Shown here: piece after piece, positions 1-54,054 of the stretch
How positions within the stretch are numbered: position 1 is the stretch's first letter
Layout: every line of letters starts with the position of its first letter
Assembly (NCBI GenBank): GCA_023250955.1
Contig: JAHEZQ010000029.1
Location: forward strand, 1-54,054
Reading direction: 5' to 3'
Origin: Melioribacter sp.
GTDB taxonomy: Bacteria > Bacteroidota > Ignavibacteria > Ignavibacteriales > Melioribacteraceae
DNA length: 54,054 nt
The notes under the pieces: model-generated
What the model was told of the DNA's origin: nothing
What the model saw: only the letters and a program-made list of their open reading frames with translations
Database searches by the model: none
Program-made: the position numbers and the translations under genes

Positions 1-476
1 ACTAATGCACGGGCAATCGAAACACGTTGTCTTTGTCCACCTGAAAGTTCGTTGGGTTTGTGATGAATACGGTCGGATAAGCCTACTTGCTCTAGTGCTA
101 ACCTTGCACGTTCTTTTCTTTCGGATGATGAAACCCCAGCATAGATTAAAGGAAGTTCAACGTTGTGTAAGGCATTCGATCTTGCTAATAAATTGAATGT
201 TTGAAATACAAATCCAATCTCTTTGTTTCTGATTGTAGCAAGTTCATTATCATTCATCTGACTAACATTATTTCCTTTGAAATCATAAATACCTTTTGTG
301 GGAGTATCTAAGCAGCCAAGCATGTTCATTAATGTTGATTTACCGGAACCAGAAGGTCCCATGATTGCTACATATTCATTTTTATTTATCTTCAGCGAAA
401 CATCTCTAAGTGCATGAACTTCTTCGCTACCAACCTGATATATTTTAGCTATGTGTTCAATATTAATAATATTCAT
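1..476 (-). CDS. MacB-type ABC transporter ATP-binding protein (partial, 3' end outside window)
   Basis: This is the ATPase of a MacAB-TolC-type tripartite exporter and would power extrusion or lipoprotein transport from the inner membrane. The visible 158 residues contain Walker [10 protein letters not shown] (about 40-48), the Q-loop FVFQTFNLL (about 89-97) and the ABC signature LSGGQRQR (144-151). The Walker B region and the stop lie left of base 1. The ATG at 476 follows a GGAAC stretch and lies 23 bases after the stop of the adaptor gene, so the TolC-adaptor-ATPase order forms one operon. The permease (FtsX/MacB membrane domain) is expected just beyond the left edge but is not visible. 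The transported substrate cannot be read from the sequence. Confidence 0.93.
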
Positions 477-499
477 TTTTGTTCCGTTCTTTATTTGAT

Positions 500-1777
500 T
501 TACTTTTTCTCGGTTCCTTTACGTTTAGATTGCATAGATACTTTTGAGCCGTCTTCTAATTCTTTTGAGATGGCACGGTAAGGACCGCTAACTATATCTT
601 CATCACCTTTTAAGCCGCTTATAATTTCAATATAAGTATCATCACTAATTCCGGTTTTAACCTCAATCATCTTAGCTTTATTTTCTTTTATTACAAAAAC
701 AACTTCTTTGGGTTTACTACTTCTGTCTTTTTTAGCTTTTACTTCATTATCAGATTGTGCTGCCTGTGGTGCTTCAGTATTTGGTTTATCAATTCTTGCA
801 GTAACACTTTGTATAGGTACCGTGAATACATTTTGTTTTTTCTCTGTTTCAATATCTGCATCGCAAGACATTCCAGGTCTGATACTATTTCCCGCATTTA
901 CAATAAGTACCTTAACTTCAAAATTTACAACTTCATCCTGGGTTCCTAGACCTTTTGTAACAGCACTGTTTCCAATTTGAGTTACAACACCTTTAAATGT
1001 TTTATCTGAAAATGCATCAACATGTACTTTTGCTGTGTCGCCAACGGAAATTAGAACAACATCATTTTCATCTACGTTAACAGTTGCTTCCATTTTACTT
1101 AGATCTGCTACTGTTAGCATTTCTGTACCCGGACTGAATCCACTTCCTAAAACTCTTTCACTTAGATCAATATTACGTTTGCTTATAGTTCCATTAATTG
1201 GAGAGTAAACAATTGTTTTATTAAGATTTGTAACAGCATCTTTCAAAGAGGCTTCTGCTTGGGTTACACCGGATTTTGAAGATTCGTAATTACTAAGCGT
1301 TTGCAGGTAAGTTGATTTAGCAGTTTCAAGTTCGGAATCGCTTGACAATTTTTTCTGAGCTAAACCTTGAATTCTTTTATAATCGGATTCAACTTTATCA
1401 AGCTGTGCTTTTGTTGAACTCAATGATGATTTTGCTTGATCAAGTCGCGCAGCAGCCATGTTACGTTGTGCTTCATAATTATCAGGCTTTATTCTTAAAA
1501 GTAGCTGCCCCTTTCTAACAACATCTCCCTCCCGTACAGGCAGATCAACAATTTCTCCGGTTGCTTCTGCACTTATCTTAACTTGATAAACCGGATTTAT
1601 TTTGCCTGTTGCAGAAACAACTTGAGTTACATTTCTCTTCTCAACTTTTTCTGTTTGGACCGATACAATTTCTTCTTTGTTACCGCTAAACACTACAAGC
1701 AGGAGAACAACAAGAAGCAAAAGTCCCAATCCTCCAAAAATAAAAAGTTTCTTTTTTGATTTTTTTCCGTTAGCCAT
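500..1777 (-). CDS. HlyD/MacA-family periplasmic adaptor subunit of efflux transporter
   Basis: This 425-residue protein bridges the inner-membrane ABC pump to the outer-membrane TolC channel. It has a Lys-rich N terminus, a single hydrophobic anchor at about residues 10-30, a lipoyl/barrel-sandwich half-motif around 65-95 ([20 protein letters not shown]), a coiled-coil hairpin at about 105-185, and a second lipoyl half plus beta-barrel from about 190 ([11 protein letters not shown]). The C-terminal third has a Lys/Ser-rich insertion at about 335-355. The start is supported by TAAGGAG upstream of the ATG. It lies 24 bases after the TolC gene and just before the ATPase gene. Length and domain order are normal for MacA-like adaptors. 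Confidence 0.93.
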
Positions 1778-1801
1778 TGTAATTAACTCCTTAATATAAA
1801 T

Positions 1802-3148
1802 TTATTCATATTTTGAAAAATCTAATCTACCGATAGCATTGTTTAGCTTATCGCGCTGGCGGTAAAAATCATATCCAGCATTTATTTTATTTCGAAGTGC
1901 ATCCTGATAATCTCTGCTCGCTTGAAGAACATCAAGTAAAGTTGCAGAACCAAGGTTATATCTTTCTTGATTTATCTTTCTAGTCTCTTCAGCAGCGGAG
2001 ACACTCTTCAGAGCTACATCTAAACTTTTTTTAGCGGCAACTAAATCTAAAGAAGTCTGTTTGATTTCTATTTTTATTTGTCTTTCTAATGCGAGAAGAT
2101 CTTCCTGAGCATTCATTGCGCTAACTTTTGCAAATTGTATTTGGGATTCGGTCCCAAAATTTGAAAAAATAGGAATGTTTAATGAAAGACTTACATTCAG
2201 AACTTTTCTATTAAAGAGATCACCGGTTGTAACAGCACTAGTACCATAAGAATAATTTCCACTCAATGAAGGATATATCCCGCTCTTTGCGATTGTAACT
2301 CCACTTTCGGCTGCACTTAAATTTAATTGCTGACTTTTATAATCAAAACGATTATCCAAGGCTGCATTTACCATAGCTTGTATATCGTTAAAATCTTTCA
2401 TGTATGAATCGGTATCCAAAGTTTTTTTAGCAGCAAACGGATCTACAAGAGTATAATCCTCAAGCACATTTAATGAAAGATAATTTAACAAGGAAGCTTT
2501 CGATGATTCATAAATGTTCTGAGTTTGAATAAGTAATAGTTCTGCACTTCCTAATTGAACTTGCGCAGAATAAACATCGGCAAGTGTTACAGATCCTAAA
2601 CGATTTCTTTCTTGAACTGTCTCATATAATTTCTGAAAATACTTAACATTTTCTTCTCTAACGTTCATAAGTTCTTCTGCATTTAACACAACATAAAAAT
2701 AATCTGTTGTAGTAAATACAATGTTCTGCTTTAGTTTTGAAATATTATACTCACTAGCTTTCAAATTATCTTTTCTTTCAGAAATAGTTGCATAGTTTGC
2801 TAAGCCATTAAAAAGCATAACATTACCGCCAACGCCAACACTGTAACTTCTATTTTCGGCAGTTGATGCCGGGATATCAGTTGTGTTGCCGAAGAAATCT
2901 CTTTGAACTCCGCCTTTGTCTTCTGTTCTTTGCCAGTTCCATCCAGCAGAAGCTCCAAGACTTGGTAATAATTCACCATAAGCGTTCTTCAACTGGGACT
3001 CACTTGATAAAAGATTGTTCTTAGATTTTATGAGCAAAGTATTTTTTTGCAATGCAATAGAAATTGCTTCATCTAAGGTTAATTTCTTCTGAGCATATAG
3101 TGGAAATGCCATCAACAAAACTATAAACAAAATAAAATATCTTTTCAT
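1802..3148 (-). CDS. TolC family outer-membrane efflux protein
   Basis: This 448-residue outer-membrane channel of a tripartite exporter starts with a signal peptide (about residues 1-19, ending AYA/Q-like at LYAQ). Two related halves carry the helical TolC repeats: LTLDEAISIALQKN near residue 24, and a second half near 260-440 with RYNLGSATLLDVLQASRDYQDA near the C terminus. Such a conserved NxGxxTxxDVLxA stretch is typical of the OEP family. AAGGAG precedes the ATG. It is the first gene of the efflux operon with the downstream adaptor and ATPase genes. The family is clear; the exported substrate is unknown. Confidence 0.93.
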   Translation of the reverse strand: MKRYFILFIVLLMAFPLYAQKKLTLDEAISIALQKNTLLIKSKNNLLSSESQLKNAYGELLPSLGASAGWNWQRTEDKGGVQRDFFGNTTDIPASTAENRSYSVGVGGNVMLFNGLANYATISERKDNLKASEYNISKLKQNIVFTTTDYFYVVLNAEELMNVREENVKYFQKLYETVQERNRLGSVTLADVYSAQVQLGSAELLLIQTQNIYESSKASLLNYLSLNVLEDYTLVDPFAAKKTLDTDSYMKDFNDIQAMVNAALDNRFDYKSQQLNLSAAESGVTIAKSGIYPSLSGNYSYGTSAVTTGDLFNRKVLNVSLSLNIPIFSNFGTESQIQFAKVSAMNAQEDLLALERQIKIEIKQTSLDLVAAKKSLDVALKSVSAAEETRKINQERYNLGSATLLDVLQASRDYQDALRNKINAGYDFYRQRDKLNNAIGRLDFSKYE

Positions 3149-3243
3149 TAGTCTCTCCTTTTGAGAACAATTAAGATTTACTTACTTAAGTATTATGACG
3201 AGATAAGTACTGTAAAAGTTACATTTTAAAGATAAGAAGATGT

Positions 3244-4653
3244 TTACTTTTTATTTTTAAGATATTCATCTTTTATTGACAAAAAGTAAGCATAAGCCTC
3301 TTCATAATTATTTCCAATTTTGCCATCAAGAATTGCTTCCTCGATTGCAGTCTTCATATCCCCAACAAGTTTTGAAGGAGGAATGTTACAGATTTTCATA
3401 ATTTCTTCTCCTCTAACCGGAGACTGAAACGCTCGTAATTTATCTCTTTCGCGAACTTCTTTAACTTTTTGCATTACAATTTCATAATTCTCAAGATACT
3501 TAGATACTTTATTTGGATTTTTGCTTGTTATATCAGCGCGACAAAGTGTGATCAAATCATCTAAGTCATCATCAGTGGCCACTATCATTCTTCTAATAGC
3601 TGAATCAGTCACTTCTTCATCCACTAATGCAATTGGCCGTAAATGTAAACGAATTAATTTTTTTATATAATCTAATTTGATAAGAGGAAGTTTCATCCTT
3701 TCAAAAATAGATTTCATCATTCTTGCACCAAGCTCTTCATGTCCGTGATAAGTCCAACCGATGCCGTCAATAAATTTTTTGGTTAGTGGTTTTGCAATAT
3801 CATGCACTAAAGATGCAAATCGCAGCCATAAATTATCACTTACCGATGCAATATTATCAACTACTATACATGTGTGGTAAAAAACATCTTTATGATGAAA
3901 ATCATTCCTCTGCTCTACCCCAGCAAGATTATGCAGTTCAGGAAAAATTACTTTTAAGATTCCACTTTCAAATAATAATATTAAACCGACAGAGGGTTTA
4001 TCCGCTGCAAGTATTTTTATTAACTCATCAGTTATTCTTTCTTGGGAAACAATCTTAAGACGATCAGCCATTAAACTTGCGGCTTTTAAGACAGATTCAT
4101 CAACGCTAAAATTGAGTTGTGCAGCAAAACGAAATGCTCTCATGATACGAAGCGGATCGTCATCAAAAGTTTTTTTAGCTTCAAGTGGCGTTTTTATTAA
4201 CTTTCTTTCAATGTCTTTTAATCCGTCAAATTTGTCTATCAGCTTACCAAATGTTTTTGCATTTAAAGAGACAGCCAAACTATTGATTGTAAAATCGCGA
4301 CGATTAAGATCATCATCGAGTGTACCTTTTTCTACTTTAGGATTACGACTATTGCGCTTATAAGATTCTTTACGAGCACCAACGAATTCAAGTGCAATTC
4401 TTTGATAGTTGAAATGTGCGGTTCCGAAATTTTTATAGATCGAGATTTCTTTTATCCCCAGATCATTTGCAAATTGCTCGGCAAAATTAATTCCATCACC
4501 GACAACAAGAAAATCCATTTCATTTTTATTTCGTTTTAAGATAATGTCGCGAACAAATCCACCAACAAGATAAAGTTCTTCATTTCTTTTATCAGCAAGC
4601 AAAGAAGCAGTTTTTAGAAAATTATATTTATTTAGTTCTTTTATGAAATCCAT
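3244..4653 (-). CDS. CCA tRNA nucleotidyltransferase / poly(A) polymerase family protein with HD domain
   Basis: The protein probably adds or repairs the 3' CCA of tRNAs, which fits the two tRNA genes in this window, as neither encodes CCA. The nucleotidyltransferase head has GGFVRD (31-36) followed by NEMDFLVVG; the catalytic carboxylate pair, usually DxD, reads E45-x-D47. A PolyA_pol RNA-binding region (IKTPLEAKKTFDDDPLRIMRA at about 152-172) follows, then an HD domain with HHKDVFYHT and LVHDIAKP at about 252-290. The 469-residue length suits the Bacteroidetes-type CCA enzymes with an HD tail. The ATG lies 4 bases after the stop of the membrane peptidase gene, so translation is probably coupled. 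It is last in the kinase-murA operon. Confidence 0.9.
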   Translation of the reverse strand: MDFIKELNKYNFLKTASLLADKRNEELYLVGGFVRDIILKRNKNEMDFLVVGDGINFAEQFANDLGIKEISIYKNFGTAHFNYQRIALEFVGARKESYKRNSRNPKVEKGTLDDDLNRRDFTINSLAVSLNAKTFGKLIDKFDGLKDIERKLIKTPLEAKKTFDDDPLRIMRAFRFAAQLNFSVDESVLKAASLMADRLKIVSQERITDELIKILAADKPSVGLILLFESGILKVIFPELHNLAGVEQRNDFHHKDVFYHTCIVVDNIASVSDNLWLRFASLVHDIAKPLTKKFIDGIGWTYHGHEELGARMMKSIFERMKLPLIKLDYIKKLIRLHLRPIALVDEEVTDSAIRRMIVATDDDLDDLITLCRADITSKNPNKVSKYLENYEIVMQKVKEVRERDKLRAFQSPVRGEEIMKICNIPPSKLVGDMKTAIEEAILDGKIGNNYEEAYAYFLSIKDEYLKNKK

Positions 4654-4657
4654 TGCA

Positions 4658-6901
4658 TCACTTTGAATAGTTTACTTTTATTCCATCGTGGTTATTCTTA
4701 AACCAATTAATCATTCTTAAGTTTTCAATAAATGAATAATTACTATTATCATCTTTCTTATAATCTAATGATCTTACTGCAAAATACTGTGCTGTTTCAT
4801 AATCTAGGATTCTTAAAGCATACTTAGAAACTTCCAATGCAGCATAGCTAGATGAGAAATCCTGGACTTTAATGCTACCCTTTAATTGAGCAATTAAATT
4901 ATTTAGAATAGAATCTTCATCAGCAGAAAGACTTATCAGTGATGGAATTGAAAAATATTTTATTCCTTTCGAATTAAGAGATAATATTTTTTGAAGCTTT
5001 TGTTTTTTATTATAATTCAAATAATTTTTTAAGGAATCAACACCCTCTTCTAAAATAGATTTTCTAATTAACACTTCATTTGTAAAATTTATGTGGGGAT
5101 TTTGGACAAGAAGCGAATCATACTCAGAAATTGCTTTAGCGGATTGATTCGTTTGAATCAACAAGTCCCCAAATATCAATTCTAAATTAAAATAGAATTG
5201 ACTTGTTTTAAAATTAACTATTTGATTGCTCAAAAACTCTGTAGCTACTGCATATTTTTTTTCAGCTGAGTAAGATGCAACGATCCCAAGTAACGACTTA
5301 TAAGAATTTGAGTAATTGTAAACATATCTGAATAAATCTAAAGCTTCTGAATATTTTGTATTGTTAAATAATACCCACGCTTTTTTTACGTCGGAAGCCG
5401 CCATTCGTGGGCAATATTTTTTAAAGATACTTACACCCCCAAAATAAAGTTGAGCTTTATACTTATTGGATTCAATTGGATAATCTTCTAGGAATAATTC
5501 GTAGTCTTTTGTTAATTCATTTAGATTTTTACCATATACTCTTGGAAAATCAATCACTCCATATAAATATTTAATCTTTGATGTACCAAATTTATCTTCA
5601 AGATATTTTAGAAAAGATCCGGCATAAATATATGAGATGGATGATATCTGAGTGAAAAAATTATAACCACTAAATAGTTTTTCAATAGGGTATTTGTAAC
5701 CAGCAGCAAAGGCAAGTTTGGCCATGTAATGGATCGGGTATCCGTCGTAATTATTTTCAATTGACATAGCAAGACCTTCAATCATTGCCGGATTAAAGTC
5801 AGCTGAAACTTTGAATGGTGTGTGGCCAAATTCCCCAGCTAAAATATGTATCAGTTCGTGTTTTAGAGTTCCTCCATAATTATAGTAGTTCAAAAAAATT
5901 TGATGCAACCATGGTTTCGCTATATCTGCATTTCCTGAACCCAGTAATTCTCTTTTACTTTCTCTACCAGGAAATAAATATGAATCAACTTGATAATTAA
6001 TCGATTGATTAAGTTGAGTCTCTATCTGTTCAAGGTAGTATTCGTGAAGAAGTGCATTATACAGGCCATCTTTCTTCCTTATAAGTGAATCTGGTAAATG
6101 AATCTGGAAATTATTTGTAATTATTTTTGAAGGAAGTTCTTTCTCAATACGATTTTTATCAGTTGCAAAAAATAATTTTGGTTTCAATATCGCAAAGGAA
6201 GATGAGATTAATAGTAGAGTTAATACAATTAGAATTTTTTTAATTATACTACTATTTATGATAATGATAGAAAAGTAAAAAACTAAAATGAAAAAACTTA
6301 GATTGAAAATTCTATATGCTAATAAAATACGATCAACAGACAAATCTTCATCGTAAATAGTACCGGGGAAATAACCAAATATTGGATTATAAAAATAGAT
6401 TTGAGGATTAAAGAAGAACTCTAATAACGAAGAAATTATTAACCCAGTTAAAATTACAATAAAAAAATAATAAGAATATTTTCTTGATAATCTTGTACAA
6501 AAATTTCCTAGCATACCACCAAAAAAAAAGGAAGGTATTGAAATTATTAAATAGAAATAAATACCACCTTTGATTGGGCAATTAGAATTCAGAATACTTG
6601 ATAAAAATCCAATTATAAATGGAATAATTATTGAAATTGAAACAAACCATTTATTCTTAAATAACAAATCGGTAACACTTATTACAAAATTTTCCCTTTG
6701 TACATTAATTATTCGTAACCCACCAATGATAAATAAAAGAATTCCATTAACTACAGAAAATTCATAACCTAGAGTGTTAGTAAGTGGTAAAAATGTTAAT
6801 AAAAGATTAATAATAATGAGGAATAAAATTAAAACTATAGTGATATTTGAATGAAATTCTTTCTGTGGAATATGCAAATTAAAATTCCGAAGTTGAAACA
6901 C
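4658..6901 (-). CDS. Polytopic membrane protein with MA-clan (gluzincin-like) HExxH peptidase domain and TPR-like C terminus
   Basis: This 747-residue protein has about seven N-terminal hydrophobic segments (about 20-42, 48-66, 86-106, 115-136, 143-162, 196-216, 221-240). An extracytoplasmic domain follows with H348-E-L-I-H352 and a downstream glutamate in MIEGLAMSIE (E375), the zinc-ligand layout of gluzincins. Residues from about 500 onward form helical repeats resembling TPRs (SEALDLFRYVY, AISEYDSLL). The start is GTG at 6901, inside the last codons of murA (23-base overlap), with no upstream ATG in frame. The domain plan is read directly; the substrate is unknown. Position behind a sensor kinase and murA hints at an envelope role, which is inference. 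Confidence 0.7.
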   Translation of the reverse strand: MFQLRNFNLHIPQKEFHSNITIVLILFLIIINLLLTFLPLTNTLGYEFSVVNGILLFIIGGLRIINVQRENFVISVTDLLFKNKWFVSISIIIPFIIGFLSSILNSNCPIKGGIYFYLIISIPSFFFGGMLGNFCTRLSRKYSYYFFIVILTGLIISSLLEFFFNPQIYFYNPIFGYFPGTIYDEDLSVDRILLAYRIFNLSFFILVFYFSIIIINSSIIKKILIVLTLLLISSSFAILKPKLFFATDKNRIEKELPSKIITNNFQIHLPDSLIRKKDGLYNALLHEYYLEQIETQLNQSINYQVDSYLFPGRESKRELLGSGNADIAKPWLHQIFLNYYNYGGTLKHELIHILAGEFGHTPFKVSADFNPAMIEGLAMSIENNYDGYPIHYMAKLAFAAGYKYPIEKLFSGYNFFTQISSISYIYAGSFLKYLEDKFGTSKIKYLYGVIDFPRVYGKNLNELTKDYELFLEDYPIESNKYKAQLYFGGVSIFKKYCPRMAASDVKKAWVLFNNTKYSEALDLFRYVYNYSNSYKSLLGIVASYSAEKKYAVATEFLSNQIVNFKTSQFYFNLELIFGDLLIQTNQSAKAISEYDSLLVQNPHINFTNEVLIRKSILEEGVDSLKNYLNYNKKQKLQKILSLNSKGIKYFSIPSLISLSADEDSILNNLIAQLKGSIKVQDFSSSYAALEVSKYALRILDYETAQYFAVRSLDYKKDDNSNYSFIENLRMINWFKNNHDGIKVNYSK

Positions 6902-8144
6902 GTTCTATATCAGCTCCTAATGATCTAAGCTTTTCTTCAATTCTTTGGTATCCTCTATCAAGATGATATACTCTCAGTACCTCTGTAGTCCCCGATGCAG
7001 CCAAGCCTGCTATTACTAGTGAAGCACTAGCTCTCAAATCAGTTGACATAACCTTAGCACCTTTTAATGCTTTGACACCCTTAATAACAGCACTATTATT
7101 AACAACTTCAATATTTGCTCCCAATCTATTCAATTCCGGCACATGATTAAACCGATCATGATAAATATTATCAATTATTGTAGAAGTACCATTTGCCAGC
7201 GACATATACGAAGTCCACTGAGCTTGCATGTCTGTTGGAAAACCAGGATAAACAGATGTAGTTACATCAACACTTTTGAGAATAAAATTTTCAGCATCTA
7301 TTTGAATTAAATTATTATTAATCAATAAATTAACCCCACTTTCTTCTAGTTTAGATAATACTGATTGAGTGGTTCCAAAATTTTTATATTTCAAACTTAT
7401 CCTACCATGAGTTATAGCTGCAGCTGTCATTAGTGTTCCCGCTTCAATTCTATCGGAGATATTTTCAATTGTTGATGAATTTAATTTTTCTGATCCCTCA
7501 ATCTCAATTGTGGTAGTACCTATACCCGATATTTTTGCTCCCATCAATTGCAAATACTCTGCTAATAAGGTTATTTCCGGTTCAATAGAAGCATTTGTTA
7601 TTAAGGTTGAACCTTTTGCAAGTGATGCTGCCATTAGTGTATTGCCAGTAGCCCCAACAGATGAAATATCAAAATGAATTTTAGTCCCTTGCAACCTATT
7701 GGATTTAGCAATTATATATCCTTCTTCAAGTTGTATTTCTGCCCCTAACTTTTTCATAGCCTCTAAATGTAAATTGATAGGTCTCGGTCCCCACGCACAA
7801 CCCCCAGGCATTGATACTTTTGCATATCCATATCGAGCTAGCAAAGGTCCTAATACATAAACAGATGCTCTCATTTTTTTTACATGTTCATAAGGTGCAA
7901 TTTGATTTATAATTTGGTTGGTATCTAAAGTTAAAATATGATTATTAAATTGTGTTTTTACACCTAAATGATTTAGCAATTTAATCATTGTATAAATATC
8001 ACTTACTTCGGGAGTATTTGTAATAACATTAGTTCCTGAATTGAGGAGAGTTGCCGGCATTAGTGCTAAAGCTGAATTTTTTGCGCCACTAACTTCAACT
8101 GTACCGCTAAGTTTTTTACCACCATTTATTACAAATTTATCCAA
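6879..8144 (-). CDS. murA: UDP-N-acetylglucosamine 1-carboxyvinyltransferase
   Basis: MurA transfers enolpyruvate from phosphoenolpyruvate to UDP-GlcNAc, the first committed step of peptidoglycan synthesis in the cytoplasm. The 421 residues match the usual length. Visible landmarks are the N-terminal GAKNSAL (20-26, Lys22), the catalytic loop MPGGCAWGPRP with Cys116, and the C-terminal DLRASASLVIAGLAA with the conserved DR motif in LDRGYQRIEEKLRSLGA. The retained Cys predicts fosfomycin sensitivity, unlike the Cys-to-Asp enzymes. The gene lies 8 bases after the Ser/Thr kinase gene and overlaps the peptidase gene by 23 bases, so it sits in the middle of a tightly coupled operon. Confidence 0.96.
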   Translation of the reverse strand: MDKFVINGGKKLSGTVEVSGAKNSALALMPATLLNSGTNVITNTPEVSDIYTMIKLLNHLGVKTQFNNHILTLDTNQIINQIAPYEHVKKMRASVYVLGPLLARYGYAKVSMPGGCAWGPRPINLHLEAMKKLGAEIQLEEGYIIAKSNRLQGTKIHFDISSVGATGNTLMAASLAKGSTLITNASIEPEITLLAEYLQLMGAKISGIGTTTIEIEGSEKLNSSTIENISDRIEAGTLMTAAAITHGRISLKYKNFGTTQSVLSKLEESGVNLLINNNLIQIDAENFILKSVDVTTSVYPGFPTDMQAQWTSYMSLANGTSTIIDNIYHDRFNHVPELNRLGANIEVVNNSAVIKGVKALKGAKVMSTDLRASASLVIAGLAASGTTEVLRVYHLDRGYQRIEEKLRSLGADIERVSTSEF

Positions 8145-8152
8145 GAAATATC

Positions 8153-10057
8153 CTATTGAATTTTGAACATCATTCCTTTTACACCAGCAATAAATATTTG
8201 CCCCACTGGACTAATAGATAAGCAGTTCATATTAGATGATATTTGAGATTCTACGATATTCCAATTTTCACCCTTATCCTTAGTAACTAAAATAGTACCT
8301 AAGTTGCCAATAATTATAGCATGATCATCTGAAATGTATTTTACTTTCTGAAATCCGGTAGTCAATTTAGTTTCAATTCTTTCCCATGAATTACCATAGT
8401 TAGTAGACCAGAGTATTGTGCCGTTTCCGCCAACTATCAATCCATATCCATTTTCTCTCAGGTCAATAGATTTTAAATAATTATCAGTTAAAGAAGTTTC
8501 AACTTTATCCCATGAATTACCACTATTTGTTGTTGAAAGTATAACTCCATTCCATCCTACTGCAAATCCTCTCTTTGAGTCAAAAAAGGAAAGATCAAAT
8601 ATAATTTCATTTACGTTTGTTGTTACTTTATTCCAATTTATTCCACCATTTGTAGATTTTAGAATAAGTCCTTTATTACCAGTTATGAAGCCAACATTAT
8701 TATCAATAAATTTTATTTTAAAATATTTATAACCTCTTTCCAGCGGTATAGATTGAAGTGAGTCAATATTATTTGCACCTAATAGAAGAGAAGATGAATC
8801 GCCAACAATTAGGGATCTACCATTTGGGAACAGATAAATATCACTTAATGGAATTGCTCGGTTAAGATTTTTACTAATCCAAGTTTTCCCATTATCAGAG
8901 GAAGTAATAATAGTTCCTGAATCGCCAACCGCAGCTGCAAATTTTTCACTTGCAAAAAAAATAGAATTCAAATTATTCTGAACACCGTTTTCAATTTTAG
9001 TAATCTCACTAAATTTGAATTGCTTACCCTCTGATGAAAAGAGTTGCTGGATACTATATTTCTTAAATTTATCTAATTGATTAGATGTTATTAAAGCATT
9101 CACTTGATTATAAACAAAATAAGAAAGTGCAATCATTAAAACTGCAAACCCCACAAAGGCTGACCAGGCAAATAGTTTATATCTTTTTGAACGAGGTTTT
9201 GAACGGTTGAAATAGCTTGAGTATAGTTTTGCTACGTGTTTATCTAATTCTTGTACATCATTAAACATTTCTTCACAAGAATTATATCTATTCATAGGAA
9301 GCTTTTCCATAGCTTTGAGGAGAATCTTATCAACTTGCTCGGGAATCCCAGCCATCTTTTCAGAAATCCGTGGGGCTGATTTTTTAAGATGACTATCCAT
9401 AACTTCATATTCGCTTTGATAATCAAAAGGTGGTTGACCAACTATCATTTCATATGCTGTACAACCAATCGAATATATATCACTTCTATTTGTTACTTCT
9501 TCACCACGTACTTGTTCTGGACTCATATAATAGACTGTACCAATTTTTGAACCTGTCTTAGTCATATCATTTTCAACAAGTGATTTCGAAATACCGAAAT
9601 CCATTATTTTAGTTATACCTTCTTTATTTAGAATGATATTTGACGGTTTAATATCTCTATGAATAAATCCTTTTGAATGTGCATAACCGATACCAAGCAA
9701 TAATTGTTTGATTATATAGATCACATCATATAAATTAAACCTGCCTTGACGTTCAATAACTTTTTCAAGACTTTCTCCTTCTACATACTCCATCACTATA
9801 CCAAGCAAATCTGAATATTCAATAAACCCGTGTACAGTTACAATATTGGGGTGTGATAGTTTAGCATGGTTCTTAGCTTCGCGTTTAAATCTTTCAATAA
9901 ATCTTTCTTTATCTAATACATGAGAGTTTAACATCTTAATGGCAACATATCTATCAAGCTTTGTGTCAAAAACTTTATAGACAATCCCCATCCCTCCTTT
10001 TCCCAAAACAGAGACAATTCGATAATTCTCGATCATTTTACCAATTAGATTTTCCAT
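8153..10057 (-). CDS. Transmembrane Ser/Thr protein kinase with extracytoplasmic Ycf48/BNR-like propeller
   Basis: The N-terminal half is a complete Hanks-type kinase: glycine loop GKGGMG (19-24), VAIK with Lys41, HRDIKPSN (133-140, Asp135), DFG (153-155) and MSPEQ (178-182). A basic stretch and one membrane segment (about 294-316) follow. The outer half (about 330-634) carries repeated Asp-box/Ycf48-like units such as SSDNGKTW, NGGINW, NSGNSW, NYGNSW and DKGENW, each about 40-45 residues apart, predicting a beta-propeller. PASTA repeats, common in peptidoglycan-sensing kinases, are absent. AAGG lies directly before the ATG. It is the first gene of the murA operon; the ligand and phosphorylation targets are unknown. 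Confidence 0.92.
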   Translation of the reverse strand: MENLIGKMIENYRIVSVLGKGGMGIVYKVFDTKLDRYVAIKMLNSHVLDKERFIERFKREAKNHAKLSHPNIVTVHGFIEYSDLLGIVMEYVEGESLEKVIERQGRFNLYDVIYIIKQLLLGIGYAHSKGFIHRDIKPSNIILNKEGITKIMDFGISKSLVENDMTKTGSKIGTVYYMSPEQVRGEEVTNRSDIYSIGCTAYEMIVGQPPFDYQSEYEVMDSHLKKSAPRISEKMAGIPEQVDKILLKAMEKLPMNRYNSCEEMFNDVQELDKHVAKLYSSYFNRSKPRSKRYKLFAWSAFVGFAVLMIALSYFVYNQVNALITSNQLDKFKKYSIQQLFSSEGKQFKFSEITKIENGVQNNLNSIFFASEKFAAAVGDSGTIITSSDNGKTWISKNLNRAIPLSDIYLFPNGRSLIVGDSSSLLLGANNIDSLQSIPLERGYKYFKIKFIDNNVGFITGNKGLILKSTNGGINWNKVTTNVNEIIFDLSFFDSKRGFAVGWNGVILSTTNSGNSWDKVETSLTDNYLKSIDLRENGYGLIVGGNGTILWSTNYGNSWERIETKLTTGFQKVKYISDDHAIIIGNLGTILVTKDKGENWNIVESQISSNMNCLSISPVGQIFIAGVKGMMFKIQ

Positions 10058-10148
10058 ACCTTATCGCTAACATTTATTGAATCTAATATAAGAAATTCTC
10101 CTTTTTCTTTTGTTATTACTAAATGAAATAAGTATCAAAATCACTTTC

Positions 10149-10179
10149 TTTGTTTTTTCTTATCAATTAACTAATTTTG
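10149..10179 (+). promoter_or_regulatory. Bacteroidetes-type promoter for tRNA-Leu(UAG)/tig/clpP
   Basis: TTTG at 10149-10152 is followed after 19 bases by TAATTTTG at 10172-10179, matching the Bacteroidetes -33 TTTG / -7 TAnnTTTG promoter pattern with the usual spacing. The -7 element ends 10 bases before the tRNA acceptor stem. As trigger factor begins only 37 bases after the tRNA, this promoter may drive the tRNA, tig and clpP together. Confidence 0.6.
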
Positions 10180-10189
10180 CGAGCCCAAT

Positions 10190-10271
10190 GCGAGACTGGC
10201 GGAATTGGCAGACGCGCTAGACTTAGGATCTAGTATCGAGAGATGTGGGGGTTCGAGTCCCCCGTCTCGCA
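10190..10271 (+). tRNA. tRNA-Leu (anticodon UAG)
   Basis: The acceptor stem GCGAGAC (10190-10196) pairs with GTCTCGC (10264-10270), with A at 10271 as discriminator. The anticodon stem CTAGA/TCTAG closes the loop CTTAGGA, giving anticodon UAG. The D-loop has the Leu-type GGCGGAATTGGCAGACGCG, a long variable arm is present, and the T arm is GGGGG-TTCGAGT-CCCCC. CCA is not encoded. Confidence 0.97.
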
Positions 10272-10308
10272 CTAATTACGAATTCAATACTACAATAACG
10301 AGGTATTT

Positions 10309-11616
10309 TTGGACATTAAAGTGAATCAACTATCAGATTCTCAGCAAGAAATTGAAGTAAATCTGAATTACGATGAAATCCTTCCGGAAATCAATGATGC
10401 TTTTAATGAAGAAAGAAAGACCATTACCATAGACGGTTTTAGAAAAGGAAAAGCGCCAATGGGAATGATCAAAAAACTTTATGGAGAAGGCATAGAGTAT
10501 AAAGCAAGTGAGAAAATTGCGAATAAAAAATTTTGGGATGCTGTCGATCAACAAAATCTTAAACCAATTAGTACACCGCAAATGATGGATCTTGATTTTG
10601 TTCCGGGGACAAAACTATTCTTTAAGGTTAAGTATGAGATAAAACCAAAACTCGATCTTAAAAATTATAATAATTTAGAAATTGAAAAGCCCATATTTAA
10701 AATTAAAGATGGTGAAGTAGAACGTGAAATTGATTTCTTATTAAAACCATATTTTAAATTTGAAATTGCCGATAAAATAGAAAATACAAATTTTAAGATA
10801 ACTGTAAATCTGCAAAGAATAGATCCTCAAGGTGTACCGATGATTGGGCATCGAAGTGAGAATATGATTATTGACTTAACAGATGAAAAGGTTAATCCGA
10901 TAATCAAAGAAAATGCACAAGGTAAAAAAGTTGGTGAGTCATTTAATTTTATTTTTACTGATGAGCATTATCACGGTGAGGAACTTCATAAAGAAGAGTT
11001 CAATTATGTAGCAGATGTTGTTAAAATAGAGAAACAAGTTAAACCTGAACTCACTGAAGTAATTATAAAAAAAATCTCGGGTGATAAAGCTTCTACACCC
11101 GACGAGCTTAATGTATTCCTCAGGAAAAATATTGAGGATTACTACATCAAACAATCTGAAGAAATTTTTACCAACAATTTGCTTGGTGAAATTGTAAAGA
11201 ATAACGACTTCACTCCTCCACCCGGTTACGTAAGTTCTGTTCATAAAAGAATGGTTGAGTTAGAAAGAGAAAACTCTAAACGTTACAAAATGCCAAACTT
11301 CGATGAGCATGCCGTTACTGAGTATTATAAACCCAGAGCGGAATGGAACGCTAAATGGCAAATCATTTTAGAAAATCTTGCCGAAGCTGAAGATATTAAA
11401 GTTGAGGATTCTGAACTAGAAGAATTAGCTAAGAAAGAAGCTGAAACAATTGGTATTTCTGTGGCAAAGCTGGTAAAATATTATAAAGACACTAATCGCT
11501 CTGAAATGTTATTAGAAGAAAAAGTAATTAAGTACTTAAAAGAACATACGAAGATTAAAGAAGTTGATGCTGAAGAAAAAATTAAAGAGAAAAAGGAAAA
11601 ATCAAATGAAGCATGA
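10309..11616 (+). CDS. tig: Trigger factor (ribosome-associated chaperone)
   Basis: Trigger factor binds the ribosome exit tunnel and shields nascent chains. The N-terminal ribosome-binding domain carries the family signature region [17 protein letters not shown] (about 43-59), a central FKBP-like domain covers about 150-240, and a helical substrate-binding C-terminal domain ends in a highly charged Lys/Glu tail. The 435 residues equal the usual length. The start is TTG at 10309, chosen because ACGAGGT lies just upstream and translation [19 protein letters not shown] aligns with normal N termini. The gene follows tRNA-Leu by 37 bases and overlaps clpP by 11 bases, indicating translational coupling. 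Confidence 0.95.
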
Positions 11617-12268
11617 TATTCTTACACAAACTCAATTGAACAAAAAATTTGAGATCTATAATCAGCTGGTTCCTTACGTAATTGAACAGACCGGCCGCGG
11701 CGAAAGAGGGATGGATATTTTTTCCCGTTTATTAAGAGAGCGAATCATATTCCTCGGAACAGCAATTGATGATCATATTGCAAGTTTAACAATTGCGCAA
11801 TTACTTTTTCTTGAGGCAGAAGATCCTGATAAAGACATTTATCTTTATATCAATTCACCGGGTGGAAGTGTATCAGCCGGACTTGCAATTTACGATACAA
11901 TGAAATATGTCCGCTCAAAAGTCTCAACAATTTGTGTCGGATTAGCTGCAAGTATGGGTGCTGTTCTGCTGGCTGGTGGTGAAGCAGGAAAACGTTCTTC
12001 CCTACCCAATTCTAAAATTATGATCCATCAACCTTGGGTTGGCGGATTACAAGGACAAACAACTGATATAGAAATCCACGCAAAGGAAATGATAAAGACT
12101 AGAGATACGCTTTATAAAATCCTTGTTGAACATACCGGAAAGACTTTTGATCAAATTACTAAAGATTGTGATCGTGATTATTTTCTAAATGCTGAAGAAG
12201 CAAAAGAGTATAAATTAATTGACAATATATTGGTTCATAGAGCCAGTCTGAATAACAATAAAAAATAA
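11606..12268 (+). CDS. clpP: ATP-dependent Clp protease proteolytic subunit
   Basis: ClpP forms the tetradecameric serine-protease chamber that degrades proteins fed by Clp ATPases. The 220-residue product has the catalytic Ser116 in [10 protein letters not shown], His141 in MIHQPWVGG and Asp191 in CDRDYF, plus the INSPGGSV strand. I chose the ATG at 11606, not the in-frame ATG at 11564, because the former follows AAAAGGAAAAATCA and gives the family-like N terminus; the extra 14 residues would be very basic and unlike ClpP. It overlaps the end of tig by 11 bases. clpX, often next, is absent here: a terminator and an unrelated peptidase follow. Confidence 0.96.
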
Positions 12269-12275
12269 CTTTTCG

Positions 12276-12300
12276 AAGGGGTTAACAAACCCCTTTTTTA
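12276..12300 (+). terminator. Rho-independent terminator after clpP
   Basis: An 8-bp perfect stem (AAGGGGTT / AACCCCTT) with an AACA loop is followed directly by TTTT. It closes the tRNA-Leu/tig/clpP unit. Confidence 0.9.
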
Positions 12301-12346
12301 TTTTAAACATATAATTATTATTAATACTGATATTGGAGAATTTTAC

Positions 12347-14503
12347 ATGAGACCTTTAAAGATGTTCCTTCTTTTTTTATTCGTAATTTCAACTCAAATA
12401 ATTTCTCAGGAAAAACTTTTTACAGTAGAAGATGTTGTCCAGGGTTCGTTGAACAGATCGGCTTTATCTGGTATGAGACAAATTAACTGGATTCCAAATA
12501 CAGATAACTTGGTTTGGACTGAAGGAATGGGAGATAAATCTGTTTTACTTATTTCATCACCAAAAGCAGCTAAAGTTGATACACTTCTTAAATTGACCGA
12601 ACTAAATTCATTTTTCACAAAACAAAATGAGAAAGTGCTTTCATCAATACCTACTCTGAGTTGGACATTATCTGATGAATTTAATTTTTGGAGCGGATTA
12701 AATTATTATTCCTTCAACCTAAAATTTAAGAAACTTACAAAAGTAAACTCAATCCCAGATAAAGCTGATAATCAAACACTTTCACCTAATAAAAAATTAA
12801 TCGCTTACACAAAAGAGAATAATCTATTCCTTAATCTTAGTGATACTCAAAATATTCGAATCACTGCTGATATAGATACTAACATAGTTAACGGACAATC
12901 AGTACATAGGAATGAATTCGGAATTAACGGCGGGATTTTTTGGTCGCCGAATAATAATTTCATAGCATTCTATCGCATGGATCAAACTATGGTTACCGAT
13001 TATCCTTTAGTTGATCTTACTTATACACCTGCCCGCTTAAAGTACATTAAATATCCAATGGCTGGTCAAACAAGTCATCATGTTACAGTTGGTATTTATG
13101 AGATCAAAACCGGAAAAACTACTTGGCTAAAAACGGGCGAACCGTTTGACCAATATCTAACAAATCTTGCATGGTCTCCAGATGAAAAATCACTTTTTAT
13201 TGCTCATTTGAACAGAGACCAAAATTATATGCAAATGAAGAAGTACGATACTGCGACAGGTGAAGTGTTAAAAATTTTGTTTGAAGAAAAAGATAACGAA
13301 TATGTCGAGCCGCTCAATCCAATAGTCTTCTTACCGAATTCTAATGATAAATTTATTTGGGAATCACAAAGAGACGGATATAATCATATTTATCTTTATA
13401 ATGTTGAAGGAAATTTAATTAGGCAAGTAACAGATGGAAATTGGGTTGTACTATCATTTAACGGATTTGATAAATCCGGCAAAAATATTTTTATAACAGC
13501 AACTAAAGAAAGTCCGTTGGAAAAACATTTTTACCGTGTAAATCTTGAAAATGGGAAAATGGATCGCCTTACAAAAGAAGCCGGAACACATAATGTAGTT
13601 CCAAGTTCAAGCACAGAATATTTTATTGATACATATTCAAATGTTACAACACCGCGTTTATTTAATCTTCTAAACAAAAAAGGTGAATTAGTTAGAAATC
13701 TTCTTACAACAGATAACCCTTATAAAGATTACAAGATAGGAAACACAAAACTATTCAGTATAAAAAATGATGAAGGAACTGAACTGTATTGCAGAATGAT
13801 AACACCGCCAAATTTTGATCAAACAAAAAAATATCCTGTTATTGTTTATGTGTATGGCGGGCCACATGATCAAGAAGTGACTAATTCATTTGGTGCAGGA
13901 AGATATTTTTTATGGTTTTATTTGATGTCTCAAAAAGGTTTTATTGTTTTCACTTTGGATAATAGAGGTTCTGCAAATAGAGGTTTAGATTTTGAACAGG
14001 CAATTTTTCGTCACCTAGGAACAAACGAAGTTAAAGACCAAATGGCTGGAGTCAATTACTTAAAATCTCTCCCCTATGTTGACGGAAATCGTTTTGGAGT
14101 TTATGGTTGGAGTTACGGTGGATTTATGACAACTTCTTTAATGTTAAGAACAAACGGTGCTTTCAAAGTAGGCGCTTGCGGTGGCGCTGTGATAGATTGG
14201 AAATTTTATGAGGTAATGTATGGTGAAAGATATATGGATACACCTCAATCGAATCCGGATGGTTACAAAGAAGCAAGTTTGCTTAATTATGTTGATAACC
14301 TAAAAGGAAAACTCTTGTTGGTTCATGGAACTAGCGATCCTACAGTAGTTTGGCAAAACACACTTTTATTTGCTAAGAAATGTTCCGAGCTAAATAAGCC
14401 GCTCGATTATTATCCTTATATTGGATCAGGACACGGAGTTGGCGGGAAAGATGCTCTCCAACTTTATTACAAAATAACCAACTATTTTGTAGATAACCTT
14501 TGA
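12347..14503 (+). CDS. S9B dipeptidyl peptidase IV-like serine peptidase, secreted
   Basis: The protein probably removes dipeptides, often Xaa-Pro, from peptides in the periplasm. It starts with a signal peptide (about residues 1-21, ending TQIISQ). An N-terminal DPPIV-type beta-propeller spans about 75-450, and the alpha/beta-hydrolase domain carries Ser589 in YGWSYGGFM, Asp664 in GTSDPTVVWQ and His696 in GSGHGVGG. The YxYGGP oxyanion region (VYVYGGPHDQ) is present. The 718 residues are normal for S9B. TTGGAG precedes the ATG. The gene stands alone between two terminators and likely serves peptide nutrition. Confidence 0.94.
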   Translation: MRPLKMFLLFLFVISTQIISQEKLFTVEDVVQGSLNRSALSGMRQINWIPNTDNLVWTEGMGDKSVLLISSPKAAKVDTLLKLTELNSFFTKQNEKVLSSIPTLSWTLSDEFNFWSGLNYYSFNLKFKKLTKVNSIPDKADNQTLSPNKKLIAYTKENNLFLNLSDTQNIRITADIDTNIVNGQSVHRNEFGINGGIFWSPNNNFIAFYRMDQTMVTDYPLVDLTYTPARLKYIKYPMAGQTSHHVTVGIYEIKTGKTTWLKTGEPFDQYLTNLAWSPDEKSLFIAHLNRDQNYMQMKKYDTATGEVLKILFEEKDNEYVEPLNPIVFLPNSNDKFIWESQRDGYNHIYLYNVEGNLIRQVTDGNWVVLSFNGFDKSGKNIFITATKESPLEKHFYRVNLENGKMDRLTKEAGTHNVVPSSSTEYFIDTYSNVTTPRLFNLLNKKGELVRNLLTTDNPYKDYKIGNTKLFSIKNDEGTELYCRMITPPNFDQTKKYPVIVYVYGGPHDQEVTNSFGAGRYFLWFYLMSQKGFIVFTLDNRGSANRGLDFEQAIFRHLGTNEVKDQMAGVNYLKSLPYVDGNRFGVYGWSYGGFMTTSLMLRTNGAFKVGACGGAVIDWKFYEVMYGERYMDTPQSNPDGYKEASLLNYVDNLKGKLLLVHGTSDPTVVWQNTLLFAKKCSELNKPLDYYPYIGSGHGVGGKDALQLYYKITNYFVDNL

Positions 14504-14629
14504 TACAATTTTATAGGGCATGGATGTGGATGGAATCTCTGCCCAATAGTTTCAAGTCTTCAATAAAATGGTTATTTTCAATTAAGAAACTGTGAATATT
14601 TTTGTTAATTTTTTTATAGTGAGATTATT

Positions 14630-16960
14630 TTGACCGGAGCCAAATTAGAACTATTAATAAAGTTAAATGAGCTTTCTGAATATGCCCGCCGTGGTGATGA
14701 ATTTTTACCGGACGAGATATGTAATTTTCTTTCCAATGATTTTGATTTAACTGGTGCTGCTCTTTTTTCTATTGATGAAAACAATTCTTTTCATCCGTTA
14801 GGCAAATCAGCCGGCGTTAAGAAAAGCCAGCTCAAAGGAAATTCATTCATCTGTCCCAACTGTAAACATTTCTCCGAAGTTCAAAGCAATAATTTAATTC
14901 TTGATAGCGATTGTTCGATCCATATTTCAGACAACCCAAGCACTGAAGGATGTTATTTGATCAACATCTCAGATTTAGATAAGATGATGATTAAAATAGC
15001 AAAGAAAACTTCAGTAAAACAAAACGATAAAGACAACTTAGAAAAAGCTATCCAGCTTATTTCATCATTAATAATAATATGGTTAGAAAAGCGTGGCGGT
15101 TCAAAACATTCCACTGCTTCCCTTGCTAGAATTGTTACAGATACTACTAATGAACTGAAAACTAGTTCAAATAACTTAATAAATTTGACTACCTCGTTAC
15201 AACCTGAAAATGTTTCCTCGCTTAAAAAGAATGTGCAGAATATACTTTTGAATATTAATGATCTTAATGAAATTTCTAAAATTGAGTCTAACTCAGTTTC
15301 CAGAAATCAAAAAAGTACTGATCTAGTCCCGATGATTAATGAAATTGTAGAATTATTTAAAAGAAATCTTGGTAATCGTAAAATTACCTTTTCAGTTAGC
15401 GTAGATAAATCATTAAATAAGTCTGTGATATTAGATGACCAGAAACTTCGTTACATATTAAGCAGTTTACTTTTTGTCTCGACAAGCCTTACCACCAAGG
15501 GTGAAATTTCTGTTAAAGCCTCAGTCATCCAAAATAACTTAGTAAAATTTGAGATATTTGATTCGGGAACCGTAATAGAGAACAAGATTATTGATAAACT
15601 ATTCGATCCATTTACTCTTTTTAAATTGGAGGAATTTAAAAACTCTCCTCTAACAGGACTTAGTTTAACATTAGTAAAAAAATATGTACAATATTTGGGC
15701 GGAGAAATTTCAACAACAAGTGCGGCTGGAAAAGGTACTACATTCATATTCACTATTAATGGAGAAGTAATGGCTGATATAGTAAACAGTATCTCACAAT
15801 TACCCAAACCAACTTCGGTGAATAAAGTTCTTGTTATTGAGGATGATTATGCTACATCGAAGCTTTTAACCAATTACCTTACCAAATGGGGTTATAATCC
15901 AACAATAGTAAGTACAGAAGAACAAGCATTCGGTGTTATTAATAAAGAAGCATTACTTGCCATAATTTTAGATATAGAACTTCCGAATATAAACGGTCTC
16001 GAATTATTGAAGAAACTACATGATAATCCTCAGACAAAAAATACACCCGTTATTGTTTGTTCAATAGAACCGGAACAACAAAAAGCATTTATGATGGGCG
16101 CTGTTGAATATTTTATTAAGCCTATTAATTATAATTACCTGGTTGAAGTTTTAACAAGTTATAAACTCAGAAAAAATTCAAATATCCTTTGTGTTGATGA
16201 TGATGTACCAACTCTTAATCTAGTTAAACAAGCAATTGAAACTGCAGGATTTATTGCAATAGCTGAAAATGTCTCTGCAAAAGTTATGGATAGAATTAAA
16301 GATAAAGATATTGATCTTGCTATTGTTGATCTTGATATGCCTGCACCAAACGGATTTGAATTGATCAAACTTATTAAGTCTGATAAAAAGTTTACCAATC
16401 TCCCAATTATAATTTATACTGGCAAAGAAAATTACAAAGAAGACCTTTACAAGATTGAAGGATTATTTGAAGAACTACTTGATAAACGGTCAACAAATAT
16501 TGAAGATTTAGCTGATACTATAAATGCAATGATCAACCGTTATGAAACTCCTCCGCCTGTTGAAGAAGTAATGCACAAAGATAACGTAATCAAAATATTA
16601 TTAGCAGAAGATTATAAACATTCTCAAATAATTGTTACACGATTGTTAAAGAAAAATAATTTTGAAAATGTTATAGTTGTTGAAAACGGTGAAGACGCAG
16701 TTAAAATGGCTCATCAAGAAAAATTTGATCTGATCTTGATGGATATGCAGATGCCGATTATGAACGGGTTTGAAGCAACTGAAAAGATTCGTGAAATGCC
16801 CGATTATCGAGAAGTTCCGATAATTGCTTTAACAGCATTTGCTATGAAAGGTGACCGTGAAAAATGCTTAGAATCAGGTGCAACGGATTATATACCGAAA
16901 CCAATTGACAGTAAAGAATTTATAGACAAAGTGAAATATTATACAAATGTTTCTGTTTAA
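14630..16960 (+). CDS. Multi-receiver response regulator on a degenerate histidine-kinase core
   Basis: This 776-residue cytoplasmic protein has no membrane segment. Residues 1-150 form a small sensor-like region with a CPNCKH pair of cysteines (75, 78). Residues 160-380 resemble HisKA plus HATPase_c, but the H-box reads TTNELKTSS, with Asn174 where the phospho-accepting His belongs, and the ATP N-box (LRYILSSLLFVSTSL) lacks the conserved Asn. Three receiver domains follow: about 398-510 (Asp448), 517-640 (Asp567) and 653-776 (Asp705, with Thr735 and Lys757). The start is TTG at 14630 with only weak ribosome-binding sequence; the next Met is about residue 119. It probably works as a phosphorelay sink or scaffold, which is inference. 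Confidence 0.85.
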   Translation: MTGAKLELLIKLNELSEYARRGDEFLPDEICNFLSNDFDLTGAALFSIDENNSFHPLGKSAGVKKSQLKGNSFICPNCKHFSEVQSNNLILDSDCSIHISDNPSTEGCYLINISDLDKMMIKIAKKTSVKQNDKDNLEKAIQLISSLIIIWLEKRGGSKHSTASLARIVTDTTNELKTSSNNLINLTTSLQPENVSSLKKNVQNILLNINDLNEISKIESNSVSRNQKSTDLVPMINEIVELFKRNLGNRKITFSVSVDKSLNKSVILDDQKLRYILSSLLFVSTSLTTKGEISVKASVIQNNLVKFEIFDSGTVIENKIIDKLFDPFTLFKLEEFKNSPLTGLSLTLVKKYVQYLGGEISTTSAAGKGTTFIFTINGEVMADIVNSISQLPKPTSVNKVLVIEDDYATSKLLTNYLTKWGYNPTIVSTEEQAFGVINKEALLAIILDIELPNINGLELLKKLHDNPQTKNTPVIVCSIEPEQQKAFMMGAVEYFIKPINYNYLVEVLTSYKLRKNSNILCVDDDVPTLNLVKQAIETAGFIAIAENVSAKVMDRIKDKDIDLAIVDLDMPAPNGFELIKLIKSDKKFTNLPIIIYTGKENYKEDLYKIEGLFEELLDKRSTNIEDLADTINAMINRYETPPPVEEVMHKDNVIKILLAEDYKHSQIIVTRLLKKNNFENVIVVENGEDAVKMAHQEKFDLILMDMQMPIMNGFEATEKIREMPDYREVPIIALTAFAMKGDREKCLESGATDYIPKPIDSKEFIDKVKYYTNVSV

Positions 16961-16987
16961 TAAATTTTATAGACATTTTCTGATAAT

Positions 16988-17015
16988 AAAAAGTCCCGCA
17001 TTTACGGGACTTTTT
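16988..17015. terminator. Bidirectional terminator between convergent genes
   Basis: An 11-bp stem AAAAAGTCCCG / CGGGACTTTTT with a CATTTA loop lies between the stop of the three-receiver gene (16960) and the stop of the minus-strand lipoprotein gene (17040). The A- and T-rich arm ends let it act in both directions. Confidence 0.88.
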
Positions 17016-17039
17016 AGTTGTGTAATCAGCATACTAATA

Positions 17040-18611
17040 TTATTTCTTTTGTAAAGTCTGCTTGCCTAACGATGGAGACTCTAGTTGAAAAGTATTAATC
17101 GTATTTATCTGAACACTTCCATTTGCCGCAATAACTAAATCGAATACATGCCAAGTATTATAACCGTTTGGATTACTTGTAGGAACACTAAATGCATAAA
17201 GTGATCCGCCAATAATCAATGTTATCTTTGCGCCAGAGTTTGCTAATGGTCCACTGCTTTCACCGCTATAGTTTTTCACTATATATTGATAAGTTCCAGG
17301 AAATTTTTTGAAAATAGTTACAACCTCAGGTCCATAACCATTCCTGTCATCAGTATCCAAGTTTGCATATGGATAACTTGTTGCTGATCCTTTTGAACTC
17401 CATAGAACATGCCCAGGACCTTGTGAATTATATGCAGGAATTAACAGATGGCTGTCAAGATCAGCAGGAGATGCGCCCCACGTTAATGTTATTGTTGCAA
17501 TAGGCGGAGCTAAAATAATATCGCCAATATCTTTTGTTCCGCCTTGTGAAGTTGGAGTTGTAACAGTTAATGGTGAACTTGTAGTACCATCTTTCGTAGC
17601 TTTTACTTTTACTGTTGAACTTACACGTACTCCGATTTGAAATCTACCATCAGAACCTGTGTATCTGTATGATAGTCCAGTATAATCAATTCCCTCGCAA
17701 GTTACATATGCATTTTGAATTGGGTTACCATCACCGTCAATTACTCTGCCGGTAATGTAACATACATCATAAATGCGATCCCAATTCCATGACGTAAAAT
17801 GTGTAACAGTGCCTACATAATTATTTCCAACTCTATTAGCTGTACCCTCTTCTTTCCAGGTTGCAGCTGTTGTATCATAATACCACATAGATATGGAAGC
17901 AGGGGCAGAACTTTGCATTGATGGTTGAATCGGGATTGTAAGTGTTGAAGCTTTACCACTTGCCAATTTTATTGTTGAACCACTTGTGGATTTTAAATTA
18001 GCATCAATAAATCCAAATGACTGAAGCGTTGCTGGTGCACCAGATTGAGTTACACCGGAATAATTACCCGGGAAAACTTGATTGTAAGTAGAACTTGTAG
18101 GATCAAAATATTTTGCTGAAACCATTACCGGACCGGTAAATGCATTACCAGCTGCATCAGTAAAAGATCCGGATTGAAATGTAATCTGACCGCCGCCGGT
18201 CGGAGTGATTGATCCGCCGGTACTAGTTACAGTCTGAGTAGGTGGTGCTGTGGCTAAAGTTGCATCTATAAATGAACTTTGTCCAGTATTGATATCTACA
18301 ACTTTATAAGTTACTAAATATCCTGATTTAGAAAACGAAACTTGTTTATTTGTACCGGAAGTTAATTCAGAAACACTAAACCATCCTTGTTCATTAGTCT
18401 GCACTGCTTTGCCTTGAATTACTACAGTGACAGAACCTAATAATGTTCCGGATTCATTTTGAACTCTTCCTAAAAGTAAACCATAATTTTGTGCGGTAGG
18501 ATTATTATTGTCTGTGGAATCAGTTGGGTTGTCATCTTTTTTGCAGCTTGATGATAGAAATATTGCAAAAAGAGTAAACAGTACGATATAATGCCAAATA
18601 TGTTTCTTCAT
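17040..18611 (-). CDS. Lipoprotein with carboxypeptidase-regulatory-like domains and YfaP-like C-terminal region
   Basis: The 523-residue product begins with a lipoprotein signal and lipobox FLSSSC (Cys about 23) followed by a Lys/Asp-rich linker, so it is likely lipid-anchored in the envelope. Two carboxypeptidase-regulatory-like beta-sandwich units are visible (about 45-115, with LLGRVQNESGTLLGSVTVVIQG; about 287-365, with ITGRVIDGDGNPIQNAYV). The part between, about 120-280, resembles an inverse-autotransporter/ZU5-like surface domain. The C-terminal part from about 372 has LTWGASPADLDSHLL, a motif seen in YfaP-like proteins. AAGGAGAAGGG precedes the ATG. No catalytic motif was seen; function is unknown. 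Confidence 0.75.
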   Translation of the reverse strand: MKKHIWHYIVLFTLFAIFLSSSCKKDDNPTDSTDNNNPTAQNYGLLLGRVQNESGTLLGSVTVVIQGKAVQTNEQGWFSVSELTSGTNKQVSFSKSGYLVTYKVVDINTGQSSFIDATLATAPPTQTVTSTGGSITPTGGGQITFQSGSFTDAAGNAFTGPVMVSAKYFDPTSSTYNQVFPGNYSGVTQSGAPATLQSFGFIDANLKSTSGSTIKLASGKASTLTIPIQPSMQSSAPASISMWYYDTTAATWKEEGTANRVGNNYVGTVTHFTSWNWDRIYDVCYITGRVIDGDGNPIQNAYVTCEGIDYTGLSYRYTGSDGRFQIGVRVSSTVKVKATKDGTTSSPLTVTTPTSQGGTKDIGDIILAPPIATITLTWGASPADLDSHLLIPAYNSQGPGHVLWSSKGSATSYPYANLDTDDRNGYGPEVVTIFKKFPGTYQYIVKNYSGESSGPLANSGAKITLIIGGSLYAFSVPTSNPNGYNTWHVFDLVIAANGSVQINTINTFQLESPSLGKQTLQKK

Positions 18612-18871
18612 CCCTTCTCCTTTGTAGTTTTAGATTAAATATATATTAAAGAAAAGCTGAGCTTTTTATTTAATAAACAGAGAACCGGATAATTCAATAA
18701 ATATTAATTGTAAACACAAGTTAACTTAGGGAATTTTTGTTCAAAAGAAAATAGACAATGATAACTATCACAAAGTTCTGCAATGTTCCAATTCCAAATG
18801 TCATCTAATTATTATAAGAAACAGATTAACTTTTTTATATTTGTAACAAGACAATTTTCTAAGGAGTATTA

Positions 18872-20323
18872 GTGAAGTCCGTTCGTGTTCGATTCGCCCC
18901 AAGTCCTACCGGATATTTGCATGTTGGTGGTTTAAGAACTGCACTATATAATTATTTATTTGCTAGAAAGAACAACGGTAAATTTGTACTAAGAATAGAA
19001 GATACAGACCGCAGCCGTTATGTTGAAGGTGCTGTAGAAAATTTGACTTCGGCTTTAAAATGGTGTGGACTTGATTTTGATGAGGGACCACAAGTCGGCG
19101 GTAAGTTTGGACCGTATTTACAATCTCAACGCCTCGATATATATCAAAAACACATACAAGAATTAATTGTTAAAGGAGATGCTTATTATTGTTTCTGTAC
19201 CCCGGCACGTCTTGAAACATTAAAAGAAGAACAACAAAAACAAAAACTTCCTCAAGCAAAATACGATAAACTCTGCCTATCACTAAGTAAAAGTCAGATT
19301 GAAAATAATTTTTCAAATAAAATTCCTTTTGTAGTTCGCTTAAATGTTAGACCAAATCAAAAAATAATTTTTGATGATATTATACGCAGCCATGTAGAAT
19401 TCGATAGTAATAATGTTGATGATCAAGTATTGATAAAAAGTGACGGCTACCCTACTTATCATTTTGCAAATGTTGTTGATGATCATTTAATGGAGATTAG
19501 CCATGTTATACGCGGTGAAGAATGGCTTTCGTCAACTCCGAAACATGTGTTGTTATATGATTCGTTCGGATGGGAAAGACCAGTCTTTGCACATCTTCCG
19601 TTATTATTGAATCCAGATAGGTCTAAACTAAGTAAAAGACAAGGCGATGTTGCCGTCGAAGATTACCGTACAAAAGGTTTTTTCAAAGAAGCACTTGTAA
19701 ACTTTGTAGCTTTATTAGGATGGAACGCCGGAGATGATAAAGAATTTTATCTTATGAATGAACTTATTAATAATTTCTCATTGGAACGTGTAAATAAATC
19801 CGGAGCTGTATTCGATATTGAAAAATTAAATTGGTTAAATGCAGAACATCTTAGAAAAAAAACTAACAATGATATTCTTTTGATGCTGAAGGAAAGTATT
19901 CAGAAATCAGAATTCAGTAATCAGAATTATTCAGATGAATTTCTCTTATCAATCATTGGAGCAATGAAAGAGCGCGTAAGTTTTGTGAATGAATTCATAA
20001 CTAGCTGCCAATATTTCTATACTGCACCCACAGAGTATGAACAAAAATCTATTGAAAAGAACTGGGATTCTGAAACTTCAAATATTTTAAGAAAACTCCG
20101 TGATGCTTTTGCTAGTCTTCAAAATCCTACTAAAGAAGATTTCGAACTTGGACTAACGAATGTTGCAACAGAATTAAATATTGGTAAAGGAAAACTTATA
20201 CATCCTCTTCGTCTCGCCATTTCGGGAATCAGCACCGGACCGGGAGTTTTTGACATAGTTACAATTCTTGGTAAGGAAGAAGTAATTAAGAGAATTGATA
20301 CAGCTTTGGAAAAAATCAAATAG
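18872..20323 (+). CDS. gltX: Glutamate--tRNA ligase
   Basis: GltX charges tRNA-Glu with glutamate. The class I signature HIGH-type motif is SPTGYLHVGG (11-20) and the KMSKS-type motif is KLSKRQGD (DNA near 19625). EDTDRSR and the C-terminal anticodon-binding helices including LHPLRLAISG-like IHPLRLAISG are intact; 483 residues is usual. The start is GTG at 18872, supported by TAAGGAG ten bases upstream and by starting directly before VRVRFAPSPTG. Its 3' end overlaps the converging PAS kinase gene by 8 bases. With glnS also present in the window, this enzyme is expected to be discriminating, which is inference. Confidence 0.96.
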   Translation: MKSVRVRFAPSPTGYLHVGGLRTALYNYLFARKNNGKFVLRIEDTDRSRYVEGAVENLTSALKWCGLDFDEGPQVGGKFGPYLQSQRLDIYQKHIQELIVKGDAYYCFCTPARLETLKEEQQKQKLPQAKYDKLCLSLSKSQIENNFSNKIPFVVRLNVRPNQKIIFDDIIRSHVEFDSNNVDDQVLIKSDGYPTYHFANVVDDHLMEISHVIRGEEWLSSTPKHVLLYDSFGWERPVFAHLPLLLNPDRSKLSKRQGDVAVEDYRTKGFFKEALVNFVALLGWNAGDDKEFYLMNELINNFSLERVNKSGAVFDIEKLNWLNAEHLRKKTNNDILLMLKESIQKSEFSNQNYSDEFLLSIIGAMKERVSFVNEFITSCQYFYTAPTEYEQKSIEKNWDSETSNILRKLRDAFASLQNPTKEDFELGLTNVATELNIGKGKLIHPLRLAISGISTGPGVFDIVTILGKEEVIKRIDTALEKIK

Positions 20324-21482
20324 ATTGAGTGTTGCCTACAAATTTTTGAGGATAACTTACTTCGAAAGTAGTTCCGTTTTTCTTTGTTGATGTGAAAGAG
20401 ATTATTCCATTCAAATATTTTTCAGTTAGAAATTTCATACTGTAAATTCCAATTCCCCGCCCGGCACCCTTTGTAGAGACAGATCGATTGAATAATTGTG
20501 GCTGAATATCTTCGGGAATAAATGATGGATTATGAACCGAAAAGTAAACCATATTGTTACGATTGCCACAGCTCAATGTAATTGTTTCACCCTCTGAAGA
20601 AGCTTCAATAGCATTCTTTATCATATTGCTCACAACCCTTCCAAGCAAAGTTTCATCAGTTTCAATTTCGGAACTTATTCTATCATTTGATATTACTAAT
20701 AATTTATTTCCTATAATATCCGGATGATTAAAGGAATCGTGCATACGTTTTAGAAAATTCACAGAATTGATTTTTTGAATATTCAATTTGATCGAACTTT
20801 TTTCTGATGATACAAGATGTTTGTGTGTAACTATCTCATCAATTATCCTTTTAGCGATTTCATCTAAAACTTTCATTAGCTCTTTACGTTCATCATCACT
20901 CAATGTCTCATCATCAATAATCTCAAGCATATTATTCAAACTGCCGGCTGTATTTAAGATATCATGAAAGAAAATGCGCTCAATCTGTTTGCGCTCGGTT
21001 ATATCTTCAAATATTCCTACACCACCGTTTATCATTCCATTATCGAGAATGATTGGTGCAAAGTTTACTCTGACCGGAGTGATCTTACCGGAAGTTTTAG
21101 ATAAATATTCTCCTTCGTAATGCCCGACTGTTCCGGCTAAAGTATGTTCAATTGCTGAGACCATATTAATATCTAAAGCTTCAGAAAGTAAGGCACCGAT
21201 AATTTGTTCTCTCTTCGAATCACTTATGCTTATAAAATTATCATTACATGCAGTGATTCTTCCCGTTGAATCGAAATGGAGAATACCAAGCGGAACATTC
21301 GAGAATACCATTCTGTACTTCTCTTCACTTTCACGGAGAGCTTCTTTAGTCTCTTTAAGATCTGTTATGGATTGTGCAACAACATCTAATTCTATAATTG
21401 ACTCCGGAATAGAATCTTGGACATCAAAGATGATCTCTTTATTCTTATGTGATGAATCTTTTTCCGAAGAATTATCTTTCAT
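20316..21482 (-). CDS. PAS-domain sensor histidine kinase, soluble
   Basis: This 388-residue cytoplasmic kinase has a PAS domain at about 50-165 (ESEEKYRMVFSNVPLGILHFD; GGVGIFEDITERK), a phospho-acceptor helix with His173 in FFHDILNTAGSL, and an ATPase domain with a conserved N-box (NMIKNAIEAS) and a GRGIGIYSMK G-box near the C terminus. No receiver or membrane segment was found, so the partner regulator must be encoded elsewhere. The H-box type HDILN differs from the usual HExRTP and fits the HPK subfamily of soluble PAS kinases. The gene converges with gltX and overlaps it by 8 bases. Confidence 0.9.
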   Translation of the reverse strand: MKDNSSEKDSSHKNKEIIFDVQDSIPESIIELDVVAQSITDLKETKEALRESEEKYRMVFSNVPLGILHFDSTGRITACNDNFISISDSKREQIIGALLSEALDINMVSAIEHTLAGTVGHYEGEYLSKTSGKITPVRVNFAPIILDNGMINGGVGIFEDITERKQIERIFFHDILNTAGSLNNMLEIIDDETLSDDERKELMKVLDEIAKRIIDEIVTHKHLVSSEKSSIKLNIQKINSVNFLKRMHDSFNHPDIIGNKLLVISNDRISSEIETDETLLGRVVSNMIKNAIEASSEGETITLSCGNRNNMVYFSVHNPSFIPEDIQPQLFNRSVSTKGAGRGIGIYSMKFLTEKYLNGIISFTSTKKNGTTFEVSYPQKFVGNTQSI

Positions 21483-21614
21483 AAATTTTTCTGAATTGGT
21501 ATATCTTAAAATTGTTGAATTAAACCATTAAGATTTGTGAGAATAAACGAAGTGTATTTATTAATTTATTTTTGAAAATATTAATAGTACAACAATTATA
21601 TCGTACAATTTAGA

Positions 21615-21965
21615 TCACCAAGGTAAATTAACTTCTATAGTTGAAGTATTAGGAAATCTCTCCCCTATCAGAGGTGATAATTTATTTGCTAAATATGCCT
21701 CCACCCCATCTCTATTTTCTTTTAGCACACTTGCCCAAGTTACATAAAGTGTTAAATAATTGTACTTTTGTATTTCAGGATCAGCTCTGTGTTCCGTTAA
21801 TCTATCCTTAATTATTCCCTGCCCAACTCTTACAGTTGCTGCATTCTCTCCAGCATGCCAGATTATATAAACTCCTTCCATATTATCGAAATGAGCATGG
21901 TCCAAGTTAACAGAATTTAATTTACACCATACTTCCCCTTGGCATTTTATCCAATTTAACTGCAT
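21615..21965 (-). CDS. Small GIY-YIG-like domain protein
   Basis: The 116-residue protein shows the outline of a GIY-YIG nuclease fold: GVYIIW (31-36) for the GIY strand, VRVGQG (45-50) for the YIG strand with Val-Arg replacing Tyr, then an Arg/His helix IIKDRLTEHR (R55, H59), and a Glu helix VEAYLANKLSPLIGERF (E89). It is close to the minimal size of the fold and carries no DNA-binding extension. Ribosome-binding sequence GAGGAG... lies upstream (GAGATAATG context). The start is 30 bases after the stop of the channel gene, so the two may be co-transcribed. Nuclease activity is uncertain as the second Tyr is missing. Confidence 0.55.
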   Translation of the reverse strand: MQLNWIKCQGEVWCKLNSVNLDHAHFDNMEGVYIIWHAGENAATVRVGQGIIKDRLTEHRADPEIQKYNYLTLYVTWASVLKENRDGVEAYLANKLSPLIGERFPNTSTIEVNLPW

Positions 21966-21995
21966 TTCATTATCTCCTCTAATTTTTTTCTATCA

Positions 21996-22943
21996 TTAAA
22001 TATTTTCAATATTCTTATTTGTTTGGTCCGGTGGGATATATTCACTGATAGGGATTAGAATTACCATATAATTTTTTCTTATTTCATTTGTTGTACTTCT
22101 TACAGTAGAGAAAACCAGTTTTGTTTTTTCATCTTTAGAATTCTTTAACACTATTTCACAAACACTATTCGTTAATTCTAGAGATTCATCAAATATTCTA
22201 CCAGTAATACCATAAAGTAAATTATTCCTAGTTTTTTCTGACCAGCCTAAAAATAATTGTAAAATTAATGACAGATATTTATCAATCCTGTTCCCGTTAT
22301 TATTAACAGAGTCACTAGATACTTCAGAAAAAAAATCTCCATTATTAACTTCATCCTCAATGAATTTTTTGAGTTTACTTAAATTGTCTCGCAATTTTTC
22401 GAGACTATCTGATAGAAGATTTTTAGCTCTCTCTACACTCTTTGTTCTAGAATCAAAAGATTTGATCGCAGTATTGGTATTGGGTGTTTCCGATAAAATG
22501 CCATCATAGATTCGATTAAATCTTTTTAAAATAATTAAACATTCAGAAAATATTTGACTAAATTGATCAAGTTTTAATTGTGCATCATTGCTATAAAGTT
22601 TTTTTACATGATAGGATAATCGACTTGATGTAAGCTTCGCTACTAAAATACCCATTATTGCTAACCCGAACAATACTTCCAAAACTGCAAATAATCTTGA
22701 TAATCCTTGGGGATGCATATCTCCATAACCCAAGGAAGATATAGTTACGATACTAAAATATAAACCATCATAAAAATTAAAAAAATTATTTTGTCCATTA
22801 ACCAAATGAATACCGTCTTCGCTTGGTGTCAAATAACAGTACACTATTGCAAATAAAAATGTAAATATTGAAAAAAATACTATTAATTCTATAAAACTAC
22901 GGGTTTCAATAAAATGAAGAATTTTTTTCCGAAATAATTTCAT
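21996..22943 (-). CDS. Two-TM potassium channel family protein with cytoplasmic domain
   Basis: The N-terminal region has a hydrophobic helix (about 15-37), a pore loop with selectivity filter SSLGYGDMHP and a second helix (LFAVLEVLFGLAIMGILVAKLTS), the classical Ion_trans_2 layout of a tetrameric K+ channel. After about residue 110 comes a 200-residue cytoplasmic, helix-rich part without RCK, cyclic-nucleotide or other recognised sensor motifs. I chose the ATG at 22943 (315 residues); a GTG six bases earlier would add two residues. Fe-S, ATP or NAD motifs were not seen. The GIY-YIG-like gene follows after 30 bases. Confidence 0.82.
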   Translation of the reverse strand: MKLFRKKILHFIETRSFIELIVFFSIFTFLFAIVYCYLTPSEDGIHLVNGQNNFFNFYDGLYFSIVTISSLGYGDMHPQGLSRLFAVLEVLFGLAIMGILVAKLTSSRLSYHVKKLYSNDAQLKLDQFSQIFSECLIILKRFNRIYDGILSETPNTNTAIKSFDSRTKSVERAKNLLSDSLEKLRDNLSKLKKFIEDEVNNGDFFSEVSSDSVNNNGNRIDKYLSLILQLFLGWSEKTRNNLLYGITGRIFDESLELTNSVCEIVLKNSKDEKTKLVFSTVRSTTNEIRKNYMVILIPISEYIPPDQTNKNIENI

Positions 22944-22998
22944 AAACACTTCATTTTTTATATGTTCATTATAATAATAAAGTTCTTTTAAATCTAAT

Positions 22999-24699
22999 TC
23001 AATTTTTCACCAATTTACCCCAACTATCCTTCAGAGTAACAGTTCTATTGAAAACTAATTTTTCATTCGAAGTATATTTTGTATCAACACAAAAATATCC
23101 GTGCCGTTCAAACTGAAAACGATCGCCTTTCTTCGAATTTTTCACAAATGGTTCGATCAAAGCATTAGGAATAATTTCCAATGAGTTAGGATTCATAAAA
23201 TCTAAAAAACTTTTTTCCTTATCAGAATCCGGAGATTCAACAGTAAATAATCTGTCGTATAAACGGACTTCAGCTTTAAATGCGTGCTTTGCAGAAACCC
23301 AATGAATAGTTCCCTTAACTTTCTTTTTACTTGTACCGGTTCCGCTTCTTGTATCGGGATCGTATGTACAATGAAGTTCAATTACTTCACCTTTATCATT
23401 CTTAATCACTTCTTCACATTTAATTATATATGCATAACGTAAGCGTACTTCTCCTCCAGGAATTAAACGATGATAACCTTTCGGGGGGTCTTCCATAAAA
23501 TCTGTCTGCTCAATATAAATTTCATTTGTAAATGGAATCTTTCTAATCCCCATTGATGGATCTTCAGGATTATTTATTCCATCAAGTTCTTCTTCTCCCA
23601 AATAATTTGTTATAACGACTTTAAGCGGATGAAGAACAGCCATTGCTCTCTGAGCATGTTTATTCAAATCATCTCTAATAGCAAATTCAAGCAGAGCTAT
23701 ATCAGTAAGTGCATCACGTTTAGCTACGCCGATTATCTCTGCAAAATTCCGGATTGATTCAGGAGTGAAACCTCTTCTTCTAAATCCGCTTACGGTCGGC
23801 ATTCGAGGATCATCCCATCCATCAACATAATTTTCTTTTACTAATTGTAAAAGTTTTCTTTTGCTCATTACAGTATAAGTTAAATTGAGTCTCGCAAATT
23901 CTATTTGTTGAGCATGATGAATTCCAAGTTCATCTAAGAACCAATCGTATAACGGACGGTGGTTTTCAAATTCAAGTGTGCAGACCGAATGTGTTATTCC
24001 TTCAATCGCATCTTCAAGTCCGTGTGCCCAATCGTATGTCGGGTAGATACACCACTTGTTCCCTTGGCGATGATGTTCATCGTGAACAATTCTATACATT
24101 ATCGGATCGCGCAAATTAATGTTCGGAGAAGACATATTAATTTTAGCGCGTAAAGTTTTTGAACCGTTGGGAAATTCTCTTTTACGCATTCGTTCAAAGA
24201 GATCAAGATTTTCTTCAATGCTTCGATTCCTGAAAGGCGATTCATTACCGGCTTCTGTCAATGTTCCGCGTGAGGAGCGTATTTCATCTGCGTTAAGATC
24301 ATCAACATAAGCTTTTCCTTTTTTTATCAGATCAACGGCCCATTGATACATCTGCTCAAAATAATCCGAACCGTAAAGAATACGATCTTCAAAATCAGCA
24401 CCGAGCCATTTTACATCTTCTATGATCGAATCAACATATTCTTGTTCTTCTTTTTCGGGATTGGTATCATCAAAACGTAAATTGAATTTACCATTGTAGT
24501 CGCGTGCAATCCCGTAATTAAGGCAAATTGATTTTGCATGACCAATATGAAGATAACCGTTCGGTTCCGGTGGAAAGCGCGTACAAATTGTGCTCTCTCC
24601 CCATTTATTGGTTTTCAAATCTTCATCTATTATTTCATAGATGAAATTTTTTGATTTGTTTTCTACCGGATTTTTATTTGCGTCTTTTATCTCTTCCAT
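22999..24699 (-). CDS. glnS: Glutamine--tRNA ligase
   Basis: GlnRS charges tRNA-Gln directly with glutamine. The HIGH motif appears in [15 protein letters not shown] (about 43-57) and the MSKS-type motif in VMSKRKLL (about 277). The 566-residue length, the GlnRS-type insertion and the C-terminal two-barrel anticodon-binding part ([26 protein letters not shown]) are intact. The enzyme is thought to have entered bacteria from eukaryotes, which is family knowledge, not something shown here. It is preceded by divergent tRNA-Leu(CAA) and followed by the channel gene after about 50 bases. Together with gltX it suggests no need for the Gat amidotransferase route for Gln. Confidence 0.96.
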
Positions 24700-24763
24700 A
24701 ACTCTTTAAAATGATTTATGAACAATTTTATGTGTAAAGTTAAACATTTATCAGTTTGATTTC

Positions 24764-24794
24764 TTGCTATAAAAGTAAATATGATTTAGATTTG
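24764..24794 (+). promoter_or_regulatory. Bacteroidetes-type promoter for tRNA-Leu(CAA)
   Basis: TTG at 24764-24766 and TAGATTTG at 24787-24794 are separated by 20 bases and match the -33/-7 TAnnTTTG pattern. The -7 element lies 26 bases before the tRNA 5' end, leaving a short leader for RNase P. Confidence 0.55.
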
Positions 24795-24820
24795 GCGTGC
24801 AAAATTATTAGAAAACCTAT

Positions 24821-24906
24821 GCCGAAGTGGCGGAATTGGTAGACGCGCTGGACTCAAAATCCAGTGAGGCTTAAACCTCGTGCCGGTTCGAGTCCGGCCT
24901 CCGGTA
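24821..24906 (+). tRNA. tRNA-Leu (anticodon CAA)
   Basis: The anticodon stem CTGGA/TCCAG closes loop CTCAAAA, giving anticodon CAA, and the D region GGCGGAATTGGTAGACGCG and the long variable arm (GTGAGGCTTAAACCTCGT) are Leu-type. The T arm GCCGG-TTCGAGT-CCGGC is perfect. The acceptor GCCGAAG/CTCCGGT has one A-C mismatch and a G-U first pair. CCA is not encoded. Confidence 0.95.
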
Positions 24907-24912
24907 CAAAAT

Positions 24913-24943
24913 AAAACCCAATTACAACAGTAGTTGGGTTTTT
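24913..24943 (+). terminator. Terminator after tRNA-Leu(CAA)
   Basis: Arms AAAACCCAA and TTGGGTTTT, with a 12-base loop, are followed by TTGTT. It begins 7 bases after the tRNA 3' end. Confidence 0.75.
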
Positions 24944-25022
24944 GTTATTCTTTATTCAAAGATCATTTCTGTAGCTACTCACACAGAACACAAAAAGTTC
25001 AATCTTAGTGATAAATAAAAGA

Positions 25023-25733
25023 TTACTTCATCAAGATCATTTTCTTTGTTTGGGTAAAATCACCTGCTTGGAATTTGTAAAAATATGTACCATTCGGTAA
25101 ATCAGAAGCATCAAAATTAACAGAGTAAGTTGAAGGTGATAATTGCTTATTAACTAATTCAGCAATCTTTTTACCAAGTATATTATAAACATGAAGACTT
25201 ACAAAAACATCTTTTGGAATACCAAATTGAATCTCTGTTGTTGGATTAAAGGGATTGGGGTAATTTTGAGATAAGAAATAATTTGTCGGGATTTTATTTC
25301 CTTCACTATCAATTGATGACATAATAGGACCCCAAACACCAGAACAAATTGTCCCATAAGTATTAGCACTATAAGTACCTGAAACTTCGCTACCGGACTG
25401 ATTAAAAGTACCATTGATGGTCATTGTTTGATTTGTTCCAATTGAGGTCATTATTGAGAAATTTCTATCTGTTATCGCCCAACCACCTGTTCTCATACTA
25501 TGTATAGAACCTGATACATAGGTTATACCATCGCAATGAAAGTTTGACCAAGTATAAATAATATCTGTAATACAAATACCATTGCAACCAACAGTTATAA
25601 CAAATTTACCAAAATCGGTAGGCACCGTCCAATCACCAGTTCTTGGTTGAGCAATATTTTTTTCAAAACCATAAAGCTGAATAATGATTAGTACGAAGTA
25701 GTATTTCCCCAAAAATTGTTTGAGTAGTTTCAT
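25023..25733 (-). CDS. Secreted protein with T9SS type A sorting domain
   Basis: The 236-residue product has an N-terminal signal-like helix (about 10-28), a central beta-rich region of unknown fold with five Cys (about 30-145), and a C-terminal sorting domain from about 155: FLSQNYPNPFNPTTEIQF followed by LHVYNILGKKIAELVN and a YFYKFQAGDFTQTKKMILMK ending. That ending directs transport across the outer membrane by the type IX system. AGGAGAAAG precedes the ATG. It lies between the intact tRNA-Leu(CAA) and a decayed copy of its 3' end. The central region is not recognised. Confidence 0.88.
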   Translation of the reverse strand: MKLLKQFLGKYYFVLIIIQLYGFEKNIAQPRTGDWTVPTDFGKFVITVGCNGICITDIIYTWSNFHCDGITYVSGSIHSMRTGGWAITDRNFSIMTSIGTNQTMTINGTFNQSGSEVSGTYSANTYGTICSGVWGPIMSSIDSEGNKIPTNYFLSQNYPNPFNPTTEIQFGIPKDVFVSLHVYNILGKKIAELVNKQLSPSTYSVNFDASDLPNGTYFYKFQAGDFTQTKKMILMK

Positions 25734-25735
25734 AG

Positions 25736-26036
25736 CTTTCTCCTATGTACAATTTCAAAAAACAATACAATAAGAATCGTTTTGTTAGTTGATAAAATTT
25801 CAAAATATAGACTTAATATTCTGAATAAGGGTTACCTTGGGAGAAGCACAAAAGAGGGAAGAGAGAATTGTTCTTAGAATGCCAGAACGTTTCACTCAAG
25901 GTGTGGATTCTTTATATAAAAAACTAAAAAAATAATTTACTTTGTTCAACAAAAATCAAATATAACCAAAAGTCTTTTGGTCTCAGTTATTAAGTAAATT
26001 TTTAGAACTCTTAAATCAAGTAATACGTTAATCTCA
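25736..26036. other. Intergenic stretch without a convincing gene
   Basis: About 300 AT-rich bases contain only a 32-codon plus-strand reading frame (25837-25935) opening with TTG, and drift sequence leading into the tRNA remnant. The part at about 26005-26036 loosely resembles the anticodon and variable arms of tRNA-Leu(CAA). Confidence 0.5.
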
Positions 26037-26064
26037 TGCCGGTTCGAGTCTGGTCTCCGGTACT
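26037..26064 (+). pseudogene. Remnant of tRNA-Leu(CAA) 3' end
   Basis: These bases repeat the T arm and 3' acceptor strand of the intact tRNA-Leu at 24881-24907 with 25 of 27 positions identical; both changes are C-to-T transitions that leave G-U pairs in the T stem. Upstream identity fades over the variable arm (about 15 of 22), and no cloverleaf 5' half was recognised. It is either a decayed tandem tRNA or a tRNA-derived attachment-site repeat. Confidence 0.75.
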
Positions 26065-26097
26065 AAAGGTTGATTCCAAAAAAATTCAACCTTTTTT
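26065..26097 (+). terminator. Terminator after the tRNA-Leu remnant
   Basis: Stem AAAGGTTGA / TCAACCTTT with a 12-base A-rich loop is followed by TTTG. It lies just after the remnant, as the terminator lies after the intact tRNA gene. Confidence 0.7.
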
Positions 26098-26267
26098 GTC
26101 TAATCCTTATTAAAACAAATTTTGATTAGTGGATAGTGATTTTTCAAATCAACCCATTATCAAATTCCTTACCGTCCGTTCAGTATAATATTATTTACTT
26201 TTACTAAATAATTGATTTAATTACTTATCGTTTGATGAAATTGAAGTCAATAACGAGGAGAAATACA

Positions 26268-26741
26268 ATGAAGAAATTATTATTAATTATCGTAGTGATG
26301 TTATTCGTATGTGCGAACTCATACTCTCAATCGGTTGTGCAAAGCGGGAATTATTTTTATTCCAAAGACAGTCCTAATTATACGCTTAATGCAAATACTG
26401 GAAAAAGAATTGTTGAATACGAAATAACATTCAACAAACCTTTTGAGAAGAAACCTAGCGTAATAATTATGCCATCTTTGATTGATGCTGAAAGTGCAAC
26501 ACAAATTAGATACAATATTAGAGCTTCTGGAATCTCCAGAGACGGTTTTGTTCTATTAGCAGAAGTTTGGGGAGATACAAGATTAAATTCAATTGGTGGT
26601 TTTTGGTTAGCTTCTGCTGAACAAACACCCCCTCCCCCTCCTCCAGTAACAGTTAAACCGGTTGAGCCGGAACCTGTTCAACAGGTTGCACCTGAGACAA
26701 AACAAGTTACTCCAAAAAAGGCTGTAAAGAAAAAGAAGTAA
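26268..26741 (+). CDS. Secreted H-type lectin domain protein
   Basis: The 157-residue product has a signal peptide (about 1-21, ending NSYSQ). An H-type lectin-like domain spans about 22-118: ITFNKPFEKKPSVIIMPSLID, the central RYNIRASGIS strand, and the closing GFVLLAEVWGDTRLNSIGGFWLA, close to the family's sugar-binding WxDT region. A linker of six Pro, then Val/Pro/Glu and a final Lys-rich tail (KKAVKKKK) follows. I chose the ATG at 26268, not 26232, because GAGGAG lies 7 bases upstream and the signal peptide starts there. It likely binds GalNAc-type sugars outside the cell (family knowledge); the target is unknown. Confidence 0.8.
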   Translation: MKKLLLIIVVMLFVCANSYSQSVVQSGNYFYSKDSPNYTLNANTGKRIVEYEITFNKPFEKKPSVIIMPSLIDAESATQIRYNIRASGISRDGFVLLAEVWGDTRLNSIGGFWLASAEQTPPPPPPVTVKPVEPEPVQQVAPETKQVTPKKAVKKKK

Positions 26742-26891
26742 TTTTATTGATCCAGAAGTTGGTGCTTAGCAAAATGTTATTACATAATTTATTTGTATCC
26801 GCCTAAAAGCTAGGCAGTGAATATTTATATAAGCTTTGGACTACTATGAGTTCGGAGTATACTTTTTAGCTTTTGGGAATAATTTTATTCC

Positions 26892-29051
26892 TCATTTTTT
26901 AGCTATCATTTGTAAAATTCTCTCCGGTGTCATTGGCAATCTATTTAATCTGATTCCAAGTTTATTGTAAATTGCATTTCCTATTGCAGCACCAACTGTA
27001 ATGATAGCAGGTTCACCTCCACCTTGCGGCTGTTCATTCTTCTTATCCAGAATAACACTTTCTATTTTAGGCAACCATGAAAATTTTGGAATTTCATAAG
27101 TATCATAATTTTTATTTAAGATCTCCCCATTACGAAATTTTACTTCTTCTGTTAATGCATAACCTAGTCCCATCATAATGCATCCCTCCATTTGAATAGT
27201 GGCACCTTCGGGATTTATAACAAGTCCCATATTCTGGGCACAAACAACTCGATTCACTTTAACATTTCCGCTTTTTGTATCCACATCTACTTCAACAATC
27301 ATAGCCACGTAAGTCCCTGCATCAGTTCCACATGCAATACCATAACCTTTTCCACTCGGATTCTTTTGAAATTTTTTCCATACGAATTTATTTCCAGCAA
27401 CTTCTAATACTTCAATCATTTTTTTATCTGTTAAATGTTTCATCCTGAATTCATACGGATCTAAACCCGCTTTGGCAGCCAATATATCAATCTGGCATTC
27501 CCTTGCAAATGTATTTGTATTATTACCTGGTGCCCGCCAAGGACCAGTTGCAAATGGATGACTTGCAACCGTACTATTTCGATTGACACCAAAAGATTTT
27601 GTATTTGTGTTAGGAATATTATAAAAATGTGCTGCACCCCGCTCCCCCGCAAAATAAACATTGTAATCCCAAAAACTAATTTCATTGTTATCATTTAAAC
27701 CGGATTTAATTTTTACAATTGCAGCTGGATGAAATGAATCGTAATAAAATTCTTCTTTGCGTGTATATGCTACCATAACTGGTTTTCCGGTTATTTTAGC
27801 AAGGCGGGCTGCATCAATAATTTGAAGATTAGTTGTCTTTCCACCAAAACCACCGCCAACATATGGTGTTATAACACGCACATTTTCAGACGCAATACTT
27901 AGCGCCCTAGCAACTTCTTCTTTGGCAGTAAACGGATTTTGAGTAGAAGCCCAAACAGTTACTTTATTTCCGTCAATTTTTACGACAGCAGTATGAGGTT
28001 CAATTGGCGAATGTGCAACATAACTATCATAGTACGTTTCATTAATTATTACTTTAGATTTTTGTTCTCCGTTTTTAATATCACCTTGTTGAGTAACAGT
28101 TCTACCCGGGGCTGCAACTTCTAGAAAATGATCATAAATACTTTCATTATTTAAAGTGGAATCAGAAAAGCTGAATTTTGCTTTAATTTTTTCCAACGCT
28201 TTTTCTGCTATGTCCGGATATTTATGAAGTACAGCTACAAGATCGCCATCATGCACAACAACTACATCACTCATTTTTTTCACTTCTGATAAATCAACAT
28301 CAATAAGTTTTGACCCATGTGCAGGCGGTCTTAACACTTTCGCATATAACATATCGGGAAGCTGCATATCACCGGTAAACTTTGCCTTACCAGTAACTTT
28401 CTCAATAGCATCTACTCTCGTTATAGACTTATTAATAATCTTGAATTCGGACGGATCTTTTATTTTTGGTTTGTCTTTTATATGCCGTTCTATCTTTTTT
28501 CCTTTTGTAAGTTCTGCATAAGAAATTTTATTCTTACGATTTAACTTCTGATACACAACACCTTTTTCAACGGTTAATTTATCAACTGGAATTTTCAATT
28601 TTTCGGAAGCTAATTCTAACAAAACATTTCTTGCTTCTGCTGCTGCTGCTCTTAACGGCGGCCCAAAAAATCTTGTGCTCATAGAACCAAACGTTCCCAT
28701 ATCCCACGGGCATAAATCAGTATCGCCCATAATCATTTGAACAGAATCAAGAGTTACATCCAATTCATCGGCAAGCATTTGTGCAAGCGAAGTAATTATT
28801 CCTTGCCCCATTTCAATCTTGCCGGTAAAACACGTGACTTTACCCATTTCATCTATTCTTAAGAATGCATTGAAGTCAGTTGGTAACTCTCCTCTTCTTC
28901 TCTGTTCTTGCTGAACATAACCTAAGGTATCACCAACAGTAAAAAGTATAAATAATCCTCCACCAAGAAGTTTTATAAATTCTCTTCTATCAACTTCGAA
29001 CGGGGCTTTTATATCTTGGAAATCCAAACCTAAGTAATTATCATTTTTCAT
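26892..29051 (-). CDS. Molybdenum hydroxylase large subunit (xanthine dehydrogenase/isoquinoline oxidoreductase family)
   Basis: This 719-residue subunit binds the molybdopterin cofactor and hydroxylates an aldehyde or N-heterocycle. The N terminus has RREFIK plus a hydrophobic stretch (about 22-43), a Tat-like export signal seen in IorB-type subunits. Landmarks are GQGIITSLAQMLADEL (about 84), GGGFGGKT (Moco region, about 408) and GGGEPAIITVGAAIGNA (about 680) holding the catalytic Glu. The gene overlaps the 2Fe-2S gene by four bases (ATGA) with GGAGGT in the preceding codons. No FAD subunit is present, so the pair probably passes electrons to a cytochrome, as IorAB. Substrate unknown. Confidence 0.9.
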   Translation of the reverse strand: MKNDNYLGLDFQDIKAPFEVDRREFIKLLGGGLFILFTVGDTLGYVQQEQRRRGELPTDFNAFLRIDEMGKVTCFTGKIEMGQGIITSLAQMLADELDVTLDSVQMIMGDTDLCPWDMGTFGSMSTRFFGPPLRAAAAEARNVLLELASEKLKIPVDKLTVEKGVVYQKLNRKNKISYAELTKGKKIERHIKDKPKIKDPSEFKIINKSITRVDAIEKVTGKAKFTGDMQLPDMLYAKVLRPPAHGSKLIDVDLSEVKKMSDVVVVHDGDLVAVLHKYPDIAEKALEKIKAKFSFSDSTLNNESIYDHFLEVAAPGRTVTQQGDIKNGEQKSKVIINETYYDSYVAHSPIEPHTAVVKIDGNKVTVWASTQNPFTAKEEVARALSIASENVRVITPYVGGGFGGKTTNLQIIDAARLAKITGKPVMVAYTRKEEFYYDSFHPAAIVKIKSGLNDNNEISFWDYNVYFAGERGAAHFYNIPNTNTKSFGVNRNSTVASHPFATGPWRAPGNNTNTFARECQIDILAAKAGLDPYEFRMKHLTDKKMIEVLEVAGNKFVWKKFQKNPSGKGYGIACGTDAGTYVAMIVEVDVDTKSGNVKVNRVVCAQNMGLVINPEGATIQMEGCIMMGLGYALTEEVKFRNGEILNKNYDTYEIPKFSWLPKIESVILDKKNEQPQGGGEPAIITVGAAIGNAIYNKLGIRLNRLPMTPERILQMIAKK

Positions 29052-29524
29052 TTCATACCTCCTACTTCTTTCGATGCTGTTTGAATAGCTTCAACAATTC
29101 TTTTATGAGCGCTGCATCGGCAGAAATTGTCATCCATTTCTTTTACTATTTCTTCGTAGGTCGGGTTTGGTTTTTTCTTTAATAAACCGTAGGCATTCAT
29201 AATCATTCCGGGTGTGCAGTAACCGCATTGAAGGGCATCTTTTTCTGCAAAAGTTTTTTGTATAGGATGCAGTTTACCTTTTTTCATTAATCCTTCAATC
29301 GTAAGCACTTCTTTCCCTTTAACATTTTTAATTGCAATACTGCAAGATCGCTCAGCTATATTATTAATGAGAACAGTACAAGCACCGCAAAACCCTTCTC
29401 CGCATCCGTACTTAGTACCGGTTAATCCGAAGTCGGTTCTAAGAACCCATAACAACATTCTTTCACTGTCTACGTTTACTTTAACTGCTTTACCGTTTAG
29501 TTTGAATTTGATGAGCTCAGGCAT
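29048..29524 (-). CDS. (2Fe-2S)-binding subunit of molybdenum hydroxylase
   Basis: The 158-residue electron-transfer subunit has the plant-type ferredoxin cluster YGCGEGFCGACTVLIN with its distal Cys in ERSCSIA, and the second, XDH-type helical cluster CGYCTPGM ... DDNFCRCSAHKRIV. I chose the ATG at 29524, because AAGGAG lies 6 bases upstream and a longer version (29560) would add 12 residues with no ribosome-binding sequence. Its stop overlaps the large-subunit start by ATGA, so the two are made together. Relays electrons from the Mo centre. Confidence 0.92.
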   Translation of the reverse strand: MPELIKFKLNGKAVKVNVDSERMLLWVLRTDFGLTGTKYGCGEGFCGACTVLINNIAERSCSIAIKNVKGKEVLTIEGLMKKGKLHPIQKTFAEKDALQCGYCTPGMIMNAYGLLKKKPNPTYEEIVKEMDDNFCRCSAHKRIVEAIQTASKEVGGMK

Positions 29525-29679
29525 GATGAACTCCTTGTGAATTATTATTAGTTGAAACATCTATACGTAAAATATTGAATGTAATTTGCCGAATTCTAAA
29601 ATAAAATCAATCAAAAAAATTAAGTGGCCTTATTATTAAAGCATGGAATGTATTATTATGAAAGAGGTTGAGCAAAAAA

Positions 29680-31032
29680 TTATTTCAGCAAAATCATTTT
29701 CTTGGTTTGAATAAACTCCCCTGTTTGAAGCCTATAAAAATAAACACCGCTTGGTAATAAACTGTTATGAATATTCCATGTTGAATAATGACTACCCGCT
29801 TGCTGATAATCATTTACAAGTACTGCAACTTCATTTCCCAATACATCGTAAATTTTGAGAGTAACAAAACTGCTTACTGGTAATTCATAATTTATAATTG
29901 TACTTGGATTAAATGGATTCGGGTAATTTTGGAATAGTTCATACTCTGTTGGTAATACTTTGTTCTTAGAATCAATATCTAATAACAAAGATGGTATATA
30001 TTTGAAATTACTTATAATCAACTCAGCTTCGTTTAGATTTTTTGGAGCTAATCCGGACATCAACCAAAAATTAATACGTGGTTTCATTTGGTTGGGAACA
30101 GGAATGCTTAAACCTTTGTAAATCCACTCTTTAATTAATTGACCAGAAACCAAATAACTTTGAAATTTTAAGTTCCCTTTTGTCCATGTGAATTTATGAA
30201 TTGATTGTTGACCTTGGAGGTTTAACGAAAAAGATGTTGAGTTTATTGGGGATGCAGGTTGGACAACATACCACCCTGCGTTACTGCCAGCATCACCCCA
30301 TCTTGAAAATTCAATATCAATTTCTTTTGTATCGTTCTCATAAATAAATAATCCTACAACAATATTAGGATCATAAAGTTCAGTATCACTTGAAACAGAA
30401 AAAGAGTATTCTCCATATCCCATAGTATCCTGTGCTGTAATACTTGAACAATACCAATTTGCACCAATCTTTCTAATAGCGAGGTGCAGTTTTCCGGAAT
30501 TATCAATCCAGACACTTTTTATTCCGTTAAACCAATTATTCGGTCCCGGTCCGCTAAATCCTTTACTTATATTCCATTTCAAACCGGAAAAATCTATTGT
30601 GGGAATTCGTGTTTCATTGATCGTTGTAGTAAAACTTCTTGTCGTAGACCAATTACTTGGGCCATCAGCATTCCAAGCTTTTACTCGCCAATAATAAATA
30701 GTTCCTTCTAACAACGAGGGATTCACAATTATTGATGTACCGCTTATTCCGCTTTGATTATAAATGGTACTATTAAAAGAAGAAACAGTAGAAATTTGAA
30801 CTTGATAAGAAGTGGCGCCGGATGATGATCTCCAACTTAATTGAGGTGTTGTTGCAACTTCTGTTGCAGAATTAGAAGGTGATAATAGAACTGGCGGCAA
30901 TGGAATTGAGATCACTTCTGTTTTCTTTAATGGAAAAATTGGGCTCTGAGTTTGCGCATAATAAAATAACGATGAACCTGAAACAAATAGAACAATATTT
31001 GTTACAATAAATAATTTTTTAATGCCCATCAT
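29680..31032 (-). CDS. GH16-like secreted protein with fibronectin III domain and T9SS sorting domain
   Basis: The 450-residue product has a signal peptide (about 1-27), a fibronectin type III unit at about 48-137 (PPVLLSPSNSATEVATTPQLSW; YYWRVKAWNADGPSNWST), and a jelly-roll region at about 145-355. There KEIDIEFSRWGD holds the ExDxE arrangement of GH16 glucanases, flanked by DTMGYGEYSFSVS and FTWTKGNLKFQS. The C-terminal sorting domain starts at about 368 (ELFQNYPNPFNPSTIINYEL). The ATG directly follows the stop of the propeller gene (TAAATG), so translation is coupled. A polysaccharide-cleaving role is inferred from the motif only. Confidence 0.72.
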   Translation of the reverse strand: MMGIKKLFIVTNIVLFVSGSSLFYYAQTQSPIFPLKKTEVISIPLPPVLLSPSNSATEVATTPQLSWRSSSGATSYQVQISTVSSFNSTIYNQSGISGTSIIVNPSLLEGTIYYWRVKAWNADGPSNWSTTRSFTTTINETRIPTIDFSGLKWNISKGFSGPGPNNWFNGIKSVWIDNSGKLHLAIRKIGANWYCSSITAQDTMGYGEYSFSVSSDTELYDPNIVVGLFIYENDTKEIDIEFSRWGDAGSNAGWYVVQPASPINSTSFSLNLQGQQSIHKFTWTKGNLKFQSYLVSGQLIKEWIYKGLSIPVPNQMKPRINFWLMSGLAPKNLNEAELIISNFKYIPSLLLDIDSKNKVLPTEYELFQNYPNPFNPSTIINYELPVSSFVTLKIYDVLGNEVAVLVNDYQQAGSHYSTWNIHNSLLPSGVYFYRLQTGEFIQTKKMILLK

Positions 31033-33987
31033 TTATTTCGATTTCCATTTAGACCAGGTATTCCCGAAACTTTTTTCGGTTTCATTGAATGCTGAAATAA
31101 TTTGAGAAGTTGGAGGCATATCGCTCTGCTGCAAAAGATTTTGCAAAGAAGAAAATGTTCTCATATACCTCGAGAGTTCTTTTCCGATATCTGAAGACTT
31201 ATCATTCTTCTTTTCAGCAATTTCTTTTAATGCATTTCTAATTTTTAGAATGTTCTTATAAGATTTAAAACTTAAATCATGCTGAAGCTGTAAATCTTTA
31301 ATTCCCGTTTTTACTCTAGGATCCATAATTATATTAAAAGTTTGAGTAAATACTTTCCCATCAACAGTTAGTCTAACAGTATATGATCCGGGCATTACAA
31401 ATGGTGATGAAGGCTGCGGTGCAGTATTATTATAGACAGCAGACATCGGATAAGACGGAGGAACGTTTAGAGGTGTATATCTCATATCCCACATAAATCT
31501 GTGTGAACCCGCTTCTGCCGAAAGAATCTGTTGAGGACGGATCCAGTAAAGCGGAATATTTAAATCCGGAATTTTATATAAAGTATCTTTATCAGAGTAT
31601 GTTCGAATTATTGTTCCCTTTGAATCTAAAATTTCCAGACTAATATTATTTGCTTTAGCATTTAGATAATAGTTTATTATAGCACCTTCCGGCGGATTTT
31701 GTCCAGCAGGTTCTTCTTGCGGAAGAGGTGTATCAGTATTCATATTCCATCTAACACGGTATGCATTCTGGGGCTTAAACAAAATTACTTTCAATGATTT
31801 TGATTCTTCACTGAGTTGACGCAGCGGTGTTATATCATCCAATATCCAAAAACTTCTTCCGTGAGTTGCAATAACAAGATCATCATCTTTAATTATTAAA
31901 TCCCTAATTGAAGTTGCCGGCATATTTAATCTTAACGATTGCCAGTTTTCGCCGTCATCAATAGAGAAATAAACTGTGGTTTCACTTCCGGCAAATAATA
32001 ATCCTTTTCTAATTGGATCCTCTTTTACAACATTAATGGGAGTATTAGGCAGTCCGTTTACAATTTCTTTCCAGGTTTTGCCGCTATCATTCGTTCTATA
32101 AATATGGGGGTGCATATCATCCAACCGGATACGGTTCACAGCAGCATAAGCAATATTAACATCAGTGTGGCTTGCATCCATCAAAGAAACTTTAGACCAA
32201 CTTGTAATTTCCGGTGGAGTAACATTTTTCCAAGTTTTTCCACCGTCTTTTGTAATATGAATTAAACCATCATCCGTGCCGCACCAGATAGTATTTATAT
32301 CAACATACGAAGGAGCAACAGTATAAATAACTCCTCGTCTCGGCATTTTTTTCATTTCATCTTTTGTATAAATGCCAACACTTGCCGATACATCCCAATT
32401 TTCTCTTGATAAATCTGGGCTGATAATTTCCCAATTGTTTCCACCATCTAAAGTTTGAAATAAAACATTTCCGGCATAGTATAATGTTTTATTATCAACC
32501 GGATTGAATAAAATTGGAGCGGTTCTAATAAAACGATACTTCCCACCGCGACCTATCTCAGGCGAAATATTTTGTGTTTGTCCGGTTCGTTTATCATACT
32601 TTGAAATTTTTCCACCGAAAATAATATTCGGGTCATTCGGATCGGCAACAACGTAACCGTATTCTTCAGCTCCAACTGGGTGCCATTCACGAAAAGTTAT
32701 TTGTCCGTCATTTCCGCGCGAAGCAACTCCAACCGAACCGCTTTCCTGTTGTCCGCTATAAACGTTATAAGGGAAATCATTATCTGCACTCACATGGTAG
32801 AATTGTGCCGTCGGCTGATTGTACCAGCTTGAAAAAGTTTCACCACCATTCACCGTTATTATAGCACCTTGATCGCTTGCGATCAATATGATATTACTGT
32901 TATCTGGATTGATCCAAATGCGGTGATAATCATCTCCGCCCGGCGCACCGCGGAATCCACTCCATGTTTTTCCTCCATCAATACTTTTCCACACTACTAT
33001 ATCAGCAGAGTAAACAATATCAGGATTAAAAGGATCGACTTTTACCTCAGCAAAATCATCACCTCTTCCCCAAAGTCTTCCATCAGGGTTTATATTTGTC
33101 CATGATTCACAGGCGTCATCGCTTCTATAAATGCCGCCGTATTTTCCAGCATCAACTGTTGCATACATTCTATTAGAATTAGAAGGTGCAATGCAAAAAC
33201 CGATTCTCCCTAAACCTTGAAGAGTTGTCGGTAATCCTTTAGTTAATTTTTTCCAGGTCGAACCGCCATCGGTAGATTTGAATAATCCACTTTCAGTTCC
33301 TCTCCATTCACCGTTTTCCCAAGGACCTTGTCTGCCTGCCCAAAGAGTGGCATATACAATATTATTATTGTTCGGATCAATTGTTACTTGAATAGCACCG
33401 GTATTCTCATCTTTATATAAAACTCTTTCCCATGATTTTCCACCATCTAAAGTTCTGTAAACTCCGCGTTCTGTATTAGGTCCATAAGGATGACCTAAAG
33501 CTGCAACAAAAACACGATTCTCATTTTTTGAATCTATAGATAATCCACCAATTTGTTGAGCATCTTTTAATCCCAAGTTTGTCCAAGTTTTACCTGCATC
33601 AGTCGATTTATATATTCCATCACCAACAGAAAGATCGGGACGCTGAACCCCTTCTCCGCACCCGACATAAATTACATTTGGATTTGAAGGTGCAACGACA
33701 ATATCACCAATTGATCCTGTCGGCTGGTCATCAAAAATAGGAATCCATGTTCTTCCAAAATCACTTGTCTTCCAAACTCCACCGTTATTCACTCCGATAT
33801 AAAAAACATTCGGTTGCTGGCGAACTCCAACAGCTCCTATGGTTCTGCCTCCGCGGTGAGGACCTATCATACGCCACTTCATTGAATCATAATATTGTTG
33901 TTCGATGGTTTGCGCGTTGAGAATTTGAAAGAACAAAAAGCACAAGAGTAGGCTAGTTAGATATTTTATAATTTGGAATTTTTTCAT
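31033..33987 (-). CDS. Large secreted Asp-box (BNR/VPS10-like) propeller protein
   Basis: The 984-residue product starts with a signal peptide (about 1-25, ending LNAQ) and continues with many Asp-box strands such as KTSDFGRTW, KSTDAGKTW, RTLDGGKSW, KSTDGGSTW, KSIDGGKTW and QTLDGGNNW, predicting two stacked or one large multi-bladed propeller over about 35-720. The C-terminal third (about 730-984) is beta-rich, with a charged helical tail. Such proteins are annotated as glycosyl hydrolase/sortilin-like, but no catalytic residues were recognised. It abuts the GH16-like gene with no gap and lies 47 bases after the permease gene. Role in polysaccharide capture is inference. Confidence 0.85.
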   Translation of the reverse strand: MKKFQIIKYLTSLLLCFLFFQILNAQTIEQQYYDSMKWRMIGPHRGGRTIGAVGVRQQPNVFYIGVNNGGVWKTSDFGRTWIPIFDDQPTGSIGDIVVAPSNPNVIYVGCGEGVQRPDLSVGDGIYKSTDAGKTWTNLGLKDAQQIGGLSIDSKNENRVFVAALGHPYGPNTERGVYRTLDGGKSWERVLYKDENTGAIQVTIDPNNNNIVYATLWAGRQGPWENGEWRGTESGLFKSTDGGSTWKKLTKGLPTTLQGLGRIGFCIAPSNSNRMYATVDAGKYGGIYRSDDACESWTNINPDGRLWGRGDDFAEVKVDPFNPDIVYSADIVVWKSIDGGKTWSGFRGAPGGDDYHRIWINPDNSNIILIASDQGAIITVNGGETFSSWYNQPTAQFYHVSADNDFPYNVYSGQQESGSVGVASRGNDGQITFREWHPVGAEEYGYVVADPNDPNIIFGGKISKYDKRTGQTQNISPEIGRGGKYRFIRTAPILFNPVDNKTLYYAGNVLFQTLDGGNNWEIISPDLSRENWDVSASVGIYTKDEMKKMPRRGVIYTVAPSYVDINTIWCGTDDGLIHITKDGGKTWKNVTPPEITSWSKVSLMDASHTDVNIAYAAVNRIRLDDMHPHIYRTNDSGKTWKEIVNGLPNTPINVVKEDPIRKGLLFAGSETTVYFSIDDGENWQSLRLNMPATSIRDLIIKDDDLVIATHGRSFWILDDITPLRQLSEESKSLKVILFKPQNAYRVRWNMNTDTPLPQEEPAGQNPPEGAIINYYLNAKANNISLEILDSKGTIIRTYSDKDTLYKIPDLNIPLYWIRPQQILSAEAGSHRFMWDMRYTPLNVPPSYPMSAVYNNTAPQPSSPFVMPGSYTVRLTVDGKVFTQTFNIIMDPRVKTGIKDLQLQHDLSFKSYKNILKIRNALKEIAEKKNDKSSDIGKELSRYMRTFSSLQNLLQQSDMPPTSQIISAFNETEKSFGNTWSKWKSK

Positions 33988-34034
33988 AGTTATTATTAAT
34001 CTTAGTTTTAAGAATATTTTAGCTGATTCAAAAA

Positions 34035-35252
34035 TTATTTTATTTTATATCCTTCAACAGCATAGTAAAAAATAAAAACAAATAATGGTACCGGGGTTAA
34101 AAATCCTATTGCCATTGTGCTGTTATCGGCAATCCAACCCATAACCGGTGGGAATAATGCTCCTCCCACAATTGACATCACAATAAAAGATGATGCTCTT
34201 TTAGTATTTGGACCAAGATCTTTAATTCCGAGAGCAAAGATAGTAGGAAACATTATTGACATGAAAAAGAAAACTAAGTAGAGTGCAATTACCGAGATCC
34301 AACTTATTCCAAAACTGACGACCGGCAATAGTAATAAACAAAATGCTGAATAAACAGCGAGTAATTTGGTTGGTTTAATAAAACTCATAATGTAACTTCC
34401 AGTCATGCGTCCGGTCATAAAAAGAATAAATCCGACAGATAGAAAGTAAGGTGCGTTAGCTTTTTCAAAATGAGGATATTGTTTTTCATCTGTTATGAAA
34501 TTAATTAAATAACTAAAAATTCCGGTTTGTGCAGCCACGTAAGCAAACTGAGCAATAACACCTAAAACAAAATGTCGGTTTTTTATGAGAGGCTTTAAAG
34601 TTTCAGAATTACTCTTTTCATTTGATATCTCTTCTTCTGTGATTTCAGGTAATTTTGTCTTCATAAACATTAATGCAATTATAAAAACTACTAACCCAAT
34701 TATCAGATAAGGAAGCATTAGAGAATTTAGTTTCTCCCCTTCTTTCGCAGTAACATCACCATAAATATAGATCCCTATTAATGGTCCAATTGTCCAAGCA
34801 AGTCCATTAAAACTTTGGGATAAATTAATTCTTCTTTCAGCAGTTTCATTGGGACCAAGTTTTGTTGTATAAGGATTAGCAGCTGTTTCCAAAGTAGCAA
34901 GGCCACATCCTATTACGAAAAGACATACTAAAAAGATCCAGAATGATTGAAGTGATGTTGTACCCGCTACTAAAAAAGCTCCACTTGAGAAAAGCAGTAG
35001 TCCAAAAATTATTCCTTTTTTATAACCAAAACGCTTCATAAAATACCCTGCAGGAAGTGCCATCGAGAAATAGGCAAAATAAAGCGCAAATTGAATTAAC
35101 CCTGACTCCGCTTTGGATATTTTTAAGATTATTTGAAAATGTTTATTCAGTACATCAAGCATTCCATGAGCAATACCCCATAGAAAGAAAAGAGTAGTTA
35201 TTAATATGAAGGGAATGGAATATTCTTGAGTTGTAATTGTAATTTTTTTCAT
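34035..35252 (-). CDS. MFS sugar permease of the FucP (L-fucose:H+ symporter) type
   Basis: The 405-residue product shows about twelve membrane helices and FucP-type landmarks: FFLWGIAHGMLDVLNKHFQ near the N terminus, AYFSMALPAGYFMKRFGYKKG after helix 2, and the LETAANPYTTKLG stretch after helix 4 that is characteristic of the FGHS family. The charged cytoplasmic loop (TKLPEITEEEISNEKS) separates the halves. It imports a hexose or deoxyhexose with protons. Neighbouring mutarotase and sugar-kinase genes favour fucose, rhamnose or a related sugar, but the substrate is not fixed by sequence alone. Confidence 0.88.
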   Translation of the reverse strand: MKKITITTQEYSIPFILITTLFFLWGIAHGMLDVLNKHFQIILKISKAESGLIQFALYFAYFSMALPAGYFMKRFGYKKGIIFGLLLFSSGAFLVAGTTSLQSFWIFLVCLFVIGCGLATLETAANPYTTKLGPNETAERRINLSQSFNGLAWTIGPLIGIYIYGDVTAKEGEKLNSLMLPYLIIGLVVFIIALMFMKTKLPEITEEEISNEKSNSETLKPLIKNRHFVLGVIAQFAYVAAQTGIFSYLINFITDEKQYPHFEKANAPYFLSVGFILFMTGRMTGSYIMSFIKPTKLLAVYSAFCLLLLPVVSFGISWISVIALYLVFFFMSIMFPTIFALGIKDLGPNTKRASSFIVMSIVGGALFPPVMGWIADNSTMAIGFLTPVPLFVFIFYYAVEGYKIK

Positions 35253-35318
35253 GCGAGTGATCTGTAAGTTATTTGATTATAATTAATAAATAAGTCTGTA
35301 TTGATAAAGATTATTTTG

Positions 35319-35726
35319 CTATTGAATGTCTAACTCTTTCAAGTAACCATTCTCAGCCGAATAATTTTTATTCTGATCAAGTTCATAGATCCTTTCAAGC
35401 AAATGCCATTTTTCTTTCGCAGAAGAATCTGATGAACTCTTTTGAAATTTAGAAACAAATGTTTCCCATTCTGCTTGTCGGCGTAATGAACCGAGTTTTG
35501 TCATAGCTTTTTCATGATTGAAATCTTCTTGGGTATCCATTATCATAAATAGCGTCGTTCCGGAGAGATATATTTCCATATCAATAATTCCGACTTCATG
35601 CATTCCCTCTTCAACTTCCTTCCAAACATTTCCCATTGAATGGACTTTTTTATATTCTGCTATCAAATTTGGATCATCGTTTAGTTGCAATGATTTACAA
35701 TATCTCTTAAATTTTTTGTTTCTCAT
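35319..35726 (-). CDS. RhaM-family (L-rhamnose/L-fucose-type) mutarotase
   Basis: The 135-residue protein belongs to the ferredoxin-fold mutarotases that interconvert alpha and beta anomers of L-rhamnose or related sugars. Visible are Y25 and H29 in AEYKKVHSMGNVW, then IDMEIYLSGTTLFMIMDTQEDF. The long C-terminal extension (about 105-135) after the WETFVSKFQ region is Ser/Lys-rich and less conserved. AAGG precedes the ATG at 35726. It lies between the bifunctional kinase gene and the permease gene, consistent with uptake and channeling of the beta-sugar into the kinase. Confidence 0.86.
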   Translation of the reverse strand: MRNKKFKRYCKSLQLNDDPNLIAEYKKVHSMGNVWKEVEEGMHEVGIIDMEIYLSGTTLFMIMDTQEDFNHEKAMTKLGSLRRQAEWETFVSKFQKSSSDSSAKEKWHLLERIYELDQNKNYSAENGYLKELDIQ

Positions 35727-35761
35727 CTTTTTTCACAACCTTATATTAAATATGAATTAAT

Positions 35762-36907
35762 TCATAATGCGTTTCTTCTGATTTTGATTCTTATAGCTCC
35801 CTGAACTGGTCTATTAGAAACTAAAATAATATATCCCCCTCCTCCCGCACCGGATAGTTTCCAGCCGTGTGACTGATCCTTATACTTACTAATTGTCTTG
35901 AGGATAAATTCATCAACCATATTGGGAAACATTGCTATTTGAGCTTCAAAAGATTTAGTAAAATATTCACCGAATAGTTTTATATCTTTGTCTAAGATAG
36001 CATTCCAACAACTTTCAGCAGCATTTGCTAGTTTCTCAGCTCTAGAAGAGTCTATTTTTGTATTTTCCAAAACATCAAAACCACTTACTCTCGGTTCGAG
36101 TGTTACAAGGTAAAGATTTTCTTCTAGCCACTTAAGTATATTTTCATCATGAACAGAAGTTATTTTCTCTGGCCAGTATTCCCCCGTGTAATCGAGTTTA
36201 TTTAATCCTGGCATCACAATCCCGATAGAATCTTGAGAACCAGCAATTATTTTTGTTCCCGGAGGATTTTCATAACTGAATAGAATTTTTGCTAATTGTT
36301 CTTTGTCTCCAGATGGTATAGCGGTTTTCCATAGTTCAATAGCGCGTCTTCTTGTGCTAGAAGACATTCCGCTTCTTTCATTAAATTCTAAAGTCGGTTC
36401 AATTGGAATAGTAAGAACCGGACCGGGTGCATATTTACCTACATATGGCTGATCTAACCAGCCACCAGCCAAATCAATTCTAAACGGAATAGTGCACTCT
36501 TGTCTAAGAGCTGTAGTAGATCTGACAGGAAGATTACCATAGGGAATTCTTTTCAATATCAAATATTTGATCCCAAGCTCTTTGCACAGATCCTCTTTAG
36601 CGAGTATGTTACCATCTTCATTAACTATAAAATAATCAGGATTAATTACTTTTATTTCTTCCAGAAAATCCATTATGCCCGAACCGGTGTTGATTAGAAC
36701 TTTCTTGACAGCAGAGAGAGAATCAAGCATGTATTTTCTTTCATCTTGATTATTTATTGGAAATCTTCCTTTTAGTCCATGCACAGTTTTATCAGCACCC
36801 AGACCAACATACACATCTCCATATGTTGCTGCTTCGTTTAAGAATGCAACATGCCCACTGTGTAATAGATCAAAACACCCAGTAACAAAAACTTTTTTTC
36901 TATCCAT
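35762..36907 (-). CDS. Bifunctional nucleotidylyltransferase / GHMP kinase
   Basis: The 381-residue product is a fusion. Residues 1-135 form a TagD-type nucleotidylyltransferase with HSGH (16-19) and RSTTAL (129-134). Residues 140-381 form a GHMP sugar kinase: PFRIDLAGGWLDQP (141-154), phosphate loop GMSSST (180-185) and SGAGGGGYIILVS (352-364). The kinase half (about 240 residues) is shorter than usual. AAAGGA precedes the ATG. The neighbouring mutarotase and permease suggest the fusion phosphorylates an imported deoxysugar at C1 and activates it as an NDP-sugar; HddA-like kinases provide the closest motif match. Nucleotide and sugar are not determined. Confidence 0.82.
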   Translation of the reverse strand: MDRKKVFVTGCFDLLHSGHVAFLNEAATYGDVYVGLGADKTVHGLKGRFPINNQDERKYMLDSLSAVKKVLINTGSGIMDFLEEIKVINPDYFIVNEDGNILAKEDLCKELGIKYLILKRIPYGNLPVRSTTALRQECTIPFRIDLAGGWLDQPYVGKYAPGPVLTIPIEPTLEFNERSGMSSSTRRRAIELWKTAIPSGDKEQLAKILFSYENPPGTKIIAGSQDSIGIVMPGLNKLDYTGEYWPEKITSVHDENILKWLEENLYLVTLEPRVSGFDVLENTKIDSSRAEKLANAAESCWNAILDKDIKLFGEYFTKSFEAQIAMFPNMVDEFILKTISKYKDQSHGWKLSGAGGGGYIILVSNRPVQGAIRIKIRRNAL

Positions 36908-37240
36908 TCCTTTTACTCTAATATTGGATAAATTAATTTACATCAATCAAATTAAATTCTGAAAGAAAATTTCGAATTGATTAAAAGAAAAAACCACTTT
37001 ATGAGCGGTGCTATAAAAGACTATGATTTATAGAATAGTCCCGAATTATTATTTAATTTACTTTAGAACCAACACTGTATAATATATCCCAATACTTAAG
37101 TTTTTATCTTAAATGTTTTTTGTTGTTGGTATTCTTACTAAATCTGAATACTACCTTAAAGATCGGTTATCAATATTTTGTTTGAAGAGATCATAAGTAT
37201 ACATAAGCACATTAAATATTTTTTTTATAAATACTCACAA
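36908..37240. other. Intergenic stretch between T9SS gene and sugar cluster
   Basis: About 330 AT-rich bases hold no convincing gene. They include a minus-strand hairpin at 36985-37009 (listed as a terminator). The part next to 36907 must carry the promoter of the bifunctional kinase gene, although I did not identify its elements. Confidence 0.5.
36985..37009 (-). terminator. Possible terminator downstream of giant T9SS gene
   Basis: Read on the minus strand, ACCGCT and AGTGGT pair (one G-U) around a CATAA loop and are followed by TTTTTTC. It lies about 230 bases past the stop codon at 37241, so the link to that gene is uncertain. Confidence 0.45.
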
Positions 37241-40200
37241 CTATTTGATCAATAACATTTTTCTTAACTGCATAAAACAACCGGCAGAGATTCTATAAAT
37301 ATATATCCCACTGGCTAAATTACTCGCATCAAAATTTACTTCGTAAAATCCAGCATATTGAAAATTGTTTACGAGTTTTGTTATTTCTGCTCCAATTATA
37401 TTATAAACAGTTATAATGACATAACTTTCCCTAGGCAATCTGTATCTAATCTCTGTAGTTGGATTAAAGGGATTCGGATAGTTTTGTTCAAGTTTATATT
37501 CATCAGGAATACCTAAACTTAGATTTTTAACATGGGTAATAGCCGCATCTTGTTTGACCTCAACACTTTTTGGGCTATCAGTAATGCCCTCGGCAGTGAT
37601 GATTATTGTTCCAACTCTTGAAACATTGTTATTTTGATCATAGCTAAAATTAATGATTCCATCGTTTATGCCGCTTGCTAAGCCAGTAATTTTTATCCAA
37701 AATTTATCTGATATTGCGATCCAATTCATTGTTCCGCCACCGGAATTATATACATTTATTGATGCAATACCTGCAATCGGACTTACATGAAGAAAATCCG
37801 GGGTAACTGTTAAGATTGGCTGCATCATGAAATTTGCAACCAAATTTTTAGAGTACGTAATTGTAAATGTATAGGTAACTGAAGTTGATACTTCAACATT
37901 TCCGCTTGTCCAATTAACAAATGTATATCCGTTTCTTGGAGTTGCAATCACACTAATCAAACTACCGTAATTAAAAGTACCGCTTCCACTTGTATTGCCA
38001 CCTTCGGCAGGATTGGAGTTTGTTGTCACAGTACACTGTACGATTGCAAAATTAGCTGTTAATAATCTATTGGAATTAATGACGAAGCTATAACTTGGAT
38101 CGTTTGAAACTACTATTCCTCCTTCCGTCCAATTTGCAAAAACATATCCAGTATTTGGAATTGCAGTAACTGTTACAGAATTTCCATGATAGAAAATTCC
38201 ACCACCATTGGTTGTTCCTCCATTTGGTGAATTTGATATTAAAGTAACTCTATATGTAGGAGTTATCTTTATAATACGATTTACTTCATTACTTTCTTGA
38301 TAAGGGTCAGCGACTTTGAAACTAACTGTTCTTGGTAGGATACTTGGGTTACTACTAATATTATGGTATGTGACACTTCTTAATGCAGTCTCAAAATTTG
38401 ATAATGAAAGACCTAAACTCAAAACTAAAACACCTTGAGCGGGGTACCATGTTCCAATAACAGTATTTTGTTTCGTAAAACTGAGAATATCTTCACCGAT
38501 TTGGTAGTTGTTAGAAATTTTAACCACTGCATATTGTAAGTTTGGAATTCCATTGTCAGTTATGGTTAGTCCAGTTGCTATTATTGTAGGATTATCACCT
38601 TGCTTATATTCTAAAAGAGCCGGTTCTACGCCTGCTAGAACAGGCGGTGTGTTCCCTAAGTTTACTTCTCTGCTTGCAACAAAACTGTCAGACGTGCCGT
38701 CACTCACTTTGAAACTGATTGTTCTAGCGTATAAGTTCGAAATGACACCTTCAATATGTTGATAAGTAACGCTTCTTAGCGCAGCTTGATAATTAGCTAT
38801 TGAAGATACACCAGTTAGTATCATGGTTCCATTTGAAGCATCCCACATTCCTATGATTCCATTTGAATTCGTAAAATTCAAGACATCATTTCCATTTTGG
38901 TAGTGAGCAAATATTTTTATTTCTGCACTAACCAAGTTTACATTATCAATATCGCTTAATGATATAGTCTGTGTAATTTCGACTGGTGAACTTCCAGTTG
39001 TAAAAACCAGTTGGGTATCTTCCAATGATGTTATCACAGGTGGATTGTTAACTCCAACTACATTCAAGTTTCTTGACACAAGATTGCTATTTAATGATCC
39101 ATCATTTACTGTAATTCCTACTGTTCTCAATAAGGTACTTGGATTTTGAGATGTATTCTGATAAGTAATACTCCTTAAAGCAGTTTGGTAATTTGCTACT
39201 GAAGTTGTCCCACTAAGAGTTAATGTTCCAGTAGTCGCATCCCAACTCCCAGTAATGCCGTTTTGATTTGTGAAACCGAGTAGGTCTTCTCCGTTTTGAT
39301 AATTGTTTATTATCTGAATAACACCACTTAAGAGGTTAGCTTCTATCGCAACAACAGTTGTTGTGCTTGTTATCTGAGTTGCAGCATCTCCTTCATTATA
39401 ATTTAATGTTCCAGACTCGATTGCGGCTAATAAGATTGCCGTTGGTTGAAATGCATAATTGGCACTAATAACTGTAGCTGCGCTTACTGTCCCCGCTGAA
39501 ACAGTAATATTCGTTTCAGTTAACGATTGTTGAACATTTGGTGTTGCACCTGTCACTACCAAATCAATGTCTGTCACAACAAAGAAATTTGTAGGAGTAC
39601 TCGATAACATTTCCGAAAATCCGCCTATTTGAATTTCAGTAGCTGTTATAGTTATAACAGCACCTGCTATTTGCATGTTGTCCCCTGAAGTTGCATAAGT
39701 ATTATCCAATGACTTATAAAGTTTTATATTGTTAAATTTGCCAACAGTTGTTGATGATGTCTGTACATTAATTGCTGTGAAATTGGGAGTTCCCTCAGAA
39801 ATAAGTGAAAATCCTATTATTGCTTTATTAACATTTCCACCTGATAAAGGTGATGTAGCAATACCATTTGTGAGCTGAACTGTAGTAGTTGTAATTGGAC
39901 TGACTGTTCCGCCAATTGCTAGACCATTAACTCCACTGGCACTGGAGTAGAAACCCCAACCGCCTGTCGCAGTTTGTCCGCTTGCATAGTACCGCAGAGT
40001 AATAGTAGTTCCATTCGTAATATTTTGCAAAGCACTAATACCTGACAAGTCAATTTGAGTCATGCTTAAAGAAGTAGTTTGAACAGGGGAACCAATAAGA
40101 GTAAAAGATGATCCATCTAAACTATAAGCAAACTGAGAAGTAACGCCAGGCCCCATATAATATGATGCTGTCCCAGCAAATTTTGCATCTATTGTTGAAA

Positions 40201-40498
40201 GCGAAACTTTATATCCTGTAGCTGCACATATCGTTATTTGAAAATAATCAGTATTGGCTATGGATATTCCTTCATTCTTGAATCCAGTAGTCCTGAAAGA
40301 ATTTGCACCGCTACTGGCTGATGCACCAGATCCACGTGTTATGTTATTTGTACCAGATCCACTAACTAAATTTGGATTAAAAATAGTGGCCGTTGAAGTA
40401 GTAACATTATTTTGGCCGGTAAAGTCCCATGCAGCAATCTGTCCCCAAAGCAAACTATTAAGCAAAAACAAAATTGAAACAGTTAACGTTTTTTTCAT
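37241..40498 (-). CDS. Giant multidomain surface protein with cadherin-like, InlB-like, BACON and T9SS sorting domains
   Basis: After a signal peptide (about 1-20) comes a beta-rich region (about 20-360). Three cadherin-like repeats follow (about 365-485, 490-615, 620-745), each with a NYQNGED(L/V)LxFTNxNGIxGxWD core and a LRSxTYQNxS close. Two InlB-type B-repeats (about 748-895, with GYVFANW and GYTFVNW), a BACON domain (about 897-985) and a sorting domain (about 1005-1085, KLEQNYPNPFNPTTEI) finish it. I chose the ATG at 40498, with GGGGGT upstream; a TTG 12 bases earlier is possible. It is probably exported by T9SS as an adhesin or glycan-binding protein. The binding partner is unknown. Confidence 0.87.
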   Translation of the reverse strand: MKKTLTVSILFLLNSLLWGQIAAWDFTGQNNVTTSTATIFNPNLVSGSGTNNITRGSGASASSGANSFRTTGFKNEGISIANTDYFQITICAATGYKVSLSTIDAKFAGTASYYMGPGVTSQFAYSLDGSSFTLIGSPVQTTSLSMTQIDLSGISALQNITNGTTITLRYYASGQTATGGWGFYSSASGVNGLAIGGTVSPITTTTVQLTNGIATSPLSGGNVNKAIIGFSLISEGTPNFTAINVQTSSTTVGKFNNIKLYKSLDNTYATSGDNMQIAGAVITITATEIQIGGFSEMLSSTPTNFFVVTDIDLVVTGATPNVQQSLTETNITVSAGTVSAATVISANYAFQPTAILLAAIESGTLNYNEGDAATQITSTTTVVAIEANLLSGVIQIINNYQNGEDLLGFTNQNGITGSWDATTGTLTLSGTTSVANYQTALRSITYQNTSQNPSTLLRTVGITVNDGSLNSNLVSRNLNVVGVNNPPVITSLEDTQLVFTTGSSPVEITQTISLSDIDNVNLVSAEIKIFAHYQNGNDVLNFTNSNGIIGMWDASNGTMILTGVSSIANYQAALRSVTYQHIEGVISNLYARTISFKVSDGTSDSFVASREVNLGNTPPVLAGVEPALLEYKQGDNPTIIATGLTITDNGIPNLQYAVVKISNNYQIGEDILSFTKQNTVIGTWYPAQGVLVLSLGLSLSNFETALRSVTYHNISSNPSILPRTVSFKVADPYQESNEVNRIIKITPTYRVTLISNSPNGGTTNGGGIFYHGNSVTVTAIPNTGYVFANWTEGGIVVSNDPSYSFVINSNRLLTANFAIVQCTVTTNSNPAEGGNTSGSGTFNYGSLISVIATPRNGYTFVNWTSGNVEVSTSVTYTFTITYSKNLVANFMMQPILTVTPDFLHVSPIAGIASINVYNSGGGTMNWIAISDKFWIKITGLASGINDGIINFSYDQNNNVSRVGTIIITAEGITDSPKSVEVKQDAAITHVKNLSLGIPDEYKLEQNYPNPFNPTTEIRYRLPRESYVIITVYNIIGAEITKLVNNFQYAGFYEVNFDASNLASGIYIYRISAGCFMQLRKMLLIK

Positions 40499-40555
40499 AA
40501 CTACCCCCAATAAAAAAATATATTTTAGAATACATTTATTTTCTTATTTATCTTT

Positions 40556-40807
40556 TCATTGATTTAATATGTACTTTATCAAAATTATTTTTTTCGGGAA
40601 AGCAAAAGGGACATGTAATAAGAATTCAAATGCTGAATGGTTGTGTGAACCGTTGCTTAAATTGTTGAATTTACTTTGAACATTTCGAGGAATTTTTTGT
40701 GGTATTGCAAATATTTCGGAAGTCCCAAACGAAAATGAAATTAATCCATTAATAATCAAACGCGATTCTTGAGATTTAGGTACTGACCTGAGTCTTTTAT
40801 TCCCCAT
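40556..40807 (-). CDS. Small uncharacterised ORF upstream of giant T9SS gene (doubtful)
   Basis: The 83-codon reading frame begins at an ATG preceded by GGGGGAAAA, a good ribosome-binding sequence resembling that of the gene downstream. The product is basic, has no signal peptide, membrane segment or recognisable family, and is rich in Phe and Lys. It may be a small protein or a chance frame in the leader of the giant T9SS gene, which starts 58 bases later. I do not recognise it. Confidence 0.3.
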   Translation of the reverse strand: MGNKRLRSVPKSQESRLIINGLISFSFGTSEIFAIPQKIPRNVQSKFNNLSNGSHNHSAFEFLLHVPFAFPKKIILIKYILNQ

Positions 40808-41132
40808 TTTTCCCCCAATGTGAAAATCAATTTAATGTTACTCTTTTGTAGCTAAAATAACTTACATATTAATTATCTTCACCGCCAATCTGTTGATTAC
40901 TCTCAAGTGTGTTTTAATTTAATTATACTTTGTCAAAAAATCAATAAGAACATACTTGAGCATAATAAAACTCTAGGTATTAAAGTAAGTTGTATAAAAG
41001 ATTAATGGGAATAAATATTTTTATATTGGAGGAGTTATTACTCACAAAAAAAAGCCAGACACTAAATTAAAGTCCGGCTTCTGTTTTATAAACTATCGTT
41101 ACTAACACCAGGGTAAAACTAAATAGCAATCG
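40808..41132. other. Intergenic stretch with terminator
   Basis: About 325 bases separate the helicase gene stop from the small ORF; the only element seen is the minus-strand terminator at 41046-41080. The right part probably forms the promoter of the T9SS gene and small ORF, although no TAnnTTTG match was clear. Confidence 0.5.
41046..41080 (-). terminator. Terminator after DEAD-box helicase gene
   Basis: On the minus strand the arms AAGCCGGAC and GTCTGGCTT (one mismatch) form a hairpin followed by an unbroken run of T. It lies 52 bases after the helicase stop. Confidence 0.82.
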
Positions 41133-42863
41133 CTACTTTCCTTTCGCTCTTTCTACAATCGGTCTTTTCCCTTTATCTTTTGAATTGAGCTTGCTTAAAA
41201 TAATCTCTGATTCTTTTGGCGGGACATTAAAAAATGAAAACGCATCAGATATCTGAATTCCAGTAACTAAATCGGGACTGACATTTGCTTTCTTCTTTAG
41301 CATCAATAATAATTCTTTGGGATTGAGATCGTCTTTTTTGCCTAAAGCAAGGAACATTCTCGATTTACCTTTATCGCTATTAAATTTGCCCCGTTCAGAA
41401 GAGAACTTCCCTTTTCGTTCAAAACGATTTTCTTTTGAATCACTTCTTTCAGATCCTCTTTTACGGTCATCCCTGCGTGAATATTCTTTCCTACCCATAG
41501 GCCTATCATCTCTGGAATCTACAGACCTTTTTCTTTCAAAGAGATCGTGAATCTTTGCATAATTCTCTTCTTCAAGTTCATTTTGATATGTGTATTTAAT
41601 CAAAGCAGCTACAACATCTTCCGGATTGTGATTCTTGATCATCTCTTTAGCGAGTGAAACATAATTATGAGCAAGTCCTACTTCCATCATTGATTTCAAC
41701 TGAGCAGCAATTTTTTCCTTTTTAAAATTAATAACGTCATTAACTTGTGGGATTCTTTCTTTGCGTATTTCAGTTTGCGTAAAGTTTTTTATGAACATTA
41801 ATTTGCGATATTCTTCCGGAGTGATAAAAGTAACAGCTGTTCCTTCTTTACCGGCTCGACCCGTTCTGCCTATGCGATGAAGATAGGCTTCCGGATCTTG
41901 AGGTAATGCAAAATTAATCACGTGAGTAAGTTCGTCAATATCGAGACCGCGTGCTGCAACGTCGGTAGCGATCAAAACATTTATTTTTTTATTTCTGAAT
42001 TTCGTTAAGATTTTCTCGCGAACATTCTGTGAAATATCTCCATGCAATCCTTCGGTATCATATCCTCTGTCGGTAAGTTTTGAAGTTACATTATCAACAT
42101 CATTTTTCGTGCGGCAAAAAACCAATCCGTAAAATTCAATTGTTGTATCGATAATACGGCAGAGTGCATCTATTTTATCGGATTCTTTTACTTCATAATA
42201 GATTTGATCGGTAAGCTGAATTGTCTCACCAGAATGTTTTGTCCGGATGATTTCACGTTTACCCATATACTTTTTTGCAAGCGTTGCGATTCGTTCGGGC
42301 ATAGTGGCAGAGAAAAGAAGTGTTCTTCTATTAGGATTAGTACGTGACAGAATATCTTCAATATCATCAACAAAACCCATATTGAGCATTTCATCGGCTT
42401 CATCCAATACAACAAAAGATATTTCCGAAAGTGACATACTTTTTTTATTGAGAAGGTCAATCATACGTCCGGGGGTACCTACAACAACATCAACACCTTT
42501 TTTTAATCTTCGAAGTTGAGTATCATATGATTGTCCTCCATAAATTGGAGCGGCATGAATATTTTTATTCCCGCGAAGAGAGTTAAATTCTTCTGCAACT
42601 TGTATTGCTAGTTCCCGGGTTGGTACCATAACTAACGTTTGCAAATGACCTGCTCGCGGCACTAGTAGTTGTATTATCGGAATTGCAAAAGCTGCAGTTT
42701 TACCCGTTCCCGTTTGAGCCTGTCCTATTAAATCAATTTTATTCTCTAAAATAAGCGGAATAATTTTCTTCTGGATTTCTGTCGGTTCTTCAAATCCTTT
42801 TAAGTGGATTGAGTGAAGTGTTTCATCGGAAAGTCCAAGATCCTTGAAGCCATTGTTAAGCAT
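41133..42863 (-). CDS. DEAD-box ATP-dependent RNA helicase with DbpA-like RNA-binding domain
   Basis: The enzyme unwinds structured RNA, likely in ribosome assembly or cold adaptation. All helicase motifs are intact: Q motif FEEPTEIQKKIIP (about 25-38), AQTGTGKT (motif I), PTRELA, GTPGR, DEAD in VVLDEADEMLNMGF, SAT in LFSATMPERIA, and HRIGRTGRAG (motif VI). After a long Lys/Arg/Ser-rich linker (about 440-500), a DbpA-type RNA-binding fold follows (about 505-570: FLALGKKDDLNPKELLLML; GIQISDAFSFFNVP). The 576 residues suit CsdA/DeaD-like enzymes. The ATG lacks an obvious ribosome-binding site. Confidence 0.95.
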   Translation of the reverse strand: MLNNGFKDLGLSDETLHSIHLKGFEEPTEIQKKIIPLILENKIDLIGQAQTGTGKTAAFAIPIIQLLVPRAGHLQTLVMVPTRELAIQVAEEFNSLRGNKNIHAAPIYGGQSYDTQLRRLKKGVDVVVGTPGRMIDLLNKKSMSLSEISFVVLDEADEMLNMGFVDDIEDILSRTNPNRRTLLFSATMPERIATLAKKYMGKREIIRTKHSGETIQLTDQIYYEVKESDKIDALCRIIDTTIEFYGLVFCRTKNDVDNVTSKLTDRGYDTEGLHGDISQNVREKILTKFRNKKINVLIATDVAARGLDIDELTHVINFALPQDPEAYLHRIGRTGRAGKEGTAVTFITPEEYRKLMFIKNFTQTEIRKERIPQVNDVINFKKEKIAAQLKSMMEVGLAHNYVSLAKEMIKNHNPEDVVAALIKYTYQNELEEENYAKIHDLFERKRSVDSRDDRPMGRKEYSRRDDRKRGSERSDSKENRFERKGKFSSERGKFNSDKGKSRMFLALGKKDDLNPKELLLMLKKKANVSPDLVTGIQISDAFSFFNVPPKESEIILSKLNSKDKGKRPIVERAKGK

Positions 42864-43014
42864 AGTTTGTTTGTCCTAAACATTTTTAATTAATTCTAAT
42901 ACCAATATACGCTTATAAATAAAATCAAATGAAAATGTTTTTAACGCGTGGAAGTTTAACGATTAGGTAGCTTTTTCTATGCCATTTGGTATTAAAAAGA
43001 GTCTAATTTTGTTA

Positions 43015-43683
43015 TTAGATCAGACTCTCTGGGGTTCCCTTAACAACTCTAAAATTAAAATTAGGTGATTGAAATTTACCATATAAACGCACCCATAATG
43101 GCAATAACATTTCAGTAGCGCGGGCATTTGTAATATCTCCAAGATCAATTACTGTTTTCCAGCCGAACCAATTTATTAATATCTCTTTTACTTTTTCTTT
43201 TGCTCCTTCATCATTACCACATAAGAAAAGATCATGCTCACCAAGTACAAGAGAAGGATTAACCATTACTTTGCAGTTTACAGTGTTCAGCGTTTTTACA
43301 ACCTTGAGATAAGGAAATTTATTCTGGATCTGCTCTCCAAGTGAATCAGTATTGCAAATAAATAACGAAGGTGGCATCCCTTTTGAAAAATCTAAAGGGT
43401 TCGAAATATCGATCAAAATTTTCCCGTTAAGATTATTTTCTCCTGCTGAACCGATAGCTTCAAGTGCACCGAATCCTGAAGTACAATTAAAAATAATTTC
43501 ACCAAATGAAGCGGCTTCAGAAAATTTCCCTTGTGATGCATTAATCCCATTTGCTTTAACCCATTCATCAGCTTTATTATTATCAATTGTACGCGAGCCC
43601 ATCTTTACCTGATGACCAAGACTTACCAGCTTACTGCCAATAGTAGAACCCACTATTCCGGTTCCAAGAATTCCAATTTTCAT
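43015..43683 (-). CDS. NADP-binding oxidoreductase of the F420H2:NADP reductase-like family
   Basis: The 222-residue protein opens with a Rossmann dinucleotide-binding loop GILGTGIVGSTIG (4-16) and a SR signature (GSRTIDN, about 33) that favours NADP. It continues with CTSGFGALEAIG, ISNPLDF and the KTLNTVNCKVM stretch, and ends in an acidic-to-basic region with LPLWVRLYGKFQ. Such proteins are annotated as NADPH-dependent F420 reductase or prephenate-like dehydrogenases; this one is short. I chose the ATG at 43683 because AAAGGG lies upstream; the frame extends five codons further without a site. Substrate is unknown. It stands alone between the helicase and DUF116 genes. Confidence 0.75.
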   Translation of the reverse strand: MKIGILGTGIVGSTIGSKLVSLGHQVKMGSRTIDNNKADEWVKANGINASQGKFSEAASFGEIIFNCTSGFGALEAIGSAGENNLNGKILIDISNPLDFSKGMPPSLFICNTDSLGEQIQNKFPYLKVVKTLNTVNCKVMVNPSLVLGEHDLFLCGNDEGAKEKVKEILINWFGWKTVIDLGDITNARATEMLLPLWVRLYGKFQSPNFNFRVVKGTPESLI

Positions 43684-43770
43684 TTGTGTCCCTTTCATTT
43701 ATATCACTAATAATAAAATGATTAATATATGTATAATATAGAAACGAGGGTTTATTTAGGTAAGTTCAAA

Positions 43771-44595
43771 TCAGAGCGGATCAGAATTTTTTAACAGCAT
43801 AGTGAGCTTTTTAATATTCACGGTATTCTCATGAAAATCTCCCATCCATCTTTGACAGCGATTAGCATCTAACTGAAGACCGATTACAGGGACATTGGCT
43901 TTTTGACACATCCTCATTCCATTGACAAGTTCCGGAATACAAGCTACACCTAACACACCAATTTTTTTATTTTCATGGTTAAGATTTCGAAATAGTTTTT
44001 TAAGATCAGCTTTCATCCAGAGATAAGGTTTTATTTTATTTTTTCTTAATATCCTGCTCATCTCGTTGACTGAACAGATTTTTGAACAAGCTTTGCAGAA
44101 ATAATCAAGATCATCTGAAGTTGACATACATTCTTGCGAAAAATCCCTCATACAATGCGGAAGAAAAGCATATTTTAATTCACTCACTAAAAATCTTTTT
44201 TGATTGATCCTATTAGTCAACTCGATTTCCAACATGAACAAATGATATTGTTCTACAGTAAGTGTTTTAATTTTTTCAAATCTATGGAAAACCGAGATTG
44301 TTCTTAAATGTTCTTTAACCGGTTTGGAATAAACAGAAAGGTTTTCATTTAACTCATGAATGATCTGTGATAGAATTGTTTGGCTATTATTGAATGAAAG
44401 ACTTTTTAGTAGACGGTTTTTCTTACCGGCATTTTGAATTATATCATGAAGTTCCTTTACACTATTTATTTTTTTAAGAAATTTATCTGCTAAATCAGAT
44501 ATTAGTTCAAAATAGGAATCACTTGAAAGAGAATTACCATAAAGTGAATATGTCTTGCCGACAATCGGTTCAGTTATTATTTGAGATGAATGCAT
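43771..44595 (-). CDS. DUF116 domain-containing protein
   Basis: The 274-residue protein ends with a DUF116-like domain (about 140-270): LPHCMRD, three Cys spaced as CMSTSDDLDYFCKACSKIC, GVLGVACIPELVNGMRMC and DANRCQRWMGDFH. The Cys-rich region suggests a metal or Fe-S site. The N-terminal half is helical without recognisable family. The domain is often found beside PFOR-type or lipoate genes (family knowledge, general); here it lies near a DHOD-like gene and nifJ. The ATG at 44595 has only a weak ribosome-binding sequence. Function is unknown. Confidence 0.75.
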   Translation of the reverse strand: MHSSQIITEPIVGKTYSLYGNSLSSDSYFELISDLADKFLKKINSVKELHDIIQNAGKKNRLLKSLSFNNSQTILSQIIHELNENLSVYSKPVKEHLRTISVFHRFEKIKTLTVEQYHLFMLEIELTNRINQKRFLVSELKYAFLPHCMRDFSQECMSTSDDLDYFCKACSKICSVNEMSRILRKNKIKPYLWMKADLKKLFRNLNHENKKIGVLGVACIPELVNGMRMCQKANVPVIGLQLDANRCQRWMGDFHENTVNIKKLTMLLKNSDPL

Positions 44596-44653
44596 TTAAT
44601 TTAATATTTGAGACTATTAATTACTATTTAATCAAAAATCAGAAGATATAAAT

Positions 44654-44693
44654 AAAAAAAGCCATTAGACTCATATCGAAATCCAATGGCTTT
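44654..44693 (-). terminator. Terminator after dihydroorotate-dehydrogenase-like gene
   Basis: Minus-strand arms AAAGCCATT and AATGGCTTT form a 9-bp stem with an 18-base loop followed by a run of T. It lies 18 bases after the stop at 44711 and separates the DHOD-like and DUF116 genes. Confidence 0.85.
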
Positions 44694-44710
44694 CATAAAA
44701 TAACCAAACA

Positions 44711-45709
44711 TTAGTTAAGCGATTTATAACTCTGCAGAGTTTTCATATAATTTGCACGTTCAAAAGCCGCCGGTTGAGCAATTTTCTTTTGACTCATACT
44801 TCCCTTCATCACATCGATAGAAGAATATTCTTTTTCTTCCATCCATTTTTTCATTCCGTCTAAAATTTGTGTGATGCGTCCGATTCCGTTAAGCAATAGT
44901 TCTGAAGCCATCATTGCAACATCTGCACCAGCCATCATCATTTTTAATACGTCAGTATGATTATGGATTCCAGTAGTAGCACCGAGACTTGCTTTGATAT
45001 TACCGTGTAGAATTGCAATCCATCTTAACGGGAGACGCATTTCCCAATTTGTGCTCAATAAAAGATTTGGAACTACTTCGAGTTTGTCTAAATCAAAATC
45101 GGGTTGATAGAACCTATTGAATAGTACCAGGCCGTCAGCACCAGCATGATCTAGTTTACGAGCCATGTTTGACATCGAAGTAAAAAACGGACTTAATTTT
45201 ATTGCAACTGGAATCTTCACATTCTTTTTTACTTCTTTCAAAACATCAACGTACATATTCTCTACTTCAGAACCGGTAATATTCTTATTCGTAGCGACGT
45301 AATAAACATTTAGTTCAAGGCCGTCTGCACCTGCTTGTTCAATGTTTTGTGCATATTTAATCCATCCGCCAGTACTAACACCGTTCAAACTTCCGATGAT
45401 TGGAATATCTACAGCTTTCTTTAACTTGGCGATATGATTTAAATACTGTTCAGGCCCAAGATGAAATTTTTCCTGTTCGGGAAAATAACTTAATGCTTCA
45501 GCAAAACTGTCAGTCCCAACAGAGAGATAATGATCAAGTTCACCGGATTCATGCATTATCTGTTCTTCGAACAAAGAATATACAACAACAGCCGAAGCTC
45601 CGGCATCTTCCATAGCTTTAACGGTATCAACACTTTGCGATAAAGGAGAAGCCGAAGGAACTATCGGATTCTTTAATTTCAAACCCATATATTTTGTTGT
45701 GAGATCCAT
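44711..45709 (-). CDS. Dihydroorotate dehydrogenase-like flavoprotein
   Basis: The 332-residue protein has a TIM barrel of the DHOD family: [24 protein letters not shown] at the start, [32 protein letters not shown] and a C-terminal [14 protein letters not shown] that corresponds to the FMN phosphate-binding GADxVQIGTA region. The LNGIG ending and the insertion after it differ from pyrimidine PyrD, so this is the DHOD-like subgroup often found beside PFOR. GAGGAG precedes the ATG. nifJ lies immediately upstream (50 bases), suggesting a common operon. The reaction is not known; pyrimidine synthesis is not implied. Confidence 0.85.
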
Positions 45710-45758
45710 TTTAACTCCTCAAATTTTAATTTTTCAATTTTTAGTTTCTTTCGATCCC

Positions 45759-48700
45759 TCAAGACAGGTCTTCTTTTCCGTCGCCGTCTTTGCCAACTTC
45801 GAACGAAGACATCTGCTCATAGAATTTCCATTTCTTATTAACTTCTTCCTGAGCTCTAATGAGCAATTCTTTTGCTTCGGTCGGATGAGATTTTGTTAAC
45901 ATCTTATATCGAGTCTCTTTATATATATAATCTTCAAGTTTGATCTTCGGAGCTTTTGAATCTAACTTAAGCGGATTCTTTCCTTCATTGAAACTTTCAG
46001 GATTGTATCGGAATAACGGCCAGTAACCACTATCAACCGCTGCTTTCTGACTTTCCATTCCCTTGGCCATATTAATACCGTGAGCTATGCAATGGCTGTA
46101 AGCTATAATCAAAGAAGGACCGTTGTAAGCTTCAGCTTCAATGAATGCTCTTAATGTCTGAACATCATTTGCACCCATTGCAACTTTAGCAACGTAAACA
46201 TTTCCATATGTCATTGCCATCATTGCCAGATCTTTCTTAGCAGTCGGTTTACCGGCTGCAGCAAATTTGGCAACAGCACCCATACCGGTAGCTTTAGACA
46301 TTTGTCCTCCGGTATTAGAGTAAACTTCAGTATCAAGAACTAAAATGTTAACGTTCTTTCCAGATGCTATAACGTGATCAAGTCCGCCGTAACCAATATC
46401 GTAGGCCCATCCATCACCACCGATTATCCAAACAGATTTTTTTACTAAGTAGTCGGCAACTTCCAATAATTTTTCTGCCTCTTTAGATTTCATAGTTTCA
46501 AGTTTTTTCTTGAGCTCAACTACTCTTTCTCTCTGTTCATAAATTCCGGCCTCATCTTTTTGATCAGCGTTTAGAATTGCACCGGCAAATTCACTTCCTA
46601 TCTGATCTTTTAATCTTGAAATCAATTCAACTGCAAACTCTTTTTGTTTATCAATTGAGAGACGCATCCCCATTCCAAACTCAGCATTATCTTCGAATAA
46701 AGAATTTGCCCAGGCCGGCCCTCTTCCATCATTATTTTTTGACCAAGGAGTTGTTGGTAAATTACCACCATAAATTGATGAACACCCGGTTGCATTTGCA
46801 ATAATTGAACGGTCGCCAAATAACTGTGAAACTAATTTCACATATGGAGTCTCACCGCATCCGGAACAAGCACCTGAGAATTCAAATAACGGCTGTTGTA
46901 ATTGCTGAGCTTTGATAACCCCGGTGTTGATTAGTCTTCTGTCTAGTTCAGGCAACGTCAAAAAGAAATCCCAATTAGCTCTTTCTTGTTCTCTAATCGG
47001 AATTTGAGAAGTCATGTTTAGAGCTTTTAGACGAGTTTCTTTTTTATTCTTAGCCGGACAAACTTCAACACACATTTCACAACCTGTACAATCTTCAACT
47101 GCAACTTGAATTGTGTAAGCGTAACCATCAGGGAATTCTTTTCCTTTTGCATCCATCATTTTAAAAGTTGGAGGTGCTTGATTCAAATATTTTTTATCGT
47201 AAGATTTAATCCTGATACAGGCATGAGGACAAACCATTGCGCACTTACCGCATTGAATACACCATTCTGAATCCCAAGACGGAACATCGAGTGCGATATT
47301 TCTTTTTTCCCACATTGTTGTTGCAGATGGGAAAGTTCCGTCTATCGGCATTTCACTTACCTTTACATTATCACCTTTACCTTCTAACATTTGGCCGAGC
47401 ACATTACGGACATAATCCGGAGCTTTAGCTGAAACAATTGATGGGATTTCAATCTTGCTTGTAACTTTTGAAGGGACAACGATCTTAAATAAATTTTCAA
47501 GAGTTTGATCAACTGCTTCAAAATTTTTCTTAACGATCTCTTCCCCTTTCGCACCGTATGTTTTCTTTATTGATTTCTTAATCTGTTCGATAGCTTCATC
47601 TTTTGGAAGTATTCCCGAAATAGCAAAGAAGCATGTCTGCATAATTGTATTAACTCTGCTTCCCATTCCGGTTTTATTGGCAACTGCATAACCGTCAATC
47701 AAATAAAAATTTAATTTCTTATCTATGATCTGCTGCTGAATTCTTATCGGTAGATGATCCCAGGTTTCATCTTTACTGTACGGACTATTAAGTAAGAATG
47801 TTCCGCCGTTTTCAATATTTCCGAGAACATCAAATTTTTCAAGCAATCCGAATGTATGACAACCAACAAATTTTGCAGTCTGAATCAAATATGTAGAACG
47901 GATAGGTTTCTTGCCGAATCTTAAATGCGATACCGTAGTGGAACCGGATTTTTTAGAATCGTAAACGAAATAACCTTGAGCATAATTTTCAGTTTCTTCA
48001 CCAATTATTTTTATCGAATTTTTATTTGCACCTACAGTTCCGTCAGCACCTAATCCGTAGAATAAACATCTAACAACTTCATCTCCCTCAGTCATAAAGT
48101 TGGGGTCATAATCCAGACTTGTGAATGTAACATCATCATTTATTCCAACAGTAAAATGATTTTTTGGTTCGGGTTTTTTCATATTATCGAAAACTGCTTT
48201 TACCATTGATGATGTAAATTCTTTTGAGGATAAACCATAACGGCCACCTACTATTTTCGGCATCTTAGCAAACGGAGGATTGTTTGAACTCATTGTTTCC
48301 GAGATTGCAGTAACAACATCAAGATATAAAGGTTCACCAAGTGAGCCAGGTTCTTTTGTTCTATCGAGCACAGAAATATTTTCAACTGTTTTGGGAATTG
48401 CTGCAAGAAAATGTTGTGCAGAGAATGGCCTGTATAATCTTACTTTAAGAATTCCGACTTTCTCTTCCATTCTTTGAGATAAATATTCAACTGTCTCTTC
48501 CGCTGCTTCAGCTCCGGATCCCATCAGAATAATAATACGTTTTGCATCCGGTGCACCGTAATAATCGAACAAATGATATTGACGGCCTGTAATCTTTGCA
48601 AACTTATCCATTGCTTTTTGAACTATCTCCGGACATTCATCATAGAATTTATTAACAGTTTCTCTTCCCTGGAAATAAACATCAGGATTCTGAGCCGTTC

Positions 48701-49349
48701 CTCTAATGAAAGGATTTTCCGGATTTAAGGCTCTCTTCCGGAATTCTTTTATTTTTTCATCATCAATCATAGAACGAATATCTTCATCGGTTAATTCTTC
48801 CATCTTAACAACTTCTGCTGATGTTCTGAATCCGTCAAAGAAATGAACAAAAGGAATTCTTGATTCTAGAGTTGCTCTGTGAACAATCGCTGCGGTATCC
48901 ATAACTTCTTGAACTGAATTCGAACAGATCAGACCAAATCCTGTTTGGCGTGTCGCCATTACATCGCTATGATCACCGAAGATTGATAGGGCAGCGGCTG
49001 CAATTGAGCGTGCACTTACATGAAAAACAGCGGGAGTTAATTCACCGGCAATTTTATACATATTCGGAATCATCAAGAACAAACCTTGCGAGGCCGTAAA
49101 TGTTGTTGTGAGAGCACCACTTTGTAAAGAACCATGAACAGCACCTGCAGCACCACCCTCACTTTGCATTTCGGTTACATTGGGAACTGTACCCCAAATA
49201 TTTTTTACTTTCTTTGCAGACCAAGCATCGGACAACTCACCCATCGTAGATGATGGAGTAATCGGATAGATAGCTATTACTTCGCTTACACGGTACGCAA
49301 CGTGAGCAGCAGCCTCGTTACCATCAATCGTAATTTTCCTTCTTTCCAT
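45759..49349 (-). CDS. nifJ: Pyruvate:ferredoxin (flavodoxin) oxidoreductase
   Basis: The 1196-residue single-chain enzyme converts pyruvate and CoA to acetyl-CoA and CO2 with reduction of ferredoxin or flavodoxin. Domains in order: pyruvate-binding domain with IYPITPSSTMGELSD (about 29-43), the CoA and gamma regions (GLGADGTVGANKNS), two 4Fe-4S clusters (CIQCGKCAMVCPHAC; CTGCEMCVEVCP), a further cluster Cys in GACSGCGETPY and the TPP-binding domain (IGGDGWAYDIGYGGLDH; EVYSNTGGQMSKATG). The ATG is preceded by AGAGGA. It may be co-transcribed with the DHOD-like gene downstream. Intact PFOR indicates anaerobic or facultative metabolism. Confidence 0.96.
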   Translation of the reverse strand: MERRKITIDGNEAAAHVAYRVSEVIAIYPITPSSTMGELSDAWSAKKVKNIWGTVPNVTEMQSEGGAAGAVHGSLQSGALTTTFTASQGLFLMIPNMYKIAGELTPAVFHVSARSIAAAALSIFGDHSDVMATRQTGFGLICSNSVQEVMDTAAIVHRATLESRIPFVHFFDGFRTSAEVVKMEELTDEDIRSMIDDEKIKEFRKRALNPENPFIRGTAQNPDVYFQGRETVNKFYDECPEIVQKAMDKFAKITGRQYHLFDYYGAPDAKRIIILMGSGAEAAEETVEYLSQRMEEKVGILKVRLYRPFSAQHFLAAIPKTVENISVLDRTKEPGSLGEPLYLDVVTAISETMSSNNPPFAKMPKIVGGRYGLSSKEFTSSMVKAVFDNMKKPEPKNHFTVGINDDVTFTSLDYDPNFMTEGDEVVRCLFYGLGADGTVGANKNSIKIIGEETENYAQGYFVYDSKKSGSTTVSHLRFGKKPIRSTYLIQTAKFVGCHTFGLLEKFDVLGNIENGGTFLLNSPYSKDETWDHLPIRIQQQIIDKKLNFYLIDGYAVANKTGMGSRVNTIMQTCFFAISGILPKDEAIEQIKKSIKKTYGAKGEEIVKKNFEAVDQTLENLFKIVVPSKVTSKIEIPSIVSAKAPDYVRNVLGQMLEGKGDNVKVSEMPIDGTFPSATTMWEKRNIALDVPSWDSEWCIQCGKCAMVCPHACIRIKSYDKKYLNQAPPTFKMMDAKGKEFPDGYAYTIQVAVEDCTGCEMCVEVCPAKNKKETRLKALNMTSQIPIREQERANWDFFLTLPELDRRLINTGVIKAQQLQQPLFEFSGACSGCGETPYVKLVSQLFGDRSIIANATGCSSIYGGNLPTTPWSKNNDGRGPAWANSLFEDNAEFGMGMRLSIDKQKEFAVELISRLKDQIGSEFAGAILNADQKDEAGIYEQRERVVELKKKLETMKSKEAEKLLEVADYLVKKSVWIIGGDGWAYDIGYGGLDHVIASGKNVNILVLDTEVYSNTGGQMSKATGMGAVAKFAAAGKPTAKKDLAMMAMTYGNVYVAKVAMGANDVQTLRAFIEAEAYNGPSLIIAYSHCIAHGINMAKGMESQKAAVDSGYWPLFRYNPESFNEGKNPLKLDSKAPKIKLEDYIYKETRYKMLTKSHPTEAKELLIRAQEEVNKKWKFYEQMSSFEVGKDGDGKEDLS

Positions 49350-49628
49350 TGAATCCTCTAATAATTTATATTAATAGTTTTTTTGATTTAATTGGATGTT
49401 AAACTCAAATACCTTGCCATTAAGAAGTGATTACTAACCGGCTTTTTAGTCTATTTTCAAGAGATTTTGTGAAAAATTTATTAACAAGTTCTATGATTTA
49501 GAAATTAACCTACCATCAATCTTATTTTTAAGAAACTTCTTAAAATGACAGTCGAATAATAGAAATTAATGGAATTAAAATAAAGACGAGGAGGTCTAAT
49601 ATTTATATAACTAAAAAAAGAAAACTAA
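49350..49628. other. Intergenic stretch upstream of nifJ
   Basis: The 279 AT-rich bases carry the nifJ leader and the region beyond the yjbQ stop. No gene, clear terminator or TAnnTTTG promoter was identified. Confidence 0.5.
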
Positions 49629-50048
49629 TTATTCAGAAATTATAGTAACAACAATCTTTCTCGGTCCGCTATTATTCCTATATTCACAAAGATAGATGCC
49701 CTGCCAAATCCCGAGACTAAATCCGCCGTTAGTAATCGGAATGCTTATAGAACTACCAATCAAAGATGATTTGATATGTGAGGTCATATCGTCAGAGCCT
49801 TCCAACGTATGCTGATAAAATTGGGCATTCTCAGGTACAACCTTATTAAAATAAGTTTCCATATCAGAACGAACAGTAGGATCTGCATTTTCATTAATTG
49901 TTAATGAAGCTGACGTATGTTTAATAAAAATGTGTGCAATCCCTTTTGAGATATTATCAAGTGAAGGTAATTGCAAAACTATTTCATCAGTAACTAAATG
50001 AAATCCCCGCGCCTTTGGTTTTAGTGTTATTTCTTTTTGAATGATCAT
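49629..50048 (-). CDS. YjbQ/UPF0047 family protein
   Basis: The 139-residue protein fits the YjbQ (secondary thiamine-phosphate synthase-like) family by length and by motifs: IKHTSASLTINENADPTVRSDME (about 42-65), the His of YQHTLEGSDDMTSHIKSSLIG (about 78-98) and ITNGGFSLGIWQGIYLCEYR (about 106-125). Some members have weak thiamine-phosphate synthase activity; the in vivo role is uncertain. The gene starts 4 bases after the GNAT gene stop. Nothing unusual is visible. Confidence 0.9.
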   Translation of the reverse strand: MIIQKEITLKPKARGFHLVTDEIVLQLPSLDNISKGIAHIFIKHTSASLTINENADPTVRSDMETYFNKVVPENAQFYQHTLEGSDDMTSHIKSSLIGSSISIPITNGGFSLGIWQGIYLCEYRNNSGPRKIVVTIISE

Positions 50049-50052
50049 TATA

Positions 50053-50616
50053 TTAATAGTAATAACGCATAATAGGTCGTGACTTTGATCTCCTTACAAC
50101 TTCTTTGAATCCTGCTTTAGTGAATGCAGAAGGAAATCCGGTCCATGCAAATGCAGCAGGCATATTTTCTGAATAAGGTTCTATTGGATAACCTTCCAAA
50201 ATTTTTATTCTCTTCTTTTTACAATACGCTATAACACTTTTTAATAATTGTGTCGAAAGACCCTTTCGCCGATATTTTTTATCAATAAAAAAACATACGA
50301 TAGACCAAACAGGATTGTTATCAACTTTGCCAAGAACTCTTGAATTATTAAGTCGTAAGAAATCTTCCCGAGGTGCAACAGAACACCATCCAACCGGCAC
50401 TTGTTTTATGTAAGCTAATATTCCAGTTTCTTTTTTCGAATTTACAAGCTTACGCATTAATGTCTTATTGCCTTTACCTTTATTCATATCAAACTCAGAT
50501 TTTTTTAATCTCCATGACATGCACCAGCATCCACCGCAAGCTCCACGTTCGCCAAATAATTTTTCGAAATCATTCCAAGTTTCTTTGGACAAGGGTTTGA
50601 AAATAATTTTATCCAT
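50053..50616 (-). CDS. GNAT family N-acetyltransferase
   Basis: The 187-residue protein shows a GNAT core: CSVAPREDFLRL, WSIVCFFIDKKYRRKGLSTQLLKSVIAYCKKKR (about 105-140) with the acetyl-CoA loop RRKGLST, and a C-terminal AGFKEVVRRSKSRPIMRYYY ending. The N-terminal part has a Cys/Gly/Trp-rich stretch (RGACGGCWCMSWRLKK) typical of one GNAT subgroup. Substrate is unknown. It lies between ogt and yjbQ, with 15- and 4-base gaps. Confidence 0.88.
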   Translation of the reverse strand: MDKIIFKPLSKETWNDFEKLFGERGACGGCWCMSWRLKKSEFDMNKGKGNKTLMRKLVNSKKETGILAYIKQVPVGWCSVAPREDFLRLNNSRVLGKVDNNPVWSIVCFFIDKKYRRKGLSTQLLKSVIAYCKKKRIKILEGYPIEPYSENMPAAFAWTGFPSAFTKAGFKEVVRRSKSRPIMRYYY

Positions 50617-50631
50617 TTTATTCTAACACAA

Positions 50632-51123
50632 TTATAAGGTTAGTTCTAACTGTTTTTCAGTGTTACTAAATTTTTGTTCATGATCTAACAGCCATTTCTT
50701 ACGCCACAATTCTCCTCCGTAACCTGTTAGACTACCATCACTGCCAATAACTCTATGGCACGGAATTATAATCGAAATTTTATTTTGTCCATTTGCGTTT
50801 GCAACTGCACGGATCGCTTTGGGATCACCAAGTAATTTTGTGATTTCCATATATGATCTGGTTTTACCGAAAGGTATTTTTAATAATTCATCCCATACTT
50901 TTTTCTGAAAAACTGATCCATCCGATTGAAGATTTAATTCAAATATTTTCCTTTTTCCATTAAAATATTCATCAATTTGTTCTGCACATCTATCTAAATT
51001 AGCATTAGACTTAATATCGGTGTTAAAATCTTCATCTTTAAAGTAAAGTGAGGTAATTGAATTTTCTGTCCCGCTTAATTCAATTAATCCGATCGGAGAG
51101 TTGTAAAAAGTCTTGAAGGTCAT
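50632..51123 (-). CDS. ogt: Methylated-DNA--[protein]-cysteine S-methyltransferase
   Basis: The 163-residue enzyme removes methyl groups from O6-methylguanine by self-alkylation. The active site PCHRV holds Cys122, followed by IGSDGSLTGYGGELWRKKWLLDHE, and the AIRAVANANGQN helix precedes it. The N-terminal ribonuclease-like fold is short, as in Ogt. The protein lacks the Ada zinc or AraC domains. It is first in the ogt/GNAT/yjbQ group. The product acts on DNA; the operon link to the other genes is by spacing alone. Confidence 0.92.
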   Translation of the reverse strand: MTFKTFYNSPIGLIELSGTENSITSLYFKDEDFNTDIKSNANLDRCAEQIDEYFNGKRKIFELNLQSDGSVFQKKVWDELLKIPFGKTRSYMEITKLLGDPKAIRAVANANGQNKISIIIPCHRVIGSDGSLTGYGGELWRKKWLLDHEQKFSNTEKQLELTL

Positions 51124-51230
51124 AAGCTGACAAATAAATAATCACTAATGATTCAACCTATTAAGCATAGATAGAAATGTCAAGCTAAATAATTAATGAT
51201 TTATTAAAATGCTGTTAAAAGAAATGCGTA

Positions 51231-54054
51231 TCAGGGAAAAAGGGTTTTAAGAACTTCCATGAGTTTATCTCTTAATAGCGGTTTAGAGACGAAATCATTG
51301 AATCCGGCAGCAATAAAATTTTCTCTCGCACCTTGTAACAAATAAGCTGTTGATGCAATTACTGGGATGTTTTTATACCCAGGCATCTTCTGAATAATTC
51401 TTAACGCATCGAGTCCATTATATTCGCCTTGCAGATTAATATCCATCACAAGAAAATCGAATTTTTTAGTTTTAAGTAGGGGTAAAGCACTTTCAAAACT
51501 TGGTGCAAATTCAATTTGCTTTAGATCTTTCATCTGCACTTTGAATAACATTTGTGAATCTACTTGATCTTCCAGATACAGACATGAAAGTTGTGTTAGA
51601 TCTAACTGCTTCCTTTCAGCAGGCAAAGGTACTTTTTCTTGCTGTGTGCTGCTAACTTTTTGCATTTGTTTCGAATCAGTTTCTTTTTGCTGTGGGACAG
51701 TTTCAACTTCGAATATTTTCTTATCATTTATAATAAACTTCAAAGGTATTACCAGCGCAAATTCAGTGGGATTAGCATCTTGCGTAATTGTCTCTTTCTT
51801 AATTGATAATAAATCTATTAATTTTTTTGCAAGTTTTACTGAGAAGCGTGAGAATCCATAATTTCGCCTACTCATGTTCTCATCTTCCGAAAAAATATCA
51901 TTAAATGCTTTTAATAAATATGGAGTGACTGCTTTAGTTGTGTCTTTTATACCAACTGCACAGAAATTATCCTGGTAAACAGAAGCAGAAAGAAATATTT
52001 TTTCTTCTTTTGTAATCTGAATCGCAAATTTTATAAACAAGCTAAGCAATGAAACAATTTTCTGCCGATCGGATTCGATTTCGAGCGAAGAAGAAATATT
52101 ACCGTATGAAAGTTCAACTTTTTTATCTTCGGCAGTTTTCCGTGTATTTTCTTTCAGTTCATTTAAAATATCTACAAACTTGATATGTTCTGATTTAAGT
52201 TTTACTACTTTTTGTTCAAGTGTTGAGTATTCAACAGCATTATCCATTATTTGTAGAAGTAATTTTTGATTTTGCTTGATAATATCCACAGCTTCTTTCT
52301 GATCTTCATTCGGACTTTGAATGCTTTCTCCAAGTTCTTGAGTAAATCCGAGAATTACATTTATAGGAGTTAACAGTTCGTGAAAAACATTCGAAAGAAA
52401 TGGAGGGTCAATTTTCTCGACAGAATCTTCCTGAGTCTTATTCACATCTTTAGTAACTACAGGTTCATCAATAGGTTTTATTACTAGAGAGAATGCATCA
52501 ATATCACCATTAAAATTTTTTATTGGTGTTGCAATCAAACTTGCTTTATGAAAAGTTCCTGAAGGTTTTTTTATTTCAACGTCTAATAATGTCGGCTTCA
52601 AAATTCCGGAATGAAAAATATTCTTATTTATCTTAGCGCGATCATCATCGGCAACAAGAGAAATAAAGGGGCGAGTTTCCAAATCTTTTTTCGAGTAGCT
52701 AAAGCGCTTTGATACTGGCTCATTAATTTCAGAAATAAAACCATCTTTATCAGTTATAATAACTGGATCACCAGTATTATCAAAGACAGATTCTAAAATT
52801 TGAGTTCTTTTTTTAGATTCTGATTGTTCGCTAACATTTCTAACAAGATTTAGATGCGATTTTTTCCCTTTAAACTCAATTGATGATCTTCTCAGTTCAA
52901 CAAGGACAGAACTACCATCGCTCTTCTTATGCCTCCAAGGTCCACTGTAACTTCCTGGCACAATCTTACTATCACCTGTTTGAATTAAAGTTTGAATATC
53001 TTCTGGTGCATAAAGATCAGTAAGATCCATGTTTAAGAAATCATTTCGTTTATAGCCGTATAACTTTAATGCAGTATCGTTCACATCAAGGAATTTTAGA
53101 TTTTCAATATCATAAATAAACATAGCTTCAGGCAGGTGTTCAATTAATGCTTCATACATTTTTGCTTTGATCTCTGTCTGATTATCAATATCATGTTTTT
53201 GAGTTATAATAATTTGTGTCCCGAAATGACTGCCATTATCATTAAATATTTTTTTAAAATAAACTTCTGTGTTAAGCTGTGCTTTATCTGCAAATAAATA
53301 ATTGGCCTTTAATTCTGGATTCTTTTCGGAGTTTTTTAAATAATTTTCAAACAGAGATATGAATCCTTTTTCAAAAATTTTACCTAGTTCTAATAATGTT
53401 AAATCTACTTTATCATTGAGATTCAATAAGCGAACAAATTCTTTACTATATGATGTGATTTTAAAATTATTATCTATAAGTATGACTGCTATAGGTAGGC
53501 CCTTAAACATAAAATTATCGGCATCAATTTTTGTCTCTTGAAGAAGCTGTTCTTTTTTTTGTGAAAAACCGATAATTGCAACAACATTATTATCAAGATC
53601 GCAGAGAGGAAATTCTACTATGGAAATGTTTCTATTAGTTCCGCTTGTAATTGGGGTAGATACACCCTCGAATATTACAGAATTGGTAGAATCAATAATA
53701 TATGTGTCTATAGTTTTATAAAGATTGACTAAATATTTAGGAAGGTAATCCTGTTCACTCTTGTTCTCTAATTGATTGGATTTAAATCCTAACGATTCTG
53801 CATATTTATCGTTTACAAGGACTAATTTCCCAGAAGGCTCTTTAATCCAGAAGTAATCATCAAAATCATTTATATCTTTTTGAACTTTTGCTTTTTCAAT
53901 AAATGAGAATGGATAATTAAGCTTGATTTTGTTTACAACTGAAATAATTCTTTTATCTTGAGCGATCTTTTCAAGTTCGGAAGTGGATATCCATAATTTA
54001 TGTGTTTCAGTTTTATTTTTGACAAATGACTCGTGATTAAAATTTATCAGGCAG
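51231..54054 (-). CDS. Multi-PAS hybrid histidine kinase with eroded ATPase domain and C-terminal receiver (5' end outside window)
   Basis: The frame stays open from the TGA/TAA end at 51231 to the window edge, so the true start is beyond 54054; an internal ATG at 53510 is not the start because the upstream codons translate as a further PAS-like domain (FDDYFWIKEPSGKLVLVNDKYAE). Visible order: PAS, PAS, PAS, PAS-like (GDPVIITDKDGF), HisKA with intact His in NVFHELLTPIN (His codon at 52380-52382), a degenerate HATPase_c (N-box LLSLFIKFAIQI lacks Asn; G1 reads KDTTKAV), and a receiver (YLEDQVD; VMDINLQG; SKP) at the C terminus. The kinase reaction is therefore doubtful; the receiver looks intact. 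Confidence 0.88.
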   Translation of the reverse strand, partial: CLINFNHESFVKNKTETHKLWISTSELEKIAQDKRIISVVNKIKLNYPFSFIEKAKVQKDINDFDDYFWIKEPSGKLVLVNDKYAESLGFKSNQLENKSEQDYLPKYLVNLYKTIDTYIIDSTNSVIFEGVSTPITSGTNRNISIVEFPLCDLDNNVVAIIGFSQKKEQLLQETKIDADNFMFKGLPIAVILIDNNFKITSYSKEFVRLLNLNDKVDLTLLELGKIFEKGFISLFENYLKNSEKNPELKANYLFADKAQLNTEVYFKKIFNDNGSHFGTQIIITQKHDIDNQTEIKAKMYEALIEHLPEAMFIYDIENLKFLDVNDTALKLYGYKRNDFLNMDLTDLYAPEDIQTLIQTGDSKIVPGSYSGPWRHKKSDGSSVLVELRRSSIEFKGKKSHLNLVRNVSEQSESKKRTQILESVFDNTGDPVIITDKDGFISEINEPVSKRFSYSKKDLETRPFISLVADDDRAKINKNIFHSGILKPTLLDVEIKKPSGTFHKASLIATPIKNFNGDIDAFSLVIKPIDEPVVTKDVNKTQEDSVEKIDPPFLSNVFHELLTPINVILGFTQELGESIQSPNEDQKEAVDIIKQNQKLLLQIMDNAVEYSTLEQKVVKLKSEHIKFVDILNELKENTRKTAEDKKVELSYGNISSSLEIESDRQKIVSLLSLFIKFAIQITKEEKIFLSASVYQDNFCAVGIKDTTKAVTPYLLKAFNDIFSEDENMSRRNYGFSRFSVKLAKKLIDLLSIKKETITQDANPTEFALVIPLKFIINDKKIFEVETVPQQKETDSKQMQKVSSTQQEKVPLPAERKQLDLTQLSCLYLEDQVDSQMLFKVQMKDLKQIEFAPSFESALPLLKTKKFDFLVMDINLQGEYNGLDALRIIQKMPGYKNIPVIASTAYLLQGARENFIAAGFNDFVSKPLLRDKLMEVLKTLFP

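Follow-up and report, generated by a model that had tools for sequence, protein, structure and literature searches.

What does a protein make that joins a nucleotidylyltransferase to a sugar kinase and is encoded beside genes for sugar mutarotation and L-fucose uptake? The question is raised by the gene at 35762-36907 of the window, i.e. the whole stretch of 54,054 nucleotides analyzed here (Melioribacter sp., contig JAHEZQ010000029.1 of assembly GCA_023250955.1; genome label G000). The encoded fusion is subsequently designated protein T, and the copy at this locus the window copy.

Domain architecture and neighbourhood of protein T

The T gene, the two genes following it and the motifs of both protein halves are located as follows:

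35762..36907, minus strand: bifunctional protein T, 381 aa, ATG start
36851..36862, minus strand: HSGH motif of the nucleotidylyltransferase, residues 16-19; H16, G18 and H19 in 41/41 aligned sequences
36506..36523, minus strand: RSTTAL, last motif of the transferase half, residues 129-134; R129 in 41/41
36446..36487, minus strand: GHMP motif 1, PFRIDLAGGWLDQP, residues 141-154; equivalents of FKP Arg592, Trp599 and Asp601
36350..36376, minus strand: phosphate loop (motif 2), RSGMSSSTR, residues 178-186; placed by motif and spacing
36230..36241, minus strand: GSQD, residues 223-226; equivalents of FKP Gln761 and the catalytic base Asp762
35834..35854, minus strand: SGAGGGG, GHMP motif 3, residues 352-358; Ala354 corresponds to FKP Ala900
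35319..35726, minus strand: RhaM-family (PF05336) sugar mutarotase, 35 bp after T
34035..35252, minus strand: FucP-type L-fucose:H+ symporter, 66 bp after the RhaM-family gene; TIGR00885, 317.3 vs. 280.4 bits

By sequence and predicted fold, residues 1-135 of T represent an HxGH nucleotidylyltransferase and residues 136-381 a compact GHMP-type sugar kinase; the plus-strand reading of the same interval contains 19 stops, the first-pass annotation having named no strand. The transferase half exceeded the cut-offs of PF01467 (44.3 vs. 21 bits) and TIGR00125 (48.3 vs. 27.7 bits), and the curated models nearest to it are those of adenylyl- and cytidylyltransferases, rfaE_dom_II scoring 62 bits against a curated cut-off of 181.5. 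The C-terminal half matches the C-terminus of the FKP kinase in sequence and the GHMP fold in structure. The FKP model NF009948 gave 48.3 bits on T (curated cut-off 721), with the best stretch at residues 300-375. Pfam model GHMP_kinases_N (PF00288) matched none of the 41 T sequences at E <= 0.01 and, when searched against the own genome, left T unmatched at E <= 1, while GHMP_kinases_C (PF08544) matched 26 of the 41 at E <= 0.01, the window protein not being among them. A curated full-length model of the T family does not exist.

An AlphaFold model of T built from the 41 sequences (mean pLDDT 87, pTM 0.81) was compared with known structures by VIA-align. In this predicted model the GHMP fold spans residues 136-379, with Z values of 15-22 to the GHMP kinases compared. 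The top fold match of the kinase half was the heptokinase WcbL (4usk; Z 21.7, rmsd 3.1, 239 aligned residues), and FKP fucokinase (9iip) gave Z 19.9, rmsd 3.0 and 229 aligned residues. The transferase half superimposed on glycerol-3-phosphate cytidylyltransferase (1coz) with Z 17.6 and rmsd 2.0 over 125 residues. Both halves are kept in all 41 aligned sequences (the window copy and 40 others), as is the HxGH motif (41/41). The HSGH/RSTTAL transferase fused to a kinase with GMSSST (residues 180-185, inside the phosphate loop) and SGAGGGG, as described in the first-pass annotation, is thus confirmed: the fusion and both domains are real and do not reflect chance motif matches. A search of the open-licence literature, covering titles and abstract starts, returned no description of this two-domain protein, which does not imply that it is undescribed.

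The same annotation had placed T in a FucP/RhaM cluster, and both neighbours were recovered by their family models at the positions listed above. The RhaM-family protein scored 89.7 vs. 23.4 bits with PF05336 and 17.8 bits with the L-rhamnose mutarotase model TIGR02625 (curated cut-off 99.6). Further along the minus strand lie a gene for a BNR/sortilin-like protein (31033-33987, 47 bp after FucP) and, at a distance of 0 bp from it, a gene for a T9SS sorting-domain protein (29680-31032); the transcript of the T cluster may extend past FucP into these two genes. Two genes at 26892-29560 (minus strand) overlap by 4 bp and encode a xanthine dehydrogenase-type molybdenum subunit and a [2Fe-2S] subunit; homologues of both are found near T in L062, L063, L065 and L083, of which L062, L063 and L083 represent one dereplicated locus. 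Upstream of T, the interval 37241-40510 (minus strand) encodes a large protein that combines InlB-type repeats with a T9SS sorting domain.

Catalytic residues and the adenine pocket of the kinase half

As reference for individual residues we used FKP of B. fragilis, whose residue roles are taken from an excerpt of PMC11982464. FKP residues Arg592, Trp599 and Asp601 correspond to Arg143, Trp150 and Asp152 of T, and Gln761, Asp762 and Ser719 to Gln225, Asp226 and Ser184, all six being present in 41/41 sequences. The equivalent of Glu751, Glu213, is Glu in 38 of the 41 and Asp in the other three, and the position of Thr602 is occupied by Gln in all 41. The first-pass annotation had named a kinase half lacking catalytic residues as a refuting finding; the sugar and base residues are there in every sequence. 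The adenine-pocket segment is absent, a shortening of the kinase half that the annotation did not mention. The assignment of Ser184 was set by motif and spacing and is our own judgement, taken against two automatic aligners: MAFFT and hhalign paired T AIPSG (residues 196-200) with FKP AVPKG. We rejected this placement because residues 199-201 vary and because the Ser-to-Gln spacing (41 in T; 42 in FKP as numbered in PMC11982464) agrees with RSGMSSST.

In FKP, the adenine of ATP has been modelled between Ile669, Leu722, Met645, Asp644 and Pro666 (excerpt of PMC11982464). Arg592 and Ser719 are 127 positions apart in FKP and their equivalents in T 41, and therefore about 86 residues are absent from T between motifs 1 and 2. 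Asp644, Met645, Pro666 and Ile669 all fall inside this absent segment, and the position of Leu722, given the phosphate-loop placement by motif and spacing, is R, N, K or H in 55/55 T sequences. Judging from these alignments, the pocket that normally accepts the adenine of ATP seems to be lost from the kinase half. Chance motifs and an assembly deletion were considered and rejected, as a 10-residue stretch replaces the missing segment with equal length in 55/55 homologues. How a GHMP kinase would act without this pocket is a testable question.

Arg178 and Arg186, which flank the phosphate loop, are invariant (55/55). In a small control, motif 2 was found by pattern in three of six loci (L182, L147 and L148), none with Arg at either site; the patterns matched nothing in L183, L184 and L185. 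As the adenine pocket is apparently gone and invariant arginines stand at the phosphate loop, one may speculate, although we think it improbable, that the kinase half represents a GHMP kinase reduced to a minimum, independent of ATP and running on the PPi released by its own transferase, with the net reaction L-sugar + GTP -> GDP-L-sugar + phosphate, and that the subfamily II proteins described below open a Leloir-type route from L-galactose through GDP-mannose. If so, T would, to our knowledge, provide the first case of PPi use by a GHMP kinase as well as of GTP use by an HxGH transferase. PPi use by T is proposed purely on the analogy of the PPi-dependent ribokinase-family enzyme TM0415, which has a partly occluded ATP pocket and added basic residues at the phosphate site (excerpt of PMC5931981).

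Distribution, gene context and a subfamily linked to GDP-mannose 3,5-epimerase

Scanning contigs for T yielded 48 loci, to which searches of relatives, the phylum and the class added more. After dereplication there were 61 matches, mostly in Bacteroidota, with single finds in Verrucomicrobiota, Kiritimatiellota and Armatimonadota; within a class sample, 18 of 294 genomes had a T match at E <= 1e-30. Among the partial matches, L085 and L079, both from the same MAG, probably represent two fragments of a single gene, L086 is matched over the transferase half only and L082 stops at a contig end.

Neighbours were counted within 7 kb of T for the 61 dereplicated matches (664 kb of flank in total) by blast to single reference proteins of 12 kinds; the counts are rough. 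RhaM was found 25 times, FucP 15 times and FucI twice; GME (GDP-mannose 3,5-epimerase), GMD and GFS were found eight, six and four times, respectively. LacI followed with six, GH95 with five, SSF and aldolase II with four each, and GH28 and FGGY kinase with three each; apart from the references themselves, the GH95, GH28 and SSF matches reach no more than 23-29% identity. The figure for RhaM is a lower bound, as a RhaM-cluster ORF directly after T in L071 escaped the count. At least one of RhaM, FucP, FucI, GMD, GFS and GME accompanied 36 of the 61 matches and none the other 25. Among the 38 matches with at least 12 kb of flank, RhaM was present in 17 and FucP in 11; 24 had at least one of the six genes and 14 had none, and short contigs therefore do not explain these 14. 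A control set of 15 regions, totalling 170 kb and including six of less than 2.2 kb, gave no match to any of the 12 kinds. The FucP/RhaM context anticipated for other genomes is hence common, but not universal.

In three other genomes (L045, L046 and L049) the RhaM, transferase and GHMP domains are encoded in a single ORF, the GHMP C-terminal model reaching its cut-off in L049 only. L034/L044 carries the row DeoR, FGGY kinase, aldolase, FucI, RhaM, T and FucP, apparently a complete fucose operon, with annotations partly drawn from cluster representatives. T proteins with 67% and 72% identity to the window copy are encoded in FucI operons (L036 and L034, respectively). GMD and GFS both lie near T in L116/L039, L121, L050 and L075, with GMD of L050 on the strand opposite to T. 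The row GME-T-GMD-GFS of L121 (G130:C8), in which all genes run in one direction, links an entry by salvage with the de novo route to GDP-fucose. GMD and GFS are found in polysaccharide clusters too, which counts against the GDP-L-fucose reading.

The own genome encodes one T of each of two subfamilies, the window copy and the copy on G000:C61 being 45% identical. Searches of this genome detected no FKP except for a weak match of T itself, and no FucI. For imported L-fucose, the missing FucI-family isomerase is in keeping with salvage, as far as the isomerase route is concerned. One GMD scored over its cut-off, and a GDP-mannose pyrophosphorylase is probably encoded as well (TIGR01479, 348 bits; cut-off 372.95). 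GT10 fucosyltransferase was not matched in the own genome by a search that matched no control either. In the class sample, FKP exceeded its cut-off in 1 of 294 genomes and T was present in 18 of 294, with none listed for both; the two samples are the same kind of draw and presumably the same genomes. We discarded the idea of an FKP/T anti-correlation, as these genomes are too few to mean anything.

The tree of T was calculated from 55 of the 61 matches, leaving out the partial L079, L082, L085 and L086 as well as L097 and L130. Five sequences, designated subfamily II, are separated from the rest by a branch supported at 100/100. GME lies directly upstream of T in 6/6 subfamily II loci, with 16-34 bp between the match ends. 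The epimerase of L033 matches Arabidopsis GME with 322 bits and, in an alignment to 2c59, keeps its residues Ser143, Cys145, Tyr174, Lys178 and Lys217. Ser, Cys, Tyr and Lys together with the acid/base Lys are the catalytic residues of GME, which catalyses a reversible reaction whose equilibrium disfavours ascorbate synthesis (both from an excerpt of PMC8787198). Within the class sample, GME was matched in 31 of 294 genomes (E <= 1e-50). Five of these (G000, G004, G517, G542 and G545) have a best GME 76-100% identical to that of L033, located next to a subfamily II T, and two (G130 and G523) have one of about 46% identity to it next to a subfamily I T. No T match at E <= 1e-30 was obtained for 21 of the remaining 24 genomes, and GME and T are on separate contigs in the other three (G496, G528 and G569). 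Positions that are conserved within either subfamily distinguish I from II, namely D145 vs. C and E170 vs. W.

On G000:C61 (L033; 6468-16589), GH95, LacI, GME, T, a RhaM-family gene, an SSF transporter and GH28 form an operon-like row that looks like a locus for utilisation of L-galactose or L-fucose. GH95 comprises L-fucosidases and L-galactosidases among others. The row suggests release, uptake and activation of L-galactose and its conversion to GDP-mannose; a published L-galactose pathway runs by oxidation instead (excerpt of PMC12632266). Two subfamily II genes, on G517:C105 (L107) and G542:C100 (L108), contain one in-frame stop each, which could be decay or assembly error; the GME match beside the G542 copy is split into two pieces.

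Proposed reaction, alternatives and known systems

T is a real, conserved enzyme family whose functional kind is known and whose architecture is new. With architecture, predicted fold, conserved residues and gene contexts established as above, we consider it somewhat more probably right than wrong that T salvages L-galacto-sugars as an independent counterpart of FKP, the window copy turning L-fucose into GDP-L-fucose and the sister branch turning L-galactose into GDP-L-galactose and further into GDP-mannose. The sugar class of the substrate is fairly well supported; GDP as nucleotide carrier is what we infer from the neighbouring genes, and the individual sugar, the direction and the phosphate donor of the reaction are putative. 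L-fucose would be taken up by FucP, the RhaM-family protein would deliver the correct anomer, the GHMP half would phosphorylate C1 and the HxGH half would add the nucleotide, giving an NDP-L-fucose, most likely GDP-L-fucose. Subfamily II would perform equal reactions on L-galactose, and the epimerase encoded upstream would convert GDP-L-galactose to GDP-mannose in a Leloir-like entry. We know of no GTP-using HxGH nucleotidylyltransferase, which counts against this explanation, as do the missing adenine-pocket segment and the 25 matches without any of the six neighbour genes. FKP itself uses L-galactose and D-arabinose weakly (excerpt of PMC11982464). The first-pass proposal that an NDP-deoxysugar is made from an imported sugar gains from the import, mutarotation and anomeric-kinase context and from the L-fucose genes in some genomes; a deoxysugar in every member is not established because subfamily II behind GME points to L-galactose.

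The reactions and the kind of sugar could be as proposed, but with ATP or CTP as the nucleotide, resulting in ADP- or CDP-L-fucose, a rare activated sugar. We think this unlikely, albeit worth reckoning with: the transferase half is closest to the ATP-using domain II of HldE/RfaE and to the CTP-using cytidylyltransferases of glycerol-3-phosphate, ethanolamine-phosphate and HEP, but its scores remain far under the curated cut-offs, and the nucleotide-sugar enzymes recurring beside T (GMD, GFS and GME) act on GDP-sugars. As to the sugar, it is rather unlikely that L-galactose, D-arabinose or some other sugar carried by FucP, rather than L-fucose, is the main substrate of the window copy. The FucP encoded beside it exceeds its curated cut-off, two relatives of 67% and 72% identity are found in FucI operons, and the residues distinguishing subfamilies I and II are expected to differ if their substrates do; these points have to be set against the acceptance of L-galactose and D-arabinose by FKP, the subfamily I relatives L117 (70%) and L121 (68%) that adjoin GME, and the failure of the RhaM-family protein to reach the L-rhamnose mutarotase cut-off.

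Two further alternatives concern the kinase half or the whole enzyme. We doubt that the kinase half is degenerate, or serves in substrate binding or regulation instead of as an ATP kinase, and that the sugar-1-phosphate comes from elsewhere: although most of the modelled adenine pocket is missing and GHMP_kinases_N finds none of the 41 sequences, the catalytic Asp, the Arg, the Mg-binding Ser, the glycine-rich motif 3 and the sugar contacts are invariant or nearly so. A role as HldE-related enzyme making ADP-heptose for lipopolysaccharide, for which the likeness to RfaE domain II and the WcbL fold match would speak, is very improbable indeed. Trp150 agrees with FKP and not with heptokinases, motif 1 of which (WcbL/HddA) we take to lack an equivalent Trp. 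We rejected the heptose enzyme on the grounds of the missed curated cut-offs, the fucose and galactose genes recurring near T and a separate HldE-type pair in the own genome (ORFs of L003, by our own reading rather than a family scan).

If salvage of L-galacto-sugars is right, T would be a fucose-salvage enzyme of less than half the size of FKP in scattered Bacteroidota (and the single finds in the other three phyla), in genomes for which no FKP was detected, would lead L-galactose to central metabolism through GDP-mannose and would offer compact tools for making GDP-L-sugars.

FKP is built in the same order, transferase half before GHMP kinase half, and shares the L-fucose context and the sugar-contact and catalytic residues of the kinase. 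In agreement with the first-pass annotation, T is nonetheless an alternative architecture, as the nucleotide-transfer half differs in fold: FKP, at ~950 aa, uses a sugar-nucleotide pyrophosphorylase fold with a beta-helix, whereas T, at 381 aa, uses the HxGH (PF01467) fold and is missing the adenine-pocket segment of the kinase. The heptose kinase/ADP-heptose synthase HldE (RfaE) likewise fuses an HxGH nucleotidylyltransferase to a sugar kinase, but its kinase is of ribokinase type and comes first, while that of T is of GHMP type and comes second. The heptose 7-phosphate kinases WcbL and HddA share the GHMP fold and anomeric phosphorylation with the kinase half, but are stand-alone proteins of ~340 aa. 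With TM0415, T has in common a partly closed ATP pocket and additional basic residues at the phosphate site; the kinase folds are unrelated, and PPi use is only hypothetical for T. A zebrafish glucuronokinase/putative pyrophosphorylase reportedly combines sugar kinase and pyrophosphorylase for salvage as well, for another sugar and in an animal. Finally, the plant L-galactose route (GME pathway) comprises the same interconversion of GDP-L-galactose and GDP-mannose as subfamily II, which here would likely proceed towards GDP-mannose, starting from salvaged L-galactose.
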